Assembly: GCA_026418055.1 (NCBI GenBank)
Contig: JAOACB010000024.1
Location: forward strand, 1-36,585
Direction of reading: 5' to 3'
Source of the DNA: Fimbriimonadales bacterium
GTDB lineage: Bacteria; Armatimonadota; Fimbriimonadia; Fimbriimonadales; Fimbriimonadaceae
DNA length: 36,585 nucleotides
Shown here: in pieces, positions 1-36,585 of the stretch
How positions within the stretch are numbered: position 1 is the first letter of the stretch
Layout: each line of letters opens with the position of its first letter
The notes under the pieces: generated by a model
Databases searched by the model: none
Seen by the model: the letters and a program-made list of their open reading frames with translations, nothing else
What the model was told of the DNA's origin: nothing
Translations under genes and position numbers: made by a program

Positions 1-333
1 ACCGAGCTCCGTCCGCTCGAGCAGCAGCTCTCGGCCATGGACGCTGCCGAGCAGCTGTGGCTGGAGGAGCTCAGCCTCCCCGAGGCTCCCGAGATCGACG
101 TGGTGGCCGGCGAGTCTCCCGCCGAGATCCTCGAGCCAGGCCTGCCGATCCTTTCGGGGGGCGGCCCGGCAGCGCCCGTGTGGCCGTTCCTTCCGCCCGT
201 CGTGATCCCGCCCGGAGCGGGCGGAGGCGGTGGCGGCGGCAACCCACCGGGCGTGATTTCGGAGCCGTCGACGGTGGGCCTGGCGGTCGCCGCGGCCGCG
301 GCTTGGCTGTGGAGGCGCCGAAGCCTGCGCTAG
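1..333 (+). CDS. C-terminal part of a PEP-CTERM-like surface protein (5' end outside window)
   Basis: The frame is open from base 1, so this is probably the tail of a longer gene; an internal ATG at 37 is the first start codon visible. The visible residues run through an acidic stretch, a Pro-rich stretch and a Gly-rich run. The end is an SEPSTVG motif, a hydrophobic Ala/Val/Leu/Trp segment and a WRRRSLR tail. That tripartite ending is the layout of PEP-CTERM sorting signals, which are recognised by exosortase and anchor exported proteins in the envelope. The usual PEP is SEP here. No exosortase gene lies in the window. The stop TAG shares the palindrome CTAG (330-333) with the stop of the convergent kinase gene. 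The function of the missing body is unknown. Confidence 0.6.
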   Translation, partial: TELRPLEQQLSAMDAAEQLWLEELSLPEAPEIDVVAGESPAEILEPGLPILSGGGPAAPVWPFLPPVVIPPGAGGGGGGGNPPGVISEPSTVGLAVAAAAAWLWRRRSLR

Positions 334-2036
334 CGACCCAACGCCTGCAGCCGCAGGTCGATCTCCTGCCGCACGTCGCTGCCGGGAGGGGCGATCGAGC
401 GAGCGTCGTACAGCATGCGCAGCATCCGGTCGCGGTCTTGGCGGAGCATGAGGGCGAGAGCCGTCAGCTGGCCCGCGGCCTGCGCCATCCTCTGCTCGCA
501 CTCCTGACGGAGCTGCGGATCGTTGGAGCGGTGGAGCGCGTCGCGGTATCTGCGGCCGGATTCGAGCAGGAAGCTGGCCTGCTCCTCGGGCGTGGCCGCC
601 CTGGCGGCGCGCTCGAAGTACAGCCAGCCTCGGTCGGCGTCGAAGCGGGGCTCGTCGGGAGCTCGCTCCTGCGCCAGGGTCAGCGAGGCCTCGGCCTCGG
701 CCCAGCGGCCCATCTGGATCTGCTCGAGCGCCTTGGCGCGGATGTCCCAAGCCAGCCTGCGGCGCGCCTCGGCCTGCAGCACGGGGTTGTCCAGGTTCTG
801 GGCGAACTGCTCGCCCCGCTCGATGCGCTCGTCGAGGCTGGCCGTGCGCCGTGCCTGTTCGAAAGCCCGCAACCGCTGGGACTCGGCGCGCTCGGCGCGC
901 CATCGGTCCATGAGGTTGCCCAGGGCGCTGACGGTGGCCAGGATCAGCGCGAGCAGGGTGCCCATCAGCACCAGGGTGAGCGCGAGCTTGGCGAGGAACG
1001 CCTTGGTTTCCGGCTTCAGCAGGGGCTGCCGGGGAGGCGGAGGGTAGTAGACGGGCACGGGCGGCGGCGCCGCGCCGGACGGCTGGTAGGGGTTGTAGGG
1101 CGCGAGGATCGGACCTGCCGTCCCTGGCGCGGGAGGCGGGGGAGGCGGCTGGATGGGAGCGGGGGGCGGCGCGACCGCGCCGAACACCCACGGCGCCGAC
1201 GGCTGAGGGTTGACGGGGTCGAGCATCGCCTGCCGCAGAGCCGCCGCCATCTCGGCCGCGGAGCCATAGCGGAGCGCGGGAGACTTGTCGAGCGCGCGCC
1301 GCACAACCGCCCACAGCCCGAGCGGGATCTGGGGCGGCTGCGCGGGCTCTTGGTTGCTGATGGCGTAGGCGATCGCCACCACGCTGTCGCCCTGGAACGG
1401 CTTCTGTCCCGACAGCATCTCGTACAACACCACGCCGAGGCTGAACAGGTCGGTGCGCAGGTCGAGCTCTCGGCCGACCACCTGCTCGGGGGACATGTAG
1501 CTGGGCGTGCCGAACACCTGGCCGTCGAGGGTGAGGTTGGGCTCGAACGTGAGGCGAGCGATGCCGAAGTCGGTGAGCTTGACGCGCCCGTCCGGCAGCA
1601 GCTGGATGTTCTCGGGCTTGATGTCCCGATGGATCACGCCGCGCTCGTGGGCGTACTGCAGCGCGTCCAGCACCGCCTCCGCGATCCGCACCGCCTCGGA
1701 AGGGGCCAGGAACCCACGCAGGTCGAGCTCGTTGCGCAGGGTGCGCCCCTCGAGGAACTCCATCGCAATGTAGAACCGGCCGTCGGCCTCGCCAGCCTCG
1801 TACACCGTCATGATGTTCGGGTGGCTGAGCGTGCCTGCGGCCCGGGCCTCGCGCAGAAACCTCCGGATGCGGTCCTCCCTCTGCTGGGGCGTCGATCCCG
1901 CTGCGAGCAGCATCTCCTTGAGCGCCACCCGCCGGTTCATCAGCGGGTCGTACGCCTCGTAGACGATGTCGTTCGAGCGCGCGATCTCCCGGATGATCTG
2001 GTACTTGCCGAGGGTTCCCGTCGGTTGCTGCGACAT
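330..2036 (-). CDS. Membrane-anchored eukaryotic-type Ser/Thr protein kinase
   Basis: 568 aa. The kinase domain covers about residues 8-270. Visible motifs are the ATP-anchoring Lys in VALK (K40), HRDIKPEN (D138), DFG (156-158) and GTPSYMSPEQ in place of APE. The glycine-rich loop is degenerate: REIARSNDIV stands where GxGxxG is expected. A Pro-rich linker (about 285-340) leads to one transmembrane helix (about 349-373) and a helical, TPR-like outer region (about 380-568). The kinase should face the cytoplasm and the C-terminus the periplasm, so it probably transduces an envelope signal by phosphorylating cytoplasmic proteins. Substrates are unknown. The ATG at 2036 has no clear ribosome binding site but has a -10-like box 12 nt upstream. 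The last 4 bp overlap the convergent gene at 330-333. Confidence 0.9.
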   Translation of the reverse strand: MSQQPTGTLGKYQIIREIARSNDIVYEAYDPLMNRRVALKEMLLAAGSTPQQREDRIRRFLREARAAGTLSHPNIMTVYEAGEADGRFYIAMEFLEGRTLRNELDLRGFLAPSEAVRIAEAVLDALQYAHERGVIHRDIKPENIQLLPDGRVKLTDFGIARLTFEPNLTLDGQVFGTPSYMSPEQVVGRELDLRTDLFSLGVVLYEMLSGQKPFQGDSVVAIAYAISNQEPAQPPQIPLGLWAVVRRALDKSPALRYGSAAEMAAALRQAMLDPVNPQPSAPWVFGAVAPPPAPIQPPPPPPAPGTAGPILAPYNPYQPSGAAPPPVPVYYPPPPRQPLLKPETKAFLAKLALTLVLMGTLLALILATVSALGNLMDRWRAERAESQRLRAFEQARRTASLDERIERGEQFAQNLDNPVLQAEARRRLAWDIRAKALEQIQMGRWAEAEASLTLAQERAPDEPRFDADRGWLYFERAARAATPEEQASFLLESGRRYRDALHRSNDPQLRQECEQRMAQAAGQLTALALMLRQDRDRMLRMLYDARSIAPPGSDVRQEIDLRLQALGR

Positions 2037-2048
2037 GGCGGAGCGCGG

Positions 2049-2056
2049 AGCCTATA
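2049..2056 (-). promoter_or_regulatory. Candidate -10 box of the kinase gene
   Basis: On the minus strand TATAGG and, shifted by two, TAGGCT lie 12 nt before the ATG at 2036. With start of transcription about 6-7 nt after the box, the leader would be only a few bases. No Shine-Dalgarno sequence is visible. I see no convincing -35 box. Confidence 0.4.
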
Positions 2057-2249
2057 GGTTGCGACGAGTCGGAGGCCCGCAAGGTTCGCGGGTCGGAGCT
2101 GGTTCCGCCGCCCCGCCCGGCCGCCCCGCTGGGTCCAAAGTCGTGGGTCTGCGCGCAGAACCCGGCAATTCTTCCGGTCTTTCGGGGATCCGGGCGTTTC
2201 CCGGCAGAAATTCCTGGCGGTTCGGCAACATTCTCAGGCCGGAAATCCG

Positions 2250-2255
2250 TACACT
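2250..2255 (+). promoter_or_regulatory. Candidate -10 box TACACT upstream of the prepilin gene
   Basis: TACACT fits the -10 consensus and would give a leader of about 70 nt before the ATG at 2335. The -35 position holds only a weak match. The intergenic stretch 2037-2334 otherwise holds the divergent kinase promoter, a leader hairpin (2274-2295) and the AGGAGG ribosome binding site. I found no gene in it. Confidence 0.35.
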
Positions 2256-2273
2256 CTCTGTCGGTTCTGCTGG

Positions 2274-2295
2274 GACCCCCTTGCGCCGAGGGGTC
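2274..2295 (+). repeat. Inverted repeat in the prepilin leader
   Basis: GACCCC (2274-2279) and GGGGTC (2290-2295) are perfect complements around a 10-nt loop. It lies in the predicted 5' leader, about 20 nt upstream of the AGGAGG ribosome binding site, and could affect mRNA stability or translation. It may also be chance in GC-rich DNA. Confidence 0.3.
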
Positions 2296-2334
2296 GTCCT
2301 GGAGCCGCGCCAATCTTAGGAGGTTGAAAAACTG

Positions 2335-3222
2335 ATGCGACGCAATCGTGCGTTCACTCTGATCGAGCTCTTGGTCGTGATTGCGATCATCGCGATCCTG
2401 GCCGCCATCCTGTTCCCCGTCTTCGCCCAGGCCAAGGCCGCCGCCAAGCGGTCCGCGGCCCTCAGCAACGTCAAGCAGCTGGGCCTCGCTTCGCTGATGT
2501 ACGCGTCGGACAACGACGACGTGTTCCACCCGCTGGTCACGTGGGATGGCCCGGGACAGCCGGCGAACGTCGGCGGCCAGCCCTATCAGCCGTGGAGCTG
2601 GCTCGTGCTGCCGTACATGAAGACGGCCGACCTGTTCGCCGACCCGCTGGCGCCGAGCCTCGAGGCCACCCCGACGGGCTGGCCCGCCACCACCTACAAG
2701 TCCCTGGTTCCGCAGTTTGGTCTGAACTACGTGGGCGTCGCCCCGTACTCGACGGCGTCGTTCCCGAGCCTGGCCGCTCCTCGCAGCCAGTCCGCGCTGG
2801 GCTCCGTCGCCAGCACGGTGCTCATGGCCGCCAAGTTCAGCAACTCCGAGGACAACCTGGGGGCTCTGGGCCTGTACTGGTGGGGCGCGCCCATGTGGAC
2901 CTCGCCCGTGGCGATCGACCCGCCCTACTGCTACAACGCTCCGGACTACTGGTGCACCGATGACTGGGGCAGCGGCGGCTTCTACGACGCCACGCACCTG
3001 CGGGGCAACGTGGCGGCCGGCGCGATCACCGGCGGCGTGTCGATGCGGGGCGCCTCCGACCGCACGCTGAGCGGCGGCCGGGCGACCGTGGTCTGGACGG
3101 ACGGCCATGCCACCGTGTCGGCGCCGGGTTCGCTGGCCAGGGGCACGAACTGGCGCCCGAACATCCCCAGCGGGGACGTTCAGCTCACCAACGTCGAAGA
3201 GTTCGTTTGGGACGGCCTCTGA
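2335..3222 (+). CDS. Prepilin-type (type IV pilin-like, DUF1559-like) protein
   Basis: 295 aa. The N-terminus [20 protein letters not shown] is a class III prepilin leader: a short basic leader, a cleavage/methylation site at A-F, a Glu at +5 and a hydrophobic helix. It should be processed by PilD-type peptidase and delivered by a type II secretion or type IV pilus machine. The body lacks Cys pairs of classic pilins. Near the C-terminus is [10 protein letters not shown], the position of the H-X9-DG motif typical of this large family in planctomycete-like and armatimonadetal genomes, but the His is replaced by Ser. The start is fixed by TAGGAGGT ending 10 nt before the ATG. These pseudopilins occur in many copies in such genomes; the individual role is unknown. 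A lipoprotein gene follows 19 nt downstream. Confidence 0.85.
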
Positions 3223-3241
3223 TACGGGGTATAAACGCCAC

Positions 3242-3460
3242 ATGGCTCGTCTGCTGAATCTGTTCGTCGTCGCTCTCTTCGCCGCCATGATCGCCGTTGG
3301 TTGCGGCTCCTCCGAGACCAGCGCCGAGACCACGTCCGCCGAGGCCGCTCCGAAGGGCGAGGCCAAGCAGGGCATGGACGTGCAGGGTGCCGAGATGACT
3401 CCTGCGGAGGGCGCAACCTCGGGAGACCAGCGCCTCGGCCAGCAGGCTGGCGGCAACTGA
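3242..3460 (+). CDS. Small secreted lipoprotein, unknown function
   Basis: 72 aa. The start at 3242 gives a textbook lipoprotein signal peptide: MARLL, a hydrophobic core, then the lipobox AVGC with the lipidated Cys at about residue 20. The mature part is only about 50 residues, rich in Ala, Glu, Ser, Thr and Gly, with no recognisable fold, and is probably disordered. A longer in-frame reading that begins inside the prepilin gene would bury the signal peptide, so I reject it. The gene lies 19 nt after the prepilin gene and before a strong terminator, so the two may be one transcript. No partner can be named. Confidence 0.7.
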   Translation: MARLLNLFVVALFAAMIAVGCGSSETSAETTSAEAAPKGEAKQGMDVQGAEMTPAEGATSGDQRLGQQAGGN

Positions 3461-3483
3461 TCCGACGGCGGGCTCCGACCTGC

Positions 3484-3517
3484 GGCCTCCGACCCGACCG
3501 GGTCGGGGGCCTTTCGC
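3484..3517 (+). terminator. Rho-independent terminator
   Basis: A 12-bp stem pairs 3484-3495 with 3500-3511, all Watson-Crick except one G-T wobble, around the loop GACC, and is followed by TTTCGCTT. It lies 23 nt after the lipoprotein stop and ends the prepilin-lipoprotein unit. The downstream T-run is short. Confidence 0.75.
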
Positions 3518-3537
3518 TTGGGCCTCCGAGCCTGCGG

Positions 3538-3543
3538 TAGATT
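3538..3543 (+). promoter_or_regulatory. -10 box TAGATT, leaderless start of the EEP gene
   Basis: TAGATT ends 8 nt before the ATG at 3552, with no Shine-Dalgarno sequence between, so transcription should begin at or next to the start codon. It lies just after the terminator of the preceding unit. No strong -35 box is visible. Confidence 0.5.
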
Positions 3544-3551
3544 GTAGACAG

Positions 3552-4316
3552 ATGTCCCTGCGCGTCGCGACCTTCAACATCCGGCTCGGCACCGTCGACG
3601 ACGGAGAACACTCGTGGCCCGCGCGCGCAAGGAGCGCCGCGGCCGCCATCCGGGCCTTGGATGCCGACCTCGTCGGACTGCAGGAAGCCTACCGGTTCCA
3701 GCTGGAGGACCTCGAGCCGCTGCTCGAGGAGTGGGACTGGATCGGCGTCGGCCGCGAGGACGGTTTCCAGAAGGGCGAGCACGCCGCGTGGCTGTACCGC
3801 CGGAACCGCGTGACGATCGCCTCGTGGGGCACCTTCTGGTTCTCGGAGGATCCCGACGAGCCAGGCTCCGTGTCGTGGGGAACGGCCTGCACCCGGAGCT
3901 GCACCTGGGCTCGCGTCGCTCTTTTGTCCGACGGTCGGCCGATCCTGGTCTACAACCTGCACTGGGACCACGCCTCGACGCTCGCGCGCAGGCAGTCGGC
4001 CAAGGTTCTGGCGGGGCGCATCCCCGTCGGGGAGGCGTGCATCGTGGTCGGCGACTTCAACGCCGGGCCCGAAGATCCCGAGGTGCGCGACCTCACGGAC
4101 CCCGAGCGTCACCCCGCCCTGACCGACGCGGCGCCCGACGTGTGCCGCTCCGGAAGCTGGCACGACTTCACGGGAAGGGCCAAGGGCCCGCGCATCGACC
4201 ACATCCTGGCCAGCAGCCACCTGCAGCCGGTCGCCTCAGGGGCGATCACCGAGCGCGTCCACGGCCTGTGGCCGTCCGACCACTTTCCGATCTGGAGCCA
4301 GTTCGTATGGCGCTGA
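3552..4316 (+). CDS. Endonuclease/exonuclease/phosphatase (EEP) family hydrolase
   Basis: 254 aa, close to the family's usual size. All metal and catalytic motifs of the DNase I/EEP fold are visible in order: TFNIRL (Asn), LQEA (Glu, about residue 45), YNLHWDH, VVGDFNAGPED (Asp and Asn) and SDHFPIW at the C-terminus. It should be a Mg-dependent phosphoesterase. The substrate may be a nucleic acid, phospholipid or sugar phosphate; bacterial members of this subtype are usually unassigned. There is no signal peptide. Its last 10 bases overlap the start of a GDPD-like gene, so the two are translationally coupled, which hints at a shared phosphodiester substrate route. Confidence 0.88.
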   Translation: MSLRVATFNIRLGTVDDGEHSWPARARSAAAAIRALDADLVGLQEAYRFQLEDLEPLLEEWDWIGVGREDGFQKGEHAAWLYRRNRVTIASWGTFWFSEDPDEPGSVSWGTACTRSCTWARVALLSDGRPILVYNLHWDHASTLARRQSAKVLAGRIPVGEACIVVGDFNAGPEDPEVRDLTDPERHPALTDAAPDVCRSGSWHDFTGRAKGPRIDHILASSHLQPVASGAITERVHGLWPSDHFPIWSQFVWR

Positions 4317-5092
4317 GCTTGCTCGTCGCCGCGGCGCTGCTGCAAGTCCCGACGACCACTCTGGCGGCGGCCCACTCGCACAACGATTACAGCCGGCCCC
4401 AGCCCCTCGCGCAGGCACTCGAACTCGGTTTCGGCAGCGTCGAGGCCGACGTGTGCCTGGTCGACGGGGAGCTGCGCGTTGCCCACGAACCTCGGACCTC
4501 GCGGAGGGGCCGCACCCTCGAGAGCCTGTACCTTCGGCCTTTGTGGGAGCGGTTCCAGAAGCTCGGGGGCAAGGTGCACCCGGACGGCGCGCCGCTGGTG
4601 CTGCTGGTCGACGTGAAGACGGACGCCGAGCGAACCTACGCCGCGCTCCGGAGCGTCCTGCAGACCTACCGCCCGATGCTGGCGCGGTACGAGGACGCCA
4701 AGCGGCCGGGCGCGGTCGAGGTGCTGGTGTCCGGCAACGTGGCCCGCAGGACGATCGCCGCGGAGCCCGTGCGGCACGTGGCGATCGACGGAAGGCCGGA
4801 CGACCTGGAGACCAACCCGCCGGTGGACCTCGTGCCCCAGATCTCGGCCAGCTGGATCGCCAACTTCCGCTGGCTCGGGTTGGACGAGATGGGCGACGAG
4901 GACGCCCAGAGGTTGCGCGATCTGGCCGCCAGGACGCACGAACAGGGCCGCAGGCTGCGCTTCTGGGCCACTCCCGACTACCCGCCGTTCTGGGCGAAGC
5001 TGCGGGAGTTCGGCGTGGACGTGATCGGCACGGACAACCCGGAACGGCTGGCGGCCTTCCTTCGCGCTCAGCCTGCGAGCGGGCGCAGGTAG
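4307..5092 (+). CDS. PI-PLC/glycerophosphodiester phosphodiesterase-like secreted enzyme
   Basis: 261 aa. The start at 4307 gives a signal peptide (MALSLLVAAALLQV to about residue 21) and then AHSHNDYSRPQPL. HSHND, the SVEADV motif (E46, D48), the VAHE His at about 60 and LLVDVKT follow the active-site order of the TIM-barrel GDPD/PI-PLC-like family. It probably cleaves an exported phosphodiester such as a phospholipid headgroup. It overlaps the upstream EEP gene by 10 bp. Its 3' end overlaps the convergent isomerase gene by 25 bp (5068-5092), with no room for a terminator between them. A longer upstream reading in the same frame is antisense-like GC noise. Confidence 0.85.
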   Translation: MALSLLVAAALLQVPTTTLAAAHSHNDYSRPQPLAQALELGFGSVEADVCLVDGELRVAHEPRTSRRGRTLESLYLRPLWERFQKLGGKVHPDGAPLVLLVDVKTDAERTYAALRSVLQTYRPMLARYEDAKRPGAVEVLVSGNVARRTIAAEPVRHVAIDGRPDDLETNPPVDLVPQISASWIANFRWLGLDEMGDEDAQRLRDLAARTHEQGRRLRFWATPDYPPFWAKLREFGVDVIGTDNPERLAAFLRAQPASGRR

Positions 5093-5847
5093 TCCACGCT
5101 CGAGCGGATCGATTCCCAAGGGTCGCCCCACAGGTTGTCCTGCTCGGGCAGGATCCACTCCGTGCCGGCTTCCCGCAGCGCCTCCACGATCTCGGCCCAG
5201 GGGAGCTCGCCCTCTCCCACGGGGAGGTCGCGCCACTGGCCGTCGACCAGCCTGCGGTCCTTGGCGTGCACGCACCGCAGGCGGCCCCGGAACCGCCCGA
5301 TCATCCGCAACAGGTCCGCGCCGGCGTGAGCCACCCAGTAGGTGTCGAGGATCAGCTGCAGGTCCGGCCGGGCGGCGGCGTACAGAGCGTCGAACAGCGA
5401 GCGGCCCTCGGCGTCGGGCTCCAGCTCCTTGGCGTGGTTGTGGAAGCCCACCGAGATGCCTGCGGACTCCATGCGGTCGGCCACCTCGCTCAGCCTGCGC
5501 CCCAAGTCTTCGAAGCCCTCGAGGCCCCTCTCCCAGAACTCCTGCGGGGGGTAGCCGAGCCCCGCGAGCCCGCAGCCCAGCGCGCGGTGGAAGGCGATCT
5601 CCTCGTCCGTTGCCCCGTACAGACGGTCCCATGGACGGTGGGTGCAGCAGGCCTCCAGGCCGAACTCGTCGAGCATCGCTCGCGCGGCCGCCGCGTCGAC
5701 CTCGGGCCGGTCTCCGGCCATGCAGCCCACGGCGGAGAGCTGGACGCCCTGGTAGCCCATCTCGGCCGCGCGTCGGAGCACCTCGCGGAAGCCCTCGGCG
5801 GTTTTCGTGAACTCGCGCATCGTGTACAGCTGCAGGCCGATCTTCAT
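5068..5847 (-). CDS. Sugar phosphate isomerase/epimerase (xylose isomerase-like TIM barrel)
   Basis: 259 aa, beginning MKIGLQLYTMREF, the usual start of AP endonuclease 2/IolE-type TIM barrels. Candidate metal-binding stretches are visible: GFHNHAKEL, LILDTYWV, CVHAKDR and VGEGELPW. It probably isomerises or epimerises a sugar, keto-sugar or inositol derivative in the cytoplasm. The ATG at 5845-5847 overlaps the stop of the upstream dehydrogenase gene as ATGA, so the pair is coupled and likely acts on the same substrate. A longer frame reading upstream of this ATG runs inside the dehydrogenase gene and is not real. Confidence 0.9.
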   Translation of the reverse strand: MKIGLQLYTMREFTKTAEGFREVLRRAAEMGYQGVQLSAVGCMAGDRPEVDAAAARAMLDEFGLEACCTHRPWDRLYGATDEEIAFHRALGCGLAGLGYPPQEFWERGLEGFEDLGRRLSEVADRMESAGISVGFHNHAKELEPDAEGRSLFDALYAAARPDLQLILDTYWVAHAGADLLRMIGRFRGRLRCVHAKDRRLVDGQWRDLPVGEGELPWAEIVEALREAGTEWILPEQDNLWGDPWESIRSSVDYLRPLAG

Positions 5848-6920
5848 GCGATCTCCTCGAGGCACACCCTCTCGCCTCCGCGACGGGAGCTCTCGTACAC
5901 AGCCAGGATGACCCGCAGCGGCTCCAGGGCCATCCGCCCTGTCAGGAACGGCTCGCGTCCCTCCAGGGTCGCCCGGCAGAAGTCCTCGATCTGCAGGCGA
6001 TGCTGCTCGCCCCACTGAGCGGTCGGGTCGTGGGGCAGCTGCTTGCCCGAGCCGTGAGCGTGCAGGTTGGGAGTGGGCTGGCAGGCGACGCCCCGTCCGT
6101 ACTTCGAGCGGTCCGAGACTGGATCCTCCCAGATCTCCCAGACCTTGGCGATGTCGCCCTCGATCACGATCGTCCCATGCCGCCCGTGCAGCTCCAGCCG
6201 CTCGGCGAACCCAGGAAAGCAGCTGGTCGAGCCCTGCAGCACCCCCACGGCGCCGGACTCGAACTCCAGCAGCGCGTTGGCCACGTCCTCCACCTCGATG
6301 TCGTGCGCCAGGGTGCGGCAGCAGGCGCGCACGGCCCTCACCGGGCCCATGATCCATTGCAGCATGTCGATGTAGTGGACGCCCTGGTTCATCAGGCAGC
6401 CGCCGCCGTCCAGGTCCCAGGTTCCCCTCCAGTCGCCCGAGTCGTAGTAGACCTGCGTGCGGAACCACTTGATGTAGGCGTCTCCGGCGAGCATCGGCCC
6501 GAGCAGTCCTCCCTGCACGGCCGACCGGGCCGCCTGGATGTCGTTGGCGAAGCGGTGCTGGCTGATCACTCCCAGCCGGACCTCGGCTTCCTCGCAGGCT
6601 CGAACCAGGCGCTCGGCTTTGGGCAGGGTGGTGTCGATCGGCTTCTCCACCAGCACGTGCCTGCCGGCGCGCGCCGCAAGGATCCCCACCTCGGCGTGCA
6701 GACCGGACGGCACGCACACGCTGACGGCGTCGACGCGCTGCAGCAGGTCCTCGAGCGTCGGCGAGGCGTGGCATCCGTACTTCGCGGCAGCCGCCTCCGT
6801 TCGCTCTGGCAGCACGTCGTGCACCGCCGCCAGCTCGGCGCAACCGATGCGCTGGATGGCGTCCGCGTGGGTGGGGAAGATGGCGCCGCATCCCACGACG
6901 CCCAGTCGCACCTTGTCCAT
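5844..6920 (-). CDS. Gfo/Idh/MocA family NAD(P)-dependent oxidoreductase
   Basis: 358 aa. The N-terminal Rossmann domain begins RLGVVGCGAIFPTHADAI with the dinucleotide-binding glycines. VEKPID at about 91-96 is the family EKP motif with the catalytic Lys. NQGVHYIDMLQW supplies the usual His of the second domain. These enzymes oxidise a sugar, sugar acid or inositol hydroxyl using NAD or NADP. It is coupled to the isomerase/epimerase gene by an ATGA overlap and lies 33 nt downstream of a glycosidase gene, suggesting a small sugar-breakdown operon. The minus strand has TAAGGT 17 nt and a weak AGAGGG ribosome binding site about 5 nt before the ATG, so it may also have its own promoter. Confidence 0.92.
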   Translation of the reverse strand: MDKVRLGVVGCGAIFPTHADAIQRIGCAELAAVHDVLPERTEAAAAKYGCHASPTLEDLLQRVDAVSVCVPSGLHAEVGILAARAGRHVLVEKPIDTTLPKAERLVRACEEAEVRLGVISQHRFANDIQAARSAVQGGLLGPMLAGDAYIKWFRTQVYYDSGDWRGTWDLDGGGCLMNQGVHYIDMLQWIMGPVRAVRACCRTLAHDIEVEDVANALLEFESGAVGVLQGSTSCFPGFAERLELHGRHGTIVIEGDIAKVWEIWEDPVSDRSKYGRGVACQPTPNLHAHGSGKQLPHDPTAQWGEQHRLQIEDFCRATLEGREPFLTGRMALEPLRVILAVYESSRRGGERVCLEEIA

Positions 6921-6937
6921 CGGGCCCTCTGGCCCGC

Positions 6938-6943
6938 ACCTTA
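6938..6943 (-). promoter_or_regulatory. Candidate -10 box TAAGGT of the oxidoreductase gene
   Basis: TAAGGT on the minus strand lies 17 nt before the ATG at 6920, in the 33-nt gap after the glycosidase gene, with AGAGGG between the box and the start codon. It would give an internal promoter for the dehydrogenase-isomerase pair. The -35 region is not convincing. Confidence 0.35.
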
Positions 6944-6953
6944 CCCCGCGCGC

Positions 6954-8828
6954 CTACATCTCGTCCAAGACGAGCGTGGCGAACGCGCAGCCTCCGGCCT
7001 CCATGTACACGTTGCCGTTGTAGAAGCTGGCCTTCCTCGCCCCGTCCGGCCACACGTAGTGCGCCTGGCCGAACGGCCCCTCGTAGGTCAGCCGCTCGAT
7101 CCTCCTGAGCCAACGCTCGGCCTTCTCGCGGTAGCCGAAGCGGATGAGCACCGCCGCGGCGAAGGCCGGCCAGGCGTCGAAGGCGCCCGTCGCCTGATGG
7201 TCGGCGCGGTAGGTCTGGAACGAGGGCAGGCGCTTGGTGTAGGCGTCGGGGTCCTTGGGCGAGAGCGCCCTCAGCCAGTCGTCCGTCTGCAGCTCCTCCT
7301 CGAAGAACCGCACCATGCCTTCCTTGACCTCGCGCGGCAGGTCGGCGGTCATGCAGAGGCCGACGTAGTTGAAGTCAAGGATCGTGCGGGCGATGCGCCG
7401 CTCGCCGTCGGGTTGCAGACACGCGAACGGTCCGCCCTCGTACAGCGACAGCACCTGCCGCGCCAGCTCGTCGGCCTGGCGAGCGTATGTCTCGTCGCCC
7501 GTCAGCTCCGCCAAGAACCGCATGCCCTGCACGTTCATCGCGTTGAAGCTGGCGATGACGTGCTCGTAGGTGCTGACGCACTCCAGCACGTTCTGGAAGT
7601 CGCCGTAGTCGGTGAGGCCGGGCCTGGCGTGCGACTTCAGGTAGTCGAGGTGGCTCAGGGCCCAGGCGGTGTCGCCGGTGTGGCGCACGTAGGCCTCGAC
7701 GCTGTGCAGGAAGGCGCCGTGGTTCACGCCGTAGTACATGCCGGCGCCCATGCCGCTCACGGTCTCGAGGCCCCAGTGCTCGTGGAGGTCCGCGTGGATC
7801 ATGCGCTCCAGCTGGTCGCGCAGCACGGCGGGGTCCAGCCGGGCCAGCAGCGGCGCCTGGTAGCTGACCTCCCACAGGAAGCTCGTGGTGGGAGCCCCCT
7901 CGGGAGCGCCCCAAACGTAGCACACCGGCATCGGGTCCATGTCCTGCACCCAGATGCACTGGCCGCCGGTGGCGATGTTCGAGCGAGGATGGGCCGGAGG
8001 GTTGATCCTGCGGGTGTTGAGCAGGGTGATCACACCCATGCAGAACAGCCGCTCGAACTCCGTCTCGGGGTACGGCAGGTACCCGCTGAAGTGCCGGTTG
8101 CCCGGCGTGAACGCGGCCTCCCAGACCTCCTCCCAGTGCGCTCTGCCGCGCTCCCACTCGGTCTCGAAGTCGGACAGGCCGGGCAGCTCCTCCTCGCAGC
8201 CCTGGGTGGCCCACCAGACGACCTCGTCGCCGGGTCGGACGGTGAACTCGGCCACGCCGACCTTGCCGCGCTCGACCGGCTCCTCGCCGTCGCGCCAGGC
8301 GTCGAGGTCGCGGTAGGCGCGCGCCGTCCCCGGCAGATGGAACCGAGCGGCCCCGAACGTCTTGGTGTCGTCCAGGAGGAACCCGTCGGGCGTGGCCGCC
8401 ACGTTGAACATCGGCTCGTTCTCCGGCGGCAGGGTCCAGTAGTCGACGAACCGCCAGACCCTCGGCAGGCCCTGGATCAGGAGAGCGAAGGTGCCCCCGC
8501 GCTCGAAGCGCATCCTTTGCAGCACGATCGGCTTGCCATCGGCCATGCGCGTGGCGGTGGACACCCCGGCGGCCTCGCGCTCGATCTCGTAGGCCTTCCA
8601 GCGGAACCGAACCCGCCGCGGATGGCGCCGCCAGCCTGCCGGCGTCTTCTCGTACAGGAGAGCCGTGGGCGTGGGCAGTCCCGTCGGGGCGCAGATCCAG
8701 TACTGGACGCCGGACACGCCCCAAGCCGCCTGCACGGTGCCTCGGAAGTTGGTGATCGCAGGGTTGCTGAACTCCTCCTCGCGCTCGGGGGCGAGCCACT
8801 TGCCCGCCAGCTGATCCAGGGTGAGCAT
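6954..8828 (-). CDS. Six-hairpin (alpha/alpha)6 glycoside hydrolase-like protein
   Basis: 624 aa from the ATG at 8828 (MLTLDQLAGKW). An upstream in-frame start at 8870 would lie above the -10 box, so I reject it. The N-terminal third looks beta-rich. The C-terminal two thirds carry repeated helical signatures typical of (alpha/alpha)6 toroid glycosidases, for example GVNHGAFLHSVEAYVRHTGD, MRFLAELTGDETYARQADEL and a trailing YNGNVYMEAGG. I cannot assign a GH family or catalytic acids with confidence. There is no signal peptide, so it probably acts in the cytoplasm on an imported oligosaccharide. The next genes on the same strand are a sugar dehydrogenase and an isomerase/epimerase. It is transcribed divergently from coaD. 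Confidence 0.7.
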   Translation of the reverse strand: MLTLDQLAGKWLAPEREEEFSNPAITNFRGTVQAAWGVSGVQYWICAPTGLPTPTALLYEKTPAGWRRHPRRVRFRWKAYEIEREAAGVSTATRMADGKPIVLQRMRFERGGTFALLIQGLPRVWRFVDYWTLPPENEPMFNVAATPDGFLLDDTKTFGAARFHLPGTARAYRDLDAWRDGEEPVERGKVGVAEFTVRPGDEVVWWATQGCEEELPGLSDFETEWERGRAHWEEVWEAAFTPGNRHFSGYLPYPETEFERLFCMGVITLLNTRRINPPAHPRSNIATGGQCIWVQDMDPMPVCYVWGAPEGAPTTSFLWEVSYQAPLLARLDPAVLRDQLERMIHADLHEHWGLETVSGMGAGMYYGVNHGAFLHSVEAYVRHTGDTAWALSHLDYLKSHARPGLTDYGDFQNVLECVSTYEHVIASFNAMNVQGMRFLAELTGDETYARQADELARQVLSLYEGGPFACLQPDGERRIARTILDFNYVGLCMTADLPREVKEGMVRFFEEELQTDDWLRALSPKDPDAYTKRLPSFQTYRADHQATGAFDAWPAFAAAVLIRFGYREKAERWLRRIERLTYEGPFGQAHYVWPDGARKASFYNGNVYMEAGGCAFATLVLDEM

Positions 8829-8840
8829 GGTCCGCGAGCC

Positions 8841-8846
8841 AGTATA
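8841..8846 (-). promoter_or_regulatory. -10 box TATACT of the glycosidase gene
   Basis: TATACT on the minus strand matches the -10 consensus at five of six positions and lies 12 nt before the ATG at 8828, giving a leader of about 5 nt. No Shine-Dalgarno sequence is present. Confidence 0.55.
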
Positions 8847-8880
8847 GCGGGATCGGCCGCCGACGTCCATCGGCCTTGGG

Positions 8881-8886
8881 TAGGAT
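8881..8886 (+). promoter_or_regulatory. -10 box TAGGAT of coaD, leaderless
   Basis: TAGGAT ends 7 nt before the coaD ATG at 8894, in a 65-bp divergent gap shared with the glycosidase promoter. No ribosome binding site fits between the box and the start codon. Confidence 0.5.
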
Positions 8887-8893
8887 CGGCGCG

Positions 8894-9391
8894 ATGGCCC
8901 GCATCGCCGTGTACCCCGGCTCGTTCGACCCTCCCACGCTGGGGCACCTGGACATCGTGCGCCGCGCCTCGGGCCTGTTCGACCAGCTGGTGGTCGCGGT
9001 GGGCATCAACCGCTCGAAGTCGCCGTTTCTCACGGTCGAGGAGAGGATGCAGGCTCTGGCGTGCTGCACGGCGGAGTTTCCCAACGTGCGCGTGGACAGC
9101 TTCTCGGGCCTGCTGATCGACTACGCGAAGTCGGTGGGGGCCTGCGCGGTGATCCGCGGCCTGCGGGCGATCGCCGACTTCGAGTACGAGTTCCAGATGG
9201 CGATGGCCAACCGAGGGCTGTGCGCGGACATCGAGTCGGTGTTCCTGATGACGAACTGGGAGCACGGCTACGTGAGCAGCGGCATCGTCAAGGAGATCGC
9301 GATGTTCGGAGGCGACTACCGCAACATGGTGCCGGAGTGCATCGTGCCGATCATCGAGCGAGCCGTGCGCGCGCACCGCACCGATCGCTGA
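8894..9391 (+). CDS. coaD: Pantetheine-phosphate adenylyltransferase
   Basis: 165 aa, the normal length. It adenylates 4'-phosphopantetheine to dephospho-CoA, the penultimate step of CoA synthesis, in the cytoplasm. The nucleotidyltransferase motif is YPGSFDPPTLGHLDIV with H18. RGLRAIADFEYEFQMAMANR is the conserved substrate-binding block, and YVSSGIVKEIA is the C-terminal ATP-binding motif. The ATG at 8894 begins MARIAVYPGSF directly on the first beta strand; an upstream GTG-type start would precede the -10 box TAGGAT. A SepIVA-like coiled-coil gene follows 73 nt downstream, a neighbourhood that I recall for coaD in several phyla. Confidence 0.97.
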   Translation: MARIAVYPGSFDPPTLGHLDIVRRASGLFDQLVVAVGINRSKSPFLTVEERMQALACCTAEFPNVRVDSFSGLLIDYAKSVGACAVIRGLRAIADFEYEFQMAMANRGLCADIESVFLMTNWEHGYVSSGIVKEIAMFGGDYRNMVPECIVPIIERAVRAHRTDR

Positions 9392-9407
9392 AGCCTTCCG
9401 GGCCGCT

Positions 9408-9437
9408 TGATCCACGGGCGGTTCGTGCCACAATGGG
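9408..9437 (+). promoter_or_regulatory. Candidate promoter of the coiled-coil gene
   Basis: TTGATC and CACAAT are separated by 16 nt in the gap after coaD. The predicted leader of about 20 nt contains the strong ribosome binding site TAGGAGAGGAG just before the ATG at 9465. This gene thus looks conventionally led, unlike coaD. Confidence 0.4.
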
Positions 9438-9464
9438 ACATTCGGCCGTAGGAGAGGAGCGCGC

Positions 9465-10016
9465 ATGGACATTCTCCGAATGTTGGACACGTTGAACGAG
9501 CTGGCGGTGGAGAAACCCCGCTCGTTCGGACCGATCTGCTGGGGCCTGAACAAGGAGGAGGTGGCCATGCAGATCGCCAAGGTGCGCGCGTCGCTGCCAA
9601 CCGAGCTCAAGTCCGCCGTCCAGACCGTGCGCGAAAAGGACCGGATGCTGGAGAACGCGCGCGAGGACGCCACGCAGATCCTCGAGGAGGCCAGGCGCGA
9701 GGCCGCGCGTTTGGTCGCCGACGCGCAGAAGGAGGCCGAGCGGATCCGGGAGGAGGCTCGCATCCAACAGGAGCGCATGGTCAGCGAGAACGAGGTGCTC
9801 CGGCTGGCCAAGGCGCAGGCCGAGGAGATGGTGGCCACCGCCGAGCGCGACGCGCGCGAGCTGCGCCGCGAGGCCGACGCCTACGCCTACAACCTGCTCG
9901 GCAAGGTGGAGAACGTGCTCACGCAGGCGATCAACTCGGTGCAGCGCGGCAAGGGCGAGCTCCAGAAGCCGGTTCCCACCGAGCCGGTCTCCTCGAGCAA
10001 GGATTCCCGACGGTGA
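9465..10016 (+). CDS. SepIVA/DivIVA-like coiled-coil protein
   Basis: 183 aa. A short N-terminal segment (MDILRMLDTLNEL) is followed by a long charged coiled coil (about 55-145) rich in ExAR/EAxR repeats, and a Ser/Pro-rich tail. The order of blocks matches my memory of mycobacterial SepIVA: an early LDxL segment, xRDxMLxxA, then QxRMVSxNEV, a DxYxxxxL block and a final RGxxxL. In actinobacteria that protein acts in cell envelope assembly and division at the septum and is often mislabelled ATP synthase subunit b. There is no transmembrane helix here, so it is not AtpF. The start is supported by TAGGAGAGGAG upstream. It lies next to coaD. Function as an envelope-growth organiser is inference. 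Confidence 0.7.
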   Translation: MDILRMLDTLNELAVEKPRSFGPICWGLNKEEVAMQIAKVRASLPTELKSAVQTVREKDRMLENAREDATQILEEARREAARLVADAQKEAERIREEARIQQERMVSENEVLRLAKAQAEEMVATAERDARELRREADAYAYNLLGKVENVLTQAINSVQRGKGELQKPVPTEPVSSSKDSRR

Positions 10017-10067
10017 AGCGTTGCCCGCGGGCCCCTCGGCCCTGGCGGGCCTGACGGTCGTTCGAAC

Positions 10068-10083
10068 CGGGCCCAACGGCCCG
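10068..10083 (+). terminator. Possible hairpin terminator after the coiled-coil gene
   Basis: CGGGCC (10068-10073) and GGCCCG (10078-10083) pair around CAAC, with AAAGGTTT following. It lies about 50 nt after the stop at 10016. The stem is short and there is no clean T-run, so termination here is uncertain. Confidence 0.35.
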
Positions 10084-10132
10084 AAAGGTTTCCCCTGAGG
10101 CTCGTAGGAACGATCGTTTGGAGGGAATGACT

Positions 10133-10735
10133 ATGGCTTTTCAACGATGCGCTCTCCCGCTTCTTCTGCTGTTGGCGGCGGCTGCCTCCCACGCCCAGAC
10201 CTTCCGCGTGGGCAAGGAGGCGGGCCTGCCGGTGAGCCAGACCGTGACCGTCGAGAGCGACGCGGACTTCGAGAACTTCACCGGCATCACGCACGGGGTG
10301 TCGGGCGTCATCCGGATCGATCCGGCGAAGAAGACCGGCTCCGGCCGGCTCGAGATCGACGTGGCGTCCATCGACACCGGCGTGCCGCTCCGCAACGAGC
10401 ACATGCGCAGCGCGCAATGGCTGGACACCGACAAGTACCCCACCGCGGTGTTCGAGACCACCAGCGTTCGGCACAAGTCGGGCGACACCTACACCGTCAC
10501 CGGCCGCCTCACGTTCCGCGGCGTGACCCGTACGATCACCACCGACGTGAACGCCCGGCTCATCAAGGAGAGCGCCCAGTCGCGCGCGGCCCGCTTCAGG
10601 GGCGACGTGGTGAGGGTTCGAGGTCAGTTTCGACTCCGCCTGAGCGACTACGGCGTGCGCATCCCCGACATCGCCAAGGGCAAGGTTGCGGAGATCGTCA
10701 CCATCCGCTTCGACGTGTTCGGCCAAACGGGTTAA
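10133..10735 (+). CDS. YceI family periplasmic lipid-binding-like protein
   Basis: 200 aa. A signal peptide (MAFQRCALPLLLLLAAAASHAQ, cleaved near residue 21) precedes a YceI-type lipocalin-like barrel: VESDADFENFTGITHGVSGVI, SIDTGVPLRNEHMRSAQWLD, YPTAVFETTSV, GDTYTVTGRLTFRGVTR and a C-terminal EIVTIRFDVF. The NEHMRS..WLD and FRGVT blocks are the family hallmarks. Members bind isoprenoid or amphiphilic ligands in the periplasm. GGAGG lies 8 nt before the ATG at 10133, but only 2 nt before an in-frame ATG at 10127, so 10133 is the better start. A small membrane protein gene follows after 4 nt and is likely cotranscribed. Confidence 0.9.
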   Translation: MAFQRCALPLLLLLAAAASHAQTFRVGKEAGLPVSQTVTVESDADFENFTGITHGVSGVIRIDPAKKTGSGRLEIDVASIDTGVPLRNEHMRSAQWLDTDKYPTAVFETTSVRHKSGDTYTVTGRLTFRGVTRTITTDVNARLIKESAQSRAARFRGDVVRVRGQFRLRLSDYGVRIPDIAKGKVAEIVTIRFDVFGQTG

Positions 10736-10739
10736 TCCG

Positions 10740-11138
10740 ATGCCCAAACTCCTCCTCTGGGTAGCGTTCGCGGCGCTGGCCCTGTTCGTGATCGTCCTTG
10801 GTGCGGAGCGATACCTCGCTTCCCGGGCGGTCTGGGCCCAGCGAGTGATGACGCCGAACGCCGACGTGGAGGCGCTGTTCGGGGGCGAGCCCACGCCCAT
10901 CGGTTCGCCCCAGCAGTACGTGGTGTTCGACGGAAAGGCGTTCCTCTCGGAGAGGAACGAGAGCGGCGTGCTGCAGCTGGACGAGCGCTATCTGCAGCGC
11001 ACGGGCACCTATCCTCTGCAACTGAAGACCGTCGAGTTCGTCGGCTCGCTGGCGAGGTGGGGCACCGCCCTGCTGGCGGTTCTGGCGTTCGGCGTCCGAT
11101 GGCTGATGCTGCGGAAGGAAGCGGGCGCTGCCGCCTAA
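10740..11138 (+). CDS. Small two-helix membrane protein, unknown
   Basis: 132 aa, starting 4 nt after the YceI stop. There is a membrane helix at about 5-22 and another at about 104-124, with an extracytoplasmic loop of about 80 residues between (VFDGKAFLSERNESGV, LDERYLQRTGTYPLQL). The C-terminus is basic and short. I do not recognise the family. Position suggests it works with the YceI protein. Its stop TAA overlaps the stop of the convergent lipoprotein gene in the 4 bases CTAA (11135-11138). Confidence 0.65.
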   Translation: MPKLLLWVAFAALALFVIVLGAERYLASRAVWAQRVMTPNADVEALFGGEPTPIGSPQQYVVFDGKAFLSERNESGVLQLDERYLQRTGTYPLQLKTVEFVGSLARWGTALLAVLAFGVRWLMLRKEAGAAA

Positions 11139-11974
11139 GGATCCTTGGGCGGGTCCTGGGGAACCACCTCGGCGTCCTTCGCGACGTAGGCCGTCAGTTC
11201 GGTGCCGATGTGCGCCCGGATGGTTCGGCCTCGGAAGACTCCGCCGAGCCGATCGCCCACGAAAGCCGCCAGCTTCGTCAGCTCGGTGACGGCCGCCACC
11301 GTGTGCAGCCCGGCCGACAGCAGAAGGTTCGGGTTGACGTCGCCGTTGGCGATCTGGCCCAGCAGGCCGGTGGCCTTCTCGAGCTCGCCCCGTGCTGCGA
11401 GCGCCTGCGTTCCGGTCAAGCCCAGGCGGTCGGCCAGCTGCCGCACGAGCTCGGAGGACGCCGGATCGTTCGCCAGGTTCCCGCCACGGTTCTCGGCGAG
11501 CATCTCCGCGAGCCGTTGGAGCAGCTCGCGCCGCTCGTCGTTCAAGGCCTGCTCCCACACGCGCGGGTATCCGGTGTTGTCGCGCGTGAAGGCGTACTCG
11601 GCGTCGCGCCTCCCCGAGGGGTCCGCCGAGAGCAGCACCTGGGTCCCGTCGGCGGCCTTCGTCTGGTCGAGCACGATCGACAGGCGCGCGGGCTGGTTGA
11701 TCAGGCCCGAGAGGGCGCCCGCACCGCGGGACCGCGCCACGCGCGCCTGGGCGGGCTCCCCGCGGCGCAGGAGGATCCTGCCGGACGGGTCCTTCTTGTC
11801 CTCCAGAACCATCAGCGGCACCACCTGGCCCTCGTCGGCCTGGCCGGCGTGCACCTCGGCCAGCAGCATCAGCCGCACCGGGGTGCCCCGGGCCAGCACG
11901 ACCTTCTCCGGCCGCTTGGGCGCGCAGGACGCCGCGGCGAGCAGGCAGAGCGCGGGGGCGAGGCGTCGGATCAT
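11135..11974 (-). CDS. Lipoprotein of unknown function coupled to the M48 protease gene
   Basis: 279 aa from the ATG at 11974. The signal peptide MIRRLAPALCLLAAASC ends in a lipobox-like AASC with Cys17. The first half of the mature protein has repeated short beta-like blocks (GTPVRLMLLAEVHAG, GRILLRRGEPAQARV, LSIVLDQTKAADGTQV), and the second half is helical (about 140-230). I do not recognise a named family. The start overlaps the stop of the protease gene as ATGA (11971-11974), so the pair is coupled; envelope quality control is a reasonable guess only. A longer frame reading upstream lies inside the protease gene and is not real. Confidence 0.7.
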   Translation of the reverse strand: MIRRLAPALCLLAAASCAPKRPEKVVLARGTPVRLMLLAEVHAGQADEGQVVPLMVLEDKKDPSGRILLRRGEPAQARVARSRGAGALSGLINQPARLSIVLDQTKAADGTQVLLSADPSGRRDAEYAFTRDNTGYPRVWEQALNDERRELLQRLAEMLAENRGGNLANDPASSELVRQLADRLGLTGTQALAARGELEKATGLLGQIANGDVNPNLLLSAGLHTVAAVTELTKLAAFVGDRLGGVFRGRTIRAHIGTELTAYVAKDAEVVPQDPPKDP

Positions 11975-12957
11975 CGCTGCTGGTTCGGGATCTCGGGCAT
12001 GTCGCTGAAGTCGCCGGGCGCGCGACGCTCGGGCCTGGAGTAGCGCGCCCCGAGCTGGCGCAGCTGGCGCAGGCGCTCGGACAGCGGCGGATGGGTGCTG
12101 AAGATCGACGAGAAGTCGTCGTCCCAAGCCTTCATGGGGTTGACGATGTACATGTGCTGGGTGGCGCGGTTGGCGGCCTCCAGCGGCTCGGGGTCGTGGG
12201 CGATGCGCTCCAGGGCGGTGGCCAGGGCGTCGGGGTTGCGCGTGAGGTCCACCGCCGAAGCGTCGGCCAGCAGCTCCCGCTTGCGGCTGACGGCCAGCTG
12301 CAGCAGCAGCGAGAAGATCGGCGCGAGCACCGCCAGCACGAGGGCCAGCAGCATGAAGATCGCCTGGCCCGAGTCGTTCCGCGACGATGAGCGGCTGCGG
12401 CCGCCGCCGTACCACGCCATGTGCCGCAGAGCGTCCGCCAGCAGAGGGATCACGCCCGCGACCAGCGCGATGGTGGTCATGAAGCGGATGTCGTAGTTCC
12501 GGATGTGCGACACCTCATGGGCCATCACCGCCTGCAGCTCGTCGCGGTTGAGCTTCTGCAGGATGCCCCTGGTGAACACCACCACGCCGTGCTGGGGATC
12601 CCGGCCGGTCGCGAAGGCGTTGGGCGCGGTGTCGTCGATCACGTACACCTTGGGCTTGGGGATGCCCGCGGCGATGGCCATCTCCTCGGCCACGTTGCTC
12701 AGCACCTGGTCCTCCTCCTTGGTGGCCTCGCGCGCGCCGCTGATGCCCAGCAGGATCGACGGGCCGGAGAAGGTGGCCACGAGCGCCAGGATCACGCCCA
12801 GCAGGGCGGCCCCCGCGGCTCCGATCGGCCACTGACGGTAGTCGTAGAAGCCGGTGATGGCCGCTCCCAGCGCCGTGAGCAGCAGCACGAGCAGGGCGGC
12901 GTAGAACACGCTGGCGCGCTTGTTCGCCGCGATCTGTTCCGGGATGGTGCGCATCAT
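11971..12957 (-). CDS. HtpX-like M48 family membrane zinc metalloprotease
   Basis: 328 aa. There are membrane helices at about 18-36 and 45-68. The zinc site HEVSH is at 147-151, with the third ligand Glu in SRKRELLADASAV (about 228). Two further hydrophobic helices lie at about 160-178 and 200-222. FSTHPPLSERLRQL is the C-terminal M48B signature. HtpX-type proteases degrade damaged membrane proteins from the cytoplasmic face. The length is slightly above the usual 290-300 because of a Pro/Arg-rich tail. Two ATGs stand in tandem (12957 and 12954), so the exact start is ambiguous by one codon. The lipoprotein gene is coupled downstream. Confidence 0.93.
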   Translation of the reverse strand: MMRTIPEQIAANKRASVFYAALLVLLLTALGAAITGFYDYRQWPIGAAGAALLGVILALVATFSGPSILLGISGAREATKEEDQVLSNVAEEMAIAAGIPKPKVYVIDDTAPNAFATGRDPQHGVVVFTRGILQKLNRDELQAVMAHEVSHIRNYDIRFMTTIALVAGVIPLLADALRHMAWYGGGRSRSSSRNDSGQAIFMLLALVLAVLAPIFSLLLQLAVSRKRELLADASAVDLTRNPDALATALERIAHDPEPLEAANRATQHMYIVNPMKAWDDDFSSIFSTHPPLSERLRQLRQLGARYSRPERRAPGDFSDMPEIPNQQR

Positions 12958-12971
12958 CTATCAGGTAGGAC

Positions 12972-13009
12972 GCGCGGCCGGACGGTCGCGTTGAGCCGCC
13001 CGGCCGCGC
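12972..13009 (-). terminator. Strong hairpin between serC and the M48 protease gene
   Basis: A 14-bp stem pairs 12972-12985 with 12996-13009, with one G-T wobble, around a 10-nt loop. It lies directly after the serC stop in the direction of transcription. No T-run follows, so it may act as a processing or attenuating structure instead of a classic terminator. Confidence 0.5.
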
Positions 13010-13026
13010 ACGCTCGGAAAACGCCG

Positions 13027-14121
13027 TCAGCCGTGCCTCTTGGCGAAGTCGTCCATGTAGTCGGCCAGCACGCGGCAACCCTCCTCGGGGAACGCGTTGT
13101 AGATGCTGGCCCGGCAACCGCCGACCGAGCGGTGGCCCTTCAGGCCATCGAGCTTGTGGGCCTTGGCTCCCTCCAAGAACGCCTTGGTGAGCTCCTCGCT
13201 CGGCAGCGTGAACGTGACGTTCATCAGGGAGCGGCAATCCCTCTGGGCGTGTCCCTTGTAGAAGCCGCCGGAGCGGTCGATCGCGTCGTACACCAGGGCG
13301 GCCTTGCGGCGGTTGCGCTGCAGCGCCGCCTCCAGCCCGCCGCTGCGGAGCAGGTGCTGGTACACCAGCCCGCAGATGTAGATGCACCAGCAGGGCGGGG
13401 TGTTGTACAGGCTGGCGTTCTCGGCCTGCAGGCGGTAGTCCAGCATCGGGTGGAAGTTCTCGGGGGTGCGGGCGAGCAGGTCCTCTCGAACGATCACCAC
13501 GGTCACGCCGGCGGGACCCATGTTCTTCTGGGCTCCGGCGTAGATCAGAGCGTACCGGGACACGTCCAAGGGCCGCGACAGGATGTCGCTGGACATGTCG
13601 CACACGACGGGCGCGGGCAGCTCGGGATCCCCCTGGAACTCGACGCCCTGGATCGTCTCGTTGCTGGTCACGTGGATGTACGCGGCTCCCTCGGTGAACT
13701 GCAGCTCGGAGAGGTTGGGCAGGCGGTCGTAGTTCGTGTCCTTGCCATCCCACACGACCCTCGTCTGTCCCACGAGCTTGGCGGACTGCAGCGCCTTCTT
13801 GCCCCAGCTTCCGGTGACCACGTAGTCGGCGGTCTCGCCCTGGCGCAGCAGGTTCATCGGAACCATCGTGAACTGCAGGCTGGCGCCGCCCTGCAGGAAC
13901 AGAACCTTGTAGCTCTCGGGGATGCCCATCAGCGCGCGCAGGTCGGCCTCGGCCTTCTGGAGGATGCCCTCGAAGGCCTTGCCGCGGTGGCTCATCTCCA
14001 TGACGCTCATGCCGGAGCCGTTCCAGTTCAGCAGGTCGGCCTGAGCCTCGCGAAGGACCTCGACGGGCAGGACGCTGGGTCCCGCCGAGAAGTTGAAGAC
14101 GCGGTCCTGGATGTCGCCCAT
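13027..14121 (-). CDS. serC: Phosphoserine aminotransferase
   Basis: 364 aa, the normal length. It converts 3-phosphohydroxypyruvate and glutamate to phosphoserine (serine synthesis), and also acts in some pyridoxal phosphate routes. FNFSAGPSVLPVEVL is the family N-terminus. VVCDMSSDI (D175) and YAGAQKNMGPAGVTVVI place the PLP Lys at 199. SMNVTFTLP and CRASIYNAFPEEGC are also as expected. It ends a row of minus-strand genes after tatD, with 22 nt between. The gap holds TAGGGT 11 nt before the ATG, so it may also have its own leaderless promoter. pdxT lies elsewhere in the window (27171-27734). Confidence 0.97.
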   Translation of the reverse strand: MGDIQDRVFNFSAGPSVLPVEVLREAQADLLNWNGSGMSVMEMSHRGKAFEGILQKAEADLRALMGIPESYKVLFLQGGASLQFTMVPMNLLRQGETADYVVTGSWGKKALQSAKLVGQTRVVWDGKDTNYDRLPNLSELQFTEGAAYIHVTSNETIQGVEFQGDPELPAPVVCDMSSDILSRPLDVSRYALIYAGAQKNMGPAGVTVVIVREDLLARTPENFHPMLDYRLQAENASLYNTPPCWCIYICGLVYQHLLRSGGLEAALQRNRRKAALVYDAIDRSGGFYKGHAQRDCRSLMNVTFTLPSEELTKAFLEGAKAHKLDGLKGHRSVGGCRASIYNAFPEEGCRVLADYMDDFAKRHG

Positions 14122-14132
14122 GGGCGCGTTTT

Positions 14133-14138
14133 ACCCTA
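14133..14138 (-). promoter_or_regulatory. -10 box TAGGGT of serC
   Basis: TAGGGT on the minus strand lies 11 nt before the serC ATG, within the 22-nt gap after tatD. No ribosome binding site is visible, so a near-leaderless transcript is predicted. Confidence 0.45.
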
Positions 14139-14143
14139 AGGGG

Positions 14144-14911
14144 TCAGGCGAGGCCGAAGAACCGCTCGGCGTTGGCGGTGGTCCGGGCGGCGCTCTCCCC
14201 GGGATCCACTCGCCACAGCGCCGCCAGCGTCTGGTTGATCAGCGGCAGCAGCGAGGGCCGGTTCTGCTTGCCTCGGTGCGGCTCGGGAGCCAGATAGGGG
14301 CTGTCGGTCTCGAGCACCACGCGCTCGCGGGGCAGCGAGGCCACGAGCTCCCGAAGGTCGCGGTTGCGGCGGTAGGTGAGGGGGCCGTCGAAGCCCAGCA
14401 GCGCGCCCAGCGCCACGGCGCGGCGGGCGTCGTCGGGTCCGCCGCTGAAGCAGTGCAGCAGCAGCGGCGGCGGCTCGTCGAGGCTCTCCAGCAACCGCAG
14501 CAGGTCGGCGTGCGCATCCCGGCAGTGGAGCACGGCCGGCAGCTCGAGGTCCGAGGCGAGGTGCAGCTGCTCCAGCAGGCACTCTCGCTGGACCTCGGCC
14601 GGAGAGGTCATCCAGTGGTAATCGAGGCCGATCTCTCCCCAGGCGATGGCCTTGGGGTGCCGTGCCAGCTCGCACAGCTCCCGGGCGGCCGCGCGGTTCC
14701 ACCGGGGCGCCTCGGTGGGGTGCAGACCGACGGCGGCGTACACGCCCTCCCACCGGTCCGCGATCTCCAGCGCCCGGCGGCTGGTCTCCACGTCGATGCC
14801 CACCACCAGCAGGCGCGACACTCCCGCCTCGTAGGCGGCCTCGATCGCCTCCGCGGGATCGGGGAAGGCGTCTGCCAGGTTCAGGTGGCAGTGCGTGTCG
14901 AACAGCCGCAT
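14144..14911 (-). CDS. tatD: TatD family metal-dependent hydrolase (DNase)
   Basis: 255 aa. MRLFDTHCHLN gives the N-terminal metal-binding HxH (H7, H9). VGLHPTEAP, WGEIGLDYHW, VLHCRDAH, LLHCFSGG and LETDSPYLAPEPHRGKQNRP complete the TatD amidohydrolase pattern. These proteins are 3'-5' exonucleases or endonucleases used in DNA repair and turnover; substrates in this lineage are untested. The gene starts 4 nt after the DUF374 gene on the same strand. A GATACT box lies 6 nt before the ATG, so an internal leaderless promoter is possible. Confidence 0.93.
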   Translation of the reverse strand: MRLFDTHCHLNLADAFPDPAEAIEAAYEAGVSRLLVVGIDVETSRRALEIADRWEGVYAAVGLHPTEAPRWNRAAARELCELARHPKAIAWGEIGLDYHWMTSPAEVQRECLLEQLHLASDLELPAVLHCRDAHADLLRLLESLDEPPPLLLHCFSGGPDDARRAVALGALLGFDGPLTYRRNRDLRELVASLPRERVVLETDSPYLAPEPHRGKQNRPSLLPLINQTLAALWRVDPGESAARTTANAERFFGLA

Positions 14912-14915
14912 GCCA

Positions 14916-15569
14916 TCAGTATCCCAGCATCCTCTCGGCCTGGCGCTCGCAATCGTGCAGCGCCTCCTGCAGCTCCAGACGGATCCTCTCGAGCGTCGCC
15001 TCGTCGGCGTCGGGAGGCACCTGGATGGCCTTGCCGACCACCACGACCGCGCGTCCGAACGGGATCGGGATCAGGTAGCGGTCCCAAGAGCGGACCAGGA
15101 TCCTCGGCCTGCACGACACGCCCAGCGGAACGAGCGGCCGGCCCGACTTCTGCCCGAGGAACACGATGCCCTCCTGCACCACCCCGCTCGGGCCCCTGGG
15201 GCCGTCGGGCGTCAGCGCCAAGGTCGATCCGCTCTTCAGCGCCCGGATGGCCTCGACCGCGGCGCGGGCGCCGCCCCGCCCGGTGCTTCCGCGGATGATG
15301 TCGTAGCCCAGCTTGCGGTAGATGGTGGCCTGCATCTCCCCGTCGCGGCTGTGGCTGATGATCACCGCCACGCGGGTCCGCCAGATCTTGCGCCCCGCGG
15401 GGATGACCGTGCGCCCGTGCCACATGCAGGGGATGCTGGGCGTTCCGGGCTCCACGGACCCCTCGAGGCGCACGATCCGCAGGCGCAGGGGCAGCACCAG
15501 AAGGCGCATCACGTAGTACAGGATCGTGCCCAGAATCCGCGGCTTGGCCGCGTTCCATCGCCTCTTCAT
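14916..15569 (-). CDS. DUF374/lysophospholipid acyltransferase-like protein
   Basis: 217 aa from the ATG at 15569 (MKRRWNAAKPRILG). A hydrophobic N-terminal segment (ILYYVMRLLVLPLRL) anchors it to the membrane. IPCMWHGRT, the IIRGSTGRGGARA block and LALTPDGPRGPSGVV are the signature of the DUF374 branch of lysophospholipid/lipid A-type acyltransferases. It probably acylates a lipid A or phospholipid precursor at the inner membrane. That fits kdsD in this window and an outer membrane. The start overlaps the stop of the rhomboid gene as ATGA (15566-15569); tatD follows 4 nt later. The longer reading upstream lies in the rhomboid gene. Confidence 0.9.
   Translation of the reverse strand: MKRRWNAAKPRILGTILYYVMRLLVLPLRLRIVRLEGSVEPGTPSIPCMWHGRTVIPAGRKIWRTRVAVIISHSRDGEMQATIYRKLGYDIIRGSTGRGGARAAVEAIRALKSGSTLALTPDGPRGPSGVVQEGIVFLGQKSGRPLVPLGVSCRPRILVRSWDRYLIPIPFGRAVVVVGKAIQVPPDADEATLERIRLELQEALHDCERQAERMLGY
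14918..14923 (-). promoter_or_regulatory. Possible internal -10 box GATACT before tatD
   Basis: GATACT on the minus strand ends 6 nt before the tatD ATG and overlaps the stop of the upstream acyltransferase gene. The spacing matches the other leaderless candidates in this window, but the first base departs from TANNNT. Confidence 0.3.
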
Positions 15570-16606
15570 CCCAGCATCCCCTTCAGGCGGGCGCGGTCGG
15601 TGACAGGATGCACGGGGTACTCCGCCGCGAGCCGGCCGAGCCAAGGGCCGCCGCGCTCGCGCAGGGCGAGCGCGAACAGCGCCTCGGGGACCTGGGGGTC
15701 GTCCGGCGGCCCCTCGGCGACGCTGCGCCAGAGCCGCAGAGCCACGTCGGCCTCGGTTTCGGCGAAGCGGTCGGCCAGCATCATGCGCCTGAGGCTGGGC
15801 AGCTCACCCAAGGCGTCCAGATCGGCGAGCCGGCGCAGCGGCTCGGCCTGCAGCGCCTCCGGAAGCACCTCCAGCAGCCGCAGGTTGGCGGCCCTCTCCT
15901 CCTCGCGCTCCCCCAGGCTGCGGGCGGCCTCCGCCAGCTGGCGCAGAGCCTTGGGGTCGTCCGGGTGCCTCCGCAGCATCTCCCTAGCGGCCTGCATCAC
16001 CGCGAAGGGCCCCCGCTCGTTGAGACGCTCCAGAGCCTCGTGCCCGAACTGAACCTCCGCGAGTCGCGGAAGGCGGAACGCCAGGCCCATCGCCAGCCCC
16101 ATGCCGAATCCGCCGAGGTGCGACCAGAACGAGGGGCCCTCGTTCTGCGCGAGGCTGCCGCAGCCTTGGAGCAACACCCAGAGCGCGGCCACCCATCCCA
16201 GCGGCGCTCCCCTGCCCGGCAGGATCGGCACGCGCAGAGCCGAGTAGCGCAGCGCGTAGCAACCCAGCACCGCCGCTACGCTGGCGCTGGCGCCCACCAG
16301 CGGCTGGGACGTGCGCGCCAGAAGGTCGTGCGCGGCGTATCCCGCCAGGCCTCCGGCCAGGTACACCGCGAGCAGCCGCAGGCTGCCCGCCGCGAACTCC
16401 ACCGCAGGACCGACCGCCGCCAGGAACACCAGGTTGCCCGCCAGGTGCAACAGGTCGCGGTGCAGGAACATCGCCGGCAGCCAGCCCGCAGGGCCGGGGC
16501 TCCAGGCGTCCACGGTGCCCGGCGCGAGCGCCTCGGCGAACGCCGCCGCAAGGTTCGCGCCGACGATCAGCAGGGTCGCAACCGGGACGCGGTGCGGGCG
16601 GCTCAC
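15566..16606 (-). CDS. Rhomboid family intramembrane serine protease with long C-terminal extension
   Basis: 346 aa from a GTG at 16606, which overlaps the yebC stop as GTGA and has GGAG just upstream. The rhomboid core covers about 1-180: FLHRDLLHLAGNLVFL (HxxxxHLxxN block), a GPAVEF turn, the catalytic GASAS with Ser107, and WSHLGGFGMG with His163. It should cleave transmembrane segments of substrate proteins within the membrane. The remaining 165 residues are helical and TPR-like (MQAAREMLRRHPDDPKALRQLAEAA type repeats), presumably cytoplasmic and for substrate or partner binding. It lies in the row yebC, rhomboid, acyltransferase, tatD. Confidence 0.88.
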   Translation of the reverse strand: MSRPHRVPVATLLIVGANLAAAFAEALAPGTVDAWSPGPAGWLPAMFLHRDLLHLAGNLVFLAAVGPAVEFAAGSLRLLAVYLAGGLAGYAAHDLLARTSQPLVGASASVAAVLGCYALRYSALRVPILPGRGAPLGWVAALWVLLQGCGSLAQNEGPSFWSHLGGFGMGLAMGLAFRLPRLAEVQFGHEALERLNERGPFAVMQAAREMLRRHPDDPKALRQLAEAARSLGEREEERAANLRLLEVLPEALQAEPLRRLADLDALGELPSLRRMMLADRFAETEADVALRLWRSVAEGPPDDPQVPEALFALALRERGGPWLGRLAAEYPVHPVTDRARLKGMLG

Positions 16607-17346
16607 TCCTCTTCGAGGTCTTCCTCGGAGATGTCGACGTTCACGTAGGTCTCCTGAACGTCGTCCAGGTCCTCCAGCGCGTCCAGAAGCTTCAGCAGCT
16701 TGCGCATGTCGTCGGGCCCGGGCTGCACCTTGTTGGTGGCCACGTAGTTGAGGCCCACCTCGCTGGCCTTGAAGCCGGCTCGCTCCAGCGCGTCGTTGCA
16801 GCGGTGCAGGTCCTCGACCGCGGTGGTCACGGTGAAGCCGTCCTCGTCCTTCGAGACGTCCTCGGCGCCGCCCTCCAAGGCCGCTAGCGTGAGCGCGTCC
16901 TCGTCGACGCCGTCGGCCGGAATCGGAATCTCCCCCACGCGCTTGACCTGCCAGGCTACCGAGCCGTTCTCGGCCAGGTTGCCCCCGTGCTTGCTGAACG
17001 CGTGCCGCACCTCGCTCACGGTGCGGTTGCGGTTCTCCGTGTAGCACTCCAGGATGATCGCGGCTCCGCCCGGCCCGTAGCCCTCGTACGTCACTTCCTC
17101 GTAGTTGGCTCCCTCGATCTCGCCGGTGCCCCGCTGGATGGAGCGCTTGATGTTCTCGGCCGGCATCGAGTTCTCGCGGGCCTTGGCGATGGCCAGCCGC
17201 AGGCGCGGGTTGGTGTCCGGGTCGCCTCCGCCGAGCTTGGCCGCCACGATGATCTCCTTGCTCAGCTTGGTGAAGATCCTCCCTCGGATGGCGTCCTGCT
17301 TGCCCTTGCGGATCCGGATGTTCTTCCACTTGGAATGGCCTGCCAT
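16603..17346 (-). CDS. yebC: YebC/PmpR/TACO1 family protein
   Basis: 247 aa, the usual size. MAGHSKWKNIRIRKGKQDA is the family N-terminus and fixes the start at 17346; a longer reading upstream lacks conservation and crosses a terminator. NPRLRLAIAKARENSMP, YEGYGPGG, ECYTENRNRTVSEVRHAF and the acidic tail are all typical. Family members bind DNA as transcription regulators (PmpR) or aid translation of proline stretches (TACO1/YeeI-type). In many genomes it neighbours ruvC; here it heads a rhomboid-acyltransferase-tatD row. CACAAT lies 7 nt before the ATG, again leaderless in layout. Confidence 0.96.
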   Translation of the reverse strand: MAGHSKWKNIRIRKGKQDAIRGRIFTKLSKEIIVAAKLGGGDPDTNPRLRLAIAKARENSMPAENIKRSIQRGTGEIEGANYEEVTYEGYGPGGAAIILECYTENRNRTVSEVRHAFSKHGGNLAENGSVAWQVKRVGEIPIPADGVDEDALTLAALEGGAEDVSKDEDGFTVTTAVEDLHRCNDALERAGFKASEVGLNYVATNKVQPGPDDMRKLLKLLDALEDLDDVQETYVNVDISEEDLEEE

Positions 17347-17353
17347 GGGCTCT

Positions 17354-17359
17354 ATTGTG
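17354..17359 (-). promoter_or_regulatory. Candidate -10 box CACAAT of yebC
   Basis: CACAAT on the minus strand ends 7 nt before the yebC ATG. It sits between the terminator of the upstream STN gene and the start codon, so this short gap must hold the promoter unless readthrough supplies transcription. Confidence 0.4.
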
Positions 17360-17389
17360 GCACCTCCGGCGCCCAGGCCCCGGCGGGCG

Positions 17390-17416
17390 AAAAAAGGGGG
17401 CCGCTTCGGCGGCCCC
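17390..17416 (-). terminator. Rho-independent terminator of the STN gene
   Basis: An 8-bp perfect GC stem (17397-17404 with 17409-17416) is closed by a CGAA tetraloop on the minus strand and followed by CTTTTTT. It lies 37 nt after the STN gene stop and is the cleanest terminator in the window. Confidence 0.9.
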
Positions 17417-17452
17417 ACGAGCTCCTGGTCGTTTCGCTTGTTCGCCTCGTCC

Positions 17453-18151
17453 TCAGTCCCGGAACACCGTCACTCGGTTCTCCTCTTTCGGCGTCGGATC
17501 GGGCTTGCGGATCTCAATGCTTTGTCGGTTGGTGAAGCGGAATTCCAAACCCGTCTGGCGGCAGATCAGGTCCAGCGCGTACTTGATCGAGGTGTCGATG
17601 AGGAAAGCGTCCATCTTCCAGTTGGGAACGCTGTCGGCGACCTCGATGCGCACCTTCGTCTGTTCCGCGATCGCCTTGAACACGTCGCGGATCGGGGCCT
17701 TGCTCATGCGCGTGGTGAAGCGGCGGCTCAGCACGGTGGGCGGCAGGGTGCCGGTCGGCTCCGGCTCCTTGGGCGCCGCGGTCGGCAGAGGCCTCTCCTC
17801 CGGCTTGGGAACCGAAGGCTTCTCGGGCAGCAGCTGCTTCTTCGGACCGATGAACGTGATGCCGTTCTGCACGCGGTACTCGAGGTTCGCCTGTCGGCAC
17901 ACGATCTCCAGCGCCTCCTCCAGCTCCACGTCCTTGAGGGAGAGGTACAGCACGAAGCGCACCCCCGGCTCGAGCACGTAGTCGCGGCCGGCCTGTTGGA
18001 ACATCTGGTGGATCACGGAGCGGACGTCGTCGCCTCGCGCGGCCACGGTCACCTTCGGCGGGGAGGCCGGAGGGTTGGCGGGGTTCGGACCGTCGCCGAG
18101 CGCGGCGGCGGAGAGGGCGAGGAACGCTGCGATGAGGATCGGGGTCTTCAC
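17453..18151 (-). CDS. Exported protein with two STN (secretin/TonB N-terminal)-like domains
   Basis: 232 aa. The GTG at 18151 is chosen because GGAGG lies 7 nt upstream and it yields a clean signal peptide (VKTPILIAAFLALSAAALG); an ATG at 18169 would place the ribosome binding site inside the gene. Two similar blocks follow: DDVRSVIHQMFQQAGRDYVLEP with LEIVCRQANLEYRVQNG, and APIRDVFKAIAEQTKVRIEVAD with LDLICRQTGLEFRFTN. These match the STN/N0 fold of secretins and TonB receptors, joined by a Pro-rich linker. No secretin channel domain is present, so it is not itself a secretin. It lies 23 nt after the zinc-finger protein gene on the same strand, so the two are probably one operon. Confidence 0.75.
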   Translation of the reverse strand: MKTPILIAAFLALSAAALGDGPNPANPPASPPKVTVAARGDDVRSVIHQMFQQAGRDYVLEPGVRFVLYLSLKDVELEEALEIVCRQANLEYRVQNGITFIGPKKQLLPEKPSVPKPEERPLPTAAPKEPEPTGTLPPTVLSRRFTTRMSKAPIRDVFKAIAEQTKVRIEVADSVPNWKMDAFLIDTSIKYALDLICRQTGLEFRFTNRQSIEIRKPDPTPKEENRVTVFRD

Positions 18152-18174
18152 GGGGTTTCCTCCAAGCATCGGTT

Positions 18175-19014
18175 TCAGGGCTGGATCGGTCGGCCCTGCT
18201 CGTCGTACAGCCGCAGGGTGCCGCGCGGCTCGGCGGGTCGGTCCGCGGCCGGGCGCCTGCGAGCGGGGCGGGCGGTTGGGCGGCGGGCTTCGGCGGGCCG
18301 GACCTCCAGGGGCCGCGGCTTCGCCGGGGCCTGGGCCCTGGGCCGAGCCGGCTGGCTGGCGGGCGCGGAGGCCTGCTCGGACGTCTGGGCGGGGGGCTCG
18401 ACCGGTTCCGGGGACGGGGCGGCGGCCGCGTCTGCCGAGGGGCTCTCCTGCGGGGGGGCCGCCAGCTCGTCACGGTCGATCGGCTCGTCCATCGACGGCA
18501 CGTAGATCGTGGGGAACGGCTGCTCGGGCTGTCTGGCGGCGACGCGCCCCTCGGGCCCCTGTTGAGCTCCCGACGCGGGCGACGCCTCGGCGGCGTCCGC
18601 GGCCTTGGCGCCGAACAGCGCGGTGGGATCCTTGGCCAGGAAGCTCATCGCCGCGAGCACGCCGGCGAGGGAGAGCGAGTAGACGAGCAGCTTCCAAGGG
18701 AAGGGCTGGGCCGCCGCGGGCGGGGTGGCGACGGCGGCCTTGCGGGGTGCTGCCTTCTGCTGGTTCGGACGAGCCGCGGCGGGTTGCGGTTCCGTGCGCT
18801 CCCTGCGGGAGGGCTCCGGGGCCCCAACGGCCGCGGATCCGTTCGCCAGCGCGTGCAGCTCGGCCTTGCGCCCCGCCAGCTCGGCGCGGCACTCCTGGCA
18901 TCGGCCGAGGTGCGCCTCCAGCTGGGCCATCATGTCCTTGGGAAGGATCTCTCCCTTGAGGAAGCGGCCGATTTGCAGCCTGGCGATCTGGCACTCCACG
19001 TTTTGAACCGGCAT
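18175..19014 (-). CDS. Zinc-finger (zf-HC2) anti-sigma-like membrane protein
   Basis: 279 aa from the ATG at 19014; an in-frame TTG at 19023 is an alternative. The N-terminus carries a ZAS/zf-HC2-type motif H35-x3-C39-x2-C42 with C8 upstream (EAHLGRCQECRAEL), as in anti-sigma factors. A membrane helix lies at about 107-127 (LLVYSLSLAGVLAAMSFLA), followed by a long Pro/Ala/Arg-rich extracytoplasmic region and a short C-terminal GTLRLYDEQGRP block. No sigma factor gene is adjacent in the window, which is unusual because most anti-sigma genes are cotranscribed with their sigma factor. The next gene encodes an exported STN protein. Confidence 0.72.
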   Translation of the reverse strand: MPVQNVECQIARLQIGRFLKGEILPKDMMAQLEAHLGRCQECRAELAGRKAELHALANGSAAVGAPEPSRRERTEPQPAAARPNQQKAAPRKAAVATPPAAAQPFPWKLLVYSLSLAGVLAAMSFLAKDPTALFGAKAADAAEASPASGAQQGPEGRVAARQPEQPFPTIYVPSMDEPIDRDELAAPPQESPSADAAAAPSPEPVEPPAQTSEQASAPASQPARPRAQAPAKPRPLEVRPAEARRPTARPARRRPAADRPAEPRGTLRLYDEQGRPIQP

Positions 19015-19063
19015 CTCTGTCAATCCACTTCAGGTTTGCGGGCGAGAAACGGATTCGACCCAG

Positions 19064-19069
19064 TAGGAT
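19064..19069 (+). promoter_or_regulatory. Candidate -10 box TAGGAT upstream of the GH2 gene
   Basis: TAGGAT lies 74 nt before the GH2 ATG at 19144. If used, the leader is long and contains the inverted repeat at 19085-19129 and the ribosome binding site GGGAGAG. No -35 box at standard spacing is visible. Confidence 0.3.
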
Positions 19070-19084
19070 TGTCGGGTGGAGCGG

Positions 19085-19129
19085 CGGTTTCCTCAGGGGG
19101 TTCCCGAGAAAAAACGCGCCGGGAAACCG
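19085..19129 (+). repeat. Inverted repeat in the GH2 leader
   Basis: CGGTTTCC (19085-19092) and GGAAACCG (19122-19129) are perfect 8-bp complements, 14 nt upstream of the GH2 start. The intervening 29 nt contain GGGGTTCCC, which offers an alternative pairing with the right arm. This could be an mRNA structure or a long-spaced operator. Confidence 0.4.
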
Positions 19130-19143
19130 TCTACGGGAGAGCG

Positions 19144-21387
19144 ATGTGGAGGGAGTTGCTGTGCATGGCGCTGATCGGCGGGGTGTCGGCCGTGTCCGCT
19201 GAGGCGCCGAGGCTGAAGACGCGCTGGGCCGAGAAGGTCGACCCTGCCGCGCCCCTGCCGGAGTATCCGCGGCCCACGCTGGTCCGCAAGGAGTGGCTGA
19301 ACCTCAACGGCCCTTGGCAGTTCGCGGTGAGCGACCGATCGGCCACGGCGCCGCCGACCTTCGGCAGGACGATCCTGGTGCCGTTCCCGGTGGAGAGCCA
19401 GCTCGGAGGGGTGGGGTTGACCCCGACCGAGAACCAGCGCGTTTGGTACCGGCGGACGGTGGCCGTGCCCGCGGCCTGGCGGGGCAGGCGAGTGCTGCTG
19501 CACTTCGGCGCCTCGGACTGGGAGACGCGCGTTTGGGTCAACGGCGAGTTGGTCGGGGAGCACCGCGGGGGCTACGACGGCTTCTCGTTCGACGTGACCG
19601 ACGCTCTGCGCCGCCGCGAGGGCGAGGCGGAGATCCTGGTGAGCGTGTGGGATCCCACCGACAGCGGGCCTCAGGCGCGGGGCAAGCAGGTGCGCAAGCC
19701 CGAGGGGATTTTCTACACTCCCGTCACCGGCATCTGGCAGACCGTGTGGATGGAGCCGGTTCCCGAGCGCTCGATCGGGGGCTACCGGGCGGTGCCGGAC
19801 GTCGACCGTTCCCGGCTCGAGCTGACGGTGTCCCTGCGCGGGCCCGGCGACGGACTGAGCGTGCGCGCCGAGGCGCTGGACGGGCGGCGGGTGGTGTCGC
19901 GCAGCGAGGCTCCCGCGGGGCAGACGATGCTGCTGCGGCTCGAGGCGCCGAAGCTGTGGTCGCCGGACAGGCCTTTCCTGTACGGCCTGCGCCTCACGCT
20001 GCTGCGCGGCGGCCAGACCCTGGACCGCACCGAGGGGTACTTCGGCATGCGCAAGGTGGAGGTCGGCAAGGGGCCCGACGGGAAGACGCGCATTCTGCTG
20101 AACGGCAAGCCGCTGTTCCTGTTCGGGTTCCTGGACCAGGGCTACTGGCCGGACGGCCTCTACACCGCGCCCACCGAGGAGGCGCTGCGCTTCGACATCG
20201 AGGCCACCAAGCGGCTCGGCATGAACCTGGCGCGCAAGCACGTGAAGGTTGAGCCCGAGCGCTGGTATTTCCTGTGCGACAAGCTGGGCCTGGCGGTGTA
20301 CCAAGACATGCCGTCGGGCTTCGGCGCGAGGCCCATGCCCCGCGAAGACCAGGAGCAGTTCGAGCGGGAGCTGCGCAGGATGGTCGAAGGCCGCTTCAAC
20401 CACCCTTCCATCCTGATGTGGGTGGTGTTCAACGAGGGCTGGGGCCAGTACGACACCGAGCGTCTGACCTCCTTCGCCAAGAGCCTCGACCCGTCGAGGC
20501 TGGTCAACAACGCCTCGGGCTGGACCGACCACGGCGTGGGGGACGTGGTGGACATCCACGTGTACCCAGGGCCGCAGTCGCCCCGGCCGGAAGCCGCCCG
20601 CGCCGCGGTGCTGGGCGAGTTCGGAGGCCTCGGCCTGCCCGTGCAGGGCCACCTGTGGCAGGACCGCGGCAACTGGGGCTACCAGTCGTTCCAAGACCGC
20701 GAAACGCTCACCGAGAGGGTCGTGGAGCTGCTCCGGCGCCTGCACCCGCTGATCGCCGAGCCCGGGCTGTCATCGGCCGTGTACACCCAGACCACCGACG
20801 TCGAGATCGAAGCCAACGGGTTCTACACCTACGACCGAGAGGTGCTGAAGGTGGACGGCGAGCGCGTGCGGCGCGCGATCTTGGCCCTGTACGGCCCACC
20901 GCCCAGCGTGCAGACCGTGGTTCCGGACTCGCAGGCCGAGGGCCTCGAGTGGCGCTACACCACCCTCGAGCCTCAAGGGAGCTGGACGGATCCCCGCTTC
21001 GACGACTCCGCGTGGAGCGTGGGCAAGGCGGGCTTTGGAACGGTCGGAACCCCCGGCGCCGCGGTGCGCACCGTGTGGAGCTCGCAGACCCTGTGGATCC
21101 GCCGCACGTTCGAGCTGCCGGAGACCGTGCGCTTCTCGCAGCCCGCGCTGCGCATCCACCACGACGAGGACTGCGAGGTGTTCCTGGACGGCAAGCCTCT
21201 GGCTAGCCTGCAGGGATACACCGTGGGCTACACGCTGGTTCGGCTCGAGCGCAGGCTGCTGCCGTCGTTGCGCAAGGGCCGCCACACGCTGGCGGTGAGG
21301 GTGCGCAACACCACCGGCGGACAGTACATCGATGTCGGGATCGTGGACCTGGTGCCCGCTCCCAAAGGAGGGAACGCCCAACGATGA
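19144..21387 (+). CDS. Secreted glycoside hydrolase family 2 enzyme
   Basis: 747 aa. A signal peptide begins MWRELLCMALIGG; an ATG at 19165 preceded by GGAGGGAG is a possible alternative but lacks the basic n-region. GH2 domains follow in order: jelly-roll sugar-binding (about 45-210, LNLNGPWQF, WYRRTVAVP, VWVNGELVGEHRGGYDGF), Ig-like (about 210-305) and TIM barrel (about 305-600). The acid/base is E431 in VVFNEGWGQYD and the nucleophile E492 in LGEFGG. A C-terminal carbohydrate-binding-like domain (about 615-735) contains WTDPRFDDSAW. It is a beta-galactosidase, beta-glucuronidase or related exo-enzyme; the exact sugar cannot be read. It overlaps the sugar-binding lipoprotein gene as ATGA. 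Confidence 0.93.
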   Translation: MWRELLCMALIGGVSAVSAEAPRLKTRWAEKVDPAAPLPEYPRPTLVRKEWLNLNGPWQFAVSDRSATAPPTFGRTILVPFPVESQLGGVGLTPTENQRVWYRRTVAVPAAWRGRRVLLHFGASDWETRVWVNGELVGEHRGGYDGFSFDVTDALRRREGEAEILVSVWDPTDSGPQARGKQVRKPEGIFYTPVTGIWQTVWMEPVPERSIGGYRAVPDVDRSRLELTVSLRGPGDGLSVRAEALDGRRVVSRSEAPAGQTMLLRLEAPKLWSPDRPFLYGLRLTLLRGGQTLDRTEGYFGMRKVEVGKGPDGKTRILLNGKPLFLFGFLDQGYWPDGLYTAPTEEALRFDIEATKRLGMNLARKHVKVEPERWYFLCDKLGLAVYQDMPSGFGARPMPREDQEQFERELRRMVEGRFNHPSILMWVVFNEGWGQYDTERLTSFAKSLDPSRLVNNASGWTDHGVGDVVDIHVYPGPQSPRPEAARAAVLGEFGGLGLPVQGHLWQDRGNWGYQSFQDRETLTERVVELLRRLHPLIAEPGLSSAVYTQTTDVEIEANGFYTYDREVLKVDGERVRRAILALYGPPPSVQTVVPDSQAEGLEWRYTTLEPQGSWTDPRFDDSAWSVGKAGFGTVGTPGAAVRTVWSSQTLWIRRTFELPETVRFSQPALRIHHDEDCEVFLDGKPLASLQGYTVGYTLVRLERRLLPSLRKGRHTLAVRVRNTTGGQYIDVGIVDLVPAPKGGNAQR

Positions 21388-22376
21388 GAACCTTTTGGTG
21401 GAACCTGGCGGCCGCGGCTCTGCTCGCGGCCGGTTGCGCGCAGAGGGCCGCGGACACTGCCGAGCCCCCGAGCGGCGGTGCGGCCGGCGGCGCGAAGCGT
21501 CTGACGGTGGGCTTCAGCCAGATCGGCGCCGAGAGCGGATGGCGGACCGCCGAGACCGAGTCGATTCGGGAGGAGGCGGCCAAGCGCGGCATCGAGCTGA
21601 AGTTCAGCGACGCCCAGCAGAAGCAGGAGAACCAGATCAAGGCTCTGCGCAGCTTCATCGCGCAGAAGGTCGACGCGATCCTGCTCGCGCCGGTCGTCGA
21701 GACCGGCTGGGACGCCGTCTTGCAAGAGGCCAAGGACGCGGGCATCCCCGTGGTGCTGGTCGACCGTGGGGTGAAGGTCCGTGACGACTCCCTGTACGCC
21801 ACGCTCATCGCGTCCGACTTCGTGGCGGAGGGCCGCATGGCGGGCGAGTGGCTGGCCGAGCGGACGAAGGACCGGCCCGAGCACGTGATCGGCATCGCCG
21901 AGCTTCAGGGCACCCCGGGGGCAGCTCCGGCCATCGACCGCAAGAGGGGCTTCGAGCAGGGCATCGCCAAGAACCCCAAGCTCAGGATCGTGCTCTCCCA
22001 GAGCGGCGACTTCACCCGCGCCAAGGGCAAGCAGGCCATGGAGGCGTTCCTCAAGTCCGGCCAGAAGTTCGGCGCGGTGTTCGCGCACAACGACGACATG
22101 GCGCTCGGGGCGATCCAGGCGATCGAGGAGGCAGGGCTCAAGCCCGGCAAGGACCTGCTGATCGTGTCCGTCGACGGCGTTCGGGACGCGCTGCAGGCGC
22201 TCATCGACGGCAAGCTCAACCTGTCCGTGGAGTGCAACCCGCTGCTCGGACCGCTGGCGTTCGACGCGGTGGAGGCCGCGGTCGCAGGCAAGCCGCTTCC
22301 CAAGTGGACCGTCGTGAAGGACCGCGCCTTCGACCGCGAGGCGGCGATGCGCGAGATCGCAGGCCGCAGGTACTGA
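21384..22376 (+). CDS. YtfQ-like sugar-binding lipoprotein of an ABC transporter
   Basis: 330 aa. The lipoprotein signal MRTFWWNLAAAALLAAGC has its Cys at 18. The mature part is a Peripla_BP_4-type binding protein very like E. coli YtfQ (galactofuranose uptake): APVVETGWDAVLQEAKDAGIPV, VDRGVKVRDDSLYATLIASD, ELQGTPGAAPAIDRKRGFEQ, SQSGDFTRAKGKQAMEAF and AHNDDMALGAIQAIEEAGLKPG all follow that protein. Its start overlaps the GH2 stop (ATGA, 21384-21387), so binding protein and enzyme are made together. No ABC permease or ATPase genes follow; the next gene is convergent. It must use a transporter encoded elsewhere or act in sensing. Confidence 0.92.
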   Translation: MRTFWWNLAAAALLAAGCAQRAADTAEPPSGGAAGGAKRLTVGFSQIGAESGWRTAETESIREEAAKRGIELKFSDAQQKQENQIKALRSFIAQKVDAILLAPVVETGWDAVLQEAKDAGIPVVLVDRGVKVRDDSLYATLIASDFVAEGRMAGEWLAERTKDRPEHVIGIAELQGTPGAAPAIDRKRGFEQGIAKNPKLRIVLSQSGDFTRAKGKQAMEAFLKSGQKFGAVFAHNDDMALGAIQAIEEAGLKPGKDLLIVSVDGVRDALQALIDGKLNLSVECNPLLGPLAFDAVEAAVAGKPLPKWTVVKDRAFDREAAMREIAGRRY

Positions 22377-22390
22377 CGACGCCCGGGGCC

Positions 22391-23536
22391 TCAGGTCAGG
22401 AGCGCGCGGACCGCTCGGATCACGCGCTCTTGGTCGTCGTCGGTCATCTTGGTGTACAGCGGCAGGCTGACGGCCCCGCGGAACGCCTCGGTGGCGTTGG
22501 GGAAGTTCTCGGGCTTCAGGCCGTAGGTGTCGCGCCAATAGGGGTGCAGGTGCAGAGGGATGAAGTGCACGCTGCACCCGACGCCCATCTCCGCCATGCG
22601 CTGGATGAACGCGTCGCGACCGATCGGGGCGTCCTCGTTCAGGCGCACGACGTACAGGTGCCAGGCGTGGGTGTCTCCCTCGGGCGCTCGCGCCGGCAGG
22701 CGCAGCGGCAGGTCGGCCAGCGCCTCGTCGTAGCGGCGCGCCATCGCCTCGCGCCGCTTCTGGAACCGCACCAGCTTGGCCAGCTGGTGGATGCCGAGCG
22801 CCGCCGCGAGGTCGGTCATGTTGTACTTGTAGCCGGGAGCGACCACCTCGTAGTACCAAGCCGGCTTGTCGGAGGTGTATCGGGCGAACGCGTCGCGGTC
22901 GATGCCGTGCAGGCGCATGGTGCGGCAGCGCTGGGCGATCCGGTCGCAGCGGGTCACCACCATGCCGCCCTCGCCCGTCGCCAGGGTCTTGGTCGCGTAG
23001 AAGCTGAACACCGTGGCGTCGCTGTCCAAGGTTCCGACGAGCCTGCCCCGGTAGGTCGCGGGCAGGCTGTGCGCCGCGTCCTCCAGCACCCTCAGACCGT
23101 GGCGGAAGGCGACCCGCAGGATCGGCTCCATGTCGCACGCCAGGCCCGCGAAGTGCACCGGCTCGATCACCTTGGTGCGCTCGGTGAGCTTCGCCTCGAT
23201 GCCCGCCGGGTCGAGGTTCAGCGTGGCGGGGTCGATGTCGACGAACACCGGGTGCGCCCCCAGATACCGCACGACCTCGGCGGTCGCGGTGAACGTGTAG
23301 GGCGTGGTGACGACCTCGTCGCCCGGCCCGACTCCCATCGCCTCGAGCGCGAGGTGCAACCCGGCGGTCGCCGAGTTCACCGCGATGGCGTGCGCCCCGC
23401 CCATCAGCTCGGAGAACAGCTCCTCGAAGCGCCGCGTCTTGGGGCCCGTGGTGAGCCATCCGGAGCGGAGGGCGTCGACGACCTCGGCGATCTCCTCCTC
23501 GCCGACGTCGGGAAGGGCGAACGGCAGGAATGACAT
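22391..23536 (-). CDS. DegT/DnrJ/EryC1/StrS family sugar aminotransferase
   Basis: 381 aa, the usual length. It should be a PLP enzyme that aminates a nucleotide-linked keto-sugar for surface polysaccharide or glycan building. [18 protein letters not shown] is the family N-terminus, [13 protein letters not shown] binds phosphate, LEDAAHS supplies the Asp (about 153) and [15 protein letters not shown] carries the PLP Lys (about 183). [14 protein letters not shown] and [10 protein letters not shown] are also typical. TAGTCT lies 8 nt before the ATG, with no ribosome binding site. It stands alone between convergent and tandem genes without other nucleotide-sugar genes. Confidence 0.94.
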
Positions 23537-23544
23537 ACGACGGG

Positions 23545-23550
23545 AGACTA
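23545..23550 (-). promoter_or_regulatory. -10 box TAGTCT of the aminotransferase gene, leaderless
   Basis: TAGTCT on the minus strand ends 8 nt before the ATG at 23536. The intervening bases have no ribosome binding site. Confidence 0.5.
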
Positions 23551-23618
23551 CCGGAAACGCGGGCGGGGCGTGGCGGAGGACCCTCTCCCCCGGCCGCGCC
23601 GCCGCCCGGCGCAGGCTG

Positions 23619-23632
23619 CCCCGCCGGCGGGG
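23619..23632 (-). terminator. Perfect GC palindrome after the arabinofuranosidase gene
   Basis: CCCCGCC and GGCGGGG abut to form a 14-bp palindrome one base after the GH51 stop. A hairpin with a small loop could form, but no T-run follows. It may stall polymerase or protect the 3' end. Confidence 0.3.
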
Positions 23633-23633
23633 G

Positions 23634-25997
23634 TCAGGGCCGGATGCGCAGCACCGTCACGCTGTGCGCCGGAAGGCGCCGCTCGAAGCGCGGACCGTTG
23701 GCCCGGAACGGCGTCTTGTGCGGCACCACCTTCCTGGGCTCGTCCAGGGAGTTTTCGTCGGTCGGCTTCGCCGAGGTGAGCGTCTCGGCGGTGCCCGCCA
23801 AGGGCGCTTGCCTCCAGCCCCGCAAGTCGACGCTCAGGCGCACGGGCTCCAGGGCGCCGTTCACCAGCTTGAGGATCAGCTCGCCGGTCTTGAGGTCCTT
23901 GGTGGCCGAGGCGAACACGCGCGGAGCGTCCCGCACCTCGCCCTGCAGGACCAGCTCGCCGTCCAGGTAGCACCGGAAGGACGGCCCTCGGGTCTCCACG
24001 CGCACGTCGTACCAGCGGCCGGTCTCGATGGTTCCGCGCCGCTCCGCGACCACCCGCTTGCCGCCCATCTCGGCGTGCTCGACCGCGTGTCGGGTGTTGC
24101 CCCAGCCTCCGAGGTTCAGCCAGAGGTAGTCGTCGCGGCCTGTCACGCCGAACAGGATGAGGAAGCCCTCCGCGCCCGACAGCTTGCGGGCCTTGACGGA
24201 GAACACCACGTCCTCCCAGTCTCGGCGTCCCGCCACCGCGCGCACCCCCTCGCCGTTGCCCGTCTGTCGAAGGGCTCCGTTCAGGCTCCACGTTTGGCCG
24301 TCGCGCTGCAGGCTGGCGCCGCTCGGATCCTCGAACAGCGTCTCGCCGTTGCGGGTGACCTTCAGATCCTTGAACTCGGCCTGGGTCCTCCACGTGCCGA
24401 CGCCGACCCCGCCGCGGATCGGCTTGGTTTTGGACGGCGGCTGCTCCAGCCGCACCGGCAGCGATCGGTCGCCTCGGTTGTGCGCGAACAGCTTCTGCAC
24501 GTGGTAGGAGGGCGTGCCGTAGGCCCTCAGGCCGTCGAAGCAGATCAGGTCGGGGTTCCAACCCTTGTGGTTGACTTTGGCGAACAAAGGAGCGTAGCTG
24601 GCCATCGCCACCACGTCCGAGTTGCGCTCCATGCCGGTCATGAACGCCGCCTCGGCGACGGCCGCGATCAGATTGCCCTGTCCCGCGCCCTGCGTCACGG
24701 CGTATTCGCCCACGTACACGCGGGGCTCCCTTCGGTCGTAGCCGTCGTACCTCGAGGCCATGTCGAAGAACACGCCGGGGCTGCTGTAGTAGTGCTCGTC
24801 CAGGAAGTCGGCCCTTGGCTCGCGCGGGTATCCGCCCCACACGTTGGCGATGATCTCCACCTCGGGGTGCTTGGCCCGGATGGCCTCGACGAACAGCCGG
24901 TAGCGCTCTGCGTACAACGGACCCCCGTTCTCGTTGCCGATCTCGATGAGGCGCAGGCCGAACGGCTTGGGGTGGCCGTTCGCTGCCCGCAGCGCGCCCC
25001 ACTTCGAGTCGACCGGGCCGTTGGCGTACTCGAGCGCGTCGAGGGCGTCCTGCACGAACTCGGCCATGCGGTCCATCGGCACGTGGTCGCGGTGCGCCAT
25101 GCCCGCGTTGATCACGAACATCGGCTCGGCGCCCAGGTCCTCGGCGAGCTGGAGGTACTCGTGGAAACCGAGGCCGTTGGTCGACAGGTAGCCCCAAAGG
25201 TTGGGCTGGGTGCGGCGCTCGAACACGGGCCCGATGGTTTGCTTCCAGCGCTGGGCTGTGGCCATGGTGTCGCCCTCGACCCAGCAGCCGCCGGGGAAGC
25301 GCAGGAACGCCGGCTTGAGGTCGGCCAGCATCTGGGCGAGATCGGCGCGCAGGCCGTTCTCGCGGTTCTTGAACGTCTTCTGCGGGAACAGCGAAGCGTA
25401 GTCGACCTGCACCTGCCCGCCGCCGTCGGTTTGGAACTCGAGCACCAGCCGCGCCTTGCCGTCGGTGGCCTTGGCGCGCAGGGTGGCCTTGCGCTCGGCC
25501 CACTCCGCTCCAACGTCGCCCAGGCTCGCGTTGGCCAGCTCGCCGCCCTTGGAGTCCACCAGTCGGGCGGTCGCCTTCGCGGCTCCCCTCAGCGAGCGCG
25601 CCTTGACGGCGAGGTCGTAGGCCCAGCCGGACCTCACGGCCACTCCCCAGTAGCCCTCGTTGGCCACGGCACCCTTGGCCTCGAAGCGCAGTTCGAGCGC
25701 CCTGCGGTTGAACTGGGTGGCGGGCTCCAAGGGCACCACCCGGGCATCGGTCCCGGCGATCGGCGCCCAGTGGTTGGGTCGGTCGGCGTCCTCGAAGGAT
25801 CGGTTGCGCAGCAGCTCGGCGTACAGGCCGCCGTCCCCGGCGCAGTTGATCTCCTCGAAGAAGATGCCGTACAGGCGGGGGTCGACGGGCTTGCCGCGGT
25901 GGTCGGTCTCGACGGCCAGGGACGCCGTCAGGATCTCGGGGCGTTGGGCTTCCAGAGCTGGGTTCAGCATCGCGCAGATCGCCAGGGCGGAAATCAT
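23634..25997 (-). CDS. Secreted GH51 alpha-L-arabinofuranosidase
   Basis: 787 aa with an N-terminal signal peptide ([18 protein letters not shown]). It should release arabinose from arabinan or arabinoxylan outside the cytoplasm. A carbohydrate-binding-like insert (about 70-205) precedes the TIM barrel. [23 protein letters not shown], the acid/base E356 in EIGNENGG and the nucleophile E431 in YVGEYAV are visible. After the barrel and a beta domain, residues of about 550-780 include a concanavalin-like block ([37 protein letters not shown]). The start has a perfect AAGGAGG ribosome binding site and an extended -10 promoter. It is divergent from an ArsR-type regulator that probably controls it. 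Confidence 0.93.
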
Positions 25998-26015
25998 CCG
26001 GTCCTCCTTGGGTGC

Positions 26016-26024
26016 ATTCTAGCA
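26016..26024 (-). promoter_or_regulatory. Extended -10 promoter element of the GH51 gene
   Basis: TGCTAGAAT on the minus strand combines the extended TGN element with TAGAAT. It lies 18 nt upstream of the ATG at 25997, with AAGGAGG in between. This is a conventional led promoter, in contrast to the opposite regulator gene. Confidence 0.55.
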
Positions 26025-26051
26025 CAGTTATGACCATCGTCTTCCCTGCAT

Positions 26052-26069
26052 GAACCCCTCGGCGGGTTC
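26052..26069. promoter_or_regulatory. Candidate operator: inverted repeat GAACCC-N6-GGGTTC
   Basis: Perfect 6-bp arms with a 6-bp spacer lie in the 90-bp divergent gap between the GH51 gene and the ArsR-type regulator gene. The repeat covers the expected -35 region of the regulator's own promoter, whose -10 TACGAT starts 7 bp away. Its position and dyad symmetry fit an autoregulatory site for the adjacent winged-helix protein. Binding is inference. Confidence 0.5.
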
Positions 26070-26075
26070 GGCGGG

Positions 26076-26081
26076 TACGAT
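26076..26081 (+). promoter_or_regulatory. -10 box TACGAT of the ArsR-type regulator, leaderless
   Basis: TACGAT ends 6 nt before the GTG start at 26088. There is no ribosome binding site. The overlapping ATG at 26080 is followed by a stop after three codons, so it is not the start. Confidence 0.5.
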
Positions 26082-26087
26082 GCGGAC

Positions 26088-27038
26088 GTGAGGTCGTCGC
26101 ACATTTTGGAGCTGGGGGGAGTTCACAGCGTCGGGGTGTTCAAGGCCCTGGCCTCGGAGGCCAGAGTGCGGATTTTGGCGTTGCTGGCCGAGAAGGAGCG
26201 GAACATCAACGAGCTGAGCGAGCTGCTGCAGCTGAGCCAGCCGAGCGTGACCAAGCACATCCAGACGCTGGAGGAGGCGGGCTTGGTCGAGGGCCGGTAC
26301 GTGGGGGGCGTGCAGGGCACGCAGAAGGTGTGCCGCCTGGTGTACGACCGATTCATCGTGGGCTTCGAGGCGGAGGATCCGAGCGAGGACAACGTCGCCG
26401 AGGTCAGCATGCCGGTGGGTCTGTACAGCCTGGCGGAGGTGAAGCCCACGTGCGGGCTGGCCACGGTGCGCGGGCTCATCGGCTACCTGGACGATCCGGT
26501 GTCGTTCCACTTTCCCGAGCGCTCCCAGGCGGAGGTGCTCTGGACGTCCGCGGGTTTCGTCGAGTACACGTTCCCGAACACGATCCCAACCTCGGCGCGC
26601 ATCGACCGGCTGGACTTCGCCATGGAGGTCTGCTCCGAGACGCCGGGTTACAACAACGAGTTCCCGTCCGACATCACCGTGTGGGTGAACGGGGTGGACG
26701 TGGGCACGTGGCGCTCGCCCGGAGACATGGGAGGCCGCCGCGGCAGGCTGAACCCGCCGTGGTGGGGCGACAACATGAACCAGTACGGCTTCCTGAAGGT
26801 CTGGACCGTCGACGCCAAGGGATCGTTCATCGACGGCATGCGGGCGGGCGACGCCACCATCGGCGACCTGGGGGTGGAGCCGTGGAAGCCGACCGTGGTG
26901 CGCATCGGCGTCAAGCCCGACGCGGAGAACCAGGGCGGCTTCACGCTGTTCGGCAAGGGCTTCGGCAACTACGAGCAGGACCTGGTGCTGCGCCTGCACC
27001 ACACCGGAAGGCCCAAACAGCCCAAGAGGACGGAGTAG
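26088..27038 (+). CDS. ArsR-type winged-helix regulator with large beta-rich C-terminal domain
   Basis: 316 aa from a GTG at 26088. Residues of about 15-85 are an ArsR winged helix (FKALASEARVRILALLAEKERNINELSELLQLSQPSVTKHIQTLEEAGLV), without metal-binding Cys of the metal sensors. The remaining 220 residues are beta-rich (about 105-305): VEYTFPNTIP, RIDRLDFAMEVCSETPGYNN, ITVWVNGVDVGTW, NPPWWGDNMNQYGFLKVW and TVVRIGVKPDAENQGGFTLFGKGFGNY. This looks like a jelly-roll that could bind a sugar. I recall similar long ArsR proteins beside arabinofuranosidase genes in Firmicutes. It diverges from GH51, with a dyad between. A one-component sugar sensor is inference. Its stop lies 1 nt from the convergent tRNA gene. 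Confidence 0.85.
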   Translation: MRSSHILELGGVHSVGVFKALASEARVRILALLAEKERNINELSELLQLSQPSVTKHIQTLEEAGLVEGRYVGGVQGTQKVCRLVYDRFIVGFEAEDPSEDNVAEVSMPVGLYSLAEVKPTCGLATVRGLIGYLDDPVSFHFPERSQAEVLWTSAGFVEYTFPNTIPTSARIDRLDFAMEVCSETPGYNNEFPSDITVWVNGVDVGTWRSPGDMGGRRGRLNPPWWGDNMNQYGFLKVWTVDAKGSFIDGMRAGDATIGDLGVEPWKPTVVRIGVKPDAENQGGFTLFGKGFGNYEQDLVLRLHHTGRPKQPKRTE

Positions 27039-27039
27039 C

Positions 27040-27125
27040 TGGTGCGCGGGAAAGGACTCGAACCTTCACGCCTTGTGGGCACTACCACCTCAAGGTAGCG
27101 TGTCTACCAATTCCACCACCCGCGC
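27040..27125 (-). tRNA. tRNA-Leu (anticodon GAG)
   Basis: 86 nt including an encoded CCA. The acceptor stem pairs GCGCGGG with CCCGCGC and the discriminator is A. The D arm contains TTGGTAGAC. The anticodon stem CTACC/GGTAG holds the loop TTGAGGT, giving GAG for CUC/CUU Leu codons. A long variable arm (about 14 nt, GCC...GGC stem) makes it class II as expected for Leu. TTCGAGT is the T loop. The gene ends 1 nt from the stop of the convergent regulator. Confidence 0.96.
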
Positions 27126-27135
27126 GGGCCATCGC

Positions 27136-27163
27136 AGTATACCAGCAGCGGCGACCGATGCAA
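27136..27163 (-). promoter_or_regulatory. Promoter of tRNA-Leu
   Basis: On the minus strand TTGCAT (-35) and TATACT (-10) are separated by 16 nt, and the -10 lies 10 nt before the mature tRNA 5' end. It is the best sigma70-type promoter in the window and sets the local consensus used to judge the other -10 boxes. Confidence 0.8.
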
Positions 27164-27170
27164 GGGTGGA

Positions 27171-27734
27171 TCACCACCTGCAGAACCACTCGTGCAGGCG
27201 CCGGTCCTCGGTCAGTTCCGGGTGGAACGACGTTCCCAGGCGGACGCCCTGCCGCACGGCGACGATCCTGTCGCCGTAGCGAGCCAGAACCTGCACCTCC
27301 GGGCCGGTTCGCACGACGATCGGAGCGCGGATGAACACGCCGAGCAACGGACGCTCGAAGCCATCCAGCTCCACGGCGTCCTCGAACGAATGCACCTGGG
27401 CTCCGAACGCGTTGCGCCGCACGGCGATGTCCATCAGGCCGAGCGTGAACTGCCGCCTCGCCTCGATCTCCTTCGCCAGCAGGATCATGCCCATGCACGT
27501 GCCCCAGAGGGGCATGCCTTCGGCGGCGGCCCGACGGATCGCCTCCCCCAGGCCGTAGCGCTGGAGCAGAAGGCCGACGGTCGTGCTCTCGCCTCCGGGC
27601 AGAATCAGTCGGTCCACCCTCGCGAGGTCCTCGGGGGTGCGCACTTCCATTCCGGTTCGGCCCACGTCCGCAACGGCCTGCAGGTGCTTCTCGAAGTCGC
27701 CTTGCACGGCCAGCACGCCGACGGGGGAGGACAT
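27171..27734 (-). CDS. pdxT: Pyridoxal 5'-phosphate synthase glutaminase subunit
   Basis: 187 aa, the normal length. It hydrolyses glutamine and feeds ammonia to PdxS, which builds PLP. It is a class I glutaminase: LILPGGES (oxyanion Gly loop), WGTCMGM with nucleophile Cys80, and SFHPELTED with His171 and Glu173. GVLAVQGDFEKHLQA is the typical PdxT start. pdxS is not adjacent, although the two are usually neighbours. TAAACT lies 6 nt before the ATG, so translation should be leaderless. It is divergent from an arginase gene across only 29 bp. Confidence 0.96.
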   Translation of the reverse strand: MSSPVGVLAVQGDFEKHLQAVADVGRTGMEVRTPEDLARVDRLILPGGESTTVGLLLQRYGLGEAIRRAAAEGMPLWGTCMGMILLAKEIEARRQFTLGLMDIAVRRNAFGAQVHSFEDAVELDGFERPLLGVFIRAPIVVRTGPEVQVLARYGDRIVAVRQGVRLGTSFHPELTEDRRLHEWFCRW

Positions 27735-27763
27735 GGCGCCAGTTTACCGGTTAGACTGAACCC
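27735..27763. promoter_or_regulatory. Compact divergent promoter of pdxT and arginase genes
   Basis: TAAACT (minus, 27741-27746) and TAGACT (plus, 27752-27757) stand 5 bp apart, each exactly 6 nt from its start codon. Both transcripts should be leaderless. Each -35 region must lie over the other gene's start codon, so the two promoters overlap and probably compete. Confidence 0.6.
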
Positions 27764-28717
27764 ATGGTTCGGGTGGTGGGGGCTCCGTTCGACCTGTGCG
27801 GCCGGGCGGCCGGCAGCCGCATGGGCCCGGCGGGCATGAGGCTGGCGGGCCTGCTGCGGGCGCTGCGCTCCCTGGGCGTGGAGGCGGAGGACCTGGGGGA
27901 CGTGCCGGTGCCCCTGCCGCCGTCCGACACGGAGCCGGGGTTCCGCGGCTTCCGGGCGTTCCTCGAGGTCGCGGCGGCGTTGCGCGAGCGCGTGGCGGCG
28001 GTGCTCGCCGCGGGAGCCACGCCGCTGGTGCTGGGCGGGGACCACAGCCTCTCGGCGGGCTCGGTGGCGGGAGCTCTGGACCACTTCGGCGAGAGCCTGG
28101 CCGTGCTGTGGATCGACGCCCACGCCGATCTGAACACGCCGGACACTTCGCCGACGGGCAACCTGCACGGCATGCCGCTCGGGCTGCTGGCGGACCTTGG
28201 CGACGGCGGATCGAGCCGACGCGCGGAGGAATGGGAGCTCGCGAGGGCCAGGCTGCTACCGGCCACCCCCCTGGCTCCCCGGCGCATCGGCTGGCTCGGG
28301 TTGCGCGAAGTCGACCCGCCGGAGGCCGCTCGCATCCGGCGCTTCGAGGGATCCTTCGTGGCCACGATGCACGACATCGACCGCCACGGCGTGGTCGCCG
28401 CGTTGGACGGCGTGCGCCGGTGGATGGCCGAGACGCGCCCGGACGCGCTGTGGGTGAGCTTCGACGTGGACGTGCTGGACCCTGTGCTCGCCCCCGGCAC
28501 GGGAACCGCCGTGCGCGGCGGGCTCACCTACCGAGAGGCCCACCTGGTCGCCGAGCTGCTCCACGAGGCGCTGTTCCGCGAGGACTGTCCCGCGAGGCTG
28601 GCCGGGCTGGACGTGATGGAGACCAATCCGATGCTCGACGCGGGCAACACCACCGCCGTCACCGCCGTGGAGTGGGTGGCCTCGCTGTTCGGCAAGACCA
28701 TCCTGGGCGAGCGGTAG
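27764..28717 (+). CDS. Arginase (ureohydrolase family)
   Basis: 317 aa. It should hydrolyse arginine to ornithine and urea with two Mn ions. All metal ligands are visible: GGDHS (H94), DAHADLN (D118, H120, D122) and SFDVDVLDP (D234, D236), plus the family Glu in GLDVMETNP (E286). NTPDTSPTGNLHGMP and the C-terminal DAGNTTA are typical of arginase (RocF-like) and less of agmatinase, so arginase is preferred. The ATG at 27764 is 6 nt from TAGACT. Its stop TAG is also the first half of the next gene's -10 box. Confidence 0.93.
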   Translation: MVRVVGAPFDLCGRAAGSRMGPAGMRLAGLLRALRSLGVEAEDLGDVPVPLPPSDTEPGFRGFRAFLEVAAALRERVAAVLAAGATPLVLGGDHSLSAGSVAGALDHFGESLAVLWIDAHADLNTPDTSPTGNLHGMPLGLLADLGDGGSSRRAEEWELARARLLPATPLAPRRIGWLGLREVDPPEAARIRRFEGSFVATMHDIDRHGVVAALDGVRRWMAETRPDALWVSFDVDVLDPVLAPGTGTAVRGGLTYREAHLVAELLHEALFREDCPARLAGLDVMETNPMLDAGNTTAVTAVEWVASLFGKTILGER

Positions 28718-28720
28718 ACT
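28715..28720 (+). promoter_or_regulatory. -10 box TAGACT of kdsD, overlapping the arginase stop codon
   Basis: TAGACT begins with the TAG stop of the arginase gene and ends 7 nt before the ATG at 28728. There is no ribosome binding site. One sequence thus serves as both stop codon and promoter. Confidence 0.5.
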
Positions 28721-28727
28721 CCCACCG

Positions 28728-29690
28728 ATGAGCATCGAGATCGGCCGCGAGGTGCTGCGCCACGAGGCGGCGGCCCTGCTGCACCTCGCCGATCGCTTGG
28801 ACGAGCCGTTCGAGACCGCGGTGCGCTGGCTGCTGGAGCTGGAGGGACGCGCGGTCACCTGCGGGCTGGGCAAGTCCGGGCACATCGCACGCAAGACGGC
28901 CGGAACGTTGGCCAGCACGGGCACCCCCGCGTTCTTCCTGCACGCCGTCGAGGCGGTGCACGGAGACCTGGGGATGGTGACCCGGCACGACGTGGTGCTG
29001 ATGTACTCCCACAGCGGGGAGTCGGACGAGCTGGCTCGGCTGTTTCCCGCTCTGCGGTCCATCGGGCCGCGCATCGCCCTGGTGACCGGCAGGCCGGACA
29101 GCACGTGCGGCCGCTTGGCGGACCTGGTGCTGGACACCCGCGTGACCGAGGAGGCCTGCCCGCACAACCTGGCGCCCACCACCAGCGCCACCGCCATGCT
29201 CGCCCTGAGCGACGCCCTGGCTCTGGCGGTGATGCGCCTGCGCAACTTCAGCCGCGAGGACTACGCGCGCTTCCACCCCAGCGGCGCCCTCGGCAAGCGT
29301 CTGCTGCTCAAGGTGTCGGACGTGATGCGCTCCGGACCTGACCTCGCGCTCGTCGGGCCGGAAGCGCCGATCCTGGAGGTGATGCGCGCGATCACCAACG
29401 CGGGTGCGGGCGGCGCGTGCGTGGTCGACGAGGCGGGCTTCCTGCTGGGCTTCATCTCCGACGGCGACCTGAGGCGGGCGTTCCTCCGGCTGGAGGCTCC
29501 GCTCGGCGCGAAGGCAGGCGACCTGATGACCGCCAACCCCACCACGGTGGACGCCGAGATGCCGGCGGCCGAGGCGCTGGAGATGTTCCAGAGCCACCCG
29601 CGCAAGATCGGCGACATGCCGGTTCTGGATCGCGGGCGCGTGGTGGGCCTGTTGCTGCTGAAGGACCTGCTGCGCAGCGGGATCGTCTAG
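28728..29690 (+). CDS. kdsD: Arabinose-5-phosphate isomerase, SIS plus CBS pair (KdsD/KpsF/GutQ)
   Basis: 320 aa, the usual length. It interconverts ribulose 5-phosphate and arabinose 5-phosphate, the first step of KDO synthesis for lipopolysaccharide. The SIS domain (about 35-175) shows CGLGKSGHIARKTAGTLASTG, EAVHGDLGMV, YSHSGESDEL and APTTSATAMLALSDALA. FHPSGALGKRLLLKVSDVM links to two CBS domains (about 205-320). No other KDO genes are nearby. It indicates an outer membrane containing lipopolysaccharide or a KDO-bearing glycan. Its stop TAG shares the palindrome CTAG (29687-29690) with the stop of the convergent GGDEF gene. Confidence 0.94.
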   Translation: MSIEIGREVLRHEAAALLHLADRLDEPFETAVRWLLELEGRAVTCGLGKSGHIARKTAGTLASTGTPAFFLHAVEAVHGDLGMVTRHDVVLMYSHSGESDELARLFPALRSIGPRIALVTGRPDSTCGRLADLVLDTRVTEEACPHNLAPTTSATAMLALSDALALAVMRLRNFSREDYARFHPSGALGKRLLLKVSDVMRSGPDLALVGPEAPILEVMRAITNAGAGGACVVDEAGFLLGFISDGDLRRAFLRLEAPLGAKAGDLMTANPTTVDAEMPAAEALEMFQSHPRKIGDMPVLDRGRVVGLLLLKDLLRSGIV

Positions 29691-30955
29691 ACGCGCGACG
29701 CCTGCACGTGCGGCCAAGCGGCGTCGATGGCGGCCTTCGCCACGGCCTCGAGCAGGTCGTCCCGCACGCTGGCGGTGCCAGTGATCGCCGCCTCCTCGCT
29801 GCCCGCCGTCACCGACCCCACCACGGTGGCCAGCCGCAGGCCTTGGGCGGTCTCGCTGTGCAGCACGGAGTCCAGGCGGAACTTGACCCGCTCGCCTGCC
29901 AGGCGCTCCATGGCCTGCAGGGTGGCGCGCGCCACGGAGTCGGCGACCGGATCGTCGCCTCGGTTGTCCACGCCCGAGCGCACCACGTCGCCCATCGCCA
30001 GGATCACCGTGGTGAGCGACCCGCCCTGAGCTCTGCCGTCGTGGATGCTGGCGATTGTCGGCTTGTCGGAGCTCGCCGCGGGCCGGGGCGGCTGCGGGGG
30101 AGTCGGCTCGGGGACCTGCTCGACCACCGCCTGGGCCGGCGGCTGGGGCGACTTGCGGCGGGTGCAATCCTTGCTGGCGAGGTTGATCAGGTTGTCGACC
30201 GTCGCGGCGTAGTGGATGTTCTCCCGCTCGACCGTGCGTCGGCCTCCGGACACTCCGACGGAGTAGGCGACCGGCTCGATGGGTTGGCCGACGTCGAACG
30301 CCACGCGCCCCAGGGCCACGATGGAGAGGAGCTGCGAGACCTCCTGCCGCGTGCGCAGGGTGCCGATGGCGAACTCGTCGCCGCCGTACCGCACCAGCAG
30401 GTCGCGCTCGGGGTCGATCTTCGAGCGCAGGCACTGCGCGAACTGCTCCAGCACGCGGTCTCCCACCACGTGGCCGTAGCGCTTGTTGTACAGCCCGAAG
30501 CCGTCCAGGTCCACGAACAGGATGGTGATTTCGTGGCCCAGGCGCAGCTGCTCCACGCCCCACTCGCGCAAGCGGTCGCTCCACGGCAGGCCGGTGAGCG
30601 GGTCGCGCGAGCGGCGCAGCTCCCGGAGGAGCATGTTGGAGGTCACGATGCCCAGGAAGCGCTCGCCGTCCACCACGGGCGCCACGGTGCAGTCCCGTTG
30701 CACGAACAGCTCGGCGGCGTCCTCGACGCGCATCGCGGCGTCGAGGACGACGTCCGGTTGTTCCACCGCGTCCTGCACGGTCTCGGATTCGGGGCGACCC
30801 TCGAGGCTCTCCGCCCGCAGCACTCCCACGAAGCGGTTGCCCTCGACGACGCCGATCACCGGCATCCGATGCCCGGCCATCACGATCCTAGCCGTACTGA
30901 CGAGGTGCCTCGGATTCACCCACACCGGGGTCAGGCGGACCTCATCGATGCGCAT
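29687..30955 (-). CDS. CBS-GGDEF diguanylate cyclase with uncharacterised C-terminal domain
   Basis: 422 aa from an ATG at about 30955. Two CBS-like motifs (about 8-112: GHRMPVIGVVEGNRFVGVL, CTVAPVVDGERFLGIV) are followed by a GGDEF domain (about 115-265: DPLTGLPWSDRL, FVDLDGFGLYNKRYGHVVGD, RYGGDEFAI). GGDEF is intact, so it should make cyclic di-GMP. The inhibitory RxxD site is not conserved (PERD). After a Pro-rich linker (about 267-297) comes a 125-residue domain (299-422) that ends SVRDDLLEAVAKAAIDAAW and faintly resembles the LeuA C-terminal regulatory domain. There are no membrane helices, so it senses something in the cytoplasm, perhaps nucleotides at the CBS pair. It is convergent with kdsD. 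Confidence 0.85.
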   Translation of the reverse strand: MRIDEVRLTPVWVNPRHLVSTARIVMAGHRMPVIGVVEGNRFVGVLRAESLEGRPESETVQDAVEQPDVVLDAAMRVEDAAELFVQRDCTVAPVVDGERFLGIVTSNMLLRELRRSRDPLTGLPWSDRLREWGVEQLRLGHEITILFVDLDGFGLYNKRYGHVVGDRVLEQFAQCLRSKIDPERDLLVRYGGDEFAIGTLRTRQEVSQLLSIVALGRVAFDVGQPIEPVAYSVGVSGGRRTVERENIHYAATVDNLINLASKDCTRRKSPQPPAQAVVEQVPEPTPPQPPRPAASSDKPTIASIHDGRAQGGSLTTVILAMGDVVRSGVDNRGDDPVADSVARATLQAMERLAGERVKFRLDSVLHSETAQGLRLATVVGSVTAGSEEAAITGTASVRDDLLEAVAKAAIDAAWPHVQASRV

Positions 30956-30960
30956 TCCAA

Positions 30961-30990
30961 GAGAGTTTCTCTCAGATTCCGTGCGGAATC
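30961..30990. repeat. Two adjacent palindromes upstream of the GGDEF gene
   Basis: GAGAG-TTT-CTCTC (30961-30973) and GATTCCG-TG-CGGAATC (30975-30990) stand side by side just upstream of the GGDEF start, in the 71-bp gap after the DnaA-like gene. Either could be an operator or fold as RNA next to the start codon. Confidence 0.45.
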
Positions 30991-31026
30991 CGGTCCCGGT
31001 GGGCGAATCTGGCAGTTCGCGCAGGT

Positions 31027-32090
31027 TCAAACCGGCAAATCTTCCAGGGACCCGGCTGGGCCTGCAGGGCTCCGCGGGGCCAGGCTGGCGACGGCCGCGG
31101 CCACCGTGGCCTCCACGGCCTCGCACGTGGCCGGGCAGCAACCCAGGCGGCGCGCGACGCGCTCGGCGGCGGCGTAGGCCAGCCCCTGCTCGGTGCTCAG
31201 CGCTCCTGCTGCCTGCTCCTCCGGCACGTGGGCGACCCGCAGCATCACGTAGGCCGCGACCTCCCTACAGGACACTCCCTCGGGCAGGAACGGCGCGGCG
31301 ACCTCCGCGGCCTGCATCACGTGGTCCCTCACGTCCCAAGCGCCGTTGCCGGCCAGCATGGGCGCCAAGAGGCCGCACGCGCGGAGCACGGCGGAGGGTC
31401 CCTCCCAGTCCGCCTGCACCGACAGAAGCCGGGTGAGAGCGCCGCGGATGGTGCCGGGGCAACCCAGAACGCTGGCGGACAGCAGGCGCACCACGCGGTC
31501 CCCCAGGCGCAAGCCGAGCTTGGAAGCCAGCTCCAGCATCATGCGCTGGCGCTCGAGGGACGTCAACCGTCCGATCCCCTCGATCCTCCACGACCGATGC
31601 AACGGCAGGAAGCGCCGCACCGCTCGCTCGGTGTTCTCACCTCCGAAAGCCACCAGCGTCGGGCGGCCCGCCCTCACCCTGCGCTCGAGCAGCAACCGAA
31701 CCCTCTGGCGGGTGCGGCTGCGTCCCAGGCACTGCTCCGCGTTGTCGATGAGGACCGGCTCGGGCGCCTGCTCGAGGCCGTTGCCCGGGAACGCCTCCGC
31801 CGCGTCGACCACGGGGGCACGGAGGGTCCGTACAACCGCCGCAGGCGCTGGTGCACAGCGGCCAGCAGGTGCGTCTTGCCGTAGCCGCTGGGGCCGAGGA
31901 TCGCCACGAACGTCTCCAAACCGGAGGAGAACAGCAGCGCCGCGTCCACGGCGTCGCTGTTCGAAGGCACCACCACCACCGATCGGAAGCTCCTCTCCTC
32001 GGTCGACGGATCAGCGGAGCCGAAGCCCGCGCCCGCGCCGCCGGTCGTCGTCAACGGCCTCGACCACCGCTCCTGAATCTCGAATGACAT
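31027..32090 (-). pseudogene. DnaA/Hda-like AAA+ ATPase, interrupted by a -1 frameshift
   Basis: Read from the ATG at 32090, frame one gives SVVVVPSNSDAVDAAL and a Walker A GPSGYGKTHLLAAVHQRL (Lys72), as in DnaA domain III. It then turns into Arg/Ser-rich nonsense at about 31813 and stops at 31674. The continuation is in the -1 frame from 31812 to 31027: Walker B-like PVLIDNAE, RQRVRLLLERRVRAGRPTLVAFGG and a helical lid RLTSLERQRMMLELASKLGL, then about 100 divergent C-terminal residues. One extra C in the minus-strand CCCCC (31813-31817) would restore a 354-aa protein. DnaA domains I-II and the DHSTV DNA-binding motif are absent, so it is a paralogue, not DnaA. The break may be a mutation, a sequencing error or programmed -1 slippage. 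Confidence 0.72.
31813..31817 (-). other. Frameshift site: run of five C (minus strand) in the DnaA-like gene
   Basis: The minus-strand sequence GTG CCC CCG TGG shifts from a conserved AAA+ frame to noise. Re-reading one C gives SVPPVVDAAEAFPGN and returns to the conserved frame. A sixth C would repair the gene. Homopolymer indels are common assembly errors, so this needs read-level checking. Confidence 0.6.
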
Positions 32091-32235
32091 CACCCTGGCC
32101 CTACCCCACGAACCCAAGCAAGAGAGGGTGCCGCCCTTGCCACCCGAAGATAGTGTCAAACATCCCTCCGCGAGGAGTCAAGGTCGAAATCGGCGAGATA
32201 GCAGAGGTTTTCCCATCCGTTCGAATCGGAGGACT

Positions 32236-32253
32236 CGAAAGCTCGTCCTTTCG
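32236..32253. repeat. Inverted repeat CGAAAG-N6-CTTTCG upstream of the DnaA-like gene
   Basis: Perfect 6-bp arms lie in the 232-bp gap 32091-32322, which is visibly richer in A and T than the rest of the window. It may be an operator or part of a terminator for the DUF1573-like gene upstream on the same strand. Confidence 0.35.
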
Positions 32254-32281
32254 ACATTCTTTGACATTTCCCGTCCACCGA

Positions 32282-32290
32282 TTTTCCACA
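32282..32290 (+). promoter_or_regulatory. DnaA-box-like sequence TTTTCCACA
   Basis: TTTTCCACA differs from the DnaA box TTATCCACA by one base. It lies upstream of the DnaA-like gene in the AT-richer gap. Two TTTGACA copies in opposite orientation (32154-32160 and 32260-32266) lie nearby. A single box is weak evidence for DnaA control. Confidence 0.3.
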
Positions 32291-32322
32291 ACTCTTCCCA
32301 GTTGCCGTGGGCTCGCGGCGTC

Positions 32323-33822
32323 CTAGGAACGCTTGGACACCTGCACCAAGGCCAGGGCCTCGCGACCCATCCAGTCGGTAAGCACCCTCACCCGAACGGT
32401 CACCGGAGACTCCGGCTCGGCTCCGATCCATCGGACCCGCAGCCGGTGCTCCGAGGCCGCGCCTTCGGTGATCCGCTCGACGTGCAGGCGCGGATCGGAG
32501 GCCTCCACGGCGCGGATGGCGAACTCCCTTCCCGGCGACACGACGGACAGCACCGCGCCTTCCGGGCCAGGGCGCAGCACGGCGCTGCCCGGCATCGCCG
32601 CCAGGCCCCTCTGCGCCACGAAAGGCAGGCGAATCACGGGGAAGCGGGGATCGTCGGTGGAGAGGACGACGTTCGCAGGGAAGCGGCCGTCCGCGCGGGC
32701 GGCCTCCAGCCGAACGAGCAGCGGCAGAGAGTGGCGGCCGTCCATCCGTCGGACCTCGCCGACCGAGACGGTTCCCGGCAAACCCTCCAACGTCGCCGAG
32801 AGAACCCTCAGAGGCGCCGACGCCGGCGTCTCCAAGGCCATCTCGAACGACGACGGGCCCTCCGCGTCGACGACGGCCCGCGGCAGGCGAGCCTCGTAGC
32901 GCGGCAGCACCCGCGTCCGCACGACGACCTCGGTGCGGGGCGCATCGGCGGAGTTGGTGAGGATCCAGAGGGACTTCTCCAGAGGTCCTTGGAACTCGGT
33001 GGTGTCGAGGAGCGCGTCGAGGCGCAGCGACCGTCCGGGGGCGATCTCGCCGGAGGGAACCGAGGCCATGCACCCGCAGGCGCTCGTCGTGCGGAAGAGC
33101 AGCGGCGCGTTGCCCGCGTTGACCAGCACCACCGGAACCGCGGCCGCCTCGCCCTGCACGACCTCCCCGGGGGCGGCGCCGGCGACGCGCACCAACGCCC
33201 GCGGACGGGCGGCCTGCAGCCGCTGGCGGCTCTGGGCGAGCGCCCTCAGCCGCTGGGCGTGGGACAGAAGCTCGCGGGCCAGCGCGGCCTCGCGGCGCGT
33301 CACGGGGTTCGGCCGGCTGGATGGTCGCGACAGCGGAGCCATCGCCTGGTCGGGGAAGATCGAGTCGTCCAGCCCCAGCCAGGCTCCCACGGCGAGCAGC
33401 ACGCCGTTGCGCGCGTCGTCTGCCGTCGCCGCGCGGATCTCCGCCACCAGCCTCGGGGAGCCCTCCGACTCGCCCCATGTCAGTCTGGCGGAGGGTCGGT
33501 CGTCCCGGGCGATCCTGAGCACCAGAGCGGGGGGAGCGTCGGATCTCCATCGCAGGCTGGGAACGGCCTCGCGCCATTGCAGCAGCGCCCGCTCGCGCGC
33601 CACCGCGAACGCCGCCGCCGTGCCTCGCGCCGACGCGTCCAGCTCCCAGCCGAGGGCGATCTCGGAGGACGGCAGGGTGCGGCCGCAGAGCTCGAGCGCC
33701 CTGTCGAAGCGCCCTGCCTCCAGCTCCTCCTGCACCCTCAGGCTGGCCCGAAGGAACTCGGCCCGGGCGCCCAAAGGCGGCACCGGGCCGAGCACGGACA
33801 CGACGGCGAGCAGCGCCAGCAT
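32323..33822 (-). CDS. Secreted protein with DUF1573-like domain
   Basis: 499 aa. The N-terminus MLALLAVVSVLGPVPPLGARA is a signal peptide without a basic n-region. A helical, TPR-like first part (about 20-110) is followed by a LeuArg-rich helical stretch. A DUF1573-like Ig fold (about 220-320) then shows VVLVNAGNAPLLFRTTSACGCMASVPSGEIAPGRSLRLDALLDT and KSLWILTNSADAPRTEVVVRTRV, including the CxC motif. A second beta-rich half follows. The DUF1573 fold is common in planctomycete-like and Bacteroidetes secreted proteins, role unknown. The gene starts 7 nt after the ANTAR regulator stop, so the two are likely cotranscribed. Confidence 0.75.
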   Translation of the reverse strand: MLALLAVVSVLGPVPPLGARAEFLRASLRVQEELEAGRFDRALELCGRTLPSSEIALGWELDASARGTAAAFAVARERALLQWREAVPSLRWRSDAPPALVLRIARDDRPSARLTWGESEGSPRLVAEIRAATADDARNGVLLAVGAWLGLDDSIFPDQAMAPLSRPSSRPNPVTRREAALARELLSHAQRLRALAQSRQRLQAARPRALVRVAGAAPGEVVQGEAAAVPVVLVNAGNAPLLFRTTSACGCMASVPSGEIAPGRSLRLDALLDTTEFQGPLEKSLWILTNSADAPRTEVVVRTRVLPRYEARLPRAVVDAEGPSSFEMALETPASAPLRVLSATLEGLPGTVSVGEVRRMDGRHSLPLLVRLEAARADGRFPANVVLSTDDPRFPVIRLPFVAQRGLAAMPGSAVLRPGPEGAVLSVVSPGREFAIRAVEASDPRLHVERITEGAASEHRLRVRWIGAEPESPVTVRVRVLTDWMGREALALVQVSKRS

Positions 33823-33829
33823 GCCCGCG

Positions 33830-34420
33830 TCAAGACGACGGAGAGTTGATCGACTTGGCGAGGATGATGGCCTCCGCCACCTCGCGCATGGTCTTGCGGG
33901 TGTTCATCGACTGGACCTGGATGCGGCGGTAGGCCTCGGCTTCCGACATCTTGTAGTCGTCCATGAGGATGCCCTTGGCCCGGTCGATGAGCTTCCTCGC
34001 CTCCAGGCGCTCCTGCAGGTCCGAGACCTCCTTGTTGAGCTGGAGGTGCTGCTCGTAGCGGCTGCGGGCCACCTCGATGGCCGGCGGGAGGTCGCTGGGC
34101 TTGAACGGCTTGACCAGGTAGGCGAACACTCCCGCGTCCTTGGCCCTCTGCACCAGCTCCTGGTCGCTGTAGGCCGTCAGCAGGATGGACGGCGCGATGT
34201 TCTCTCCCAGAATGACGCCCACCGCCTCGATGCCGTCCATCACCGGCATCTTCACGTCGAGGATGCAGATGTCGGGCTTGACGGCGCGAGCCACGTCGAC
34301 GGCCTGCTGGCCGTCGCCCGCCTCGCCGACCACCTCGTAGCCGAGGTTCTCGAGCATCTGCTTCAGGTCCAAGCGAATGATCGGATCGTCGTCCGCGATC
34401 AAAACACGCAAACTGGCCAT
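33830..34420 (-). CDS. Response regulator with ANTAR RNA-binding output domain
   Basis: 196 aa, the usual length. The receiver domain (about 5-118) has the acidic pocket DDD (10-12), phospho-acceptor D55 in CILDVKMP, T82 in LLTAYS and K104 in LVKPF. After a short coiled linker comes ANTAR (about 135-190): LIDRAKGILMDDYKMSEAEAYRRIQVQSMNTRKTMREVAEAII. ANTAR proteins bind paired hexaloop hairpins in mRNA leaders and prevent termination. The partner kinase is not in the window. The start has GAGGAGAG 6 nt upstream. Its targets are unknown; similar regulators in other bacteria control nitrogen and amino acid genes. Confidence 0.95.
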   Translation of the reverse strand: MASLRVLIADDDPIIRLDLKQMLENLGYEVVGEAGDGQQAVDVARAVKPDICILDVKMPVMDGIEAVGVILGENIAPSILLTAYSDQELVQRAKDAGVFAYLVKPFKPSDLPPAIEVARSRYEQHLQLNKEVSDLQERLEARKLIDRAKGILMDDYKMSEAEAYRRIQVQSMNTRKTMREVAEAIILAKSINSPSS

Positions 34421-34450
34421 GGGTTTCTCTCCTCGAGGGGAAAGGCCGTT

Positions 34451-34471
34451 CTATCCCGACTCTCCCGATAG
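34451..34471. repeat. Inverted repeat CTATC-N11-GATAG in the ANTAR regulator leader/divergent gap
   Basis: CTATC (34451-34455) and GATAG (34467-34471) flank CCGACTCTCCC. The repeat lies in the 101-bp gap between the ANTAR gene and the unknown plus-strand gene, overlapping the likely promoter of the ANTAR gene (TAGAAC or TATCCT on the minus strand). It is a candidate operator. Confidence 0.35.
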
Positions 34472-34508
34472 GATACCTTTCCGGCGTCCAACCAGCCCGG
34501 ACAGGGGC

Positions 34509-34514
34509 TATGCT
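34509..34514 (+). promoter_or_regulatory. -10 box TATGCT of the unknown gene, leaderless
   Basis: TATGCT ends 7 nt before the ATG at 34522. An ATG at 34510 lies inside this box and would be upstream of the transcript start, which argues for 34522 as the true start. Confidence 0.45.
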
Positions 34515-34521
34515 AGAAGGC

Positions 34522-35232
34522 ATGAGCGGCGATGCCATCCCGCAGTGGGAGCGAGGCCTGTACGAGGCGGAGGTGGCCCCCGGCGCGAGCCCCGGGGAGC
34601 TGCGGCAGGCGGCCCTGTGGGCCGCCGGGGATCCCGTGCGGCGCGTGCTCGCCTGCCCGTGCGGCCTGTTGGCGGACTTGGCCTCTGCCTTGCGGGAGGC
34701 GGGCCCGCCGTCGCCGGTGGGCGTGTGCGCGCTAGGGGAGGGCGCCGGCCTGGAGGACGGCGGCGGCCGCCTGCGGGCGGAGATCGAAGCGATGTCGGCG
34801 TTCGACGAGCGGCACCGCGACGTGGGCGAGTTGTGGGCTTACGAGGCTTGCCTCGAGGCGCACCAACCCACGCCCCGGTTGCTGGAGGATCTGGAGCGTT
34901 TCGAGGGCATCGAGGTGTTCGTGCGAACCGAGGATCTGGAGTCGCTCGCCGCGGCCGACTGCATCCAGGCGGCGGTCGACTGGCCCGGCACCGCCAAGGC
35001 CTCGGCGCTGTTCGTGGAGGCCGTGACGCTGGACGTGGGGCTCCGCCTCCGGAGGCTGCCGGGCAACGTCCGTCCGCTGCGGCTGCTGGAGGCGCTGGCG
35101 GGCATCGAGCGCTTCGACTGGGCCACGGCGGAAGTGCGGGAGTTCCTGCTGGCAGGCGCGGGAGCGACCATCGACCCGACGGAGGGCCGATCGTGGCTCA
35201 GGGCCGTGCAGTGGGAGGCGGCGCGGCCATGA
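34522..35232 (+). CDS. Protein of unknown function coupled to a universal stress protein gene
   Basis: 236 aa from the ATG at 34522 (MSGDAIPQWERGLYEAEV). An in-frame ATG at 34510 is possible but overlaps the -10 box. The protein is soluble and acidic, with no signal peptide or membrane helix. The middle holds a helical region (RLRAEIEAMSAFDERHRDVGELWAYEACLEAH, LLEDLERFEGIEVFV), and the second half has alternating short hydrophobic blocks. I recognise no family. Its stop overlaps the UspA start as ATGA (35229-35232), so the products are made together and may interact. It is divergent from an ANTAR regulator. Confidence 0.7.
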   Translation: MSGDAIPQWERGLYEAEVAPGASPGELRQAALWAAGDPVRRVLACPCGLLADLASALREAGPPSPVGVCALGEGAGLEDGGGRLRAEIEAMSAFDERHRDVGELWAYEACLEAHQPTPRLLEDLERFEGIEVFVRTEDLESLAAADCIQAAVDWPGTAKASALFVEAVTLDVGLRLRRLPGNVRPLRLLEALAGIERFDWATAEVREFLLAGAGATIDPTEGRSWLRAVQWEAARP

Positions 35233-36146
35233 GGATCCTGCTGGCCACGGACTGCGCGGGGCCTTCCTTGCTGGCGGAGACGCTGGTGGCCAAGCTGCCG
35301 GCGTTCGCCGGCGCGCAGGTGACGGTGCTGTCGGTGGCCCCTGTGCCCGCGCTGTTCGCTCTGGACCCCGACGGCCTGGGCCCGGCGTACGCAGCCGTCG
35401 AGGGTCTCGCCAGCGGGGATTCGTTCCTCCAACTGGCCGAGAGCCGCGCGGAGACCGCCGCCGAGCGGCTCAGGATCCTGGGGCTCCGGGCCAGCCCGAT
35501 GGTGAGGGTGGGGGATCCGGCCTCGGAGATCCTGGACGAGCTGGAGGAAGGCGGGGCGGACCTGGTGGCGTTGGGCTGCACGGGAGAGACGGGCCTTCCC
35601 GCCGCGCTGCTGGGCAGCGTCTCGCGCAAGGTGCTGTCGCACGCGAGGACCTCCGTGCTGGTGGCGCGTCCGTACGCCGGGATGGACTGCGAGGAGTCGG
35701 GAAGGGCGCTCTCCGCACGCTCCTCGCTGAGCGTGGTGGTCGGCGTCGACGGCTCTCCCGGGGCCGAGAAGGCGGTCGAGGCCGTGGAGGCCTGCGCGTG
35801 CGGCGTTCGGAAGGCAACGGTGGCGGTGGCCGAGCCGCTGTCGGTGTTGCCGGCGGGGGTCAAGGCCGAGGCGCTGGTGGCGCTGTCGAGCCACGACCGG
35901 CAGAAGGCGCGCGAGCTGGCGCAGGCGACCGCTCGGAGGCTGGAGGCCTCGATCGGGGAGACCGAGTGCCGGGTCGAGACCGGGCGCCCGTCCGAGGTGC
36001 TGCGGAGAGTGGCGGTGGATGCGTGCGCCGACCTGGTGGTGCTGGGAGCCAAGCGCCACGGGGTGCTGGAGCGCTTCCTGATCGGCAGCGTGTCCTACGA
36101 AGTCGCCGGATCGGCTCCCTGCTCCGTGTGGGTGGTGCGGCCCTGA
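35229..36146 (+). CDS. Tandem-domain universal stress protein (UspA family)
   Basis: 305 aa with two Usp domains. The first (about 1-140) begins MRILLATDCAGPS and ends with the ATP-binding-like LGCTGETGLPAALLGSVSRKVLSHARTSVLVARP. The second (about 160-305) begins LSVVVGVDGSPGAEKAVEAV and ends VVLGAKRHGVLERFLIGSVSYEVAGSAPCSVWVVRP. Both keep the Gly-rich loop of ATP-binding UspA proteins, with GS near the end. Such proteins support survival under starvation, oxidative or UV stress. A photolyase gene follows 37 nt later and an unknown gene is coupled upstream, so a stress cluster is plausible. Confidence 0.94.
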   Translation: MRILLATDCAGPSLLAETLVAKLPAFAGAQVTVLSVAPVPALFALDPDGLGPAYAAVEGLASGDSFLQLAESRAETAAERLRILGLRASPMVRVGDPASEILDELEEGGADLVALGCTGETGLPAALLGSVSRKVLSHARTSVLVARPYAGMDCEESGRALSARSSLSVVVGVDGSPGAEKAVEAVEACACGVRKATVAVAEPLSVLPAGVKAEALVALSSHDRQKARELAQATARRLEASIGETECRVETGRPSEVLRRVAVDACADLVVLGAKRHGVLERFLIGSVSYEVAGSAPCSVWVVRP

Positions 36147-36169
36147 CGAACGCCCCCGAGGCCGCGGCG

Positions 36170-36175
36170 TAGAAC
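36170..36175 (+). promoter_or_regulatory. -10 box TAGAAC of the photolyase gene, leaderless
   Basis: TAGAAC ends 8 nt before the ATG at 36184. No ribosome binding site is visible in between. The match to TANNNT fails at the last base. Confidence 0.35.
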
Positions 36176-36183
36176 GGTTCGGA

Positions 36184-36585
36184 ATGCACCGACGGGCCAT
36201 CGTCTGGATCCGGCGCGATCTGCGCCTGAGCGACCACGCACCCCTCGCCGAGGCCACGGCCTCGTTCGACAGCGTCGCGGCGGCGTTCGTGTTCGACCGC
36301 CGGATCCTCGACGAGCTGCAGGACGCCGACGATCGCCGCGTGAGCTTCCTCCACCGCTCGTTGGAGGAGGTGGACCGGGGCCTCCGGGAGAGGGGCTCCC
36401 GACTGGTCGTGCTGCACGGCGACCCGGTCGACGAGATCCCCGCTCTGGCGGAGCGCTGGCGCGCCCAGGCGGTGTTCGCCGGCCGTGACCCCGACCCGTA
36501 CGCCGCGGGGCGCGACGCCGAGGTGGGGCGTCGGCTGGCCGCGATGGGTGCCGAGCTGAGGCTGCTCAAGGACCACGTGGTGCTC
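36184..36585 (+). CDS. Deoxyribodipyrimidine photolyase, N-terminal part (continues past window)
   Basis: 134 codons are visible with no stop before the window end. MHRRAIVWIRRDLRLSDHAPL is the photolyase/cryptochrome N-terminus, followed by AAFVFDRRIL, FLHRSLEEVDRGLRERGSRLVVLHGDP and VFAGRDPDPYAAGRD. This is the alpha/beta antenna-binding domain. The FAD-binding domain must lie outside. The enzyme repairs UV pyrimidine dimers with blue light. Its class (CPD, 6-4 or cryptochrome) cannot be told from this part. It follows the tandem UspA gene by 37 nt. Confidence 0.92.
   Translation, partial: MHRRAIVWIRRDLRLSDHAPLAEATASFDSVAAAFVFDRRILDELQDADDRRVSFLHRSLEEVDRGLRERGSRLVVLHGDPVDEIPALAERWRAQAVFAGRDPDPYAAGRDAEVGRRLAAMGAELRLLKDHVVL

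Follow-up and report, generated by a model that had tools for sequence, protein, structure and literature searches.

The window, by which we mean the whole stretch of 36,585 nucleotides that was analysed, carries a regulator gene lying divergent from an arabinofuranosidase gene, as the earlier note had reported, with a gap of 90 bp between the two. The regulator sits on contig C51 of a draft genome of Fimbriimonadaceae (Armatimonadota) and is encoded in one open reading frame with a GTG start; position 26016, from which the earlier note had counted it, is intergenic. The features of the locus and the evidence for each are as follows.

18562-21387, plus strand: GH2 glycosidase, 941 aa (PDB matches)
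21384-22376, plus strand: sugar-binding protein (Peripla_BP_4), 330 aa; its gene overlaps the stop codon of the GH2 gene
23634-25997, minus strand: GH51 alpha-L-arabinofuranosidase, 787 aa, divergent neighbour of the regulator (Pfam and PDB match)
25998-26087, no strand: divergent control region, 90 bp (sequence; footprint in three genomes)
26016-26024, minus strand: conserved TGCTAGAAT in extended -10 form, putative promoter element of the GH51 gene (footprint)
26052-26069, no strand: GAACCC-N6-GGGTTC dyad (from the earlier note; not supported as operator)
26076-26081, plus strand: putative -10 element of the regulator, TACGAT here and TAGCAT in relatives (sequence and three-genome footprint)
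26088-27038, plus strand: regulator gene, 316 aa
26121-26363, plus strand: winged helix-turn-helix, aa 12-92 (HTH_5 and CzrA structure match)
26391-27008, plus strand: predicted C-terminal ligand domain, aa 102-307 (AlphaFold model and homology to GH2 C-domains)
26712-26798, plus strand: signature stretch, aa 209-237, RSPGDMGGRRGRLNPPWWGDNMNQYGFLK (44 homologs compared; 9 of 29 columns conserved at 95% or above)

A tRNA-Leu gene (anticodon GAG, 27040-27125, minus strand) begins 2 bases past the stop codon of the regulator on the opposite strand.

The likely target of the regulator is the divergent GH51 gene. Its product contains the domains PF22848 (E 1e-47) and PF06964 (E 1.5e-34), and its best PDB match is MgGH51 (6zps, E 7.6e-95); the label of a secreted enzyme that it had been given is putative and comes from its hydrophobic N-terminus, the sole basis for it. 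The GH2 enzyme, whose catalytic part matches 7sf2 (E 2.5e-178) and the beta-D-galactofuranosidase 9j6n (E 1e-161) in the PDB, is a possible second target, and its gene likely forms one operon with that of the binding protein. The same gene order of GH2, binding protein and regulator is also found in locus L077. Binding proteins of this one sequence cluster recur near the regulator in the window and in two other loci (L074 8895-9953 and L077 6661-7728), and in two of these loci the gene directly follows a GH2 gene.

The regulator is built from two domains. The first is an ArsR-type winged helix, in agreement with the earlier reading: HTH_5 is matched with an E-value of 1.4e-12 (Pfam), the domain scores 59.9 bits (cut-off 55) for NF033788, the 'metalloregulator ArsR/SmtB family' of NCBIfam, and structure comparison with CzrA (4ggg) gave a Z of 12.9 and an rmsd of 2.0 over 77 residues. 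The fold is therefore that of the ArsR/SmtB metalloregulators. The family as a whole is presumably COG4189. A DNA-binding head of this type is typical of metal sensors, and the metal-site cysteines of known ArsR proteins lie as CxC in the region of the recognition helix. The recognition region of the regulator, NINELSELLQLSQPSVTKHIQ, has no Cys, and the three that the protein has in total (C82, C122 and C182) are all found outside it, which bears out the statement in the earlier note that metal-sensor Cys sites are lacking.

The second domain, about 210 residues long where some 220 beta-rich residues had been estimated, is all-beta in the AlphaFold model. The whole regulator was predicted with a pLDDT of 84.8 from an alignment of 16 homologs, and the C-terminal domain alone (AF2) gave a confident jelly roll (pLDDT 86, pTM 0.87) of the type seen in CBM6/35/36-like modules. 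Its best PDB structure match is the CBM6 2cdp (with neoagarohexaose; Z 10.3, rmsd 2.7 over 122 residues), and the CBM of the cycloisomaltooligosaccharide glucanotransferase 3wnk (Z 10.1), the CBM36 1w0n (Z 9.9) and the CBM35 2w1w (Z 9.8) score almost as high. The best 19 PDB structure matches, with an rmsd of 2.6-3.5 A over 116-129 residues, are all sugar-binding modules or enzymes bearing them; the CBM6/35/36-type matches have Z scores of 9-10.3 and an rmsd of 2.6-3.1 over 116-124 residues, with only about 122 of the 211 residues of the domain aligning. Domain III of a Cry toxin is matched as well (Z 9.4), and since the CBM-like jelly roll is such a common fold, the fold alone is no proof of sugar binding. 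By sequence the domain matches no family in Pfam or NCBIfam and no PDB entry, none of 16 family members has a Pfam CBM match at E up to 1, and membership in a described CBM family is not seen at this level.

Judged from the sequence comparisons, homology to GH2 enzymes is stronger evidence for the link of this domain to sugars than its fold. A profile of the domain matches the C-termini of proteins of 840-1117 aa from other Armatimonadota families (six sampled genomes) with E-values of 8e-14 to 1e-8; these proteins are GH2 glycosidases by their Pfam domains, and direct BLASTP of the regulator against one of the C-termini gave 29% identity over 170 residues (E 2e-13). The motifs PS-x-I-x-V-x-x-NG, RG-x-L, YG-x-L and GG-x-x-L-F-G are common to both, so the presumed sensor domain is one that polysaccharide-degrading enzymes also have. 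The earlier note had named a fold unrelated to sugar binding as the result that would speak against its idea; the CBM6/35/36-like fold and the homology to GH2 C-termini are the opposite of this. One of the GH2 proteins (L166 2-2521, plus strand) has two copies of the domain, with profile matches at aa 389-446 and 551-657.

Across 44 homologs, 34 of the 206 columns of the C-terminal domain are conserved at 95% or more, compared with 6 of 81 in the DNA-binding domain, and the signature stretch is the best conserved part of the regulator. Identity in relatives from other phyla is 45% for the C-terminal domain and 37% for the winged helix. Better conservation of the ligand domain than of the DNA-binding domain would be expected if the effector is common to the family and the operators have diverged. 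The residue C122 (26451-26453) lies in a PTCGLA motif at the start of the C-terminal domain. The closest named relatives, two MAGs of the same genus ('uncultured Fimbriimonadaceae' and 'Armatimonadetes'), have regulators that are 92% and 91% identical.

Homologs were taken from genome contigs, 201 Armatimonadota genomes and plasmid records. At least one is present in 28 of the 201 genomes and they occur in 259 plasmid records, which together spread over four phyla-level groups: Armatimonadota, Alphaproteobacteria, Deinococcota and Bacillota. Nine alphaproteobacterial plasmid records have annotated alpha-N-arabinofuranosidase and sugar ABC transporter genes adjoining the homolog, those of Deinococcus and Priestia have GH2 neighbours (joined in some by GH43 and ABC genes), and the clusters in Fimbriimonadaceae contain araA/araB/araD, GH51 and ABC genes. 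For a test of these neighbourhoods, homologs were grouped at 80% identity, at least 3 kb had to be present on either side, and genes within 7 kb were counted; the 40 control windows were drawn at random from the same Armatimonadota genomes and thus represent that phylum only. Calls in GC-rich loci (L067) were checked by translation and wrong-frame ORFs were left out.

A GH51, GH43, GH2 or ara gene was found near 36/43 groups and in 3/40 control windows (p 4e-13). For GH2, GH43 and ara this comparison has some circularity, their query proteins having come from the neighbours themselves. The test for GH51 alone had been set beforehand by the earlier note and gave 21/43 groups and 1/40 control windows (p 6e-7), or 8/23 groups against 1/40 (p 9e-4; groups counted by hand) when limited to Armatimonadota. 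The random gene neighbours that would have weakened the idea were thus not what we saw. At the level of whole genomes, and ignoring kinship, ASD1-type GH51 is present in 23/28 genomes with the regulator and in 58/173 others (p 1.4e-6). The source genome has four family members, and two of its three GH51 genes adjoin one. Not every member need sense arabinose, given that 7/43 groups lack all four of these kinds of gene in their surroundings. Among the seven are the paralog on contig C58 of the same genome, near which no sugar gene was found, and copies near M16 peptidases or a phosphoesterase; some copies adjoin lipases. Proteins with BNR repeats (L013 312-3170, L066 9853-10929) lie beside distant members and beside one paralog in the source genome. 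The GH93 exo-arabinanases have a BNR-type fold, and these neighbours might extend the link to arabinan. In Armatimonadota a pseudopilin gene often adjoins the regulator (14/43 groups), and as one is also present in 8/40 control windows we draw nothing from it. Apparently broken regulator copies, with frame-split pieces of the C-terminal domain, were seen in L161 and L093 8047-8989 (G191:C76 and one copy of G080:C3).

In the control region, TGCTAGAAT lies within 12 bases, ATTCTAGCACAG, that are invariant in the three genomes and make up the putative -10/RBS block of GH51. A sigma-70 scan of the GH51 promoter gave no full promoter and no good -35. The putative -10 of the regulator stands about 7 bases before the GTG, a distance that the two orthologs of the same genus preserve, and the transcript of this gene may accordingly be leaderless. 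What both orthologs keep is the GH51 block, a TGCAT and a GGTAnnAT box before the GTG. No palindrome common to the family was seen upstream of its members, and the upstream footprints gave clade-specific elements only. In nine genomes (L068-L072, L075, L093, L003 and L006) the first regulator copy has upstream a TTGCAT-N17-TATAAT promoter overlapped by direct repeats of TAATMATAG. In one paralog clade, an imperfect palindrome ATTTCC-N6-GGAAAT directly follows the near-consensus promoter (TTGACA-N17-TATAAT) of the second regulator copy (L006 9197-9214, L003 6298-6315, and the second copies of L070 and L093). It is found at the regulators themselves only, no other gene of those loci having one, and it is a candidate operator of this paralog.

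Taken together, these results describe a real and widespread two-domain family for which sugar sensing appears well supported, as far as sequence and model can tell, by the CBM-like fold, the GH2 homology and the gene neighbours. Our reading, to which we give a probability of about 0.72, is that the regulator is a one-component, sugar-responsive transcription factor whose CBM-like domain binds an arabinofuranosyl sugar and which controls GH51. The winged helix presumably dimerises and would bind DNA in the 90-bp gap common with GH51. The C-terminal jelly roll would bind a sugar released from plant polysaccharide and then taken up, most likely an alpha-L-arabinofuranosyl oligosaccharide or L-arabinose; we infer a ligand of this kind from the arabinose-releasing enzymes that adjoin relatives across four phyla. 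Binding of the sugar would alter the affinity for DNA and switch on GH51 together with the regulator's own gene, and perhaps also the nearby GH2 and binding-protein genes. The likelier sign is repression relieved by sugar, which is suggested by the habit of the ArsR family, the predicted positions of the ArbR sites discussed below and the place of the paralog-clade palindrome after the -10.

Other readings of the same data must be weighed against this. A conventional ArsR regulator that responds to metals or redox state, in which the C-terminal domain is merely structural, would fit the NCBI family score above cut-off and the retention of C122 in 43/44 and C82 in 37/44 homologs. We consider it very improbable, since the protein lacks the customary metal-site cysteines, the C-terminal domain is better conserved than the one that binds DNA, and the neighbours of the regulator and of its homologs are sugar genes and not genes for metal resistance or transport. 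It is unlikely, though less far-fetched, that the same protein responds to another sugar, such as galactofuranosides or xylo- or glucurono-oligosaccharides, with the arabinofuranosidase neighbours reflecting hemicellulose use in general. The nearby and the domain-bearing GH2 enzymes are indeed closest to beta-D-galactofuranosidase and beta-glucuronidase structures, and in some groups the only such neighbours are BNR proteins or enzymes of GH2, GH43, GH39, GH9 or GH3. However, the commonest enzyme neighbour is GH51, and several of the Fimbriimonadaceae clusters contain genes of ara catabolism along with it, which argues for the arabinose type.

The choice of operator and the sign of control can be examined in the same way. 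The earlier note had placed a perfect dyad over the -35 of the regulator as the operator of an arabinose sensor. The dyad is exact, no second perfect copy occurs in the window and its position is plausible, the overlap with a -35 being conditional on TACGAT as the -10. However, dinucleotide shuffling of the 90-bp gap produced a perfect gapped dyad of 6 bp (spacer 0-16) in 24% of cases, 40% of 90-bp tiles from the window contain one as well, and GAACCC-N6-GGGTTC is absent from both same-genus orthologs despite their keeping the regulator, the divergent GH51 and both promoter regions. A sequence at chance level that is not conserved should be dropped as the proposed operator, and we have rejected it as such; that it nevertheless serves this function is improbable. 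Thus the sensor part of the earlier idea stands and its operator does not. An activator, with the sugar-bound regulator recruiting RNA polymerase to the GH51 promoter, is unlikely, and the lack of a good -35 there would fit a need for activation. Against it, most ArsR-type regulators are repressors, and the candidate operator of the paralog clade directly follows its promoter. The ArbR of Caldicellulosiruptor bescii was also placed among the repressors from the positions of its sites (PMC8579813).

If an arabinofuranoside-responsive regulator is the correct reading, several hundred regulators annotated only as 'ArsR family' or 'helix-turn-helix', the plasmid records alone accounting for 259, would gain a likely effector class, and readings of such annotations as metal resistance would be wrong in rhizobia, Deinococcus, Paenibacillus and Armatimonadota. 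It would offer a case, open to experiment, in which a sugar-binding module of the enzyme type is used as the sensor of a transcription factor, and possibly an arabinose-responsive switch outside the AraC and GntR-type AraR families. We lean, by a little over even odds, to the wider claim of a large and as yet uncharacterised one-component class in at least four phyla, in which a carbohydrate-binding module common with GH2 glycosidases and outside every Pfam family acts on an ArsR winged helix as the intracellular sensor of sugars, with arabinofuranosides as the common ligand.

Comparison with known systems helps to place the regulator. With the ArsR/SmtB metalloregulators CzrA, SmtB and CadC it has the winged-helix DNA-binding domain in common, but it is three times longer, carries the CBM-like C-terminal domain and lacks metal-site cysteines of the known types. 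With CBM6, CBM35 and CBM36 the predicted domain has the jelly-roll fold in common (Z 9-10), but it has no sequence-family match to them, contains the conserved insertion SPGDxGGxRGxLNPxWWxDxxxQYG, and is intracellular and fused to an HTH. The Armatimonadota GH2 C-domain (L162/L170, L163/L171 and L164-L169) is homologous and has the motifs in common, but in those enzymes it comes after the catalytic domain of GH2, contains an insertion of 17 residues and is without the NPxWW stretch.

Our search of the open-access literature found no published ArsR winged helix with a carbohydrate-binding module. Regulators annotated as ArsR are simply listed in arabinose or arabinan clusters of Geobacillus 56T3 (PMC4428132) and L. 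rossiae (araRS, PMC4855831); they resemble the window regulator in annotation and gene context and are likened to it by description only. The closest system is ArbA/ArbR of C. bescii, proposed in 2021 as a novel ArsR-family regulator divergent from abfA with three predicted sites, predicted to be a repressor and called there the first ArsR-family regulator in carbohydrate use (PMC8579813). The earlier note was therefore nearly right to remark that few descriptions exist of sugar sensing by ArsR folds, and the functional idea was partly anticipated. ArbA/ArbR, a possible relative, and the window regulator, compared by description, are both of the ArsR family and both divergent from an arabinofuranosidase gene, whereas the three predicted sites of the former contrast with none found, and no conserved palindrome, for the latter. 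The text consulted (PMC8579813) does not mention a sugar-binding domain, a GH2 link or other phyla, and it is the CBM-like fold, the homology to the GH2 C-domain and the phylum-wide association with arabinofuranosidases that are new here.
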